35,884 bases of DNA from Vulcanimicrobiota bacterium (GTDB lineage Bacteria; Vulcanimicrobiota; Vulcanimicrobiia; Vulcanimicrobiales; Vulcanimicrobiaceae). Shown one piece after another: positions 1 through 35,884 of this stretch (position 1 is the stretch's first letter; each line of letters begins with the position of its first letter). The stretch spans positions 1 through 35,884 of the forward strand of contig PMHP01000028.1 in NCBI GenBank assembly GCA_003158195.1, written 5' to 3'. The translations under genes were made by a program, and so were the position numbers. The notes under the pieces were generated by a model. That model did not search any database. It was not told the origin of the DNA and was given only the letters and a program-made list of their open reading frames with translations.

Positions 1-246
1 TCCGGATTCGACCTCGCGCTGACCCGAACGGTGCGCGACGCCGTCAGCGTGCCGGTCATTGCGTCGGGCGGCGCCGGATGTGCGGCCGACTTCGCGGAGG
101 TGTTCGAGGTCGCCGGCGCCGACGCCGCGCTCGCAGCGTCGCTTTTCCACTACGGCGAGCTGGACATCGGCGCGCTCAAGGCCGAACTCGCGCAACGCGG
201 AATCCCCGTGCGGCCTCTCGTAGGGAACGAAGATGTCCATCGATGA
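1..246 (+). CDS. hisF: Imidazole glycerol phosphate synthase subunit HisF, C-terminal part
   Basis: The gene enters from the left edge, so only about 81 C-terminal residues are visible. HisF is the cyclase half of imidazole glycerol phosphate synthase: with HisH-derived ammonia it converts PRFAR to IGP and AICAR in histidine synthesis, in the cytoplasm. The visible part has the last strands of the (beta/alpha)8 barrel, including [10 protein letters not shown] (phosphate-binding loop) and [13 protein letters not shown], which are diagnostic for HisF rather than HisA. The reading frame ends with TGA at 244-246 and overlaps the start of hisIE by 14 bases, the usual his-operon arrangement. Nothing looks broken; the 5' part is simply outside the window. 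Confidence 0.95.
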
Positions 247-862
247 ACTCGCTTGGGGGCCGGACGGTCTGCTGCCGGTCGTCATCCAAGATGCGCAGAC
301 GGGCGCCGTCCTAACCCTGGCCTACGCGAATCGTGCGGCGCTCGAGCGCACCCTTGCCGAACGAGCGACGTGGCTCTTCAGCCGCTCGCGTGGTTCGCTC
401 TGGAAAAAGGGCGAGTCGTCGGGCAACACTCAGGGGGTTGTCGCGGTCGCTTATGACTGCGACGCCGACGCACTGTTGTATCGCGTGCATCCGCACGGAC
501 CGGCCTGCCACACGGGCGCAGCCTCGTGTTTCTCGGGCCACCTGTTGCTCGAAGCCGGTGACAATGAGCCGGCAGGGGCTTTTGATGCGGCGCTCGCTCA
601 TCTCCGTGCAACGCTCGTCGAGCGTCGTAGCGCCTCCCCTCAAGCGAGCTACACTGCAAAGTTGCTGCGCGACGGTGTCGACCGAATTGCGAAAAAAGTT
701 GGGGAGGAGGCGACTGAGGTCGTGATCGCGGCCAAGAACGACGATCCGGCCGCGCTCGCTTGGGAGGTCGCCGATCTGTTCTATCACACGCTCGTGCTGC
801 TCGAGGCGCGTGGGGTTACGCTCGACGACGTCGGTAAGGAACTGCTGCGGCGCGCCAAGTAG
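233..862 (+). CDS. hisIE: Bifunctional phosphoribosyl-AMP cyclohydrolase / phosphoribosyl-ATP pyrophosphatase HisIE
   Basis: A 209-residue protein carrying two successive steps of histidine synthesis. The N-terminal HisI domain (about 1-110) has the metal-binding block [12 protein letters not shown] followed by GPACHTG and SCF. The C-terminal HisE domain (about 115-205) is an all-alpha NTP pyrophosphohydrolase with the metal-binding pattern [16 protein letters not shown] and a later EVADLFYH. The fusion length is normal for bacterial HisIE. The ATG at 233 is preceded by AGGGA at 222-226, and the gene overlaps hisF by 14 bases, so the two are probably translationally coupled. Order and overlap indicate that this is the distal end of a his operon. 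Confidence 0.95.
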
Positions 863-903
863 CCGGTGCCGGCACCCTCAAGTCTCTCCTGGATCTCCGT
901 GGG

Positions 904-2955
904 GTGGGCCCGGAGTTGGCGCGGAAACTGCGTGCCCACGGCATCGAGACGCCGCTCGAGCTCGCGGCCACCTATCCCCGCGACTACAAAGACTGGCGCC
1001 GTCCAACCCCGCTCGGCGCAATCGTGGGGGCGGCATTCGCGCGCGCGCGCGAACCCGCGGACGCGGAATCAAATGAAGAGATCGCGGTCGGCCGGATCGT
1101 CCGCGTATCCGAATTTCGCGCGCGGGTGCCGGTCGTCTCGGCTGAGATCGAAGACGAGAGCGGGCGGCTAAAGGCGACCTGGTTCGGCCGTCGAGGGCTC
1201 AAACTGTCAGCGGGCGAGCGGATCTTCGTTCACGGCAGGGCCGCTGTGCGCCGCACCCGCGGCGCCGTCTCCGTTGAGCTCAACGTTCTTCACCACAAGA
1301 TCCTAAGCGAGGACGAACCGTACCGCGGCTCGGTCGTCCCGGTCTATCGCGCCTCGAAGGAGCTGCCGTCGCGGACGATCGCGGCGACGATCGAGCGAAA
1401 CTTCGAAGCGCTGGCCGCGCTGATCGAGGACGATCTGCCGCCGGACGTGCTCGCCAAGCGCGGTTACGGATCGCGCAGTGCCGCCTGGCGCGCGGCCCAC
1501 CAACCCGCCACGCCGGAAGCCGCGGCCGCGGCCCGCGAACGGCTGATGTTCGAAGAGTTCTTCGGCATCGCGCTGGCCGCCGCGATCAAGCGTGCTCAGC
1601 GAAAGGCCGGCGGCGGCGCACCGGCGCTAGCCACGGCCCCGGGCTTGCTCGAACGCTTCGAGGCCTCGTTGCCGTTCGCGCTCACGGCGGCCCAAAAGCG
1701 TGTCATTCTTGAAATCTGGGCCGACATGGCGCGTTCCGCGCCGATGAACCGCCTGCTCCAGGGCGACGTCGGGAGCGGCAAGACGCTGGTCGCCGCGGCG
1801 GCGATCGTGCTCGCCGCGACGAGCGGGGTGCAAAGCGCACTCATGGCACCGACCGAGATCCTGGCGGCGCAACACGCGCAAAAGCTTGCGCCGCTGCTCT
1901 TGCCGCTCGGCATCCGGGTCGACGCCCTTTTCGGAAACATGGCGGGGCGCGAGCGCGACGGAGTCCTCCGGCGTTTGGCCAGCGGCGAGTGCGACCTGGT
2001 CGTCGGAACGCATGCGCTGATCGTCGAGGACGTGGAGTTCGCGCGCCTGGGCCTTGCGGTCATCGACGAGCAGCACCGCTTTGGCGTCGCGCAGCGCGCA
2101 AAGCTGCGCGCGAAGAGCCGCGCGCCACACACCTTGCACATGACGGCGACCCCGATTCCGCGCACCCTCGCCCAGACCAAATATGCGGACCTCGACCTTT
2201 CGGTCGTCGACGAACTGCCGCCGGGCCGCACGCCGATCGAAACGTACGTCCTGCGCCAGAGCCGCAAGGCGCTCGCTTACGCCTTCGTCCGCAAGAACGT
2301 GGCCGCCGGCCGGCAAGCCTACGTTGTCGCGCCGGCGATCGACGAATCCGAATCGGCGCTGACCAGCGCCCTGGCCGAACTCGCGGTGTTGCGCCGCGAC
2401 GTCTTCCCGGATTTGCGGGTCGACCTGCTGCACGGCCGGCTTCCACAGCGCGAAAAGGATGCGGTGATGGGACGTTTCTCCCGCCACGAGACCGACGTCT
2501 TGCTCGCGACGACCGTCGTCGAAGTCGGTGTCGACGTTCCCAACGCATCGGTCATGACGATCCTCGATGCGCACCGTTACGGCCTCGCGCAGCTGCACCA
2601 GTTACGCGGCCGGGTCGGTCGCGGCGTCGCTCGCTCCTACTGCCTGCTCGTAGCGCCGGACGAGCGCGGCGAAGTCGAGCGGCTCGAGATCCTTGCGCGG
2701 ACGACGGACGGTTTCGAGATCGCCGAGGCGGATCTGCGGTTACGCGGTGAGGGCGAGTTCGCCGGCACGGCGCAAGCCGGGGCCGGGCCTGCTTTGCTGG
2801 GAAGCCTCATCTCGGATTTCGCGCTGTACATGCGCGCCAAAGCCGACGCCGACGCCCTCGTCTCGGCCGACCCGGCGCTCGAGCGACCCGAACACCGCGC
2901 GTTACGGCGCTTCGCCGCCGGCGAAGAGACTCGGGCGACGTTGCTCGATAGCTAG
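904..2955 (+). CDS. recG: ATP-dependent DNA helicase RecG
   Basis: RecG remodels stalled replication forks and branch-migrates Holliday junctions. The 683 residues hold an N-terminal wedge/OB region (about 60-160), then the two helicase lobes: Walker A GDVGSGKT near 287-294, motif II DEQH near 388, motif III TATPIPRT near 415, and motif VI QLHQLRGRVGRG near 563-574. All RecG helicase motifs look intact. The start is uncertain. GTG at 904 is the only ATG/GTG/TTG available, but family-like sequence (LKSLLDLRG) continues upstream in frame to about 877, with only a CTG at 889 as a near-cognate start. The frame is open back to 838, which lies inside the end of hisIE. No clear Shine-Dalgarno is visible for either start. 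Confidence 0.93.
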   Translation: MGPELARKLRAHGIETPLELAATYPRDYKDWRRPTPLGAIVGAAFARAREPADAESNEEIAVGRIVRVSEFRARVPVVSAEIEDESGRLKATWFGRRGLKLSAGERIFVHGRAAVRRTRGAVSVELNVLHHKILSEDEPYRGSVVPVYRASKELPSRTIAATIERNFEALAALIEDDLPPDVLAKRGYGSRSAAWRAAHQPATPEAAAAARERLMFEEFFGIALAAAIKRAQRKAGGGAPALATAPGLLERFEASLPFALTAAQKRVILEIWADMARSAPMNRLLQGDVGSGKTLVAAAAIVLAATSGVQSALMAPTEILAAQHAQKLAPLLLPLGIRVDALFGNMAGRERDGVLRRLASGECDLVVGTHALIVEDVEFARLGLAVIDEQHRFGVAQRAKLRAKSRAPHTLHMTATPIPRTLAQTKYADLDLSVVDELPPGRTPIETYVLRQSRKALAYAFVRKNVAAGRQAYVVAPAIDESESALTSALAELAVLRRDVFPDLRVDLLHGRLPQREKDAVMGRFSRHETDVLLATTVVEVGVDVPNASVMTILDAHRYGLAQLHQLRGRVGRGVARSYCLLVAPDERGEVERLEILARTTDGFEIAEADLRLRGEGEFAGTAQAGAGPALLGSLISDFALYMRAKADADALVSADPALERPEHRALRRFAAGEETRATLLDS

Positions 2956-3001
2956 GCTGGAGCACTAGGGCTCTGCGACCCGGGCGCGCGAAAGGCGTGC
3001 G

Positions 3002-3703
3002 ATGCATTCGGATATTGCCGTCGGCTTCGATTTCGACCACACGCTTGGAATCGACAACCGCCTCGAACGCGAGGTCGCGCTCTCGATGCTCGCCGATTTG
3101 GCCGCGAAGAATAAATTGACGTACAGTGTGGCCGCCGCCGAGGTCGCGATCGACGAAGTTCTCCACAGCTACCGGGAAAGCGATCGCAGCATCGACTCGT
3201 TCATCGCGGGGTTCTTCGAGCGCTTCGCGCCCGCGGGCCAGGCCGTCATGGATGCGGCGAACGGCTTTCGCGATGCGGTCGTGAGCGCCGCACCGAGCCA
3301 TGTGGAACCGCTGCCGGGCGCGCGAGAACTGCTTGCCGAGCTCGGCGCGATGGGGATTCCCTACGCGCTGTTGACCAACGGCTGGAGTCCGCTCCAGGAG
3401 GAGAAGGCGCGCCTGCTCGGGTTCGCCGGTCCCGTGTTCGTCAGCGAGCGCATCGGCGCGCGCAAGCCTTCAGCTCAAGCCTTCGGTATGCTCGCGAAGC
3501 ACTTCGAGCTTCCGTTCGAACGGATCTGGTACGTCGGCGACGACCCGGTCCTGGATTGCGCCGGCGCCCGAGCTGTGGGCATGACGGCGATTTGGCTCGA
3601 TCGGGACGGCCGTCCCTATCCGCCCGACATCTTACCGCCCGACCACGTCGTCCACGCGCTCGAAGAGATCCCGCCGTTGCTCCGCGCGGCCAGGGGCGCG
3701 TAG
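3002..3703 (+). CDS. HAD-superfamily hydrolase (phosphatase-like)
   Basis: A 233-residue haloacid-dehalogenase-type hydrolase. The nucleophile motif is FDFDHTLG near residues 8-15 (Asp nucleophile plus Asp acid/base). Motif II is LLTNGWS near 123, the motif III lysine is in ARKPS near 154, and motif IV is YVGDDPVLDCAGA near 177. A helical cap lies between motifs I and II, so this is a subfamily I HAD resembling YjjG/Gph-type phosphatases. The substrate cannot be read from sequence. The ATG at 3002 has GAAAGG about 7 bases upstream. It sits between recG and rsmD with short gaps, and a shared transcript is likely. Confidence 0.85.
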   Translation: MHSDIAVGFDFDHTLGIDNRLEREVALSMLADLAAKNKLTYSVAAAEVAIDEVLHSYRESDRSIDSFIAGFFERFAPAGQAVMDAANGFRDAVVSAAPSHVEPLPGARELLAELGAMGIPYALLTNGWSPLQEEKARLLGFAGPVFVSERIGARKPSAQAFGMLAKHFELPFERIWYVGDDPVLDCAGARAVGMTAIWLDRDGRPYPPDILPPDHVVHALEEIPPLLRAARGA

Positions 3704-3706
3704 ACC

Positions 3707-4261
3707 GTGCGCTTGAGCGGAGGCGAACTGCGCTCGCGCGTGATTCGGTCGCCGCGCGGCTCGGAGATTCGCCCGACGCCCGGGCGCGTCAAAGAAGCGT
3801 TGTTCTCGATTCTCGGTGACGCGATCGATCGTGCGCGCGTGCTCGATCTGTTTGCGGGGACGGGCGCGATCGGGTTCGAGGCGCTGTCGCGGGGCGCAGC
3901 GCATGCCACCTTCGTCGAGCTTCACGCGCCGACGGCCCAGGCCATTCGGCACACCGCAGCCGAACTGGGGGTCGAAGGGCGCGCGACCGTCCTCTGCGCG
4001 CCGGCCGAAAAAGCGGTGACGCGGCTTTCGGGCCGTTTCGATTTTGTGTACGCCGATCCGCCCTATGCGTTTCCGCCGCCGCATCTGACGTTCGCGACGT
4101 TGCGGACGCGCAAGACCATCGATGCGGCGACGACGCTTGTGTACGAGCGGCGCGAGGGTGCACCACCGTTCGAGCTACCAGGCTTTGCGACCGTGCGCGA
4201 CGCACGTTACGGGGAAGTGATGCTTCAGTTCCTTCGGGTCGCATCGATCGCCGATGCGTAA
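3707..4261 (+). CDS. rsmD: 16S rRNA (guanine(966)-N(2))-methyltransferase RsmD
   Basis: A 184-residue Rossmann-fold methyltransferase expected to methylate N2 of G966 in 16S rRNA. It has the SAM-binding motif VLDLFAGTGAIGFEALSRGA near 45-64 and the catalytic DPPY at about 116-119. The N-terminal PTPGRVKEALFSIL is typical of RsmD. The start is GTG at 3707, three bases after the HAD stop. The 3' end overlaps coaD by 8 bases. The rsmD-coaD pair is conserved across many bacterial phyla, which supports both calls. Confidence 0.93.
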   Translation: MRLSGGELRSRVIRSPRGSEIRPTPGRVKEALFSILGDAIDRARVLDLFAGTGAIGFEALSRGAAHATFVELHAPTAQAIRHTAAELGVEGRATVLCAPAEKAVTRLSGRFDFVYADPPYAFPPPHLTFATLRTRKTIDAATTLVYERREGAPPFELPGFATVRDARYGEVMLQFLRVASIADA

Positions 4262-4769
4262 CGGCACGCCGGTCCCTCAGAGCCACGCGATCTATCCGGG
4301 GTCGTTCGACCCGCCAACGAACGGGCATCTCGACGTCATCGCGCGGTCGTCGGCAATCTTCCCGATCGTGACCGTGGCCGTCGTCGTCAATCCGCAAAAG
4401 AGAAGCCCGCTCTTCACGCTCGACGAACGTGAGGAAATGCTCCGCCGGTGCACGAAGGAGCTCTCGAACGTGCGCGTCGATCACTTTCGCGGGCTGCTTG
4501 CGGACTACGTGCGGCGCATCGGTGCCGACGTGATCGTCAAGGGCCTTCGCGTCGTGTCCGACTTCGAGAACGAGATGGCGGCAGCGCACATGAACCGCTC
4601 GCTTTCCAACGTCGACACGATGTTTTTGATGTCGGATTCGAGCTACTCGTTCGTCAGCTCGAGTCTCATCAAAGAAGTTTTTCTCCAAGGCGGCGATATC
4701 GCGCGCTACGTCCCCGACGTCGTACTCGAATTCATGCAACAGAAGCGCCAGACTCATGGAAGGAAATAA
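4254..4769 (+). CDS. coaD: Phosphopantetheine adenylyltransferase CoaD
   Basis: CoaD transfers AMP from ATP to 4'-phosphopantetheine, the penultimate step of coenzyme A synthesis. The 171-residue protein has the nucleotidyltransferase signature YPGSFDPPTNGHLD (TNGH holds the catalytic histidine) at about 14-27, RGLRVVSDFENE in the middle, and VSSSLIKEV near 136-144. The length is near the usual 160-170. Translation begins at the ATG at 4254, inside the last codons of rsmD, about nine residues longer at the N-terminus than many homologues. It is followed at once by a coiled-coil protein gene. Confidence 0.95.
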   Translation: MRNGTPVPQSHAIYPGSFDPPTNGHLDVIARSSAIFPIVTVAVVVNPQKRSPLFTLDEREEMLRRCTKELSNVRVDHFRGLLADYVRRIGADVIVKGLRVVSDFENEMAAAHMNRSLSNVDTMFLMSDSSYSFVSSSLIKEVFLQGGDIARYVPDVVLEFMQQKRQTHGRK

Positions 4770-4771
4770 CG

Positions 4772-5323
4772 TTGTCGATTTACCGCGTCATCGATAAGCT
4801 CGAAGGCTACGTGCGCGAAGGCACGTGGCTGCCGTTCGGTCATCGTATTCTCAGCGAGGAGCGGCTCGTCGAATACATCGAGAAGATGCGCTCGACGCTG
4901 CCGGAAGAGGTCGGCCGGGCCAAGGTGATCGCGACCAACAAGGACCGCGTCATCCGCGATGCGCACGAGAAGGCGCAGCAGATCGTTTCCGACGCGGTCA
5001 ACCAGCATCACGAGCTCGTCGACCAGACCGATATCGTCAAGCAGGCGCGCACGACCGCCGACATCGTGTTGCGCGAAGCCGAGGAGAAGGCGCGCCGCAT
5101 TCGCGCCGGCGCCGACGCCTACGCGGGCCAGGTGTTGGCCGAACTCGAGATGCGGCTCGCGACCGCGCTCGGCTCGGTGAAGAAGGGCCAAGACGCGCTC
5201 GTTCCGCGCCCGGCGCAATCAGCGGCCCAGCCGATCGCCGAGGCGGCCGCAAAATCCAAACGCGCCGCGTTCGACGCGCAAGAGGAAACCGCGTCCCTCG
5301 ACGCGGTCGAAGTCACGACTTAG
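4772..5323 (+). CDS. Coiled-coil protein, DivIVA/SepIVA- or ATPase-subunit-like
   Basis: The true gene most likely starts at the TTG at 4772, with a strong Shine-Dalgarno GGAAGGA at 4758-4764 overlapping the end of coaD, giving 183 residues. The N-terminal ~45 residues (IYRVIDKLEGYVREG) form a compact segment. A long charged alpha-helical region follows (about 45-145, rich in K/E/R/A, with repeated EKA and AHEKAQQIV patterns) and then an Ala-rich tail. This architecture matches proteins often encoded beside coaD in other bacteria and annotated as DivIVA-like or as ATPase subunit B-like. A role in envelope growth or division is only inferred. No enzyme motif is present. Confidence 0.7.
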   Translation: MSIYRVIDKLEGYVREGTWLPFGHRILSEERLVEYIEKMRSTLPEEVGRAKVIATNKDRVIRDAHEKAQQIVSDAVNQHHELVDQTDIVKQARTTADIVLREAEEKARRIRAGADAYAGQVLAELEMRLATALGSVKKGQDALVPRPAQSAAQPIAEAAAKSKRAAFDAQEETASLDAVEVTT

Positions 5324-5327
5324 CCCG

Positions 5328-6296
5328 ATGATAGGGGGCCGGCGCAGTTCGGCGTTCGTCGTAGCGACCGCCGTCCTCGTTGCGCTGGCGGGCTTGGCGC
5401 TCGTGCCGACGCCATATTACCTGATCTCTCCGGGGAACGCCGTCGATCTTTCGCAGCGGATCGCCGTCGAGGGCCGCGTCCCGCCGCGCCGCCACTTCTA
5501 CTTGACCGACGTGGCGGTGACGCACGCGACGGTGTTGCTCCTGGTCGCCGGCCTGTGGCCCGGCACCCGGATCGTGCGGCGCGACGCCCTCATCCCGGCG
5601 GGGACAACTGTGCCCGACTACGACCGGATATTGGCCGCCGCGATGGACGAGAGCCAGCGCGATGCAGCCTACGTTGCCGAGCGCGCCGCGGGTCTGCGGG
5701 TCGGGCCGGCTTCACGAACGATCGTCGTTGCCGAGATCGCCCCGGGTTCGCTCGCCCGCGGGCTGTTACGGACCGGTGACCGGCTCGTCCGCGTCGACGG
5801 CCGGATCGTTGTTGGCCGCAGCGACGTTGCAGCGGCCGTCACCTCAGTGCGCCCCGGGAACCGGGTCAACGTTGAAGTCGAGAGAGCCGGCCGGTTTGCG
5901 CGCATCGACATTCCGACAATCAATACCGATCACGGCACGCGGCTCGGCATTTACGTGAGCGAACAGGGCGTCGTTCCCCCGCTTCCGGTACCGGTCCATT
6001 TCTCGCTTAGCGGCGTCGAGGGCTCGAGCGGTGGTTTGATGTTTGCGCTTGCGATCTACGCCGAACTTACCAAGGATCGCCACGGTCCGGGCGCCGTCGC
6101 CGGCACGGGCACGATCACCACCGACGGCAACGTCGGCCCGATCGAAGGCACGCAGCAAAAAGTCATCGCCGCAAAACGCGCCGGCGCCCGTCTCTTTATC
6201 GTCCCGCGCCAAAACTACCCCGAGGTCGCAACCGAACGCGACATCGCAATCGTCCCCGTCGCCACGTTCAACGAGGCGCTCGCGGCGCTCCGTTAA
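5328..6296 (+). CDS. Membrane-anchored PDZ / Lon-type serine protease (YlbL family)
   Basis: A 322-residue protein with one N-terminal membrane segment (about 10-28), the YYLISPG stretch typical of the YlbL family, a PDZ domain (about 115-200) and a C-terminal Lon-type S16 protease domain. The catalytic dyad is visible: Ser234 in GSSGGLMFAL and Lys278 in TQQKVIAAKRAG. The protease domain is predicted to face outside the membrane. The ATG at 5328 lies four bases after the preceding stop. The 3' end is convergent with the next gene: the four bases TTAA at 6293-6296 provide the stop codons of both. The coaD-coiled coil-YlbL order recalls coaD-ylbL neighbourhoods in Gram-positives. Confidence 0.88.
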   Translation: MIGGRRSSAFVVATAVLVALAGLALVPTPYYLISPGNAVDLSQRIAVEGRVPPRRHFYLTDVAVTHATVLLLVAGLWPGTRIVRRDALIPAGTTVPDYDRILAAAMDESQRDAAYVAERAAGLRVGPASRTIVVAEIAPGSLARGLLRTGDRLVRVDGRIVVGRSDVAAAVTSVRPGNRVNVEVERAGRFARIDIPTINTDHGTRLGIYVSEQGVVPPLPVPVHFSLSGVEGSSGGLMFALAIYAELTKDRHGPGAVAGTGTITTDGNVGPIEGTQQKVIAAKRAGARLFIVPRQNYPEVATERDIAIVPVATFNEALAALR

Positions 6297-7273
6297 ACCG
6301 GTGGGGCCTGCACGTTGTGGGCGAAGGCTTCGAGGCGTTCGCGGTCGAGGGCGCGGACGCGGCCGCGGTCGAGTTCGACGGCGCCGGCGTTTTTAAGGCG
6401 CAATAAGGCGCGCGCGGCCATGTCGCGCACGGTACCCGCCGCGGCGGCAATTTGCGCCTGCGAGAGGTTTTCGATTCCGGAGAGGCCTTTCGCCATTCCG
6501 GTCGTCGTCGGAGCGTACGAAAGCAAGAACTTCGCGACGCGCTGCAAGACGTGCGCGAACGCGAGGTCGGCGATCGTGTCGATCGAGCGGCGCCGCGCTT
6601 GCGATGCGTCGGTAAGGAAACCGATCGCGAGCTCGGCGTCGTTGCGGCACGCATGAAGCACGGCTTCAGCCGGCAAGAGTACGAGCGTGCAGTCCGTTAG
6701 CGCCTCGGCACGCGTCGTCGCGCCGCCGCCGTCAAACGTGCCGGTTTCGTTAAGCGGATCGAGCGGCAAACGCTCGCCGAGCGCGTGCGTTTTTCCGTCG
6801 GCGGAGAGCAGCGTGTAGACGACCTTGCCCGTGCGCACGAACGCGAGGTGCGGCCACGGTTCACCCTCGTCGAAAATCGTTTCGCCTTGACGGTACGGTC
6901 GCTCGCTGGCCGTCGCGGCGAGTTCGCGCACCGTCGATGCCTTTGCGTTCGCAAACGGCGTGCAGTGCGAGATGAACGTCGGGATGTCGGCGTTCTCATC
7001 GATCCGTTCGATGCGGATGGTCCAGCGCCCCGAGCCCAGATTTCTCCCGGCCCAGGAGAACCGGCCCGGGCGGCGCTGCAGAAACTCATTGCGCAGCGCC
7101 CGCGGGTCGCCTTCCTCGGGCAGTTCGAGGATGCCGCCGAGCTGGAGCTTGTCGAAGGCGTCGAGGATGATCAGGTTGCGATTCGTGCTCGGCAGGGTGC
7201 GGCTATCCAGCGTGATCGCGGGGACACGGCTCGTCGTTGCCATCGTCTGCGACATTTGGCGCAGTGGAGCCAC
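6293..7273 (-). CDS. DUF2249-Crp/Fnr fusion transcriptional regulator
   Basis: A 326-residue fusion. Residues ~18-92 match the DUF2249 pattern (TLDSRTL, ILDAFDKLQLGGILEL, a final GSGRWTIRIER). Residues ~105-235 form a cyclic-nucleotide-binding-type beta barrel (RQGETIFDEGEPWPHLAFVRTGKVV). Residues ~250-320 are a Crp-type winged helix (LSQAQIAAAAGTVRDMAARALLRLKNAGAV). There is no N-terminal cysteine cluster as in Fnr, so oxygen sensing by an iron-sulfur cluster is unlikely. The ligand is unknown. GTG at 7273 has GAAGG just upstream; ATG at 7255 or 7243 are alternatives. It lies 27 bases after the enoyl-CoA hydratase gene on the same strand, probably co-transcribed. DUF2249 proteins are often found with redox and nitrogen-oxide genes, but such genes are not seen here. 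Confidence 0.85.
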   Translation of the reverse strand: MAPLRQMSQTMATTSRVPAITLDSRTLPSTNRNLIILDAFDKLQLGGILELPEEGDPRALRNEFLQRRPGRFSWAGRNLGSGRWTIRIERIDENADIPTFISHCTPFANAKASTVRELAATASERPYRQGETIFDEGEPWPHLAFVRTGKVVYTLLSADGKTHALGERLPLDPLNETGTFDGGGATTRAEALTDCTLVLLPAEAVLHACRNDAELAIGFLTDASQARRRSIDTIADLAFAHVLQRVAKFLLSYAPTTTGMAKGLSGIENLSQAQIAAAAGTVRDMAARALLRLKNAGAVELDRGRVRALDRERLEAFAHNVQAPPV

Positions 7274-7300
7274 CAGGCCTTCGGCTAGCTGCTTCTTCGG

Positions 7301-8086
7301 CTAGTCCGCGTTGAAGTTCGGTTGGCGCTTTTCGAGAAACGCCTTCGTGCCTTCGGTCGCGTCGGGCGTGCCGATCAGGCCGGCGAAAGCGAGTGCTTCG
7401 AGTTCGAGCCCGGCCGCGAGCGGCAGGGAGCTGCCTCGGTCGATCGCGCGTTTGACGGTGGCCAGAGCGACCCGCGACTTGGCGGCGAGGACCCCCGCGA
7501 TGCGCTTTGCTTCGATCATCAGTTCGGCGTGCGGCACGACTCGCTCGACGAGCCCCACCCGGTGCGCTTCGGCGGCATCGATCATCTCGCCTGACAGGCA
7601 CATCAGCATCGCCATCCCGCGACCGGCAAGCCGCGCGCTGCGCTGCGAGCCGCCGTAGCCGGGGATGAGCCCGAGGTTGATTTCGGGCTGGCCGAACTTT
7701 GCGCGGTCGCTTGCGATCCGTATGTCGCAGGCCATCGCAAGCTCGCACCCGCCCCCGAGCGCAAAGCCGTTGACGGCAGCGATGACCGGCGTCGCCATCC
7801 GCTCGATTGCCAAGGTCAACTGCTGCCCCGCGCGCATCATCTCCGCGCCCGCAAGCGCATTCGGCAGCGCTGCGAGTTCTCCGATGTCGGCACCGGCAGC
7901 GAATGCGCGCTCGCCCGCGCCGGTTAGGATCGTCGCGCGAATCCGCACGTCTTCACCGATCGCGGCAAGCGCCGTGCCGAGTTCGCGGACCATCAAAACA
8001 TTAAGGGCGTTAAGGACGCTCGGCCGGTTTAACGTCAGGATCGCGACCGCGCCGTCTCGTTCTTCAAGCAAGGTTTCGTATTTCAC
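7301..8086 (-). CDS. Enoyl-CoA hydratase / isomerase family protein
   Basis: A 261-residue crotonase-fold enzyme that should hydrate trans-2-enoyl-CoA in fatty acid or hydroxybutyrate metabolism. The oxyanion-hole strands AFAAGADI (61-68) and FALGGGCELAMACD are present. Both catalytic glutamates of true hydratases are present: Glu115 in GCEL and Glu135 in QPEINLGLIPGYGG. The closing pattern TKAFLEKRQPNF is typical. The start is GTG at 8086, with no better ATG. It is the first gene of a two-gene minus-strand unit with the downstream DUF2249-Crp regulator and is divergent from phoU. The exact acyl-CoA chain length cannot be read. Confidence 0.9.
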   Translation of the reverse strand: MKYETLLEERDGAVAILTLNRPSVLNALNVLMVRELGTALAAIGEDVRIRATILTGAGERAFAAGADIGELAALPNALAGAEMMRAGQQLTLAIERMATPVIAAVNGFALGGGCELAMACDIRIASDRAKFGQPEINLGLIPGYGGSQRSARLAGRGMAMLMCLSGEMIDAAEAHRVGLVERVVPHAELMIEAKRIAGVLAAKSRVALATVKRAIDRGSSLPLAAGLELEALAFAGLIGTPDATEGTKAFLEKRQPNFNAD

Positions 8087-8159
8087 GTGTATCGCTTCAG
8101 GCTCGTGGTATGCTCGACCTCGCCGCGTCCCCGCAGGGTGCGCGGTGAGAAGGACAAAG

Positions 8160-8804
8160 ATGGTCGGGATGCGGGCGGCTTACCATGAGGCCCTGGAACA
8201 AGCGCGGCTCGACGTCGTCCGGCTCGGCGCGCTCGTCGGCGATGCCGTGCACGCCGCGGTCGTCTCGCTGGAAAAGCGCGACACGACGCTCGCCGCACGG
8301 GTCATCGGTGGCGACGACGACGTCGACACGTTACGGCGACGCATCGAACAATCGTGCATCGAACTGATCTGGAAGCAGCAACCGGTCGCGGGCGAATTGC
8401 GTCAGGTCGCGGCGATGCTCGAAATCATCGTCGACCTCGAGCGTATCGGCGATTACGCGGTCGAGATATCGAAACACTCGATCAAGCTGGCCGACGTAGC
8501 GATCCGTCCGGCGCGTGTTGAGATCGGACGGATCGCATCGATCGCGGCCGAGATGCTGCGCGAGGCGATGCGCGCGTACACGGAACGCGACGTGCCGGTC
8601 GCCGAAGCCGTCATCGCCCGGGACGACGAAGTCGACGAACTCTACGCTCGCGGCATCGAAGCGCTGCAGGAAGAAATGCAAGCGGATTCGGGGACGGTGC
8701 GGGCGGGCACGATCATGCTCTTCGTGCTCGCGAACTTGGAGCGGGTCGGCGACCGCGCGCAAAATGTCGCGTGGCACACAAAGGAGATGCTCGGGAAAGC
8801 CTGA
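8160..8804 (+). CDS. phoU: Phosphate signalling protein PhoU
   Basis: A 214-residue all-alpha protein with the duplicated three-helix PhoU fold. Each half carries its metal-binding signature: DLERIGDYAVEIS near 92-104 and NLERVGDRAQNVAW near 192-205. PhoU restrains PstSCAB-type phosphate uptake and the PhoR kinase in known systems. No pst or pho genes are visible here, so its partners must lie elsewhere. The ATG at 8160 has AGAAGGA about 7 bases upstream, and an open frame further upstream is only antisense to the hydratase gene. The 73 bases between it and the divergent hydratase gene must carry both promoters. Confidence 0.93.
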   Translation: MVGMRAAYHEALEQARLDVVRLGALVGDAVHAAVVSLEKRDTTLAARVIGGDDDVDTLRRRIEQSCIELIWKQQPVAGELRQVAAMLEIIVDLERIGDYAVEISKHSIKLADVAIRPARVEIGRIASIAAEMLREAMRAYTERDVPVAEAVIARDDEVDELYARGIEALQEEMQADSGTVRAGTIMLFVLANLERVGDRAQNVAWHTKEMLGKA

Positions 8805-8818
8805 TACTAAGGTCGGAG

Positions 8819-9688
8819 ATGAGACTTTCGCTCGCGGCGCTCTTTGCCGGGTCGTGCATGCTCGTTCTTGCACCCGTCGCCGCCCGGTCTGCCGACGTCC
8901 CCTACTCCGTGTTTCTGGACGGGCGCCGGCTCGACGCGCGTCACCCGAGCGGGCGCAACCACGTCGGCGTCGCCTACATCAACGTCATCCGCGCCGTACA
9001 GGCCTTCGGCGGCCTGCTCACGTTTGGGCACGGCGGCGTCGTGCGCGTCACCGTTAGCGGGCGCACCTTGACCTATCGGGTCGGCCAACGAACGGCGCTG
9101 CTCGACAACGCGACGGTCGTGCGCCTGCGCGGCGCACCGTACGTCGATGGCGGCGACACGTACGTCCCGGTCGCTTCGGTCGCGACGCTGGCAATGGCGA
9201 AGTATACGATCGACACGCACGTGCGCCACATAAGCCTCCAGCTCGGCCGCAGTGCCGGCTTCGCCCCCGTCGCAAAAGGGCCGCCGGAAGGAGAAGAGGA
9301 CGACGTCAGCCTCTCGCCGCTGCAGGCGCTGTCGCTCAAGCCGTCGGCCACGACCGATGCGGCGGGTTTGCACGCTCGTGTCGAAATCACCAACGTGACG
9401 CAGAAGCCCTACACCATCGCCTTTCCCGGACCGCAGCAATTCGTCTTCGTGGTCGCGCTAAACGGCTCGGAAGTCTGGACGTCCCAGTCGGAGGCGATCT
9501 CCGGCGGACCGTCGACGTTCACCCTGCAGCCCGGCGAAGCGACGACCTTCCAACAGGATTGGCCGGGCTACACCAAGGCCGGGGCGGGGCGCTACACCCT
9601 GCGCGTTCGGATGCTGAAATCCGTTCCGATCGACACGCCCCCGATTTCGCTCGGCGTCAGTACGCCCGGGCCGCTCGTTTCGCCCTGA
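8819..9688 (+). CDS. Secreted protein with copper-amine-oxidase-like N-terminal domain and BsuPI domain
   Basis: A 289-residue exported protein. Residues 1-~23 are a signal peptide (MRLSLAALFAGSCMLVLAPVA, probable cleavage after ARSA). Residues ~25-143 match the copper amine oxidase N-terminal-like (stalk) domain: VFLDGRRLD, VRLRGAPYVDGGDTYVPV. Residues ~165-280 look like the BsuPI intracellular proteinase-inhibitor domain, with VEITNVTQKPYTIAF, a central GSEVW and a final GRYTLRVRM. No catalytic residues are seen, so binding or structural roles in the envelope are likely. The ATG at 8819 has GGTCGGAG just upstream and gives a clean signal peptide. It is 14 bases after phoU, though a functional link is not obvious. 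Confidence 0.8.
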   Translation: MRLSLAALFAGSCMLVLAPVAARSADVPYSVFLDGRRLDARHPSGRNHVGVAYINVIRAVQAFGGLLTFGHGGVVRVTVSGRTLTYRVGQRTALLDNATVVRLRGAPYVDGGDTYVPVASVATLAMAKYTIDTHVRHISLQLGRSAGFAPVAKGPPEGEEDDVSLSPLQALSLKPSATTDAAGLHARVEITNVTQKPYTIAFPGPQQFVFVVALNGSEVWTSQSEAISGGPSTFTLQPGEATTFQQDWPGYTKAGAGRYTLRVRMLKSVPIDTPPISLGVSTPGPLVSP

Positions 9689-9738
9689 CCGCAGCGCCGC
9701 CGCTCGCGCGCGCCGACATCGCGACCGGGGAAGGCGTC

Positions 9739-10830
9739 GTGTACCTCAACCATGCGGCCGCGGGCGTGCTCCCGCGACGCACGCGCGACGTCTTGGTCGA
9801 GATCGTCGAGGGGCAGGCGCGAGCCGGGGTCCTCGGGTTCGCCAAAATCGAAGCGAACCTCGCACGGTATCGCGAACGCGTCGGCGCATTCATCGGTGCC
9901 GGCGGCAACGAGATCGCGTTTCTGCGTAACACCGGCGACGGCGCGAACACGATCGCGCGCGGCTTCCCGTGGGTCGCGGGCGACGAGATCGTGCTGTGCG
10001 ACAACGAATTCGGGGCGAACGCCTATCCGTGGCTTGCTCTGCGCGAAGCCGGCGTCGAGATCCGCTTTGTAACGACCGCCCGCGAACGGTTGACACCCGA
10101 GGTGCTCGAGCGAACGATGACGCCGCGCACGCGCGTCGTCGCGCTTTCCTGGGTGAGCTTCGAGGACGGTTACCGGCACGAACTCGCGCCGCTCGCCCGG
10201 ATCGCGCATGCGAACGGCGCGCTGTTTTGCGTCGATGCGATTCAAGGGCTCGGTGCTTTTCCGCTCGACGTTCGCACGGACGGGATCGACGCGCTCTACG
10301 CGGGCGGCGCGAAGTGGCTCCTCGCGGTTCCCGGCGTCAGCTTTCTGTACGTCTCGCCCGAGCTGCGCGAGCGATTGACGGTCCGCTGGAGAGGCTGGCG
10401 CGACGTCGCGAACATGTGGGACTTTCTGGATTACGAGCAGCCGCTCGCGCCGAACGCAGCGCGCTACGAGGGCGGAACGGTGAACTTCCTCGGCGTTGCG
10501 GCACTCGATGCTTCGATCGCGTTGCTCGCGCAGACCGGTACCGAGCGGATCGGTTCGCACGTGCTGGCGCTCGGGGATCGGCTCGTCGACGGTCTGCGAT
10601 CGCGCGGTGCGCGCATCCTTAGCGAGCGCGGAGCCGGCATCTCCTCGGGGATCGTGACGTTCACCCAGCCGGGCACGGATCCGGTTGCAATCGGTCGCGC
10701 GCTCGGCAAGCGCGGCTTCGTGACGACCTACCGGCCATCGGGGATACGCGTTTCTCCGCACGGATACAACACCGTCGAGGAAATCGACGCGTTCCTGGGC
10801 GCGCTCGGAGCGCTCGATTCTTCGGCTTAG
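9739..10830 (+). CDS. Aminotransferase class V (PLP-dependent, cysteine desulfurase/epimerase-like)
   Basis: A fold-type I PLP enzyme of class V, at least 363 residues. It starts with the conserved VYLNHAAAG, continues with FLRNTGDGANTIARG (phosphate-binding and cofactor contacts) and CVDAIQGLGAFPLDV, and carries the Schiff-base lysine Lys192 in GGAKWLL. It resembles isopenicillin-N-epimerase-like and SufS-like members, but no cysteine loop for desulfurase activity is obvious, so the substrate is unknown. GTG at 9739 has GGGGAAGG about 6 bases upstream. Family members usually have 10-25 more residues; the frame is open upstream, and CTG at 9685 (overlapping the preceding TGA as CTGA) or TTG at 9559 are alternatives. 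The end is convergent: TTAG at 10827-10830 holds both stops. Confidence 0.85.
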   Translation: MYLNHAAAGVLPRRTRDVLVEIVEGQARAGVLGFAKIEANLARYRERVGAFIGAGGNEIAFLRNTGDGANTIARGFPWVAGDEIVLCDNEFGANAYPWLALREAGVEIRFVTTARERLTPEVLERTMTPRTRVVALSWVSFEDGYRHELAPLARIAHANGALFCVDAIQGLGAFPLDVRTDGIDALYAGGAKWLLAVPGVSFLYVSPELRERLTVRWRGWRDVANMWDFLDYEQPLAPNAARYEGGTVNFLGVAALDASIALLAQTGTERIGSHVLALGDRLVDGLRSRGARILSERGAGISSGIVTFTQPGTDPVAIGRALGKRGFVTTYRPSGIRVSPHGYNTVEEIDAFLGALGALDSSA

Positions 10831-12260
10831 TATCCACCTTCGCGAACGGCACAAGGACCCATGATGGCGTCGGCCATGCCGTGGATCAGCCGCTTGTCGG
10901 CGGGGGCGATCGTGGCGAGCACGGCGCCGAGTTTGACGCCGTCACCGATGACGTAATAGTAGGGGCACAAACGCACGCGGCCTTCCAAGGTCGCAATCGC
11001 GTCGGTCTTGCGATCGTAGTAAGGAATGCGGACGCGCTTGCCTTTGTGGAAGCGTTGCAAAATGTAGGGCGTGCGCGGGTACGAGCCCAGCGCGTCGTCG
11101 AGCGCCTTTTGCCACTCGTCTTTGGTCAGGTCGTTTGCGACTTTGACGCCACGCGAACCCCAGGCGAGTTCCGAAAACCCCGACGGCTTCACGACGAAGT
11201 CGCGTTCGCTCTTGCCCAAACCGACGAGCTGCGACCAGTTTTGCAGAGGCTCCGATCCCGCATTGAGATTGAAGATCGTCGCTTGCGGCGGCAGCGGACG
11301 GGGATCGAGCACCCACGTGTCCGGGAAGATCGCACGCAGACGATCGTATGCGTCGCCGAGCTCGGCCTTCCAGAACTTCGCGAGCAGCGGATGCTGCAAC
11401 AGTGCGAACGCGAGTTTCTCTTCGAGATGCGCTTTGGGCGGCGGGGTCATCTTCACGCGATTGTGGCGCGCGGCGTAGAGCATCAATTCTTGTTTCGGGA
11501 CGTTGAGAAAATCGAACAGCTCGAAGTTGCGGTAGAGGACGTCGAGTTTGGTCTCTTCGCCGTCGCCGAGCCGCACGAAAAGCGCTTCCTCGGTGAAGAC
11601 GATCTCTTCGGGGCGGCAGACGTGGGTCTCACCGAGCTCGAGCCCGTTCATCGCGTTTGCAAGCCAGGTCATCTCGGCGCGGTAGCCGTCGGATTCTTGC
11701 GAAACGACGATCGCCGTCGTCGGATTCTGCTTGCCGGAAACGGACGCGAGCATCGCGGCAAGACCCCGCGGGATGCCGTCGGTGTCGCCGATCGTATCGT
11801 AGCCCAGTTCGCAGTACGCCTGGGCCATCGCACCGACGAAGCCCTGGCCTCCCGGGACGCTATCGAGTTCGGACGCCGCGAAGCCGTCCGCCGTCAAAAT
11901 GAGATCGGGACGGATAACGCCCGGAATATCGCTTTTGAAACGGTTTTGGCGCCCGGCCTTAACGATCGGTTCGGGCTTGCCTTGGTCGAGATATTCGGCG
12001 ACGAACGCCGGTGCCGTGCCGCGCGCGCTGCGCTGGTAGAGGGCAGCGAGTACGCGATAGAAGTGCAGGAGGTCCGGGCCGAGGGCTTCGATCGCCTCGA
12101 ATGTCTCGGGCGAGAGCCAGAACGGCTCGGGGGAGAGTCGCCAGGCCACCCGGCTCTGGTCGACGCCGACGCCGGCGAAAAGGCCGGCCGGCATGTGATC
12201 GTTGAGGAAAAGCGCTTGGTCTCGCGCGGTCATGGTCGGATCGAGCGCGGTACAGCCCAT
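10827..12260 (-). CDS. Conserved protein of unknown function, ATP-grasp-like
   Basis: A 477-residue cytosolic protein that I do not recognise with certainty. Two stretches suggest an ATP-grasp-type ligase fold, possibly circularly permuted as in glutathionylspermidine-synthase-like proteins. The first is RPDLILTADGFAASELDSVPGG near 115-140, which recalls a substrate/ATP loop. The second is DFVVKPSGFSELAWGSRGVKV near 350-372, with a lysine and glycine-rich loop like the nucleotide-binding strand. It has no signal peptide or membrane segment. The ATG at 12233 (MTARDQALFLNDHM) may be the real start instead of 12260. It has no operon partner that explains it, and ends convergently with the aminotransferase. 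Confidence 0.6.
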   Translation of the reverse strand: MGCTALDPTMTARDQALFLNDHMPAGLFAGVGVDQSRVAWRLSPEPFWLSPETFEAIEALGPDLLHFYRVLAALYQRSARGTAPAFVAEYLDQGKPEPIVKAGRQNRFKSDIPGVIRPDLILTADGFAASELDSVPGGQGFVGAMAQAYCELGYDTIGDTDGIPRGLAAMLASVSGKQNPTTAIVVSQESDGYRAEMTWLANAMNGLELGETHVCRPEEIVFTEEALFVRLGDGEETKLDVLYRNFELFDFLNVPKQELMLYAARHNRVKMTPPPKAHLEEKLAFALLQHPLLAKFWKAELGDAYDRLRAIFPDTWVLDPRPLPPQATIFNLNAGSEPLQNWSQLVGLGKSERDFVVKPSGFSELAWGSRGVKVANDLTKDEWQKALDDALGSYPRTPYILQRFHKGKRVRIPYYDRKTDAIATLEGRVRLCPYYYVIGDGVKLGAVLATIAPADKRLIHGMADAIMGPCAVREGGY

Positions 12261-12298
12261 ATTCGGCGTTCTCAGCCTCTATTGGAGGGACATCGACA

Positions 12299-12320
12299 CT
12301 CGAGCAGCTTCGCGCTCGAG
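12299..12320. other. Short inverted repeat upstream of the ATP-grasp-like gene
   Basis: CTCGAGC at 12299-12305 is repeated in inverse at 12314-12320 with an 8-base spacer. It lies in the 130-base gap between the small exported protein gene and the start of the ATP-grasp-like gene, within 60 bases of that start. It could be an operator or leader hairpin, or chance in GC-rich DNA. A TATATC hexamer on the minus strand around 12326-12332 may be the -10 of the same gene. Confidence 0.25.
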
Positions 12321-12390
12321 AACGCGATATAACGGCGTCTCATGAACCTGTGAGAAACGTATCGCCCGTGCCGGGGTTGCGGACGGCGGA

Positions 12391-12780
12391 TTATTTGAGG
12401 GCGATGGCGCCCGGGACGAGCAGGGCGTGCTCCAGGCGCACGCTGCCGTTGCGCAGAGCGATCGTGAGGTGCAACGAGCGTGCCAGTCCGAGCTTGGCAA
12501 GCGGGGCGTCGTCGATCGTGCGCGCGGTCTCGGTCCCAGGCAAAAGCTCGAGGACGACGTCGCGCACGTAGGGCGTCTGCCCCTTGGCCGTGAGCGTTTC
12601 GGTGACCGCCGCCTTGGCCGCGCCCTTCGCCGGCTGGCCCGCGCAGAGCTCGACGCTCAGATTCGTCCCATCGATCGCGAATGTGTCCGTGGAGCACGAC
12701 GGCGCCTGGACCGGCGCTGCGGCGGCCGCAAGAAGGGCGATCGAGAACGCGAGCGCAGCGCTCGCCGAGGGCGGCAGCAT
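12391..12780 (-). CDS. Small exported protein of unknown function
   Basis: The best start is the ATG at 12780, giving 129 residues with a clear signal peptide (MLPPSASAALAFSIALLAAAA, probable cleavage near PVQA). The mature part is about 100 residues, with two cysteines that could pair (APSCSTDTF and VELCAGQPAKG). The rest is beta-rich (LHLTIALRNGSVRLEHALL). I recognise no domain. A longer frame extends upstream to 12942, but that part runs through the stem-loop block and is Arg/Ala-rich, so I exclude it. A TATACT hexamer lies about 10 bases before the ATG on the minus strand, so the transcript may be almost leaderless. Confidence 0.65.
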   Translation of the reverse strand: MLPPSASAALAFSIALLAAAAAPVQAPSCSTDTFAIDGTNLSVELCAGQPAKGAAKAAVTETLTAKGQTPYVRDVVLELLPGTETARTIDDAPLAKLGLARSLHLTIALRNGSVRLEHALLVPGAIALK

Positions 12781-12830
12781 AGTGTACAGTATAACGCGCT
12801 TGCCCGCTATCTCGTTACCCGCCGCCGTCA

Positions 12831-12958
12831 TTAAAAAGCGCCTCACGTTGCGAGGCGCTGGCGCTCCGGAACGCTTTTGCGACTTCGCCGGAAAAACGCT
12901 CCTGCGCGCCCCCGCGCGACGTTGCGCGCGGGTCCCCGTCACAGGAGCGGCCCTTTTT
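12831..12958. ncRNA. Block of three consecutive stem-loops, possible small RNA gene
   Basis: This block lies in the 203-base gap between two divergent genes, where no terminator is needed. Stem 1: AGCGCCTC at 12837-12844 pairs with 12852-12859 (8 bp). Stem 2: TCCGG at 12865-12869 pairs with 12888-12892, with an inner CGC/GCG. Stem 3: CGCTCCTG at 12897-12904 pairs with 12942-12949, enclosing CCCGCGCG (12911-12918) paired with 12925-12932. Read on the minus strand, stem 1 is followed by TTTTT (12836-12832); read on the plus strand, stem 3 is followed by CCCTTTTT. Both would work as intrinsic terminators. Stems 1 and 3 share the loop sequence ACGTTGCG. A structured small RNA is the simplest reading; its strand is undecided. 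Confidence 0.45.
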
Positions 12959-12983
12959 AAACACTAACGTCGCCCCTCGCCCT

Positions 12984-13790
12984 ATGCGCATCGATCTCAT
13001 CGCCTTGGATCTCGACGGTACCTTACTCGACCCGCAGGAGCGCATCTCCGAGCGCAACCGTGCCGCCATCCGCAGATCGCTCGAAGCCGGCGTGCGGGTC
13101 GTGCTCGTCACCGGCCGCGGCACCGACTTACCCATTCGGGTATCGCGCGAGCTCAACTTAAATCTGCCCGTGATATGCTGCCATGGCGCGCTGACCAAAG
13201 ATTTCGGTGCGAATAAGACGCTCGTCCATCTTCCGGTGCCGCTGCCCTACGCGAAACCGATGATCGAGTACGCCGAGGCGAATGGGCTCTCGATTGCGAT
13301 CTATTCGGAAGAATTCTTTTGGCGGCTCGAAGGAACGCATCTTTTCATGGACGACATGTCGGGCCCGGCTTGGCGCGAAGCCAAGACGTTCGCCGACGTC
13401 CTCCACGAAGCGCCGACCTTCATCCGTTTTCTCGGTGAAGAGTCGGTGCGCGCGATGGAACGCGAGTTCGGCGACTGGCCGCTCGCGTTCCGGCACGAAA
13501 CGTGGGGAGACTTCCACGAATGCGCGGTCCTCAATCGCGACGCGAGCAAAAAGAATGCGCTCAAACAGTTATGCGCCGACTTCCAGATACTCCCCGAGCG
13601 GGTCTTGGCCATCGGTGACTCGCGCAACGACGTCTCGATGCTGCGCTGGGCCGGGGTCGGTGTTGCGATGGGTAACGCGTTGCCCGAGGTCAAGGAGAAC
13701 GTGCGCTTCGTAACCGCGAGCAATCAGGAGGACGGCGTAGCGCTTGCGATCGAGCGTTTCGTCGGGTTCGCGCAGAAAAAACCGGCGTGA
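12984..13790 (+). CDS. Cof-type HAD-IIB hydrolase
   Basis: A 268-residue HAD phosphatase of the Cof/IIB type. Motif I is ALDLDGTLLD near 7-16, motif II VTGRG near 39-43, the motif III lysine lies in the SKKNALKQL stretch near 193, and motif IV is IGDSRNDVSMLRWAG near 209-223. The C2-type cap lies between motifs II and III. These enzymes dephosphorylate sugar phosphates, FMN or similar small molecules; the substrate here is unknown. The ATG at 12984 is the natural start. Its stop overlaps the GTG of the next gene (GTGA), beginning a chain of tightly coupled genes. Confidence 0.88.
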   Translation: MRIDLIALDLDGTLLDPQERISERNRAAIRRSLEAGVRVVLVTGRGTDLPIRVSRELNLNLPVICCHGALTKDFGANKTLVHLPVPLPYAKPMIEYAEANGLSIAIYSEEFFWRLEGTHLFMDDMSGPAWREAKTFADVLHEAPTFIRFLGEESVRAMEREFGDWPLAFRHETWGDFHECAVLNRDASKKNALKQLCADFQILPERVLAIGDSRNDVSMLRWAGVGVAMGNALPEVKENVRFVTASNQEDGVALAIERFVGFAQKKPA

Positions 13791-14047
13791 CGCCCGGCGG
13801 CGCGCCGACGCCCGAATACGAATCGGAATTGCGGAGCATCTTGTCCGCGCGCGATTGGAAGAAGCTGCGCGACTTCTCGCGGCGCTACAACGAGATTCCG
13901 GGCGACGTCTACGAGCAGCCGCAACATTTTTGGGAAGTGATGCTGCACAAGCTGACCTGCAGCCGCATCGACCTCCTCGGCTTGCATGAGTCGTCACGCG
14001 CCTGGTTGGAAGCGCACGGGTACACACCCGACATCGGCGGTTACTGA
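13787..14047 (+). CDS. Small conserved-looking protein of unknown function
   Basis: An 86-residue soluble protein starting at GTG 13787, whose codon overlaps the stop of the HAD gene (GTGA). It is charged and helical, with W/F/Y-rich segments (RDWKKLRDFSRRYNEIP, HFWEVMLHKLTC) and ends with TPDIGGY. It has no signal peptide, membrane segment or recognised domain. The overlapping start, the intact frame with ordinary codon use and the position inside a coupled gene string argue that it is a real gene. Function unknown. Confidence 0.65.
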   Translation: MTPGGAPTPEYESELRSILSARDWKKLRDFSRRYNEIPGDVYEQPQHFWEVMLHKLTCSRIDLLGLHESSRAWLEAHGYTPDIGGY

Positions 14048-14052
14048 TTTCG

Positions 14053-15132
14053 TTGCGCGTCCTGCACGTCGTGCGCGCAAACGCGCTCGAACGACCGGGC
14101 GGGGACCTCGCCCAAGCCCAGGGCGCGGGTCGTGGGCTGCGCGAACTCGGCGTCACCGTCGATCTCGTCCCGACCGAAACGCCCGATCCGGCCGGATACG
14201 ACGTGGCCCACGTTTTCGGGGTCTTCGAGCCCCAGACGGCGCAGCGTCAGATCGCTGCGATTCGCGCACGCGGCGTTCCACTCGTTCTATCGCCTATCTT
14301 TGGCGATCTGCGTCTCTACTTCGCGACGTCGCCGCTTCTCGTGCGTGCCCTCGAAGCGCGCTCGCCGCGAGCCGTCGAGCGCCGCTTGGCCGCGATGCGC
14401 CGCTTGGAGCGCAAGCGCGCGTGGTCCGGAAAGATCGCACGCCAAACCGATCGGCGGCTCGCGCAGCAACGCGAACTTCTCTTGCAGGCGGACGTTCTGT
14501 TGCCGTCGAGCGAGGTCGAGGCGTACCACTATGGGGAACGCCTGCGCGTGACCTCAGTGCCGGTTGTCATCGCGCGGGTCGGCGCCGACGAGCCCGGTGC
14601 TGCGTCGCATCCGCCGAGGGCTCGTGCCGGCGTGGTCTGCTTTGGGCGCGTCGAAACGCTCAAGAATCAGGCCGCTCTTCTCTACGCGCTGCGCGACGTC
14701 GACGTCGAGGTGACGATCGTGGGGCGCGAATACGATCGGCCGTACTCCCGGTTGTGCCGGCGCTTGGCGACGCCGCGAACGACGTTCGTTTCCTCGGTTC
14801 CGCGCGAAACGGTGTTCGGGATGATGGCCCGTGCGGCGGTGCACGCGTTACCGTCGTGGCAAGAGTTGCCGGGGCTTGCGTCGATCGAGGCCGCTGCGAC
14901 CGGGGCGCGGGTCGTCGTCGGAACTCGCGGCTCCGAGCGCGAGTATTTCGGGCCGGACGTCGACTACGCCGACCCCGCGGAGCCGGCTTCGGTTCGCACG
15001 GCGGTCTTGCGCGCCCTCGAACGCGAGCCGCGCACACCCGGCGACGCGCTCGACGAGCGCCTGCGCGCCTTGACCTGGCGCCGTCACGCCGAAGCAACGC
15101 TCGGCGCATACGAACGCGCGGTGGCACGATGA
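14053..15132 (+). CDS. Glycosyltransferase family 4-like protein
   Basis: A 359-residue GT-B fold glycosyltransferase. The N-terminal Rossmann half starts MRVLHVVRANALERPGGD, the typical acceptor-side glycine-rich loop. The C-terminal half has CFGRVETLKNQAALLYALRD (the GR..KN element), VTIVGREYDRPY and WQELPGLASIEAAATGARVVV, the E-x7-E nucleotide-sugar motif region. There is no signal peptide or membrane anchor. It would transfer a sugar from an activated donor to an unknown acceptor in the cytoplasm. The start is TTG at 14053, five bases after the preceding stop. The ATGA at 15129-15132 couples it to moaD, an unusual neighbour for a glycosyltransferase. Confidence 0.82.
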   Translation: MRVLHVVRANALERPGGDLAQAQGAGRGLRELGVTVDLVPTETPDPAGYDVAHVFGVFEPQTAQRQIAAIRARGVPLVLSPIFGDLRLYFATSPLLVRALEARSPRAVERRLAAMRRLERKRAWSGKIARQTDRRLAQQRELLLQADVLLPSSEVEAYHYGERLRVTSVPVVIARVGADEPGAASHPPRARAGVVCFGRVETLKNQAALLYALRDVDVEVTIVGREYDRPYSRLCRRLATPRTTFVSSVPRETVFGMMARAAVHALPSWQELPGLASIEAAATGARVVVGTRGSEREYFGPDVDYADPAEPASVRTAVLRALEREPRTPGDALDERLRALTWRRHAEATLGAYERAVAR

Positions 15133-15374
15133 TCGTTCGAATCGTCACCTTCGCACGCATCCGCGAGCTCGTCGGCGCGGCGGCGCTCGAGCGCGTCGTC
15201 GAAGAAGGCACGACCGCCGGCGACGCGCTCGACGGGCTGGCAGTGGAGTTCCCGTCGCTTGCGGGGTTGGCGCAATCGACGCGCTTCGTGCGCGACGGGG
15301 CGTTCGTCCCGTCGTCCGCGGAACTGCGCGACGGCGACGAGCTCGGTCTCTTGCCGCCCTACGGAGGTGGTTGA
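15129..15374 (+). CDS. moaD: Molybdopterin synthase sulfur carrier subunit MoaD
   Basis: An 81-residue ubiquitin-like protein. It begins MIVRIVTFARIRELVG and ends LLPPYGGG, so the C-terminal Gly-Gly needed for adenylation by MoeB and thiocarboxylation is present. MoaD delivers sulfur to MoaE in the conversion of cyclic pyranopterin monophosphate to molybdopterin. The ATG at 15129 overlaps the glycosyltransferase stop (ATGA), and its own stop overlaps the moaE ATG by one base. Length and ends are standard. Confidence 0.92.
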   Translation: MIVRIVTFARIRELVGAAALERVVEEGTTAGDALDGLAVEFPSLAGLAQSTRFVRDGAFVPSSAELRDGDELGLLPPYGGG

Positions 15375-15790
15375 TGCTCTACGACATCGTCGAGACGGCG
15401 CTTGATCTCGGGCCGCTTGTGAACGCCGTGCGTGGACTCGAGAGCGGCGCGCTCGTCACGTTCGTCGGTTACGTCCGCGAGCGCAGCGACGACGGACGTC
15501 CGGTCGACGGCCTTGCGTACGAAGCGCACCGCGAGCTGGCGCTGGCCGAGATGCGCGCGATCGGTGCCGAAGCATCGGAGCGTTTCGACCACGCGCGGGT
15601 TGCGATGGCGCACCGCGTCGGCGAGCTTGGTCTCGGTGAGGCTGCGGTTGCGATCGCGGTCGCGGCGCCGCATCGTGGCGCGGCGTTTGATGCATGCGAG
15701 TACGCGATCGACGAACTCAAGCGGCGCGTCCCGATCTGGAAGAAAGAGCGCTACGTCGACGGCAGCGAGCGCTGGCGCGAAAACGCGTGA
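15374..15790 (+). CDS. moaE: Molybdopterin synthase catalytic subunit MoaE
   Basis: A 138-residue MoaE. It has GALVTFVGYVRERSDDG, AMAHRVGELGLGEAAVAIAV, APHRGAAFDACEYAIDELK and the active-site VPIWKKE with the catalytic lysines. It forms the heterotetramer with MoaD and inserts the dithiolene sulfurs. The ATG at 15374 shares its A with the moaD TGA and has a very good GGAGGTGG at 15363-15370; a TTG one codon earlier (15371) is possible but less likely. The stop is overlapped by the next gene as GTGA. Confidence 0.95.
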   Translation: MLYDIVETALDLGPLVNAVRGLESGALVTFVGYVRERSDDGRPVDGLAYEAHRELALAEMRAIGAEASERFDHARVAMAHRVGELGLGEAAVAIAVAAPHRGAAFDACEYAIDELKRRVPIWKKERYVDGSERWRENA

Positions 15791-16512
15791 AGCTCGAACT
15801 CCTGCGCTTAACGGCGAGCAACGGTGCGACGATCGCGGCGCTCGACTACGAGCCGCGCCGCGCGCGCGGGGTGACGCTCGCCGCCGGCCACGGTTATTCG
15901 AGTTCGAAACAAAACCTGGACTTGCTCTGCGCGTTTCTCGCCGGGCACGGTTACCGTATCATCAGCGTCGATTTTCCCGGGCACAAACTTGGGGCGAGCG
16001 GCGGCAGACTCGAGTCGATCGACGATCTGACCGCCGCGCTCGCCGCTGCCGTCGCGTATGGGCGCGAGAAGTACGGCGGCATCGTGTACGCGATGGGCCA
16101 CAGCATGGGCGCAACGACGGCGCTGCGCGCGTGCGCGGCCGACCCCGGGATCGCGGGCGCGATTTCGATCGCGACCGGATACGGGCGTCCGGCGGCTCTT
16201 CAAGCGCTCGGCACGCTCGGTGCCGTCGACTTGCGCTCGGCCTACGTCGACGGGCTCACGTTACCGGAGATGGCTGCTGCGACCGAACCTGCGCTCGACG
16301 CGGCGCTCCCCGCGCTTGCGGGCCGCCCGGTCCTCTACATCGCTGCCGAGCGCGACGGTATGGTGTCGCGCACGAGTGCCGAAGAACTGTTCATGCGCGC
16401 ACCCGAACCTAAGACGTTCGTTACGGTCGAAAGCGACCACACGCTAGCCGCCGAGAACTCGCGCGCCGCCGTGCTCGCCTGGTTGAACGAACGCCACCCG
16501 CGCACGTCATGA
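15787..16512 (+). CDS. Alpha/beta hydrolase (serine hydrolase)
   Basis: A 241-residue alpha/beta hydrolase. The nucleophile elbow GHSMGATTA, the acid region AAERDGMV and the late His in ESDHTLA form a complete catalytic triad. An early HGYSSSKQN supplies the oxyanion loop. There is no signal peptide, so it is cytosolic. GTG at 15787 overlaps the moaE stop, and its own stop is overlapped by the moeB ATG (ATGA at 16509-16512). Its placement between moaE and moeB is conspicuous, but no molybdenum-cofactor role is known for such hydrolases, so the substrate (an ester, thioester or amide) is open. Confidence 0.85.
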   Translation: MKLELLRLTASNGATIAALDYEPRRARGVTLAAGHGYSSSKQNLDLLCAFLAGHGYRIISVDFPGHKLGASGGRLESIDDLTAALAAAVAYGREKYGGIVYAMGHSMGATTALRACAADPGIAGAISIATGYGRPAALQALGTLGAVDLRSAYVDGLTLPEMAAATEPALDAALPALAGRPVLYIAAERDGMVSRTSAEELFMRAPEPKTFVTVESDHTLAAENSRAAVLAWLNERHPRTS

Positions 16513-17627
16513 CGCTCGCCGGGCGGCGCGAATTGCGCCGGTATAGCCGCCATCTGCTGATCCCCGAGGTCGGGCTCGGCGGACAAGAGAAGCTCGCGCG
16601 GGCGCGCGTGCTCGTCGTCGGCGCCGGGGGCCTCGGCTCGCCCGTGTTGCAGTACCTCGCGGCTGCCGGTATCGGAACCCTTGGAATCGTCGACGACGAC
16701 GTCGTCGACATCACGAACTTGCAGCGTCAAGTGATCTACGCCGAGGAGGACGTCGGGCTGCCGAAAGCCGCGGTCGCCGCGCGCCGCGTGCGCGCGCTCA
16801 ACCGCGACGTCGCGTGCGAAATCGTCCCGGAACGTTTCGAGGTGCCCAACGCGCGAATGCTCGTCCGGCGCTTCGACGTCGTTGTCGACGCGACCGACAC
16901 GTTCGGCGCGCGCTACCTGATCAACGATGCGTGCCGGCTGGAAGCGAAGCCGGACGTCTACGGCTCGATTTTCCGCTTCGAGGGCCAGGTGAGCACGTTC
17001 GTGCCGGGCGGGCCGTGCTATCGCTGTCTCTTCCCCGAACCGCCGCCGGAAGGCAGCGTGCCGTCGTGCGCTGAGGGCGGCGTGCTCGGGGTGCTCGCGG
17101 GAATGGTTGGGACGTGGCAGGCGAACGAAGCGCTCAAACTCGTGCTCGGCATCGGTGAGCCGCTCGAGGGACGGCTGATGCTGCTCGACGCGCTCGAGTC
17201 ACGCGTGCGTGAGATCGCGTTCGCCTCCGATCCCGCCTGCCCGTTACACGGCGAGCGCCCGACGATCTCAGACGTCGTCGCGTTTGCGCGCGTCGCGCGC
17301 GAACCGCTCGGCGTGCCCGAACTCTCGCCGGACGAACTCGACGCGTATCTCGCGGAGCATCCGCAGGCGCGCGTCCTCGACGTGCGCGAGCCGCACGAGG
17401 CGATCTTAGCTGCGCCGCCACAGAGCCTTCACATTCCGGCAAGCGTCCTCGAAGCGCGCATGCACGAACTGGATACGGCGCGCGAGTATGTCGTCGCATG
17501 CCGCGTCGGCGCAAAATCGCGCTGGGCCGTCGCCCGCCTGCGCGACGCCGGTTTCACCCACCTCTGCCATCTCGCCGACGGCCTCCTCGCCTACGCGGTA
17601 ATCCACGACGACTTCGATGCGTTCTAG
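16509..17627 (+). CDS. moeB: MoeB/MoeZ-type sulfur carrier adenylyltransferase with rhodanese domain
   Basis: A 372-residue E1-like enzyme that adenylates the Gly-Gly end of MoaD (or ThiS/CysO-type carriers) and, through its C-terminal rhodanese domain, can pass on sulfur. The ATP-binding VVGAGGLGSPVLQYLA lies near 37-52, the adenylation-site Cys187 is in SCAEGGVLG, and the rhodanese active-site Cys331 is in VVACRVGAKS. The structural zinc site has a normal first pair (Cys170 and Cys173 in CYRC), but the second pair reads CPLHG (Cys244 and His247) instead of C-x-x-C. The ATG at 16509 overlaps the hydrolase stop. It closes the moaD-moaE-moeB string. Confidence 0.92.
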   Translation: MTLAGRRELRRYSRHLLIPEVGLGGQEKLARARVLVVGAGGLGSPVLQYLAAAGIGTLGIVDDDVVDITNLQRQVIYAEEDVGLPKAAVAARRVRALNRDVACEIVPERFEVPNARMLVRRFDVVVDATDTFGARYLINDACRLEAKPDVYGSIFRFEGQVSTFVPGGPCYRCLFPEPPPEGSVPSCAEGGVLGVLAGMVGTWQANEALKLVLGIGEPLEGRLMLLDALESRVREIAFASDPACPLHGERPTISDVVAFARVAREPLGVPELSPDELDAYLAEHPQARVLDVREPHEAILAAPPQSLHIPASVLEARMHELDTAREYVVACRVGAKSRWAVARLRDAGFTHLCHLADGLLAYAVIHDDFDAF

Positions 17628-17724
17628 CGCGGAAATTGACCGCGTGAGCTCCGACGATCAGATATTCAACACCGGCGGCGTTGAACTCGCGCAACAGATC
17701 GAGAAAGTCGGAGTTGAGATTCAT
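17628..17724 (-). pseudogene. Truncated nucleotidyltransferase (AbiEii/DUF6036-like) remnant
   Basis: Reading the minus strand from the ATG at 17724 gives NSDFLDLLREFNAAGVEYL, followed by IVGAHAVNF. This is the N-terminus of the nucleotidyltransferase family often annotated AbiEii-like or DUF6036 (DLLR..NAAG..YLIVGAYAV, before the catalytic GDxD, which would come next). The similarity stops at about residue 31, within a few bases of the moeB stop at 17625-17627; the frame then runs as Arg-rich nonsense to a TGA at 17554. At least 80 percent of the gene, including the catalytic aspartates, is gone. It overlaps the upstream partner gene by about 59 bases, as intact members of this pair do. Confidence 0.6.
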
Positions 17725-17911
17725 CGATCCCCTTCAACGCAAATGCATCGACGGTAAGCTGCCACCCGTAGGCCATGCGCTCGAGCGGATCCATGGCAAG
17801 CCACCACTCCCGGTCGAATGCATCGTGATCGTCGTGAAGGCGTATCTTTCGCGTTTTCCAGCCGGCCCGGCGCGCGCGACGTTCTGCAGCTTGCGACTCT
17901 TCTTGCGTCAC
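17666..17911 (-). CDS. Small partner protein of a nucleotidyltransferase module (toxin-antitoxin-like)
   Basis: The GTG at 17911 with AAGGA six bases upstream gives 81 residues: a charged helix (TQEESQAAERRARRAG), then HDAFDREWWLAMDPLERMAY, then WQLTVDAFALKG and a final LRLSRSVARVQRR. This pattern (a WxxMxPxERx..W.LT.D.xALKG core and an SRSV.RV.RR tail) is what I recall for small proteins encoded just before AbiEii/DUF6036-like nucleotidyltransferases. The protein appears complete even though its partner is truncated. It could be an orphan antitoxin or simply a relic. The family assignment is from memory of pattern, not from a search. Confidence 0.6.
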   Translation of the reverse strand: MTQEESQAAERRARRAGWKTRKIRLHDDHDAFDREWWLAMDPLERMAYGWQLTVDAFALKGIDESQLRLSRSVARVQRRRC

Positions 17912-17920
17912 CCACGTTCC

Positions 17921-17936
17921 TTCGACGCGAGTCGAA
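17921..17936. promoter_or_regulatory. Palindrome upstream of the small partner gene, possible operator
   Basis: TTCGAC, GCGA, GTCGAA is a perfect 6-bp inverted repeat with a 4-base centre, ten bases from the GTG of the minus-strand gene and touching its Shine-Dalgarno. A larger inverted repeat (CGACGCG at 17923-17929 and CGCGTCG at 17944-17950) overlaps it. Either could be an autoregulatory operator, as in toxin-antitoxin operons, or an RNA hairpin in the leader. No binding protein can be named. Confidence 0.35.
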
Positions 17937-18051
17937 GATTTACCGCGTCGATGCCGTCGTCGCCCGGCTTCGGCGGTATCGGCTACAGCCGGCTCGGGCG
18001 GAAGGCCGCCGCGGCTATGGTTTCTTCGATGCGAGCCGGAACGTCTATCGA

Positions 18052-19236
18052 ATGGATACTGTCGTTGGGCCGCCGGACTATCGCGCGATCGCGCGCGCGT
18101 CTGCGCACCAGCGTGGAGCGGCCGTTGCATTCGCCACGGCCGAGCCCGAGGTGGCGACCCGGCAGCGGATGGGTGCGGCTTTTGCGGGTGGGGGCTTCGC
18201 GACGTGGCGGTACGACGCCGCGTATGCCGCTGCGGCAAGCGATCCGGCGACGATTTTGAGCGGAGCGCGCAGCGTCGTGTGCGTTGCGGTTCCGTTTGCG
18301 CACCCGGAGCCGCCCGGGCGCGCGCCGCTCTGTGGGCGCGTTTCCAACTATGCCTGGTCTGCCGATTATCACGCGCGGATGCGCGACATCCTCGGCGAGA
18401 TCGCGCGCGCGCTCGACGCCGCGGCGGGGTCGTCCGTCACGCGGATTACGTGCGATACGGCGCCGTTGGCAGAGCGCGCATTTGCGGCGCGCGCGGGGCT
18501 CGGCTGGATCGGCAAACACACGAACCTGATCGCGCCTGGTCTGGGATCGTTCGTGTTCTTGGGTGAGATCGTCACGACGCTCGAGATCCCGCCCGATGCG
18601 CCGCTGAAAAAAACGTGCGGCACGTGTACGCGCTGCATCGGAGCATGCCCGACGGGAGCCTTGCGCGGCGACTACACGATCGACGCAAACCGCTGCATCT
18701 CCGATCTCACCCAGCGCACGGACGCGATTCCGCGCGAGCTTCGCGCCTTGATCGGCGATTGGGTTTGGGGTTGCGATCTCTGTCAGCTCGTCTGCCCGCC
18801 GACGCAGCGCGCTTCCCCGCGCGCCGACGCCGCGTTCGCGCCCACGATCGCCGCTGAGGCCTTCCCGGCACTGCTCGGTCTCTTGCGCCTGCGCAGCGGG
18901 GAGTTCAAGCGGCGTTACCGGCACACGGCGATGGGCTGGCGCGGCGCCGCCGTTTTGCGCCGCAACGCTGCGGTCGCACTGGGAAACGCGCTGGACCGGG
19001 CGGCCGTCCCGGCGCTGGAGGCGGCCCTCGAGGTCGACCCGCACCCGCTCGTCCGGGGTCACGCTGCTTGGGCGCTCGGCCGGATCGGCTCGCCGCGGGC
19101 CCTCGACGCGCTTCGCTGCCGTGAAGGGGGAGAAGCGGACGGGGTCGTTCGCGAGGAGATTGGCGCCGCGCTCGCTTCCTGGGAAACCTTCGGCCGCCCT
19201 CGGGCGTTGGAGTCCGGGAGGAAGCCGTCTCGATGA
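18052..19236 (+). CDS. queG: Epoxyqueuosine reductase QueG
   Basis: QueG is a cobalamin- and iron-sulfur-dependent enzyme that reduces epoxyqueuosine to queuosine in tRNA wobble positions. The 394 residues contain the catalytic-Asp region CDTAPLAERAFAARAGLGWIG, a first [4Fe-4S] motif CGTCTRCIGACPTGAL (Cys189, 192, 195, 199) and a second with Cys in NRCISDLTQR and WGCDLCQLVCP. The C-terminus (about 290-394) has two or three HEAT-like repeats (RRNAAVALGNA, VRGHAAWALGRIG), as in longer QueG proteins. The ATG at 18052 is the sensible start; the open frame further upstream is antisense to the small partner gene. The start of the LolA-like gene overlaps its stop (ATGA). Confidence 0.9.
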   Translation: MDTVVGPPDYRAIARASAHQRGAAVAFATAEPEVATRQRMGAAFAGGGFATWRYDAAYAAAASDPATILSGARSVVCVAVPFAHPEPPGRAPLCGRVSNYAWSADYHARMRDILGEIARALDAAAGSSVTRITCDTAPLAERAFAARAGLGWIGKHTNLIAPGLGSFVFLGEIVTTLEIPPDAPLKKTCGTCTRCIGACPTGALRGDYTIDANRCISDLTQRTDAIPRELRALIGDWVWGCDLCQLVCPPTQRASPRADAAFAPTIAAEAFPALLGLLRLRSGEFKRRYRHTAMGWRGAAVLRRNAAVALGNALDRAAVPALEAALEVDPHPLVRGHAAWALGRIGSPRALDALRCREGGEADGVVREEIGAALASWETFGRPRALESGRKPSR

Positions 19237-19889
19237 ATCGTGCCCTGAGTTTGTCCTTGTGTCTTGTCGCGGTAGCCTTCGGGGGGCCGCTTTCGGCCGC
19301 TTCGCAGCCCGGCCCGGCGATGCTCGACGAGCATAATAACGCGCTCTACAAACGGATGATCGCGCTCAACTCAAGCTTGCGCACGTACCGCGCGACCGTG
19401 CACCTCGACATCGCGCTCAAAACGTTTCCGTTCATCAGTCCGTCGGTCGACGGCGACGTCTATTATAAGAAGCCCGACAAGACGGTCGTCATCTTCGACA
19501 CCGTGCCGGCGTTAGCGTCGCAGTTCAAGAAGGTCTATCCCAGAGTCGATCCACCCGCGACCTGGACGACGATTTACGACGTTGCGGTGATGGGCGACGA
19601 CGGTACGACGACGACCTTTCGGCTGCGCCCGAAGAAGAACGGCCGCGTCGACTACCTCGAGGTGAAAGTCGACGATCCGACCGCGACGATCCACAGTTAC
19701 ACCTGGACCTATAAGGACGGCGGATCGGTCAGTTTCGACCAATCGTTCACCTCGATCGACGGAAACTATCTGATCGACAAGCAGTCCGGGCACGTCGATC
19801 TGCCGGCCTACAAAGCCGAGGTCACCTCCGCGTTCTCAAACTACAAACTCAACGTGGCGATCGAAGACTCGGTATTCGTCGAGAAGTAA
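19233..19889 (+). CDS. Exported LolA/outer-membrane-lipoprotein-carrier-like protein
   Basis: A 218-residue protein with a signal peptide (MNRALSLSLCLVAVAFGGPL, cleavage near SAAS). The mature part begins with a helix (AMLDEHNNALYKRMIALNSSLRTY) followed by a run of beta strands with DGDVYYKKPDKTVVIF, the pattern of LolA/LolB-fold or DUF1571-like periplasmic proteins. It could chaperone lipids or lipoproteins in the envelope, but the fold assignment rests on pattern only. The ATG at 19233 overlaps the queG stop and has GGGAGG upstream at 19217-19222. I see no functional link between queG and this gene beyond co-transcription. Confidence 0.65.
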   Translation: MNRALSLSLCLVAVAFGGPLSAASQPGPAMLDEHNNALYKRMIALNSSLRTYRATVHLDIALKTFPFISPSVDGDVYYKKPDKTVVIFDTVPALASQFKKVYPRVDPPATWTTIYDVAVMGDDGTTTTFRLRPKKNGRVDYLEVKVDDPTATIHSYTWTYKDGGSVSFDQSFTSIDGNYLIDKQSGHVDLPAYKAEVTSAFSNYKLNVAIEDSVFVEK

Positions 19890-19916
19890 CCAGCGCGACG
19901 CGCCGAAGGTAGGCGG

Positions 19917-20951
19917 GTGGTCCTCGAAACGATCGACCTGATCGGAAATCTGAAGCCTGGGGACGGGCTGCTGGCCGATGCCTTCCGGCGGCCGATCACC
20001 TACTTGCGCATCTCGGTTACCGACCGGTGCAACTTGCGCTGCACGTACTGCATGCCTGAGGCCGGGCTGCCGTGGATTCCCAAGGCGGAGATTCTGTCGT
20101 TCGAGGAGATCGAGCGCGTGGTGCGGGCGGCGGCGTCGGTCGGCGTGCGGAGCCTTCGGCTGACCGGCGGGGAACCGCTCGTGCGCCGCGGGCTCGCAGA
20201 CCTCGTCGCACAACTCGCGGCCGTCGAGGGAATCGACGACATCGCGCTCTCGACCAATGGTCTACTGCTTGCCGAGAACGTCCGCGAACTCGCGGACGCT
20301 GGGTTGCGCCGCGTCAACATCTCGCTCGATACCTTGCGGGCGGACCGCTTCGAACGGATCGCGCGCCGTCCGGGCTTGGAGCGGGTCCTCGCTGGGATCG
20401 AGGCGGCGTTGGCCGCGGGCCTTGCGCCCGTTAAGATCAACTGCGTCGTGATGCGCGGACAAAACGACGACGAACTCGCCGATTTTGCGGCGCTCACCCG
20501 GGAACGGCCGCTTTTCGTCCGCTTCATCGAAGTGATGCCGGTCGTCGAGAACGCGGCCGCACAAGCGGGCGAGTACGTCTCATCTGACGAGATCCTGGCG
20601 CGCTTGCGGACAGTCGATCGGCTCGAGCCGGCGCCTGGACCGGGCGGCAACGGCCCGGCGCGTTACTTCGCGTTCCCCGGTGCCCCGGGCGCAGTCGGCG
20701 TCATCAGCCCGCTCTCGCACGACTACTGCGAGCGCTGCAACCGCGTGCGGCTGACCGCCGACGGCCGGTTGCGGCTGTGCCTGTTCGGCGACTACGAGAT
20801 CGATCTGCGCACCCCGCTGCGGCAAGGCGCCGCCCGCGACGATCTCGCCGCCCTGCTCCACGGCGGCATGCTCATCAAGCCCGAACGCCACCACCTCCGC
20901 CTCGGCGAAGCCTCCAGCCGCATGCGCGCCTTCTCCGAGATCGGCGGCTAG
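19917..20951 (+). CDS. moaA: GTP 3',8-cyclase MoaA
   Basis: MoaA is the radical SAM enzyme that, with MoaC, turns GTP into cyclic pyranopterin monophosphate. The 344 residues carry the SAM cluster motif CNLRCTYC (Cys38, 42, 45), the LTGGEPLVRRG loop, and the C-terminal substrate-cluster cysteines Cys271, Cys274 and Cys288 in YCERCNRVRLTADG and LRLC. The essential C-terminal Gly-Gly is present (SEIGG). GTG at 19917 is the start. No moaC is in the window. The last 37 bases of the gene recur downstream with a 13-base insertion (see the repeat entries). Confidence 0.96.
   Translation: MVLETIDLIGNLKPGDGLLADAFRRPITYLRISVTDRCNLRCTYCMPEAGLPWIPKAEILSFEEIERVVRAAASVGVRSLRLTGGEPLVRRGLADLVAQLAAVEGIDDIALSTNGLLLAENVRELADAGLRRVNISLDTLRADRFERIARRPGLERVLAGIEAALAAGLAPVKINCVVMRGQNDDELADFAALTRERPLFVRFIEVMPVVENAAAQAGEYVSSDEILARLRTVDRLEPAPGPGGNGPARYFAFPGAPGAVGVISPLSHDYCERCNRVRLTADGRLRLCLFGDYEIDLRTPLRQGAARDDLAALLHGGMLIKPERHHLRLGEASSRMRAFSEIGG
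20915..20951 (+). repeat. Direct repeat, copy 1 (3' end of moaA)
   Basis: These are the last 37 bases of moaA including its TAG. The final 29 bases (20923-20951) recur exactly at 21006-21034, and the first eight (20915-20922) recur at 20985-20992. This is the coding copy; it specifies the functional SEIGG tail. Confidence 0.85.
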
Positions 20952-20984
20952 CGTTGCCTCCGGCGCATCCTGCGCGCGCGCAAA

Positions 20985-21034
20985 CAGCCGCATCCATGCG
21001 GCTAGTGCGCGCCTTCTCCGAGATCGGCGGCTAG
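20985..21034 (+). repeat. Direct repeat, copy 2, with inserted palindrome
   Basis: The same 37 bases as the end of moaA, split by a 13-base insertion (20993-21005). The insertion creates a perfect inverted repeat: AGCCGCAT at 20986-20993, CC, ATGCGGCT at 20996-21003. The copy lies out of the moaA frame but, read from the ATG at 20996, would give the 12-residue peptide MRLVRAFSEIGG ending at TAG 21032-21034. Templated slippage at a hairpin or insertion into a short duplication could produce this. No transposase is present. Confidence 0.75.
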
Positions 21035-21128
21035 GATGACGTCGCGTCACAATCCGACCGAGGGTAGCGTTCTTGGCCCAACACACGAGGCCGCCTCACC
21101 GGGGGCCGCGCTCGCGTGGGAGGGGCCC

Positions 21129-21650
21129 ATGCAAAACGTCTACGTTCTTGGGCTCGACCGGGCGCTCGATGCTGAGGCCCGGATCGAACGGCTCGTGTGC
21201 GAGCACCAGACGAAGCTTGCGCGCTACGTGCGGCGCTTCGTGAACGATGCGGATCTCGCGCTCGACGTCACGCAAGACGTGTTTTTCGCGGCTTATAAGA
21301 TGTTACGTGCGGATCCATCCCGGCCGCTGAGCGCCGGTTGGCTCTATAAGACCGCGACGAACCACTCGATTACCTACCTGCGCAAGAAACGGCGCCGCGG
21401 TGAGACGCTGCCGCTGGAAGACGTGGGTTGCGCGTTTCGCACGGACGAGCATTCGGCGACGTCGCTCGATCTGCAAAACGCACTCGCTGGGCTCGGCGAA
21501 GAGCAACTCGCCTGCGTGCTGCTGACGACTTACGCGGGCTATTCCTCGGCCGAGGCCGCGCTGATCTTAGGGACGACGGCCGACGCGGTGCGCCAACGCG
21601 TTTGCCGCGCGATGCGCGCGATGCGCAAGACCTTAGGAGAGCCTGCGTGA
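21129..21650 (+). CDS. ECF-type RNA polymerase sigma factor
   Basis: A 173-residue sigma factor of the extracytoplasmic-function group. Region 2 contains LARYVRRFVNDADLALDVTQDVFFAAYK and the promoter-melting/-10 reading part GWLYKTATNHSITYLRKKRRR. Region 4 contains LLTTYAGYSSAEAALILGTTADAVRQRVCRAMRAMRK, the helix-turn-helix for the -35 element. The ATG at 21129 has GGGAGGGG at 21118-21125; an in-frame ATG at 21036 would add 31 residues of unrelated sequence. Its stop is overlapped by the GTG of the anti-sigma gene (GTGA), the normal layout for a sigma/anti-sigma pair. Confidence 0.9.
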   Translation: MQNVYVLGLDRALDAEARIERLVCEHQTKLARYVRRFVNDADLALDVTQDVFFAAYKMLRADPSRPLSAGWLYKTATNHSITYLRKKRRRGETLPLEDVGCAFRTDEHSATSLDLQNALAGLGEEQLACVLLTTYAGYSSAEAALILGTTADAVRQRVCRAMRAMRKTLGEPA

Positions 21651-22276
21651 CCCGTAGTCACGCGCGTTACGAGAGCCTGGCGGGAGCGATCGCGCTCGGC
21701 GAGGCGACGCAAACCGAGCGAGAAGAGTTCGCGCAGCACGCGGACGGCTGCGCGCTGTGCTCGGGTTTTCCGGCCGAGCGCGAACTGCTCCGGACGGTCG
21801 AAACCGCGCGCGAGGGGGAGACGTGGCGGCCGTCGGTCGACCGAATCATTCTCGAACGGATTCACGACACGCAAAAGCAGCGTTCGCGTTTCACCGTCGG
21901 CGCGCTCGGTTGGGCGGCGGCGATCTCGATTGCCGTGAACGTTGCATTCGTAACCGGCTTTGCTGGGCGGCTCGACGGTGCATTGCGCGGCGCGCCCGAA
22001 ACGACCGCGGACGTTGCCGCTCCGCACTTCGTTCGCCTATCGCCCGAAACGTTCGCGACGATCAGACGCCGCTCGCTGCCGCGGGCCTTCGCGATTGCCC
22101 AGTCGCCTCACGTAGCAAAGCATGACCGCACGCATCGCCTTCCCGGCGCGCCCTTACGCGTCGCTCCCGCCGCGCCAGCGTTCGAGCCGCCCGACCTCTT
22201 GGCCGGACTGTACGAGCCGGGCAACGACCCGAACTCCGCGCGCAACGTCGCAATCGAATTCGCGCCGCCCCGCTAG
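21647..22276 (+). CDS. Membrane-bound zinc-finger anti-sigma factor
   Basis: A 209-residue protein starting at GTG 21647, overlapping the sigma gene stop. The N-terminal part has the ZAS-like H-x3-C-x2-C signature (His31, Cys35, Cys38 in QHADGCALCSG). One transmembrane helix follows (about 83-105, VGALGWAAAISIAVNVAFVT), and a ~100-residue outer region is rich in Pro and Ala (APAAPAFEPPDLLAGLYEPG). This is the expected architecture for an anti-sigma factor that holds the ECF sigma at the membrane until an envelope signal releases it. The signal is unknown. Confidence 0.85.
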   Translation: MTRSHARYESLAGAIALGEATQTEREEFAQHADGCALCSGFPAERELLRTVETAREGETWRPSVDRIILERIHDTQKQRSRFTVGALGWAAAISIAVNVAFVTGFAGRLDGALRGAPETTADVAAPHFVRLSPETFATIRRRSLPRAFAIAQSPHVAKHDRTHRLPGAPLRVAPAAPAFEPPDLLAGLYEPGNDPNSARNVAIEFAPPR

Positions 22277-22294
22277 CGTTTTGAGGGACGGGGG

Positions 22295-22319
22295 GCTCGG
22301 GTAAAGAAAGGCGAGCTTT
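22295..22319 (+). terminator. Weak terminator-like hairpin between the anti-sigma and cytochrome genes
   Basis: GCTCG at 22295-22299 pairs with CGAGC at 22312-22316 across a 12-base loop, followed by TTT. The stem is short and the loop A-rich, so at best a partial terminator or a processing site between the sigma/anti-sigma pair and the cytochrome gene. Confidence 0.3.
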
Positions 22320-22340
22320 CAATCGCTGGGGAGATGCGTT

Positions 22341-22742
22341 GTGAAATCGTTGCTTACGGTCGTCGCGGCTTGCGTTCTGGGCAGTCTCATCCTTGCGGGC
22401 TGCGCGAAAACGACGTCGTCGGAGGGCGCGAACGCTTCCGCTTCCGGACCGATCAGCGACGCGGACAACTCGGGTCTAAAACCGACCGCGGCCCCCGCGG
22501 TCGTCATGGGTGATCCCAAGCACGGCGCGGTGATCTTCAAACAGAACTGCACGACCTGCCACGGAGCGGCAGGGGCGGGCGGCGGAATCGGCCCGGTACT
22601 CAAGGGCGAGAAGCAACGCAAGAACTACGCGGCGGCTATCGTGTGGATCGAAAACCCCCAGCCGCCGATGCCGAAACTCTACCCCTCGCCGCTCTCGTTG
22701 AGCGACGTTCAAGACGTCGCCGCGTACGTCGAAAGTCTCTAA
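22341..22742 (+). CDS. Monohaem c-type cytochrome lipoprotein
   Basis: A 133-residue exported protein. The signal peptide ends in the lipobox LILAGC (lipidated Cys21). A low-complexity Ser/Ala/Asn linker (22-55) leads to a class I cytochrome c domain with the haem site CTTCH (Cys70, Cys73, His74) and the axial Met110 in PPMPKLYP; the C-terminal helix is SDVQDVAAYVESL. It is expected to carry electrons at the outer face of the membrane. GTG at 22341 has GGGGAG at 22329-22334. It sits 64 bases after the anti-sigma gene and could be a target of that sigma, but no promoter motif can be tied to it. Confidence 0.88.
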   Translation: MKSLLTVVAACVLGSLILAGCAKTTSSEGANASASGPISDADNSGLKPTAAPAVVMGDPKHGAVIFKQNCTTCHGAAGAGGGIGPVLKGEKQRKNYAAAIVWIENPQPPMPKLYPSPLSLSDVQDVAAYVESL

Positions 22743-22776
22743 CTCGAGCCTCTTCGTCTTCGGGCGCGATCTTCGT

Positions 22777-24174
22777 TTGGGGGATCACGCCGGGCTTGCG
22801 GAGGCGGCACGGTTCGGCTCCGTCGTTCCGGCGCTCGTCGTCGACCGGCGCCCGGCGCCCGGGCTCGCGCGCAACCCGCGCCGCGCTGCATTTTACTGCG
22901 GCGCGGTCGCCTCGCTCGCGCGCGATCTCGAGGCCCGCGGAGCGCACCTGATCTGCCGCCGCGGGCCGGCGCGACAGACGATCCTGCGACTCGCGCGCGA
23001 AGTCGGCGCGGGCGCCGTCACCTGGTCCGCCGGGTACGATGCCGCGTCGCAGCGAGAATCCCGCGAACTGCAGTCGGCACTCGAAGAAGCAGGCTTGCGC
23101 GCAACGATCGTGCACGACGCACCCGCGGTGCCTCCCGAGGAGACGGCCGCCGCCCGCGCATCCGACGGCGGACGCGGCTACCGGGCGCTCGGGCCGTACC
23201 TTACGGTTTGGGCCGCGCAGCCGCGCGAGCCCTACGCTGCGGCGGTGCGCTTTTTAAACGCGCCGATCGATTCCGAGCCGCTTCCGCAGCCGCAAGATTT
23301 CGGCGCTGCCCCGTCGGATCAGGCGCCGTCGGAGGCGCGCGCGTCGGCTGCCTTCGATGCGTACCTCGGCGCCGCGATCTTACAGTATCGCACCGCGCGC
23401 AACGTCCCGGGCGACGGCCCGACGTCGCGTCTTTCGGCTGCGCTCTCATTCGGGCTGATCTCGGCGCGCACGATCCTCCGCCGCGTCGACGAGCGCTCGC
23501 GCGACCCGTTCTTGCTCGCCGAAGAGAAATTCGCGCTGCGTTCGTTCGCGCACGCGCTCGCGCGGCGTGACTTTTTCTTTCAACTCGCGTGGTTCTTCGA
23601 GGAGACCCCCGACGGCGTGCTGCAGCCGCGGATGCGCACATTTGGCTTCGCTCGCTCGCATCCGGCGCTCGAGGCGTGGCGCGAAGGCCGCACCGGTTAT
23701 CCGCTCGTGGATGCCGGCATGCGCGAACTGCGTGCGACCGGCTGGATGCACCCGCGCGTGCGTTCCGTCGCCGCGTCGTTCTTGTGCTTCGACCTCGGCG
23801 TCGATTGGCGGGTCGGGCGCGATGCGTGGGACGCGGAACTCGTCGAAGACGATCCGGCGCTCAGCACCGGCAACTGGCAGTGGGCTGCGGGCGTCGGCGC
23901 CGACCTCGCGCAGTTTCCGCGCATCTACAATCCCCGCAAGCAGGCACGCGCGTTCGATCCGGCGGGGACCTACGTACGCCGTTGGGTTCCCGAACTTGCC
24001 GGCGCCCCGAGCGCGGAGTTGTTCGACGCAGCGGCGCAAGCGCGGCGCCGGCAACTCGCCTTACCGCTGTTCGGGGGCTCGGAGTATCCCGCGCCGGTGG
24101 TCGATCACGAACCGGTTGCGCGCGAGTTCTTGGCGCGCTATGCGACCTTCGCCGGGCGCGCTCCTAAGCGATGA
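22777..24174 (+). CDS. Deoxyribodipyrimidine photolyase / cryptochrome family protein
   Basis: A FAD-binding photolyase homologue of at least 465 residues. The C-terminal catalytic part has SRLSAALSFGLISART, GYPLVDAGMRELRATGWMH and RIYNPRKQARAFDPAGTYV, with RRWVPEL near the end. Two usually conserved spots differ: MHNR reads MHPR, and the ...NGGWQW/SNTGNWQW region reads ALSTGNWQW, lacking the expected Asn. The conserved N-terminus (LFVFGRDLRLGDHAGL) begins about 27 bases before the TTG at 22777, in the same frame, but no ATG, GTG or TTG occurs between the TGA at 22699 and 22777. The true start is therefore unresolved: a nonstandard codon or a sequence error. The 3' end overlaps the convergent gene by 11 bases. 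Confidence 0.85.
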   Translation: MGDHAGLAEAARFGSVVPALVVDRRPAPGLARNPRRAAFYCGAVASLARDLEARGAHLICRRGPARQTILRLAREVGAGAVTWSAGYDAASQRESRELQSALEEAGLRATIVHDAPAVPPEETAAARASDGGRGYRALGPYLTVWAAQPREPYAAAVRFLNAPIDSEPLPQPQDFGAAPSDQAPSEARASAAFDAYLGAAILQYRTARNVPGDGPTSRLSAALSFGLISARTILRRVDERSRDPFLLAEEKFALRSFAHALARRDFFFQLAWFFEETPDGVLQPRMRTFGFARSHPALEAWREGRTGYPLVDAGMRELRATGWMHPRVRSVAASFLCFDLGVDWRVGRDAWDAELVEDDPALSTGNWQWAAGVGADLAQFPRIYNPRKQARAFDPAGTYVRRWVPELAGAPSAELFDAAAQARRRQLALPLFGGSEYPAPVVDHEPVAREFLARYATFAGRAPKR

Positions 24175-24772
24175 CGTGCTCGCGAGCGCGTTCGTGTTCG
24201 TCGAGCCAGTCGCTCACGAGCGGAACGCGGACGTCCTCGCCTTGCCAAACCTTGAAGCCGTAGACGACCGTGGCGACGAGCCAAACCGGGAACAGAAACG
24301 GCAACATCACCACGGCCGGCCACGCGATGATCGACCAGAAGAAGTAGTGGAGCGCGCTCAAGGCGGTAAACAGGGCGAACATCCCGCCGTTGAGTGCGAG
24401 CGCTTGAATGCTCTGGCGCCGGACCGCGGGGGAGCGCTTCGGGTCGAGCAGAGCGATTGCCGCGAGCGGCCAAAGCGGGTATCCGAGCCCAAGCAGCACG
24501 CGGGTCTCGGGCGAGACGGCCGCGAGCGCGCCTTGCGGGCGGCTGACCGGCGCGCTCCAGCTCGGCCCCGGCGGCGGCGGAGACGGCGGGGGGGACGACG
24601 GCCCAACCCCACCGGCGATTCCCGAGCGCGCTGATGCGGCGCTCTTCATGCGCCGTTCGAGGCGGCAGCCCGGGCAGATGCCCTGCTCGTCGCGGCACGT
24701 CGCGCAAATCGTTTGCATGCAATCGTGACATACGGCGACGGATGGTACGGCGTTGTGATAGTAACAGTCCAC
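24164..24772 (-). CDS. B-box-like zinc finger plus Tic20/DUF4870-like membrane protein
   Basis: From the GTG at 24772 the 202-residue protein begins with a cysteine/histidine-rich module (Cys3, His6, Cys15, Cys18, Cys23, Cys26, Cys33, Cys36; CHDCMQTICATC then CPGC), a B-box-type zinc ribbon. A Pro-rich linker (SSPPPSPPPPGPS) follows, then a C-terminal domain with three or four membrane segments (GYPLWPLAAIALLDP, GGMFALFTALSALHYFFW, VMLPFLFPVWLVATVVYGF) resembling DUF4870/Tic20-like proteins. The N-terminus should be cytoplasmic. An open frame reaches 24880, but the zinc module starts exactly at 24772. Function unknown. It is divergent from the ABC exporter. Confidence 0.75.
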   Translation of the reverse strand: MDCYYHNAVPSVAVCHDCMQTICATCRDEQGICPGCRLERRMKSAASARSGIAGGVGPSSPPPSPPPPGPSWSAPVSRPQGALAAVSPETRVLLGLGYPLWPLAAIALLDPKRSPAVRRQSIQALALNGGMFALFTALSALHYFFWSIIAWPAVVMLPFLFPVWLVATVVYGFKVWQGEDVRVPLVSDWLDEHERAREHVIA

Positions 24773-24863
24773 GGCGACTACCCCGGCGAACGAGCTTTTA
24801 GGGCATCTACCAGCCCCAACTGGGAAAGGTTTCGCGATACTGAAGACCGGCCTCGACCCGAAG

Positions 24864-26597
24864 TTGCGCAGGAAAGTCATCGCGCGCCTGCTGCGCGAGC
24901 TGCGGCCATACTACCCGCGCCTGCGCTTGGCAATGCTCCTTGGGATCATCGCCGGCGTTGGCCCGCTCGCCCTGACCAAGGCTTTCCCGCTGGTCATCGA
25001 CGGCGTGATCGAGAATCCGAAGCACCCGATCGGGCTCTTGATTTGGGTCTTGGCCGGCGTCTTCGTCGTTAACCTCGTCTCCAATCTCGCGACCTACGGG
25101 CAGAGCTATCTGACCGCCTGGAGCGGGCAGCGCTTGATCGCGAGCCTGCGCGTGCGCCTCTTCGAGCGGACGATGCACGTTCCGATGAGCGAGTTCGACA
25201 AGTGGCGTCCGGGCGAATTCATGGCGCGCTTCTCGAGCGACCTGACACTGATGACCGATGCGCTCAGCGTCGCGCTGCCGCAGTTCTTCGTCACGATGGT
25301 GACGCTCGTGGGGTCGGTCGCGACGATGTTCTACGTCGATTGGCTCCTGTCGCTCTTTCTGTTCGTCTTCGCGCCGCTGGTGAATTGGGTCGTGGCGTCA
25401 TTCACGCGGATGATCGCCGCCAGCACCAAGCGCGCGCAACAGCGGACGGCCGATCTCAGCTCGAACCTTGCCGAAGTGCTCCAAGCCGAACGGATCGTCA
25501 AAGCGTTCGGACGCGAAGACTTCGAGACGCGCCGCTTCGCGCGCAGCAACGACGACTATTTCGGCGCATACATGAAGGTGTTGCAGCTCGGACAGACCCA
25601 AACGCCGGTCGTCGCCATGATCGTAACCGTCGCGCTGCTCGCGGTCATGTGCTTCTCGGTGCGCGAGGCGATCGTCGGCCGGCTGACCAGCGGACAGGTC
25701 TTCCAATTCTGGACCCTCGTCGTCTTGGCGATCAATCCGCTCAATCGCCTCGCGGCTTTCATCGGCGACCTTTCGAAAGGGCTGGTCGGAGCGGAGCGCG
25801 TTTTCGAGATCTTGGATTTGCCGATCGAGACCGATGTGCCGGGTGCGGTGGCACCGGAGCGCATTGCGGGCGAGATCCGCTTCGAGGGCGTTACGTTTGG
25901 CTACAAGGCGGAGGCGCCGCCGGTGCTGCACGACCTCTCGGCAACGATCTCCGCGGGCGAGATCGTGGCGCTCGTGGGTCCCTCGGGCGCGGGGAAGACG
26001 ACGATCGTCAATCTCGTCCCGCGCTTCTACCAGCCGCAAGCCGGACGGATCTTGCTCGATGGGCTGGATCTTGCGACGCTGCGACTCGACGCGCTGCGCG
26101 CCGCAATCGCGATCGTGCCGCAGGAGCCGCTCTTGTTCAGCGGCACCGTGGCCGAGAACATCCGCTACGGCAGGCTCGATGCGACCCAAGCGGAGATCGA
26201 GGCGGCGGCGCGTGAAGCCAACGCCGAGGAGTTCGTCCTCGATCTGCCGCTTGGATACGATACCCCGGTCGGCGAGCGCGGGATGCGCCTCTCCGGCGGT
26301 CAGCGACAACGCATCTCGATCGCGCGCGCCGTCTTGCGCGACCCGCGCATTCTCATCCTCGACGAGGCCACAAGCGCGCTCGACAGCCATTCCGAGCGAT
26401 TGATCGAGGCCGCCTTGGACCGCTTGCTTCCGGGTCGCACGACCCTGATCATCGCGCACCGCCTCTCGACGATCCGGCGCGCAAACAAAATCCTCTTCAT
26501 CGATGCGGGCCGGGTCGTCGAGGCCGGCACGCACGACGCGCTGCTCGCCGGAGGCGGCGCCTACGCCGCGCTGCACGCAGCTCAATTCGCCGTCTAG
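24864..26597 (+). CDS. ABC transporter, fused permease and ATPase (MsbA-like exporter)
   Basis: A 577-residue half-transporter. The N-terminal ABC type 1 membrane domain (about 1-310) has six predicted helices. The ATPase domain (about 330-577) carries Walker A LVGPSGAGKTTI near 370, Q-loop IVPQEPLLFSGT, signature LSGGQRQRISIARAVLRDP near 476, Walker B ILILDEATSALD, and the switch His in IIAHRLSTIRRA. It should work as a homodimer exporting lipid, drug or peptide. The substrate is not readable. TTG at 24864 lacks a Shine-Dalgarno; GGGAAAGG at 24822-24829 would fit an in-frame CTG at 24840 better (adding LKTGLDPK). Confidence 0.9.
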   Translation: MRRKVIARLLRELRPYYPRLRLAMLLGIIAGVGPLALTKAFPLVIDGVIENPKHPIGLLIWVLAGVFVVNLVSNLATYGQSYLTAWSGQRLIASLRVRLFERTMHVPMSEFDKWRPGEFMARFSSDLTLMTDALSVALPQFFVTMVTLVGSVATMFYVDWLLSLFLFVFAPLVNWVVASFTRMIAASTKRAQQRTADLSSNLAEVLQAERIVKAFGREDFETRRFARSNDDYFGAYMKVLQLGQTQTPVVAMIVTVALLAVMCFSVREAIVGRLTSGQVFQFWTLVVLAINPLNRLAAFIGDLSKGLVGAERVFEILDLPIETDVPGAVAPERIAGEIRFEGVTFGYKAEAPPVLHDLSATISAGEIVALVGPSGAGKTTIVNLVPRFYQPQAGRILLDGLDLATLRLDALRAAIAIVPQEPLLFSGTVAENIRYGRLDATQAEIEAAAREANAEEFVLDLPLGYDTPVGERGMRLSGGQRQRISIARAVLRDPRILILDEATSALDSHSERLIEAALDRLLPGRTTLIIAHRLSTIRRANKILFIDAGRVVEAGTHDALLAGGGAYAALHAAQFAV

Positions 26598-26689
26598 GAA
26601 AGAAGACGCGGAGGTGCGACAGGGGCGAACGCGGGCGGCGCGAAGGGGCTGAGTCACTTGCCGGTCTTTAGAGTTTATGAGCCCATTTC

Positions 26690-26704
26690 GGAGGGCTCCC
26701 GGAG
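26690..26704 (+). promoter_or_regulatory. GGA motifs in the csrA leader, possible CsrA autoregulatory site
   Basis: Two GGA trinucleotides (26690-26692 and 26701-26703) flank a short inverted repeat in the leader. The second is part of the Shine-Dalgarno GGAG of csrA. CsrA is known to bind GGA motifs overlapping ribosome binding sites, including its own. The call here is inference from motif and position. Confidence 0.35.
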
Positions 26705-26709
26705 CGTGC

Positions 26710-26895
26710 ATGCTCGTCCTCACCCGCAAGCCGAATCAAGCCATCGTGATCGGTGACAACATTCGAGTGATCGTCGTCTCCGTCGACCGGGATCAAATCC
26801 GCTTAGGGATCGAGGCGCCGCGCGATGTCAGCGTGCATCGGGCCGAGGTGTACGCCGAGATCCATGGCGGCGAGGGCAAAGCGAGCGCTTCCTAG
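26710..26895 (+). CDS. csrA: Carbon storage regulator CsrA
   Basis: A 61-residue RNA-binding protein: MLVLTRKPNQAIVIGDNIRV, then IRLGIEAPRDVSVHRAEVY. The beta-strand 1 residues (LTRK) and the VHR motif near residue 44 that form the RNA-binding surface are conserved. CsrA binds GGA motifs in leaders and controls translation or stability of target mRNAs. The ATG at 26710 has GGAG at 26701-26704; an upstream in-frame ATG at 26677 would add 11 residues not found in the family. No flagellar genes or fliW, the usual CsrA neighbours outside Proteobacteria, are nearby. Confidence 0.94.
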   Translation: MLVLTRKPNQAIVIGDNIRVIVVSVDRDQIRLGIEAPRDVSVHRAEVYAEIHGGEGKASAS

Positions 26896-26898
26896 CGG

Positions 26899-27609
26899 CT
26901 ACGGCCCATACCGGACGGGCGTGCCGAGGACTCGAGGTGCGCGCAACGCCGCGTGCGACTCGCCGACGGGCAGTTCGGAGGTCGCGCGCTGGTGTGCCGG
27001 GTGCATCGCCACGAAGAAAAGCAAGATCAGCAGGCCCGCGACAGGTGCGAGCGTGAGCGTCGTGACGAGCGCGATGAGGCGGACGGCGTCGCGCGGAGCT
27101 AGACGCGGAACCGCGTCCTCAACCGGCAAACCGAGCGCCCCGGCAATCTCGCGCGCCAAGCGAGCTGCCGTTGCGATGTCGCCTGCATCGTTGACGATCC
27201 GCATCGGCGTGCTGCCCGCAAAGCGCGCAAAGACCGGATAGGTTGAAGCCCGGCCGTAACGCGTCACGAACGCGACGCTGCCGTAAGCGATCGCCGCCGG
27301 GGTTCCGGAGCGCGCGCTCGAGAGACCGGGGCGTTCGGACACGGTCACGCCGTCGGGCCGCAGCGTCGCGATCGCACGTCCGCCGAGCAGCGCCGCCACG
27401 AGATACGCTCCAGACGCCGCGAGCACGACGAACAGCAGCGCGACGGCGGCATTGTGGCCGGCGAACCAATAGGACGCCGCGACGCCGAGGGAAAGCGCGA
27501 CCCCGATCGCTGGGACGATCCCGCGACGGGCCCCGCGGGCGTAGAGCGGGGTGGCGACCGTGACGCTCGAGCCGGACGTGCGGACCGACATCCCGCGCGA
27601 AGGTCCCAT
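26899..27609 (-). CDS. Membrane protein of unknown function
   Basis: A 236-residue protein with two N-terminal membrane helices (about 28-50, IVPAIGVALSLGVAASYWFAG, and 53-75), a soluble middle (about 80-165) and a further hydrophobic helix (about 178-203, LIALVTTLTLAPVAGLLILL). The soluble part, with ATLRPDGVTVSERPG, AIAYGSVAFVTRYGRAS and ARLAREIAGALGLP, resembles PH-like domains of small membrane proteins, but I do not recognise a family firmly. The ATG at 27609 and the ATG at 27591 are both possible starts. It ends four bases from the csrA stop (convergent) and is divergent from rpsB. Confidence 0.6.
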   Translation of the reverse strand: MGPSRGMSVRTSGSSVTVATPLYARGARRGIVPAIGVALSLGVAASYWFAGHNAAVALLFVVLAASGAYLVAALLGGRAIATLRPDGVTVSERPGLSSARSGTPAAIAYGSVAFVTRYGRASTYPVFARFAGSTPMRIVNDAGDIATAARLAREIAGALGLPVEDAVPRLAPRDAVRLIALVTTLTLAPVAGLLILLFFVAMHPAHQRATSELPVGESHAALRAPRVLGTPVRYGP

Positions 27610-27671
27610 CCGCGCCGCGCTTCGCGGGCTGCCCGCGGAGTTCCGGCGGCCTGCGAGAGCGACCCGAACGT

Positions 27672-27700
27672 TTGTTCGAGATTGGCGGCCGTGCTATAAT
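27672..27700 (+). promoter_or_regulatory. Sigma-70-type promoter of the rpsB operon
   Basis: A perfect TATAAT at 27695-27700 with TTGTTC at 27672-27677 as the -35, spacer 17. Transcription would start near 27707, giving a leader of about 104 bases before rpsB. This is the clearest promoter in the window and is in the right place for a ribosomal protein operon. Confidence 0.7.
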
Positions 27701-27721
27701 TCTGCGGTCAAAACCCAAATT

Positions 27722-27743
27722 CACCCGTCACGGACGACGGGTG
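27722..27743 (+). promoter_or_regulatory. Leader hairpin upstream of rpsB, possible S2 autoregulatory element
   Basis: CACCCGTC at 27722-27729 pairs perfectly with GACGGGTG at 27736-27743 around a 6-base loop, starting about 15 bases after the predicted transcription start. There is no run of T after it, so it is not a terminator. S2 represses its own operon through a leader in other bacteria; this hairpin is a candidate for that role, by position only. Confidence 0.4.
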
Positions 27744-27810
27744 CGATGGTTTCAAACTCGCCGGCGGCAAGGGACTGCTGCGGCGCGAAACCAGAAAGGC
27801 AAAAAAACCG

Positions 27811-28617
27811 ATGGCATCGGTCATCTCTATGAAGGCGCTTCTCGAAGCGGGCGTCCACTTCGGCCACCAGACCCGCCGCTGGAACCCGAAGATGAAGCCG
27901 TACATTTTCCAGGAGCGCAACGGCATCTACATCATCGATCTTTCGAAGACGGTGTTGATGCTGCGCGAAGTCTACGCCGCCGTCCGGCAGATGGCGCGCG
28001 ACGGCAAAGTGATCCTCTACGTCGGCACGAAAAAGCAAGCTCAAGACGTCGTCAAGGAAGAAGCGGAACGCGCCGGTACGTATTACGTGAACGAGCGCTG
28101 GCTTGGCGGGACGCTCACGAACTTCGCCACGATCCAGAAGCGGATCGCCCGGCTGCGCGAACTCGAGGGGATGCGCGCTCAGGGCAGCTTCGATCTGCTG
28201 CCGAAAAAAGAGGTCTCGCGGCTCACCGACGAGCTCGACAAGCTCGAGCGGTTTCTGGGCGGAATCAAAGACATGCACCGCCTGCCCGACGCAGTCTTCA
28301 TCGTCGATCCGAAGAAAGAACGGATCGCCGTGCTCGAGGCGCGCAAGCTCAAGATTCCAATCATCGCGGTGATCGATACGAATTGCGATCCTGACGAGAT
28401 CGACTATCCGATTCCGGGCAACGACGACGCCATCCGCGCGGTCAAGCTGATGGTTTCGAAGATCTCCGACGCGATCATCGAAGGCCGCACGGAGCACGAG
28501 AGCGGCGGCTTCGAAGACGATGCCTACGACGACGCGTACGTGGCCCCGCCCGAACCGGTTGCGGCGGCCGAACCGCAAGCCGATGTTCCGCCGCCGGTCG
28601 AGGAGGCCGCGGTCTAA
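27811..28617 (+). CDS. rpsB: 30S ribosomal protein S2
   Basis: A 268-residue S2 protein: [66 protein letters not shown] and [13 protein letters not shown] are all diagnostic. The core is about 230 residues; a ~38-residue C-terminal tail rich in Asp, Glu, Pro and Ala follows ([15 protein letters not shown]), an acidic extension seen in several phyla. S2 binds the 30S head and recruits S1. The ATG at 27811 has GAAAGG about 8-13 bases upstream. It is first in the rpsB-tsf-pyrH-frr block. Confidence 0.97.
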
Positions 28618-28646
28618 CCGCCCCGAAATCTTTAGCAAACCCGGAT

Positions 28647-28669
28647 GGCGTCGCAGGTGCGGCGCCTTT
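28647..28669 (+). terminator. Hairpin plus T-rich tract between rpsB and tsf (attenuator-like)
   Basis: GGCGTCGC at 28647-28654 pairs with GCGGCGCC at 28659-28666 (8 bp, one G-T pair) around AGGT, followed by TTTCTCT. It is a plausible partial terminator that would lower tsf expression relative to rpsB, as reported for rpsB-tsf operons elsewhere. Confidence 0.45.
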
Positions 28670-28702
28670 CTCTGCGAGCCGCCAAGAAAGGCCTCTCTTC
28701 CC

Positions 28703-30623
<1,921 letters not shown>

Positions 30624-30651
30624 CCGCCCCTGTCAAGGGGAGGTCACGGCT

Positions 30652-30697
30652 GTCCCTCGACTGCGGCGCTTCGCGCCTCCGCTCGGGATGACAAAGG
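30652..30697. repeat. Dispersed-repeat-like palindromic element after frr
   Basis: The segment starts TCCCTCGACTGCGG and ends GCTCGGGATGACAAAGG. Its ends are imperfect inverted repeats (TGTCCCTCGA against TCGGGATGACA), and it has a central hairpin (GGCGC, TTC, GCGCC). Very similar elements recur between genes in many environmental bacterial genomes, as I recall them; only one copy is in this window, so its repetitive nature is inferred. It lies in the 216-base gap between frr and the lipoprotein gene. An upstream short stem (CCCC, TGTCAA, GGGG) near 30626-30640 may be part of the same structure. Confidence 0.5.
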
Positions 30698-30839
30698 GGC
30701 CGGCCCTCGCGAGTAGGGTGAGAAATTGCCCGGCGTCACACTAATGATTTGGCTTCCGCCGTCCGACCACTAGAGAAAGCGGCGCACCCTTTTGCCCGAG
30801 CGGCGGCGGTGCGGACCCGTTTCCCTTGCTGGAGGCGCG

Positions 30840-31370
30840 ATGAAGTTCCCGGTTACGTTATCACTGGTCGGCGCGATGGCGGTGGCCGCCGGCACGACCG
30901 GCTGCTCTGCAGGATCGGGCGGCGGCGGCATCCTCGACTACCCCGGCGGCACGATTGCGCTCGCCGATGCGGCGTCCGGCGCGGCCATCGTCACGTCGCC
31001 GACGAGCCCATACATTCTTCCGTTCGGGATTCTGCGCTTTACGATTACGGCGACGGAAACGCACTACGACGGGCCCTACGCGGTCGCGATCATCGCCGAA
31101 GAGAACTTGCCGACGGCCTCGAACGGCGGGTCGGTGTATCCCTACGCGTTCAACGAGCCGTGCTACTCGGCGTCGGCCGCGAACACGTTTACGACGGCTG
31201 CCGTCCCGATCACGTTTGAAGGCGGGAACGCAAACGGACAGCCCTACGCGTACGCGGGTGCCGTCCCCTCGGGTGATTCCGGCAACCCGTGCCACTCGGG
31301 CGAGTTCGAAACCGCGACGATTTCCGACACCAAAGGGCACCACGTAAACTTCTACTACGAAGAAGAATAA
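30840..31370 (+). CDS. Putative lipoprotein of unknown function
   Basis: A 176-residue exported protein. The signal peptide MKFPVTLSLVGAMAVAAGTTGC ends in a lipobox-like TTGC, followed by a Gly/Ser linker (SAGSGGGG). The mature part is beta-rich, with four cysteines in all (including NEPCYSASA and SGNPCHSGEF, which could pair) and a repeated SP-Y-PFG style; it may be an Ig-like or BACON-like fold, but I recognise no family. The ATG at 30840 has GGAGG at 30831-30835. It stands alone, flanked by a repeat and a strong terminator. Confidence 0.7.
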   Translation: MKFPVTLSLVGAMAVAAGTTGCSAGSGGGGILDYPGGTIALADAASGAAIVTSPTSPYILPFGILRFTITATETHYDGPYAVAIIAEENLPTASNGGSVYPYAFNEPCYSASAANTFTTAAVPITFEGGNANGQPYAYAGAVPSGDSGNPCHSGEFETATISDTKGHHVNFYYEEE

Positions 31371-31374
31371 GCGG

Positions 31375-31406
31375 CGTCGCTAGGAGCAGCCTAGCGACGG
31401 GGTTTT
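31375..31406 (+). terminator. Rho-independent terminator after the lipoprotein gene
   Basis: CGTCGCTAGG at 31375-31384 pairs perfectly with 31390-31399 (10 bp) around AGCAG, then GGG and TTTT. It lies four bases after the lipoprotein stop and is the strongest plus-strand terminator in the window. Confidence 0.85.
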
Positions 31407-31439
31407 CTCGCCCAGCACCGGCGCGACCAGGTTTTTTCG

Positions 31440-31688
31440 GTGGCGCCAATCAAACGGAAAAGCACTGTGGATAACTCGTCGCCGGGTCCGGTGCTGACGC
31501 TGCTTCCCGAGGTTGAAGCGCGCGCGCTGCTCGCGGGGCGGGAGCTCTCGCTGCGCGTGTTGCGCCCACCGTATCCGGCCCTCGGCCTTGGGGTGCTGCG
31601 CGTCCTGCGCGTGAGCGAACGCGGCGAGCGGACCGAAATCGTCGCCGGATACGAAGGCTACGAGCGCCTCGGGGAGCCGAAGCGATGA
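31440..31688 (+). CDS. Small protein of unknown function upstream of uppS
   Basis: An 82-residue protein from GTG 31440 (GTG at 31470 is an alternative start). The sequence is basic at the N-terminus and then alternates hydrophobic and charged strands (LTLLPEVEARALLAG, LGVLRVLRVSERGERTEIVAGYEGYERL), like a small beta-barrel or RNA-binding-like fold. No family is recognised. Its stop overlaps the uppS start (ATGA at 31685-31688), so it is probably translated and coupled to uppS. It begins the uppS-ispG transcript after a strong terminator, so a promoter should lie between 31406 and 31440. Confidence 0.55.
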   Translation: MAPIKRKSTVDNSSPGPVLTLLPEVEARALLAGRELSLRVLRPPYPALGLGVLRVLRVSERGERTEIVAGYEGYERLGEPKR

Positions 31689-32419
31689 GCGCGCCGGGAG
31701 CATCCGTCCGCGAGGTGCCGGCGCTCGAAGGTTTGCCGCGCCACGTGGCGATCATTATGGACGGCAACCGGCGCTGGGCCAAAGCGCGGCGTTTGCCGGC
31801 GATCGAGGGACACCGGCGCGGCATCGTCGCGCTGCGCCACGTAACGCGCGCGGCAAGCGACCTCGGAATCCCGATGTTGACGGTCTACGGGTTCTCGACC
31901 GAAAATTGGAAGCGCGATAAGACCGAGATATCGCTCCTACTCGACCTATGCGTCTACTTCGCGCGCAGCGAGCTTGCCGAACTCGATCGGAACAACGTGC
32001 AAGTGCGGGTGATCGGTCAGTACCGCGCTCTGCCGGCCGCTTCGCGCGAAGCGCTCGACGGCTTAATCGAAAAGACCGCCCGCAACGATGGCCTGCAGCT
32101 CAATCTCGCGGTCAACTACAGCGCGCGCGCCGAGCTGCGCATCGCGATCGAGAACGTCGCGCGCGACGTGTCCTCGGGCACACTCGATCCGCAGGCGATC
32201 GACGAATCGGTCGTCGCATCGTATCTTTCGACGGCGAGCATGCCGGACCCGGATCTCTTGATCAGGCCGGGCGGCGAGTCGCGGCTATCGAACTTCCTGC
32301 TCTACCAGCTCGCGGAATCCGAGATGTATTTGACCGACACGCTGTGGCCCGATTTCGATCGCGAACATTTCATGCGGGCGCTGGCGGCGTACCGTTCGCG
32401 CACCGCGGGGGAACGCTGA
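31685..32419 (+). CDS. uppS: Isoprenyl transferase (undecaprenyl diphosphate synthase)
   Basis: UppS condenses isopentenyl diphosphate onto farnesyl diphosphate to form the C55 lipid carrier for peptidoglycan. The 244 residues have HVAIIMDGNRRWAKARRLP (catalytic Asp26), the GHRRG loop, YGFSTENWKR, and PDLLIRPGGESRLSNFLLYQLAESEMY near the C-terminus. All UppS regions are present. The ATG at 31685 overlaps the preceding gene. Its TGA at 32417-32419 abuts cdsA. Confidence 0.95.
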   Translation: MSAPGASVREVPALEGLPRHVAIIMDGNRRWAKARRLPAIEGHRRGIVALRHVTRAASDLGIPMLTVYGFSTENWKRDKTEISLLLDLCVYFARSELAELDRNNVQVRVIGQYRALPAASREALDGLIEKTARNDGLQLNLAVNYSARAELRIAIENVARDVSSGTLDPQAIDESVVASYLSTASMPDPDLLIRPGGESRLSNFLLYQLAESEMYLTDTLWPDFDREHFMRALAAYRSRTAGER

Positions 32420-32465
32420 CGGCCGCCGCTTCCGGCGCCGCCTCGGGTGCGGCCCGCGGGTCGGG

Positions 32466-32492
32466 CCCTTCGACAGGCTCAGGACAGGCTCT
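32466..32492 (+). repeat. Dispersed-repeat-like element at the head of cdsA
   Basis: The CCCTTCGACAGGCTCAGGAC type sequence here resembles short palindromic repeats (CCTTCGACAGGCTCAGG and relatives) that recur in many environmental bacterial genomes, as I recall them. Only this copy is in the window. Read in the cdsA frame it would encode the low-complexity PSTGSGQAL, so it either extends the protein's N-terminus or lies in its leader. Confidence 0.4.
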
Positions 32493-32508
32493 CGGGCGCC
32501 GCGATCTT

Positions 32509-33303
32509 TTGCGCCGGATCGTCAGCGGCGTGGTCCTCGCCACAATCGTGCTGTCCTCGGCTGCAAACATCTACACGTTCGCGGCGGTGGTCCTCGCGAT
32601 TACGCTCGGCTCGCTTTGGGAGCTAGCCGGACTCACGGCGCGCAAAGGTCAGGCGCTGATCTTTCCGGTCGCGGCGGTCGCGGTTGCGACCTACATCGTG
32701 CTCGCGACGCTCGGCTTGCAGCACGCCTACGAGAAACCGCTGCTCGCGTTCACGGTCATCGCTTCCCTTGGATTTTCGCTCATCGGCGAGCGTCAGGGTT
32801 ACTTTGCCCGCAGCGCCTTCACCGTTTTCGGCGTGCTCTACATCGGTTGGCTCGCCTCCTATTTTATCGCGCTGCGCAATTTGCCGCACGTCGGGGCTGC
32901 CTATACGATCGCGAGCATCGTCGCGATCGCGATCACCGACATCTTCGCGATGCTGGTCGGAACGACGCTCGGGCGCACGCCGCTGACCTCGATCTCGCCG
33001 AACAAGACCTGGGAAGGCGCCGTCGGCGGCCTGCTCGCCACGACGGCGGTCGGCGCGTCGTTCGGGCTCATCCCGGCGCTGCACATCTCGTGGTGGGACG
33101 GCGTCCTCATCGGCGCGATCACGAGCGTTGCCGCACAATGCGGCGACATCGTCGAATCGGCACTCAAGCGCGACGCCCGGGTCAAGGACGCCGGCAGTTT
33201 CCTTGCCGGCCACGGCGGCATCCTCGACCGCTTCGACTCGTACACCTTCGGCGGGATCGCTTTCTACGCCGCACTCTACATTACGGGTCACATCCCGCGT
33301 TGA
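32509..33303 (+). CDS. cdsA: Phosphatidate cytidylyltransferase CdsA
   Basis: CdsA makes CDP-diacylglycerol from phosphatidate and CTP, in the membrane. The protein has about eight hydrophobic segments and the family signature region: ITDIFAMLVGTTLGRTPL, SISPNKTWEGAVGG, then SALKRDARVKDAG and LAGHGGILDRFDSYTF (usual PGHGG reads AGHGG). Start uncertain. TTG at 32509 gives 264 residues beginning LRRIVSGVVLATIVL, like homologues. CTG at 32416 overlaps the uppS stop (CTGA) with GGGGGAA just upstream, but the added 31 residues are Ala/Gly/Ser low complexity including a dispersed repeat. I annotate the shorter form. Confidence 0.9.
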   Translation: MRRIVSGVVLATIVLSSAANIYTFAAVVLAITLGSLWELAGLTARKGQALIFPVAAVAVATYIVLATLGLQHAYEKPLLAFTVIASLGFSLIGERQGYFARSAFTVFGVLYIGWLASYFIALRNLPHVGAAYTIASIVAIAITDIFAMLVGTTLGRTPLTSISPNKTWEGAVGGLLATTAVGASFGLIPALHISWWDGVLIGAITSVAAQCGDIVESALKRDARVKDAGSFLAGHGGILDRFDSYTFGGIAFYAALYITGHIPR

Positions 33304-33313
33304 CGCGAACGCG

Positions 33314-34513
33314 GTGCGGGTGAAGAAGAGCGTAGCGATTCTCGGCTCGACCGGATCGATCGGGACGCAGGCGCTCGACGTGATCGCGCGCCACCCCGAT
33401 CGCTTTGCGGTCGTAGCGCTCGCCGCGGGAAGCCGCGTCGGCGAACTCATCGACCAAGCGAAGCGCTTCGCGCCCGGGCTCGTTTCGTGTGCGAACGAGG
33501 CTGACGTCGCCGCGCTGCGGGCCGCGCTGCCGGCGAAAACCCGCGTCACCTGCGGCGCTGCGGGGCTGCTCGCGGTCGCGGCCGAGAGCGGCGCGCAGGT
33601 CGTGCTTGCGGCAACGGACGGCGCGGTTTCGTTCGATGCCGTCTTCGCCGCGGTCGAGCGCGGCATCCGGATCGCGGTCGCCAACAAAGAGCTGATCGTC
33701 GCCGCCGGCGAGCTGTTCATCGCCGCCGCCAAACGCAGCGGCGCCGAGATCATCCCGGTCGATTCCGAGCACAGCGCGCTTTTCCAGTGCCTCGTCGGCG
33801 AGCCGCCCGGACGGATCGGTTCGCTGATCCTCACCGCGTCGGGCGGACCGTTTTGGACCTGGGAGCGCGATGCGATCGCGCAAGCGTCGCTCGCCGATGC
33901 GCTGCGCCACCCCACCTGGCAAATGGGGACGAAGAACACCGTCGATTCGGCTTCCCTGATGAACAAGGGGCTCGAAGTGATCGAGGCCAGCCGTCTTTTC
34001 GGCGTCCCACCCGACCGGATCGACGTGCTCGTGCACCGCACGTCGGTCGCCCACGGTTTCGTCGTTTTCACCGACGGCAACGTGAAAGCCCAGCTCGCGC
34101 CGCCCGACATGCGGCTGCCGATCGGCTACGCGCTCGCCTACCCGGACCGGCTGCCGGACCACGAGCGGATTGCCTCCCTCGACGCCCTCGGTGCAGCCGC
34201 GCAGGCCGTCGAGGCCCGGCTGTCCTTCGAACGCCCTGACCTCGACCGCTTCCCGTGCCTCGGTCTTGCGTACGCTGCGCTTGCCCGAGGAGGGACGGTA
34301 CCGGCCGCTCTCTCGGCCGCAAACGAAATCGCCGTGGGTGCGTTCGTAAGAGGGCAGATCCGCTTCGGCGCCATCCCCCAGGTCGTGTCGGCCGCGCTTG
34401 CCGGCACGCCCGACGAACCACTTAGTCTGGGTTCCGTACGGGCCGCCGATGCTCGCGCTCGCGAGCTCGCGCGGGCCGCAGTCGAGGCCCGTTTGGCCAC
34501 CCCGGCGAACTAG
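33314..34513 (+). CDS. dxr: 1-deoxy-D-xylulose 5-phosphate reductoisomerase Dxr (IspC)
   Basis: Dxr catalyses the first committed step of the MEP isoprenoid pathway, converting DXP to MEP with NADPH. The 399 residues contain the NADPH loop AILGSTGSIGTQALDVI, ANKELIVAAG, the metal-binding PVDSEHSALFQ (Asp, Glu), NTVDSASLMNKGLEVIEA (Lys, Glu) and the active-site flap TSVAHGFV. GTG at 33314 or GTG at 33320 are equivalent in frame; length favours neither. No clear Shine-Dalgarno is visible. It follows cdsA by ten bases and precedes rseP by nine. Confidence 0.96.
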   Translation: MRVKKSVAILGSTGSIGTQALDVIARHPDRFAVVALAAGSRVGELIDQAKRFAPGLVSCANEADVAALRAALPAKTRVTCGAAGLLAVAAESGAQVVLAATDGAVSFDAVFAAVERGIRIAVANKELIVAAGELFIAAAKRSGAEIIPVDSEHSALFQCLVGEPPGRIGSLILTASGGPFWTWERDAIAQASLADALRHPTWQMGTKNTVDSASLMNKGLEVIEASRLFGVPPDRIDVLVHRTSVAHGFVVFTDGNVKAQLAPPDMRLPIGYALAYPDRLPDHERIASLDALGAAAQAVEARLSFERPDLDRFPCLGLAYAALARGGTVPAALSAANEIAVGAFVRGQIRFGAIPQVVSAALAGTPDEPLSLGSVRAADARARELARAAVEARLATPAN

Positions 34514-34522
34514 ATAGGACCT

Positions 34523-35674
34523 ATGCCCGTCATGTCGCTCACGCTCGCCCTCGCGTTGCCGTCGCTGGACGGGATCGAGAAAATCGTCGTCTTCCTGCTC
34601 ATGCTCTCGATTTTGGTCGTGCTGCATGAGGGCGGCCACTTCTTGCTCGCTCGAGTCAACGGCGTCCGCGTCAACGATTTTGCGGTCGGATTCGGCCCGA
34701 CGCTGCTGAAGTGGACGTCGCCCCGCAGCGGCACGAACTACCGGCTCAATCTGCTCCCGATCGGCGGCTACTGCGCGATGCAGGGCGAGGACGGGAAGAC
34801 GAGCGAGGCCGAGCAGCAGCGCCAGTTCCGCGAGAAGCCGGGCGCGCCGGGCGGGGACAATTTCCAAGCGAAAACGACGCTTCAGCGCCTGGCGATCGTC
34901 GTCGCCGGGCCGGTCGCGAACTTCGTTCTCGCCTACGTCATTCTGCTGGTGGCGGCGATCACGTTCGGTATCGCTTCGGCAACGTTCAGCACCGTCATCG
35001 GTCCGCTCCAAGACGGGTCGCCGGGAGCCAAAGCGGGCCTCCAGATCGGCGATAAGATCGTCTCGGTCAACGGGGTCGGGATTACCGACGGCAACAAGCT
35101 CGTCGAAAAGATTCAGGCGTCCGCCGGCATCCCGCTAAGGATCGGATTCGTTCGCCACGGCAACCTGCAAACGGTGGTCGTCACCCCACGCGCCGAACAG
35201 CTCAAGGGGAAGACGATCGGGCGGATCGGTTTCATTCGCGTTCCGCAGTTCGAACGGGTCGGAATCCTCGCGGCGTTTCCCATCGCGTGGTTTGAATTTG
35301 CCGATCAGGCAATGGGCCAATTGCAGGGCTTCGCCGAGCTTGTGACCGCGCCGGCGCAGCATGCCTCGAGCCTCTCGGGCGTGATCGGCATGGAACGCGC
35401 TGCGTCGGCGACGCAAGACCTCGGTTGGGGCCCCTATCTCTCGCTCGCCGCGGCGATCTCGATTGCGCTCGGCATCCTGAACTTGCTTCCGTTCCCGGCC
35501 CTCGACGGCGGGCGGGCGGTCTTCATCTTGGCCGAGATGCTGCGCGGCCGGCCGGTCGATCCGGAGAAGGAAGCGCTCGTGCACGTCACCGGCTTTGCCG
35601 TTCTCATGGTCCTCATGGTTTTCGTGGCGTATCATGACGTGGAGAACATCATCAACGGCAAGGGAGTGTTCTAG
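34523..35674 (+). CDS. rseP: RseP-type site-2 protease (intramembrane zinc metalloprotease)
   Basis: A 383-residue M50 protease. The zinc motif HEGGH (His35, Glu36, His39) lies in the first membrane helix. A PDZ domain follows near 165-250 ([20 protein letters not shown]), and the second zinc-site motif is [16 protein letters not shown] near 316-331. It cleaves membrane-bound anti-sigma factors and signal peptides in known systems; the anti-sigma factor encoded at 21647 is a conceivable substrate, but this is inference. The ATG at 34523 is the start, and the stop TAG shares a base with the ispG GTG. Confidence 0.95.
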
Positions 35675-35884
35675 TGGTTCGCCTCAGGCGTGAGTCCAAG
35701 CCCGTGCTGCTCGAAAACAAATCGAAGTGGTCGAGCGGGGCAAAGAAAGTCTGGATGGGCGGCGTCCACCCCGTCGTCGTCCAATCGATGACGACGACCG
35801 ATACCGCCGACGTCGATAAGACCCTCGAACAGATTTACGGTCTGGCCGCGGCGGGCTGCGAAGTCGTGCGCGTCACGGTCAAGG
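35674..35884 (+). CDS. ispG: 4-hydroxy-3-methylbut-2-enyl diphosphate synthase IspG, N-terminal part
   Basis: GTG at 35674 overlaps the rseP TAG by one base. The gene continues beyond the right edge, leaving about 70 residues: [19 protein letters not shown], then [25 protein letters not shown]. These are the N-terminal TIM-barrel strands of IspG (GcpE), which makes HMBPP from MEcPP using a [4Fe-4S] cluster whose cysteines lie in the unseen C-terminal part. The dxr-rseP-ispG order is a widely conserved arrangement. Confidence 0.93.

Follow-up and report, generated by a model that had tools for sequence, protein, structure and literature searches.

ERIC/IRU and Correia/NEMIS repeats are shorter than 200 bp, lie mostly between genes and fold as RNA (PMC2229807). 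The ERIC repeat of Yersinia is co-transcribed and changes mRNA stability in an orientation-dependent manner, and is a documented precedent for a repeat that alters the mRNA that carries it (PMC2229807). REP/BIME sequences, with their RAYT transposases, are short, dispersed palindromic units that also occur in tandem clusters (PMC3733652). The bcr1-bcr18 repeats of Bacillus cereus are intergenic, make up portions of UTRs and operon spacers, and include some with conserved RNA structure (PMC3446304). Pneumococcal BOX, RUP and SPRITE repeats are structured as well, BOX being modular and transcribable in the 5' and 3' extensions of operons (PMC3049150).

Here we analyzed a locus in the window (the whole 35,884-nt stretch of contig PMHP01000028.1) that bears a likeness to these repeats in several of the features just named. 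It carries a copy of what is apparently a real and undescribed family of dispersed, non-coding elements that fold as RNA; our literature search on repeats in the phylum Eremiobacterota found no papers.

A three-hairpin element between divergent genes

The element measures ~101 nt and is composed of a 5' GGGG, hairpin H1, a long hairpin with an internal loop (H2), hairpin H3 and TTTAAA. In the window it reads along the minus strand from 12937 to 12837, as GGGGA, H1, H2 and H3, and then TTTTAATG. The features of the locus are as follows:

12984 to 13790, plus strand: divergent flanking gene for a HAD-family hydrolase (Hydrolase_3, Pfam PF08282, E=9.9e-52)
12933 to 12937, minus strand: conserved 5' GGGGN, its GGGG invariant in an 8-copy alignment and found in nearly all of 76 copies
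12911 to 12932, minus strand: H1, CCCGCGC-GCAACGTC-GCGCGGG, triloop AAC closed by GC/GT
12860 to 12910, minus strand: H2, capped by GC-GAA-GT at its apex and interrupted by a 3x3 internal loop (GCA/GGA); compensatory changes throughout
12837 to 12859, minus strand: H3, AGCGCCTC-GCAACGT-GAGGCGCT, 10 pairs, 8 of them with compensatory change
12841 to 12844, minus strand: GAGG, a possible Shine-Dalgarno sequence in the 3' strand of H3 if ATG 12831 is the true start
12831 to 12836, minus strand: TTTTAA tail, from position frequencies and comparison with the empty site of a relative (G003)
12391 to 12831, minus strand: downstream gene for a small predicted secreted protein, starting at ATG 12831 or ATG 12780

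A preliminary description of the window had pointed to three stem-loops between divergent genes, with an identical loop in the two outer stems. All of this is present: the stem-loops occupy 12837-12937, ACGTTGCG lies in the plus-strand loops of both outer stems, and the flanking genes point away from each other. Its suggestion of a ~130-nt structured RNA holds in part: compensatory changes and strand asymmetry strongly support a conserved structure of about that size, whose proper strand is the minus strand. The minus-strand fold reaches -70.7 kcal/mol (z -3.3, with no shuffle as low), while the plus strand gives a z of -2.9 against shuffles, and the family model scores the window copy at 101.7 bits on the minus strand versus 34.9 on the plus strand. 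It had also been stated that no known RNA could be recognized, and Rfam searches of the window and the loci, at gathering and at permissive thresholds, gave no match, the best weak score being 18.7 bits where the cut-off is 80.

The T-runs described at the two ends require a different reading. T5 is indeed found beyond both, but the plus-strand T5 lies outside the element, since it is present in a relative that lacks it (G015). It comes after GGCCC, several bases past the stem, and the proposed plus-strand terminator obtained no terminator score. The third plus-strand stem itself is partly built from flanking CAGGAGCGG, which is largely kept in G003 without the element.

In G003, both flanking genes are present and the element is absent, the site reading CCGCTCCTTTTCAAAGCGCGG where the window has CCGCTCCTGTGAC, the element and TTTTAATGACGG. 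This empty site suggests that TTTMAAA is probably the target sequence; the TTTTAA tail of the window copy would probably be target as well, G003 carrying TTTCAAAG at that place. The small secreted-protein gene has no Pfam match and is conserved in G003, where the ortholog aligns from ATG 12780. If ATG 12831 is the start, H3 of the window copy ends 5 nt before it. The ~220 bases that were read next to the HAD gene of G015 showed no sign of this gene or of the element.

Covariation, distribution and spread of the family

Four copies, including that of the window, were found in the same genome by DNA similarity, and six with a covariance model. The first such model, built from eight copies, recovered 75 copies in one Eremiobacterota family, in 33 of its 99 genomes, and a refined model 83 copies in the same 33 genomes; copies are related to one another, and these counts are not independent. 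A covariance model scan of 50 genomes from elsewhere in the phylum, outside this family, found no element. A carrier typically holds 1-7 copies, and numerous related genomes are free of it. Copies resemble most closely those of their own lineage and form lineage-specific subfamilies. Several lie at contig ends, as is usual for repeats, so the counts are probably low. Remnants in which H1 is joined directly to the TTTAA tail were seen in L194, around 1500-1545, and near the middle of L206 (G071:C110); as the models miss such remnants, the true copy number is higher than counted.

An exact pattern scan of public genome contigs gave 67 stretches, six of which score clearly with the model. Three of these are on Eremiobacterota contigs (L077, L088, L091), and three come from the MAG YF1.bin71, at positions that match those of copies in the family genome G105. 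The other 61 stretches had no clear model score and, like 8 viral contigs, were set aside as chance matches, and plasmid and phage records contained no match to the element.

Scanning relatives with a covariance model, a check put forward in the preliminary description, revealed compensatory changes in the stems. Both sides have changed in 31 of the 38 base pairs among 76 aligned copies; pair cells are standard in 90.3% of cases versus 73.4% after shuffling, and the covariation score is 0.448 versus 0.04-0.08 for slid partners, values that lean towards the model since the alignment was fitted to it. An independent 8-copy alignment, which is of good quality, agrees, with double-sided changes in 17 of the 38 predicted pairs. 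In H1, 94% of the cells of its 7 modelled pairs are paired, with compensatory change in six pairs. H2 is missing from some copies (L126, L152, L153). It is much longer in others (L163:335-479, L167, L170), which are still palindromic, and thus seems free to vary in length.

All three hairpins end mostly in GC-NNN-GT, as GC-GNA-GT or GC-ANC-GT. Bases 1 and 3 of the triloop are coupled: G..A (93, expected 59) and A..C (44, expected 20) are in excess, and G..C (8, expected 37) and A..A (3, expected 33) are rarer than expected. We infer that GNA and ANC loops would both permit a non-Watson-Crick closing pair. A mini-hairpin with a similar GC-GAA-GC cap, GATGCGAAGCATC, lies just 5' of the copies L187 and L188, in ribosomal protein operons. 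A set of 61 copies with less than 85% mutual likeness has 108 G-U pairs versus 30 A-C mismatches, which identifies the minus strand as the one under constraint and points to its acting as a single strand, either RNA or ssDNA; strand-biased mutation could contribute to this asymmetry.

Empty orthologous sites, tandem copies and the occurrence of both orientations in one spacer indicate that the element has spread by insertion. Where the tuf spacer of genus g37 is empty, a promoter-like TTGACA and a leader, both conserved, are followed directly by the start codon; in four relatives the element lies between the tuf promoter and leader and the tuf start codon, and in G075 the spacer holds a remnant without H2. 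Among all copies, a promoter was seen upstream of those at tuf only. The g37 fusA-tuf spacers (L215-L224) have a conserved TTGAC-type promoter, and the tuf leader (CGCCCTC..GAGGGCGTTTACCGCGT..ACGCCTGG..CCGTGTAT) is conserved, apparently forms hairpins, and has no Rfam match. In the spacer of an HNH gene, G065 and G069 carry the element antisense to that gene, G070 carries it in the sense direction, and six other genomes lack it. Near-identical copies stand in tandem in G030, G035, G018 and G105.

What moves the element is a puzzle, as it has no inverted ends, target duplication or recognized transposase. Its ends are asymmetric (5' GGGGnCCC versus a 3' hairpin and TTTAAA), without terminal inverted repeats. 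The search for a target-site duplication gave a longest flank repeat of 3.34 versus 3.26 in shuffled pairings, with 94 of 300 shuffles as high; a 9-nt flank repeat in L156 is an isolated case. Neither the ends nor the flanks show a conserved GTAG or CGTC tag across 76 copies. Two candidate movers were not associated with the element and were rejected; both are absent from the genome of the window (G000): the RAYT/IS200 Y1 transposase (PF01797; 4/99 genomes, 2/33 carriers) and a reverse transcriptase (PF00078; 12/99 genomes, 4/33 carriers).

Position relative to genes and a proposed role in mRNA

The preliminary description had named, as an outcome that would speak against it, a repeat dispersed at random sites. 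The element is dispersed, but its sites are far from random. Copies are nearly always intergenic, and none clearly interrupts a gene. Of the 45 copies between same-strand genes, 39 are in the sense direction, as for a leader element, and six are antisense (p=5e-7); the sense copies often lie 5-25 nt before the next start codon, as at tuf, rpoD, rpsE, rpmC, atpD, gyrA, ftsH and adk. Divergent genes flank 17 copies, each oriented like the gene downstream of it, and convergent genes flank four. A same-strand gene follows 60 of 76 copies, all of these placements resting on gene calls from a simple hexamer gene finder, in which single calls may err. Many copies occupy the entire spacer, with the upstream stop 0-20 nt away and the next start 5-25 nt away.

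Downstream genes confirmed with NCBIfam or Pfam are rpsE, rpoD, atpD, rpmC, ftsH, gyrA, infC, obgE, adk, smc, lpd, rpsA, rnj, tuf, sepF and pckA. In this list, taken by itself, core genes such as those for EF-Tu, RpoD and ribosomal protein S5 are often represented. The 3' strand of H3 contains GGAG, GAGG or GGGG in 10 of the 14 copies with a start 5-9 nt away, versus 2 of the 34 with a more distant start, these two classes having been drawn up after the sequences were viewed. The element recurs before rpoD in four genera, before lpd in two and before tuf in one. The rpoD copies (L189, L175, L146, L167) have low mutual similarity (0.30-0.70) and may reflect either repeated insertion or retention from an old event.

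We favor, as more probable than not, a dispersed RNA-folding family that acts in mRNA as a 5'-leader or intercistronic structure. Copies would enter 5' UTRs and operon spacers at A/T-rich sites that resemble TTTAAA, and those in the sense direction would be transcribed within mRNA, as we infer from their position and from the tuf promoter. There they would fold as three capped hairpins standing between the ribosome-binding site and the cistron upstream of it. The folded copy could modulate the translation start of the downstream gene, mRNA processing, or both, these effects being predicted ones; where the spacer is very short, the 3' strand of H3 would probably supply the Shine-Dalgarno sequence itself. 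The sense bias, the proximity to start codons and the tuf promoter all fit such a role, whereas the six antisense copies and the four between convergent genes count against a leader. In the window, such an effect would fall on the minus-strand gene for the small secreted protein, and transcription is least certain for this copy, since the flanking genes are divergent.

A smaller but appreciable share of probability goes to a purely parasitic mobile repeat, inserting in A/T-rich spacers and surviving at tolerated sites, with hairpins kept for ssDNA mobility rather than for mRNA. Presence and absence at orthologous sites, tandem arrays and lineage-specific subfamilies are all in line with it, and the single-strand asymmetry fits an ssDNA hairpin too; the orientation and core-gene bias could also stem from target choice or tolerance instead of function. 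However, the 39:6 sense bias and an H3 resembling a Shine-Dalgarno sequence mainly near start codons suggest fitting to translation, and the Y1 transposase is absent in 31 of 33 carriers. It appears unlikely that the element is a spreading structured RNA module that installs a portable translation-start or regulatory leader before housekeeping genes, with a single dedicated protein, or an enzyme of its mobility, recognizing the GNA/ANC-capped hairpins. A regulon in which a dedicated protein binds the shared caps and coordinates core genes would agree with the cap motif common to all three hairpins, with its coupled closing bases and with the recurrence before rpoD, lpd and tuf, but is very improbable given gene sets that vary by genome, 1-7 copies in most carriers and none in many related genomes. 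A bidirectional intrinsic terminator or insulator between divergent genes, as first proposed, is scarcely credible: the minus-strand H3 followed by TTTTTAA does score as a terminator, but the family tail is TTTAAA, without a conserved T-run, the plus-strand T5 is external, and most copies lie just 5' of a start codon, in many cases that of a core gene, with a same-strand gene downstream.

The family provides a natural series in which one RNA structure has come to stand before genes that are tightly controlled in most organisms (tuf, rpoD, rpsE, gyrA), and close relatives without the insert serve as ready controls. Any effects of dispersed repeats on translation or mRNA processing of core genes are thus directly testable. 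The family also adds an RNA to a phylum for which the literature searched describes none.

Comparison with described repeats

The closest kinds are bacterial MITE-like repeats, and the element is without two of their defining features. Like them, it is short, non-coding, dispersed, and present or absent at orthologous sites. ERIC and Correia repeats have TA ends and terminal inverted repeats and duplicate their target, features that are not seen here, and form one long hairpin instead of three separate ones. BOX and RUP likewise pair terminal inverted repeats, and the element has no such ends. It differs from REP/BIME in having no GTAG/CGTC end tag, in a Y1_Tnp present in 2 of 33 carriers, and in its location mostly 5' of genes. 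The bcr1-bcr18 repeats belong to an unrelated lineage, and the likeness to them is one of general description.
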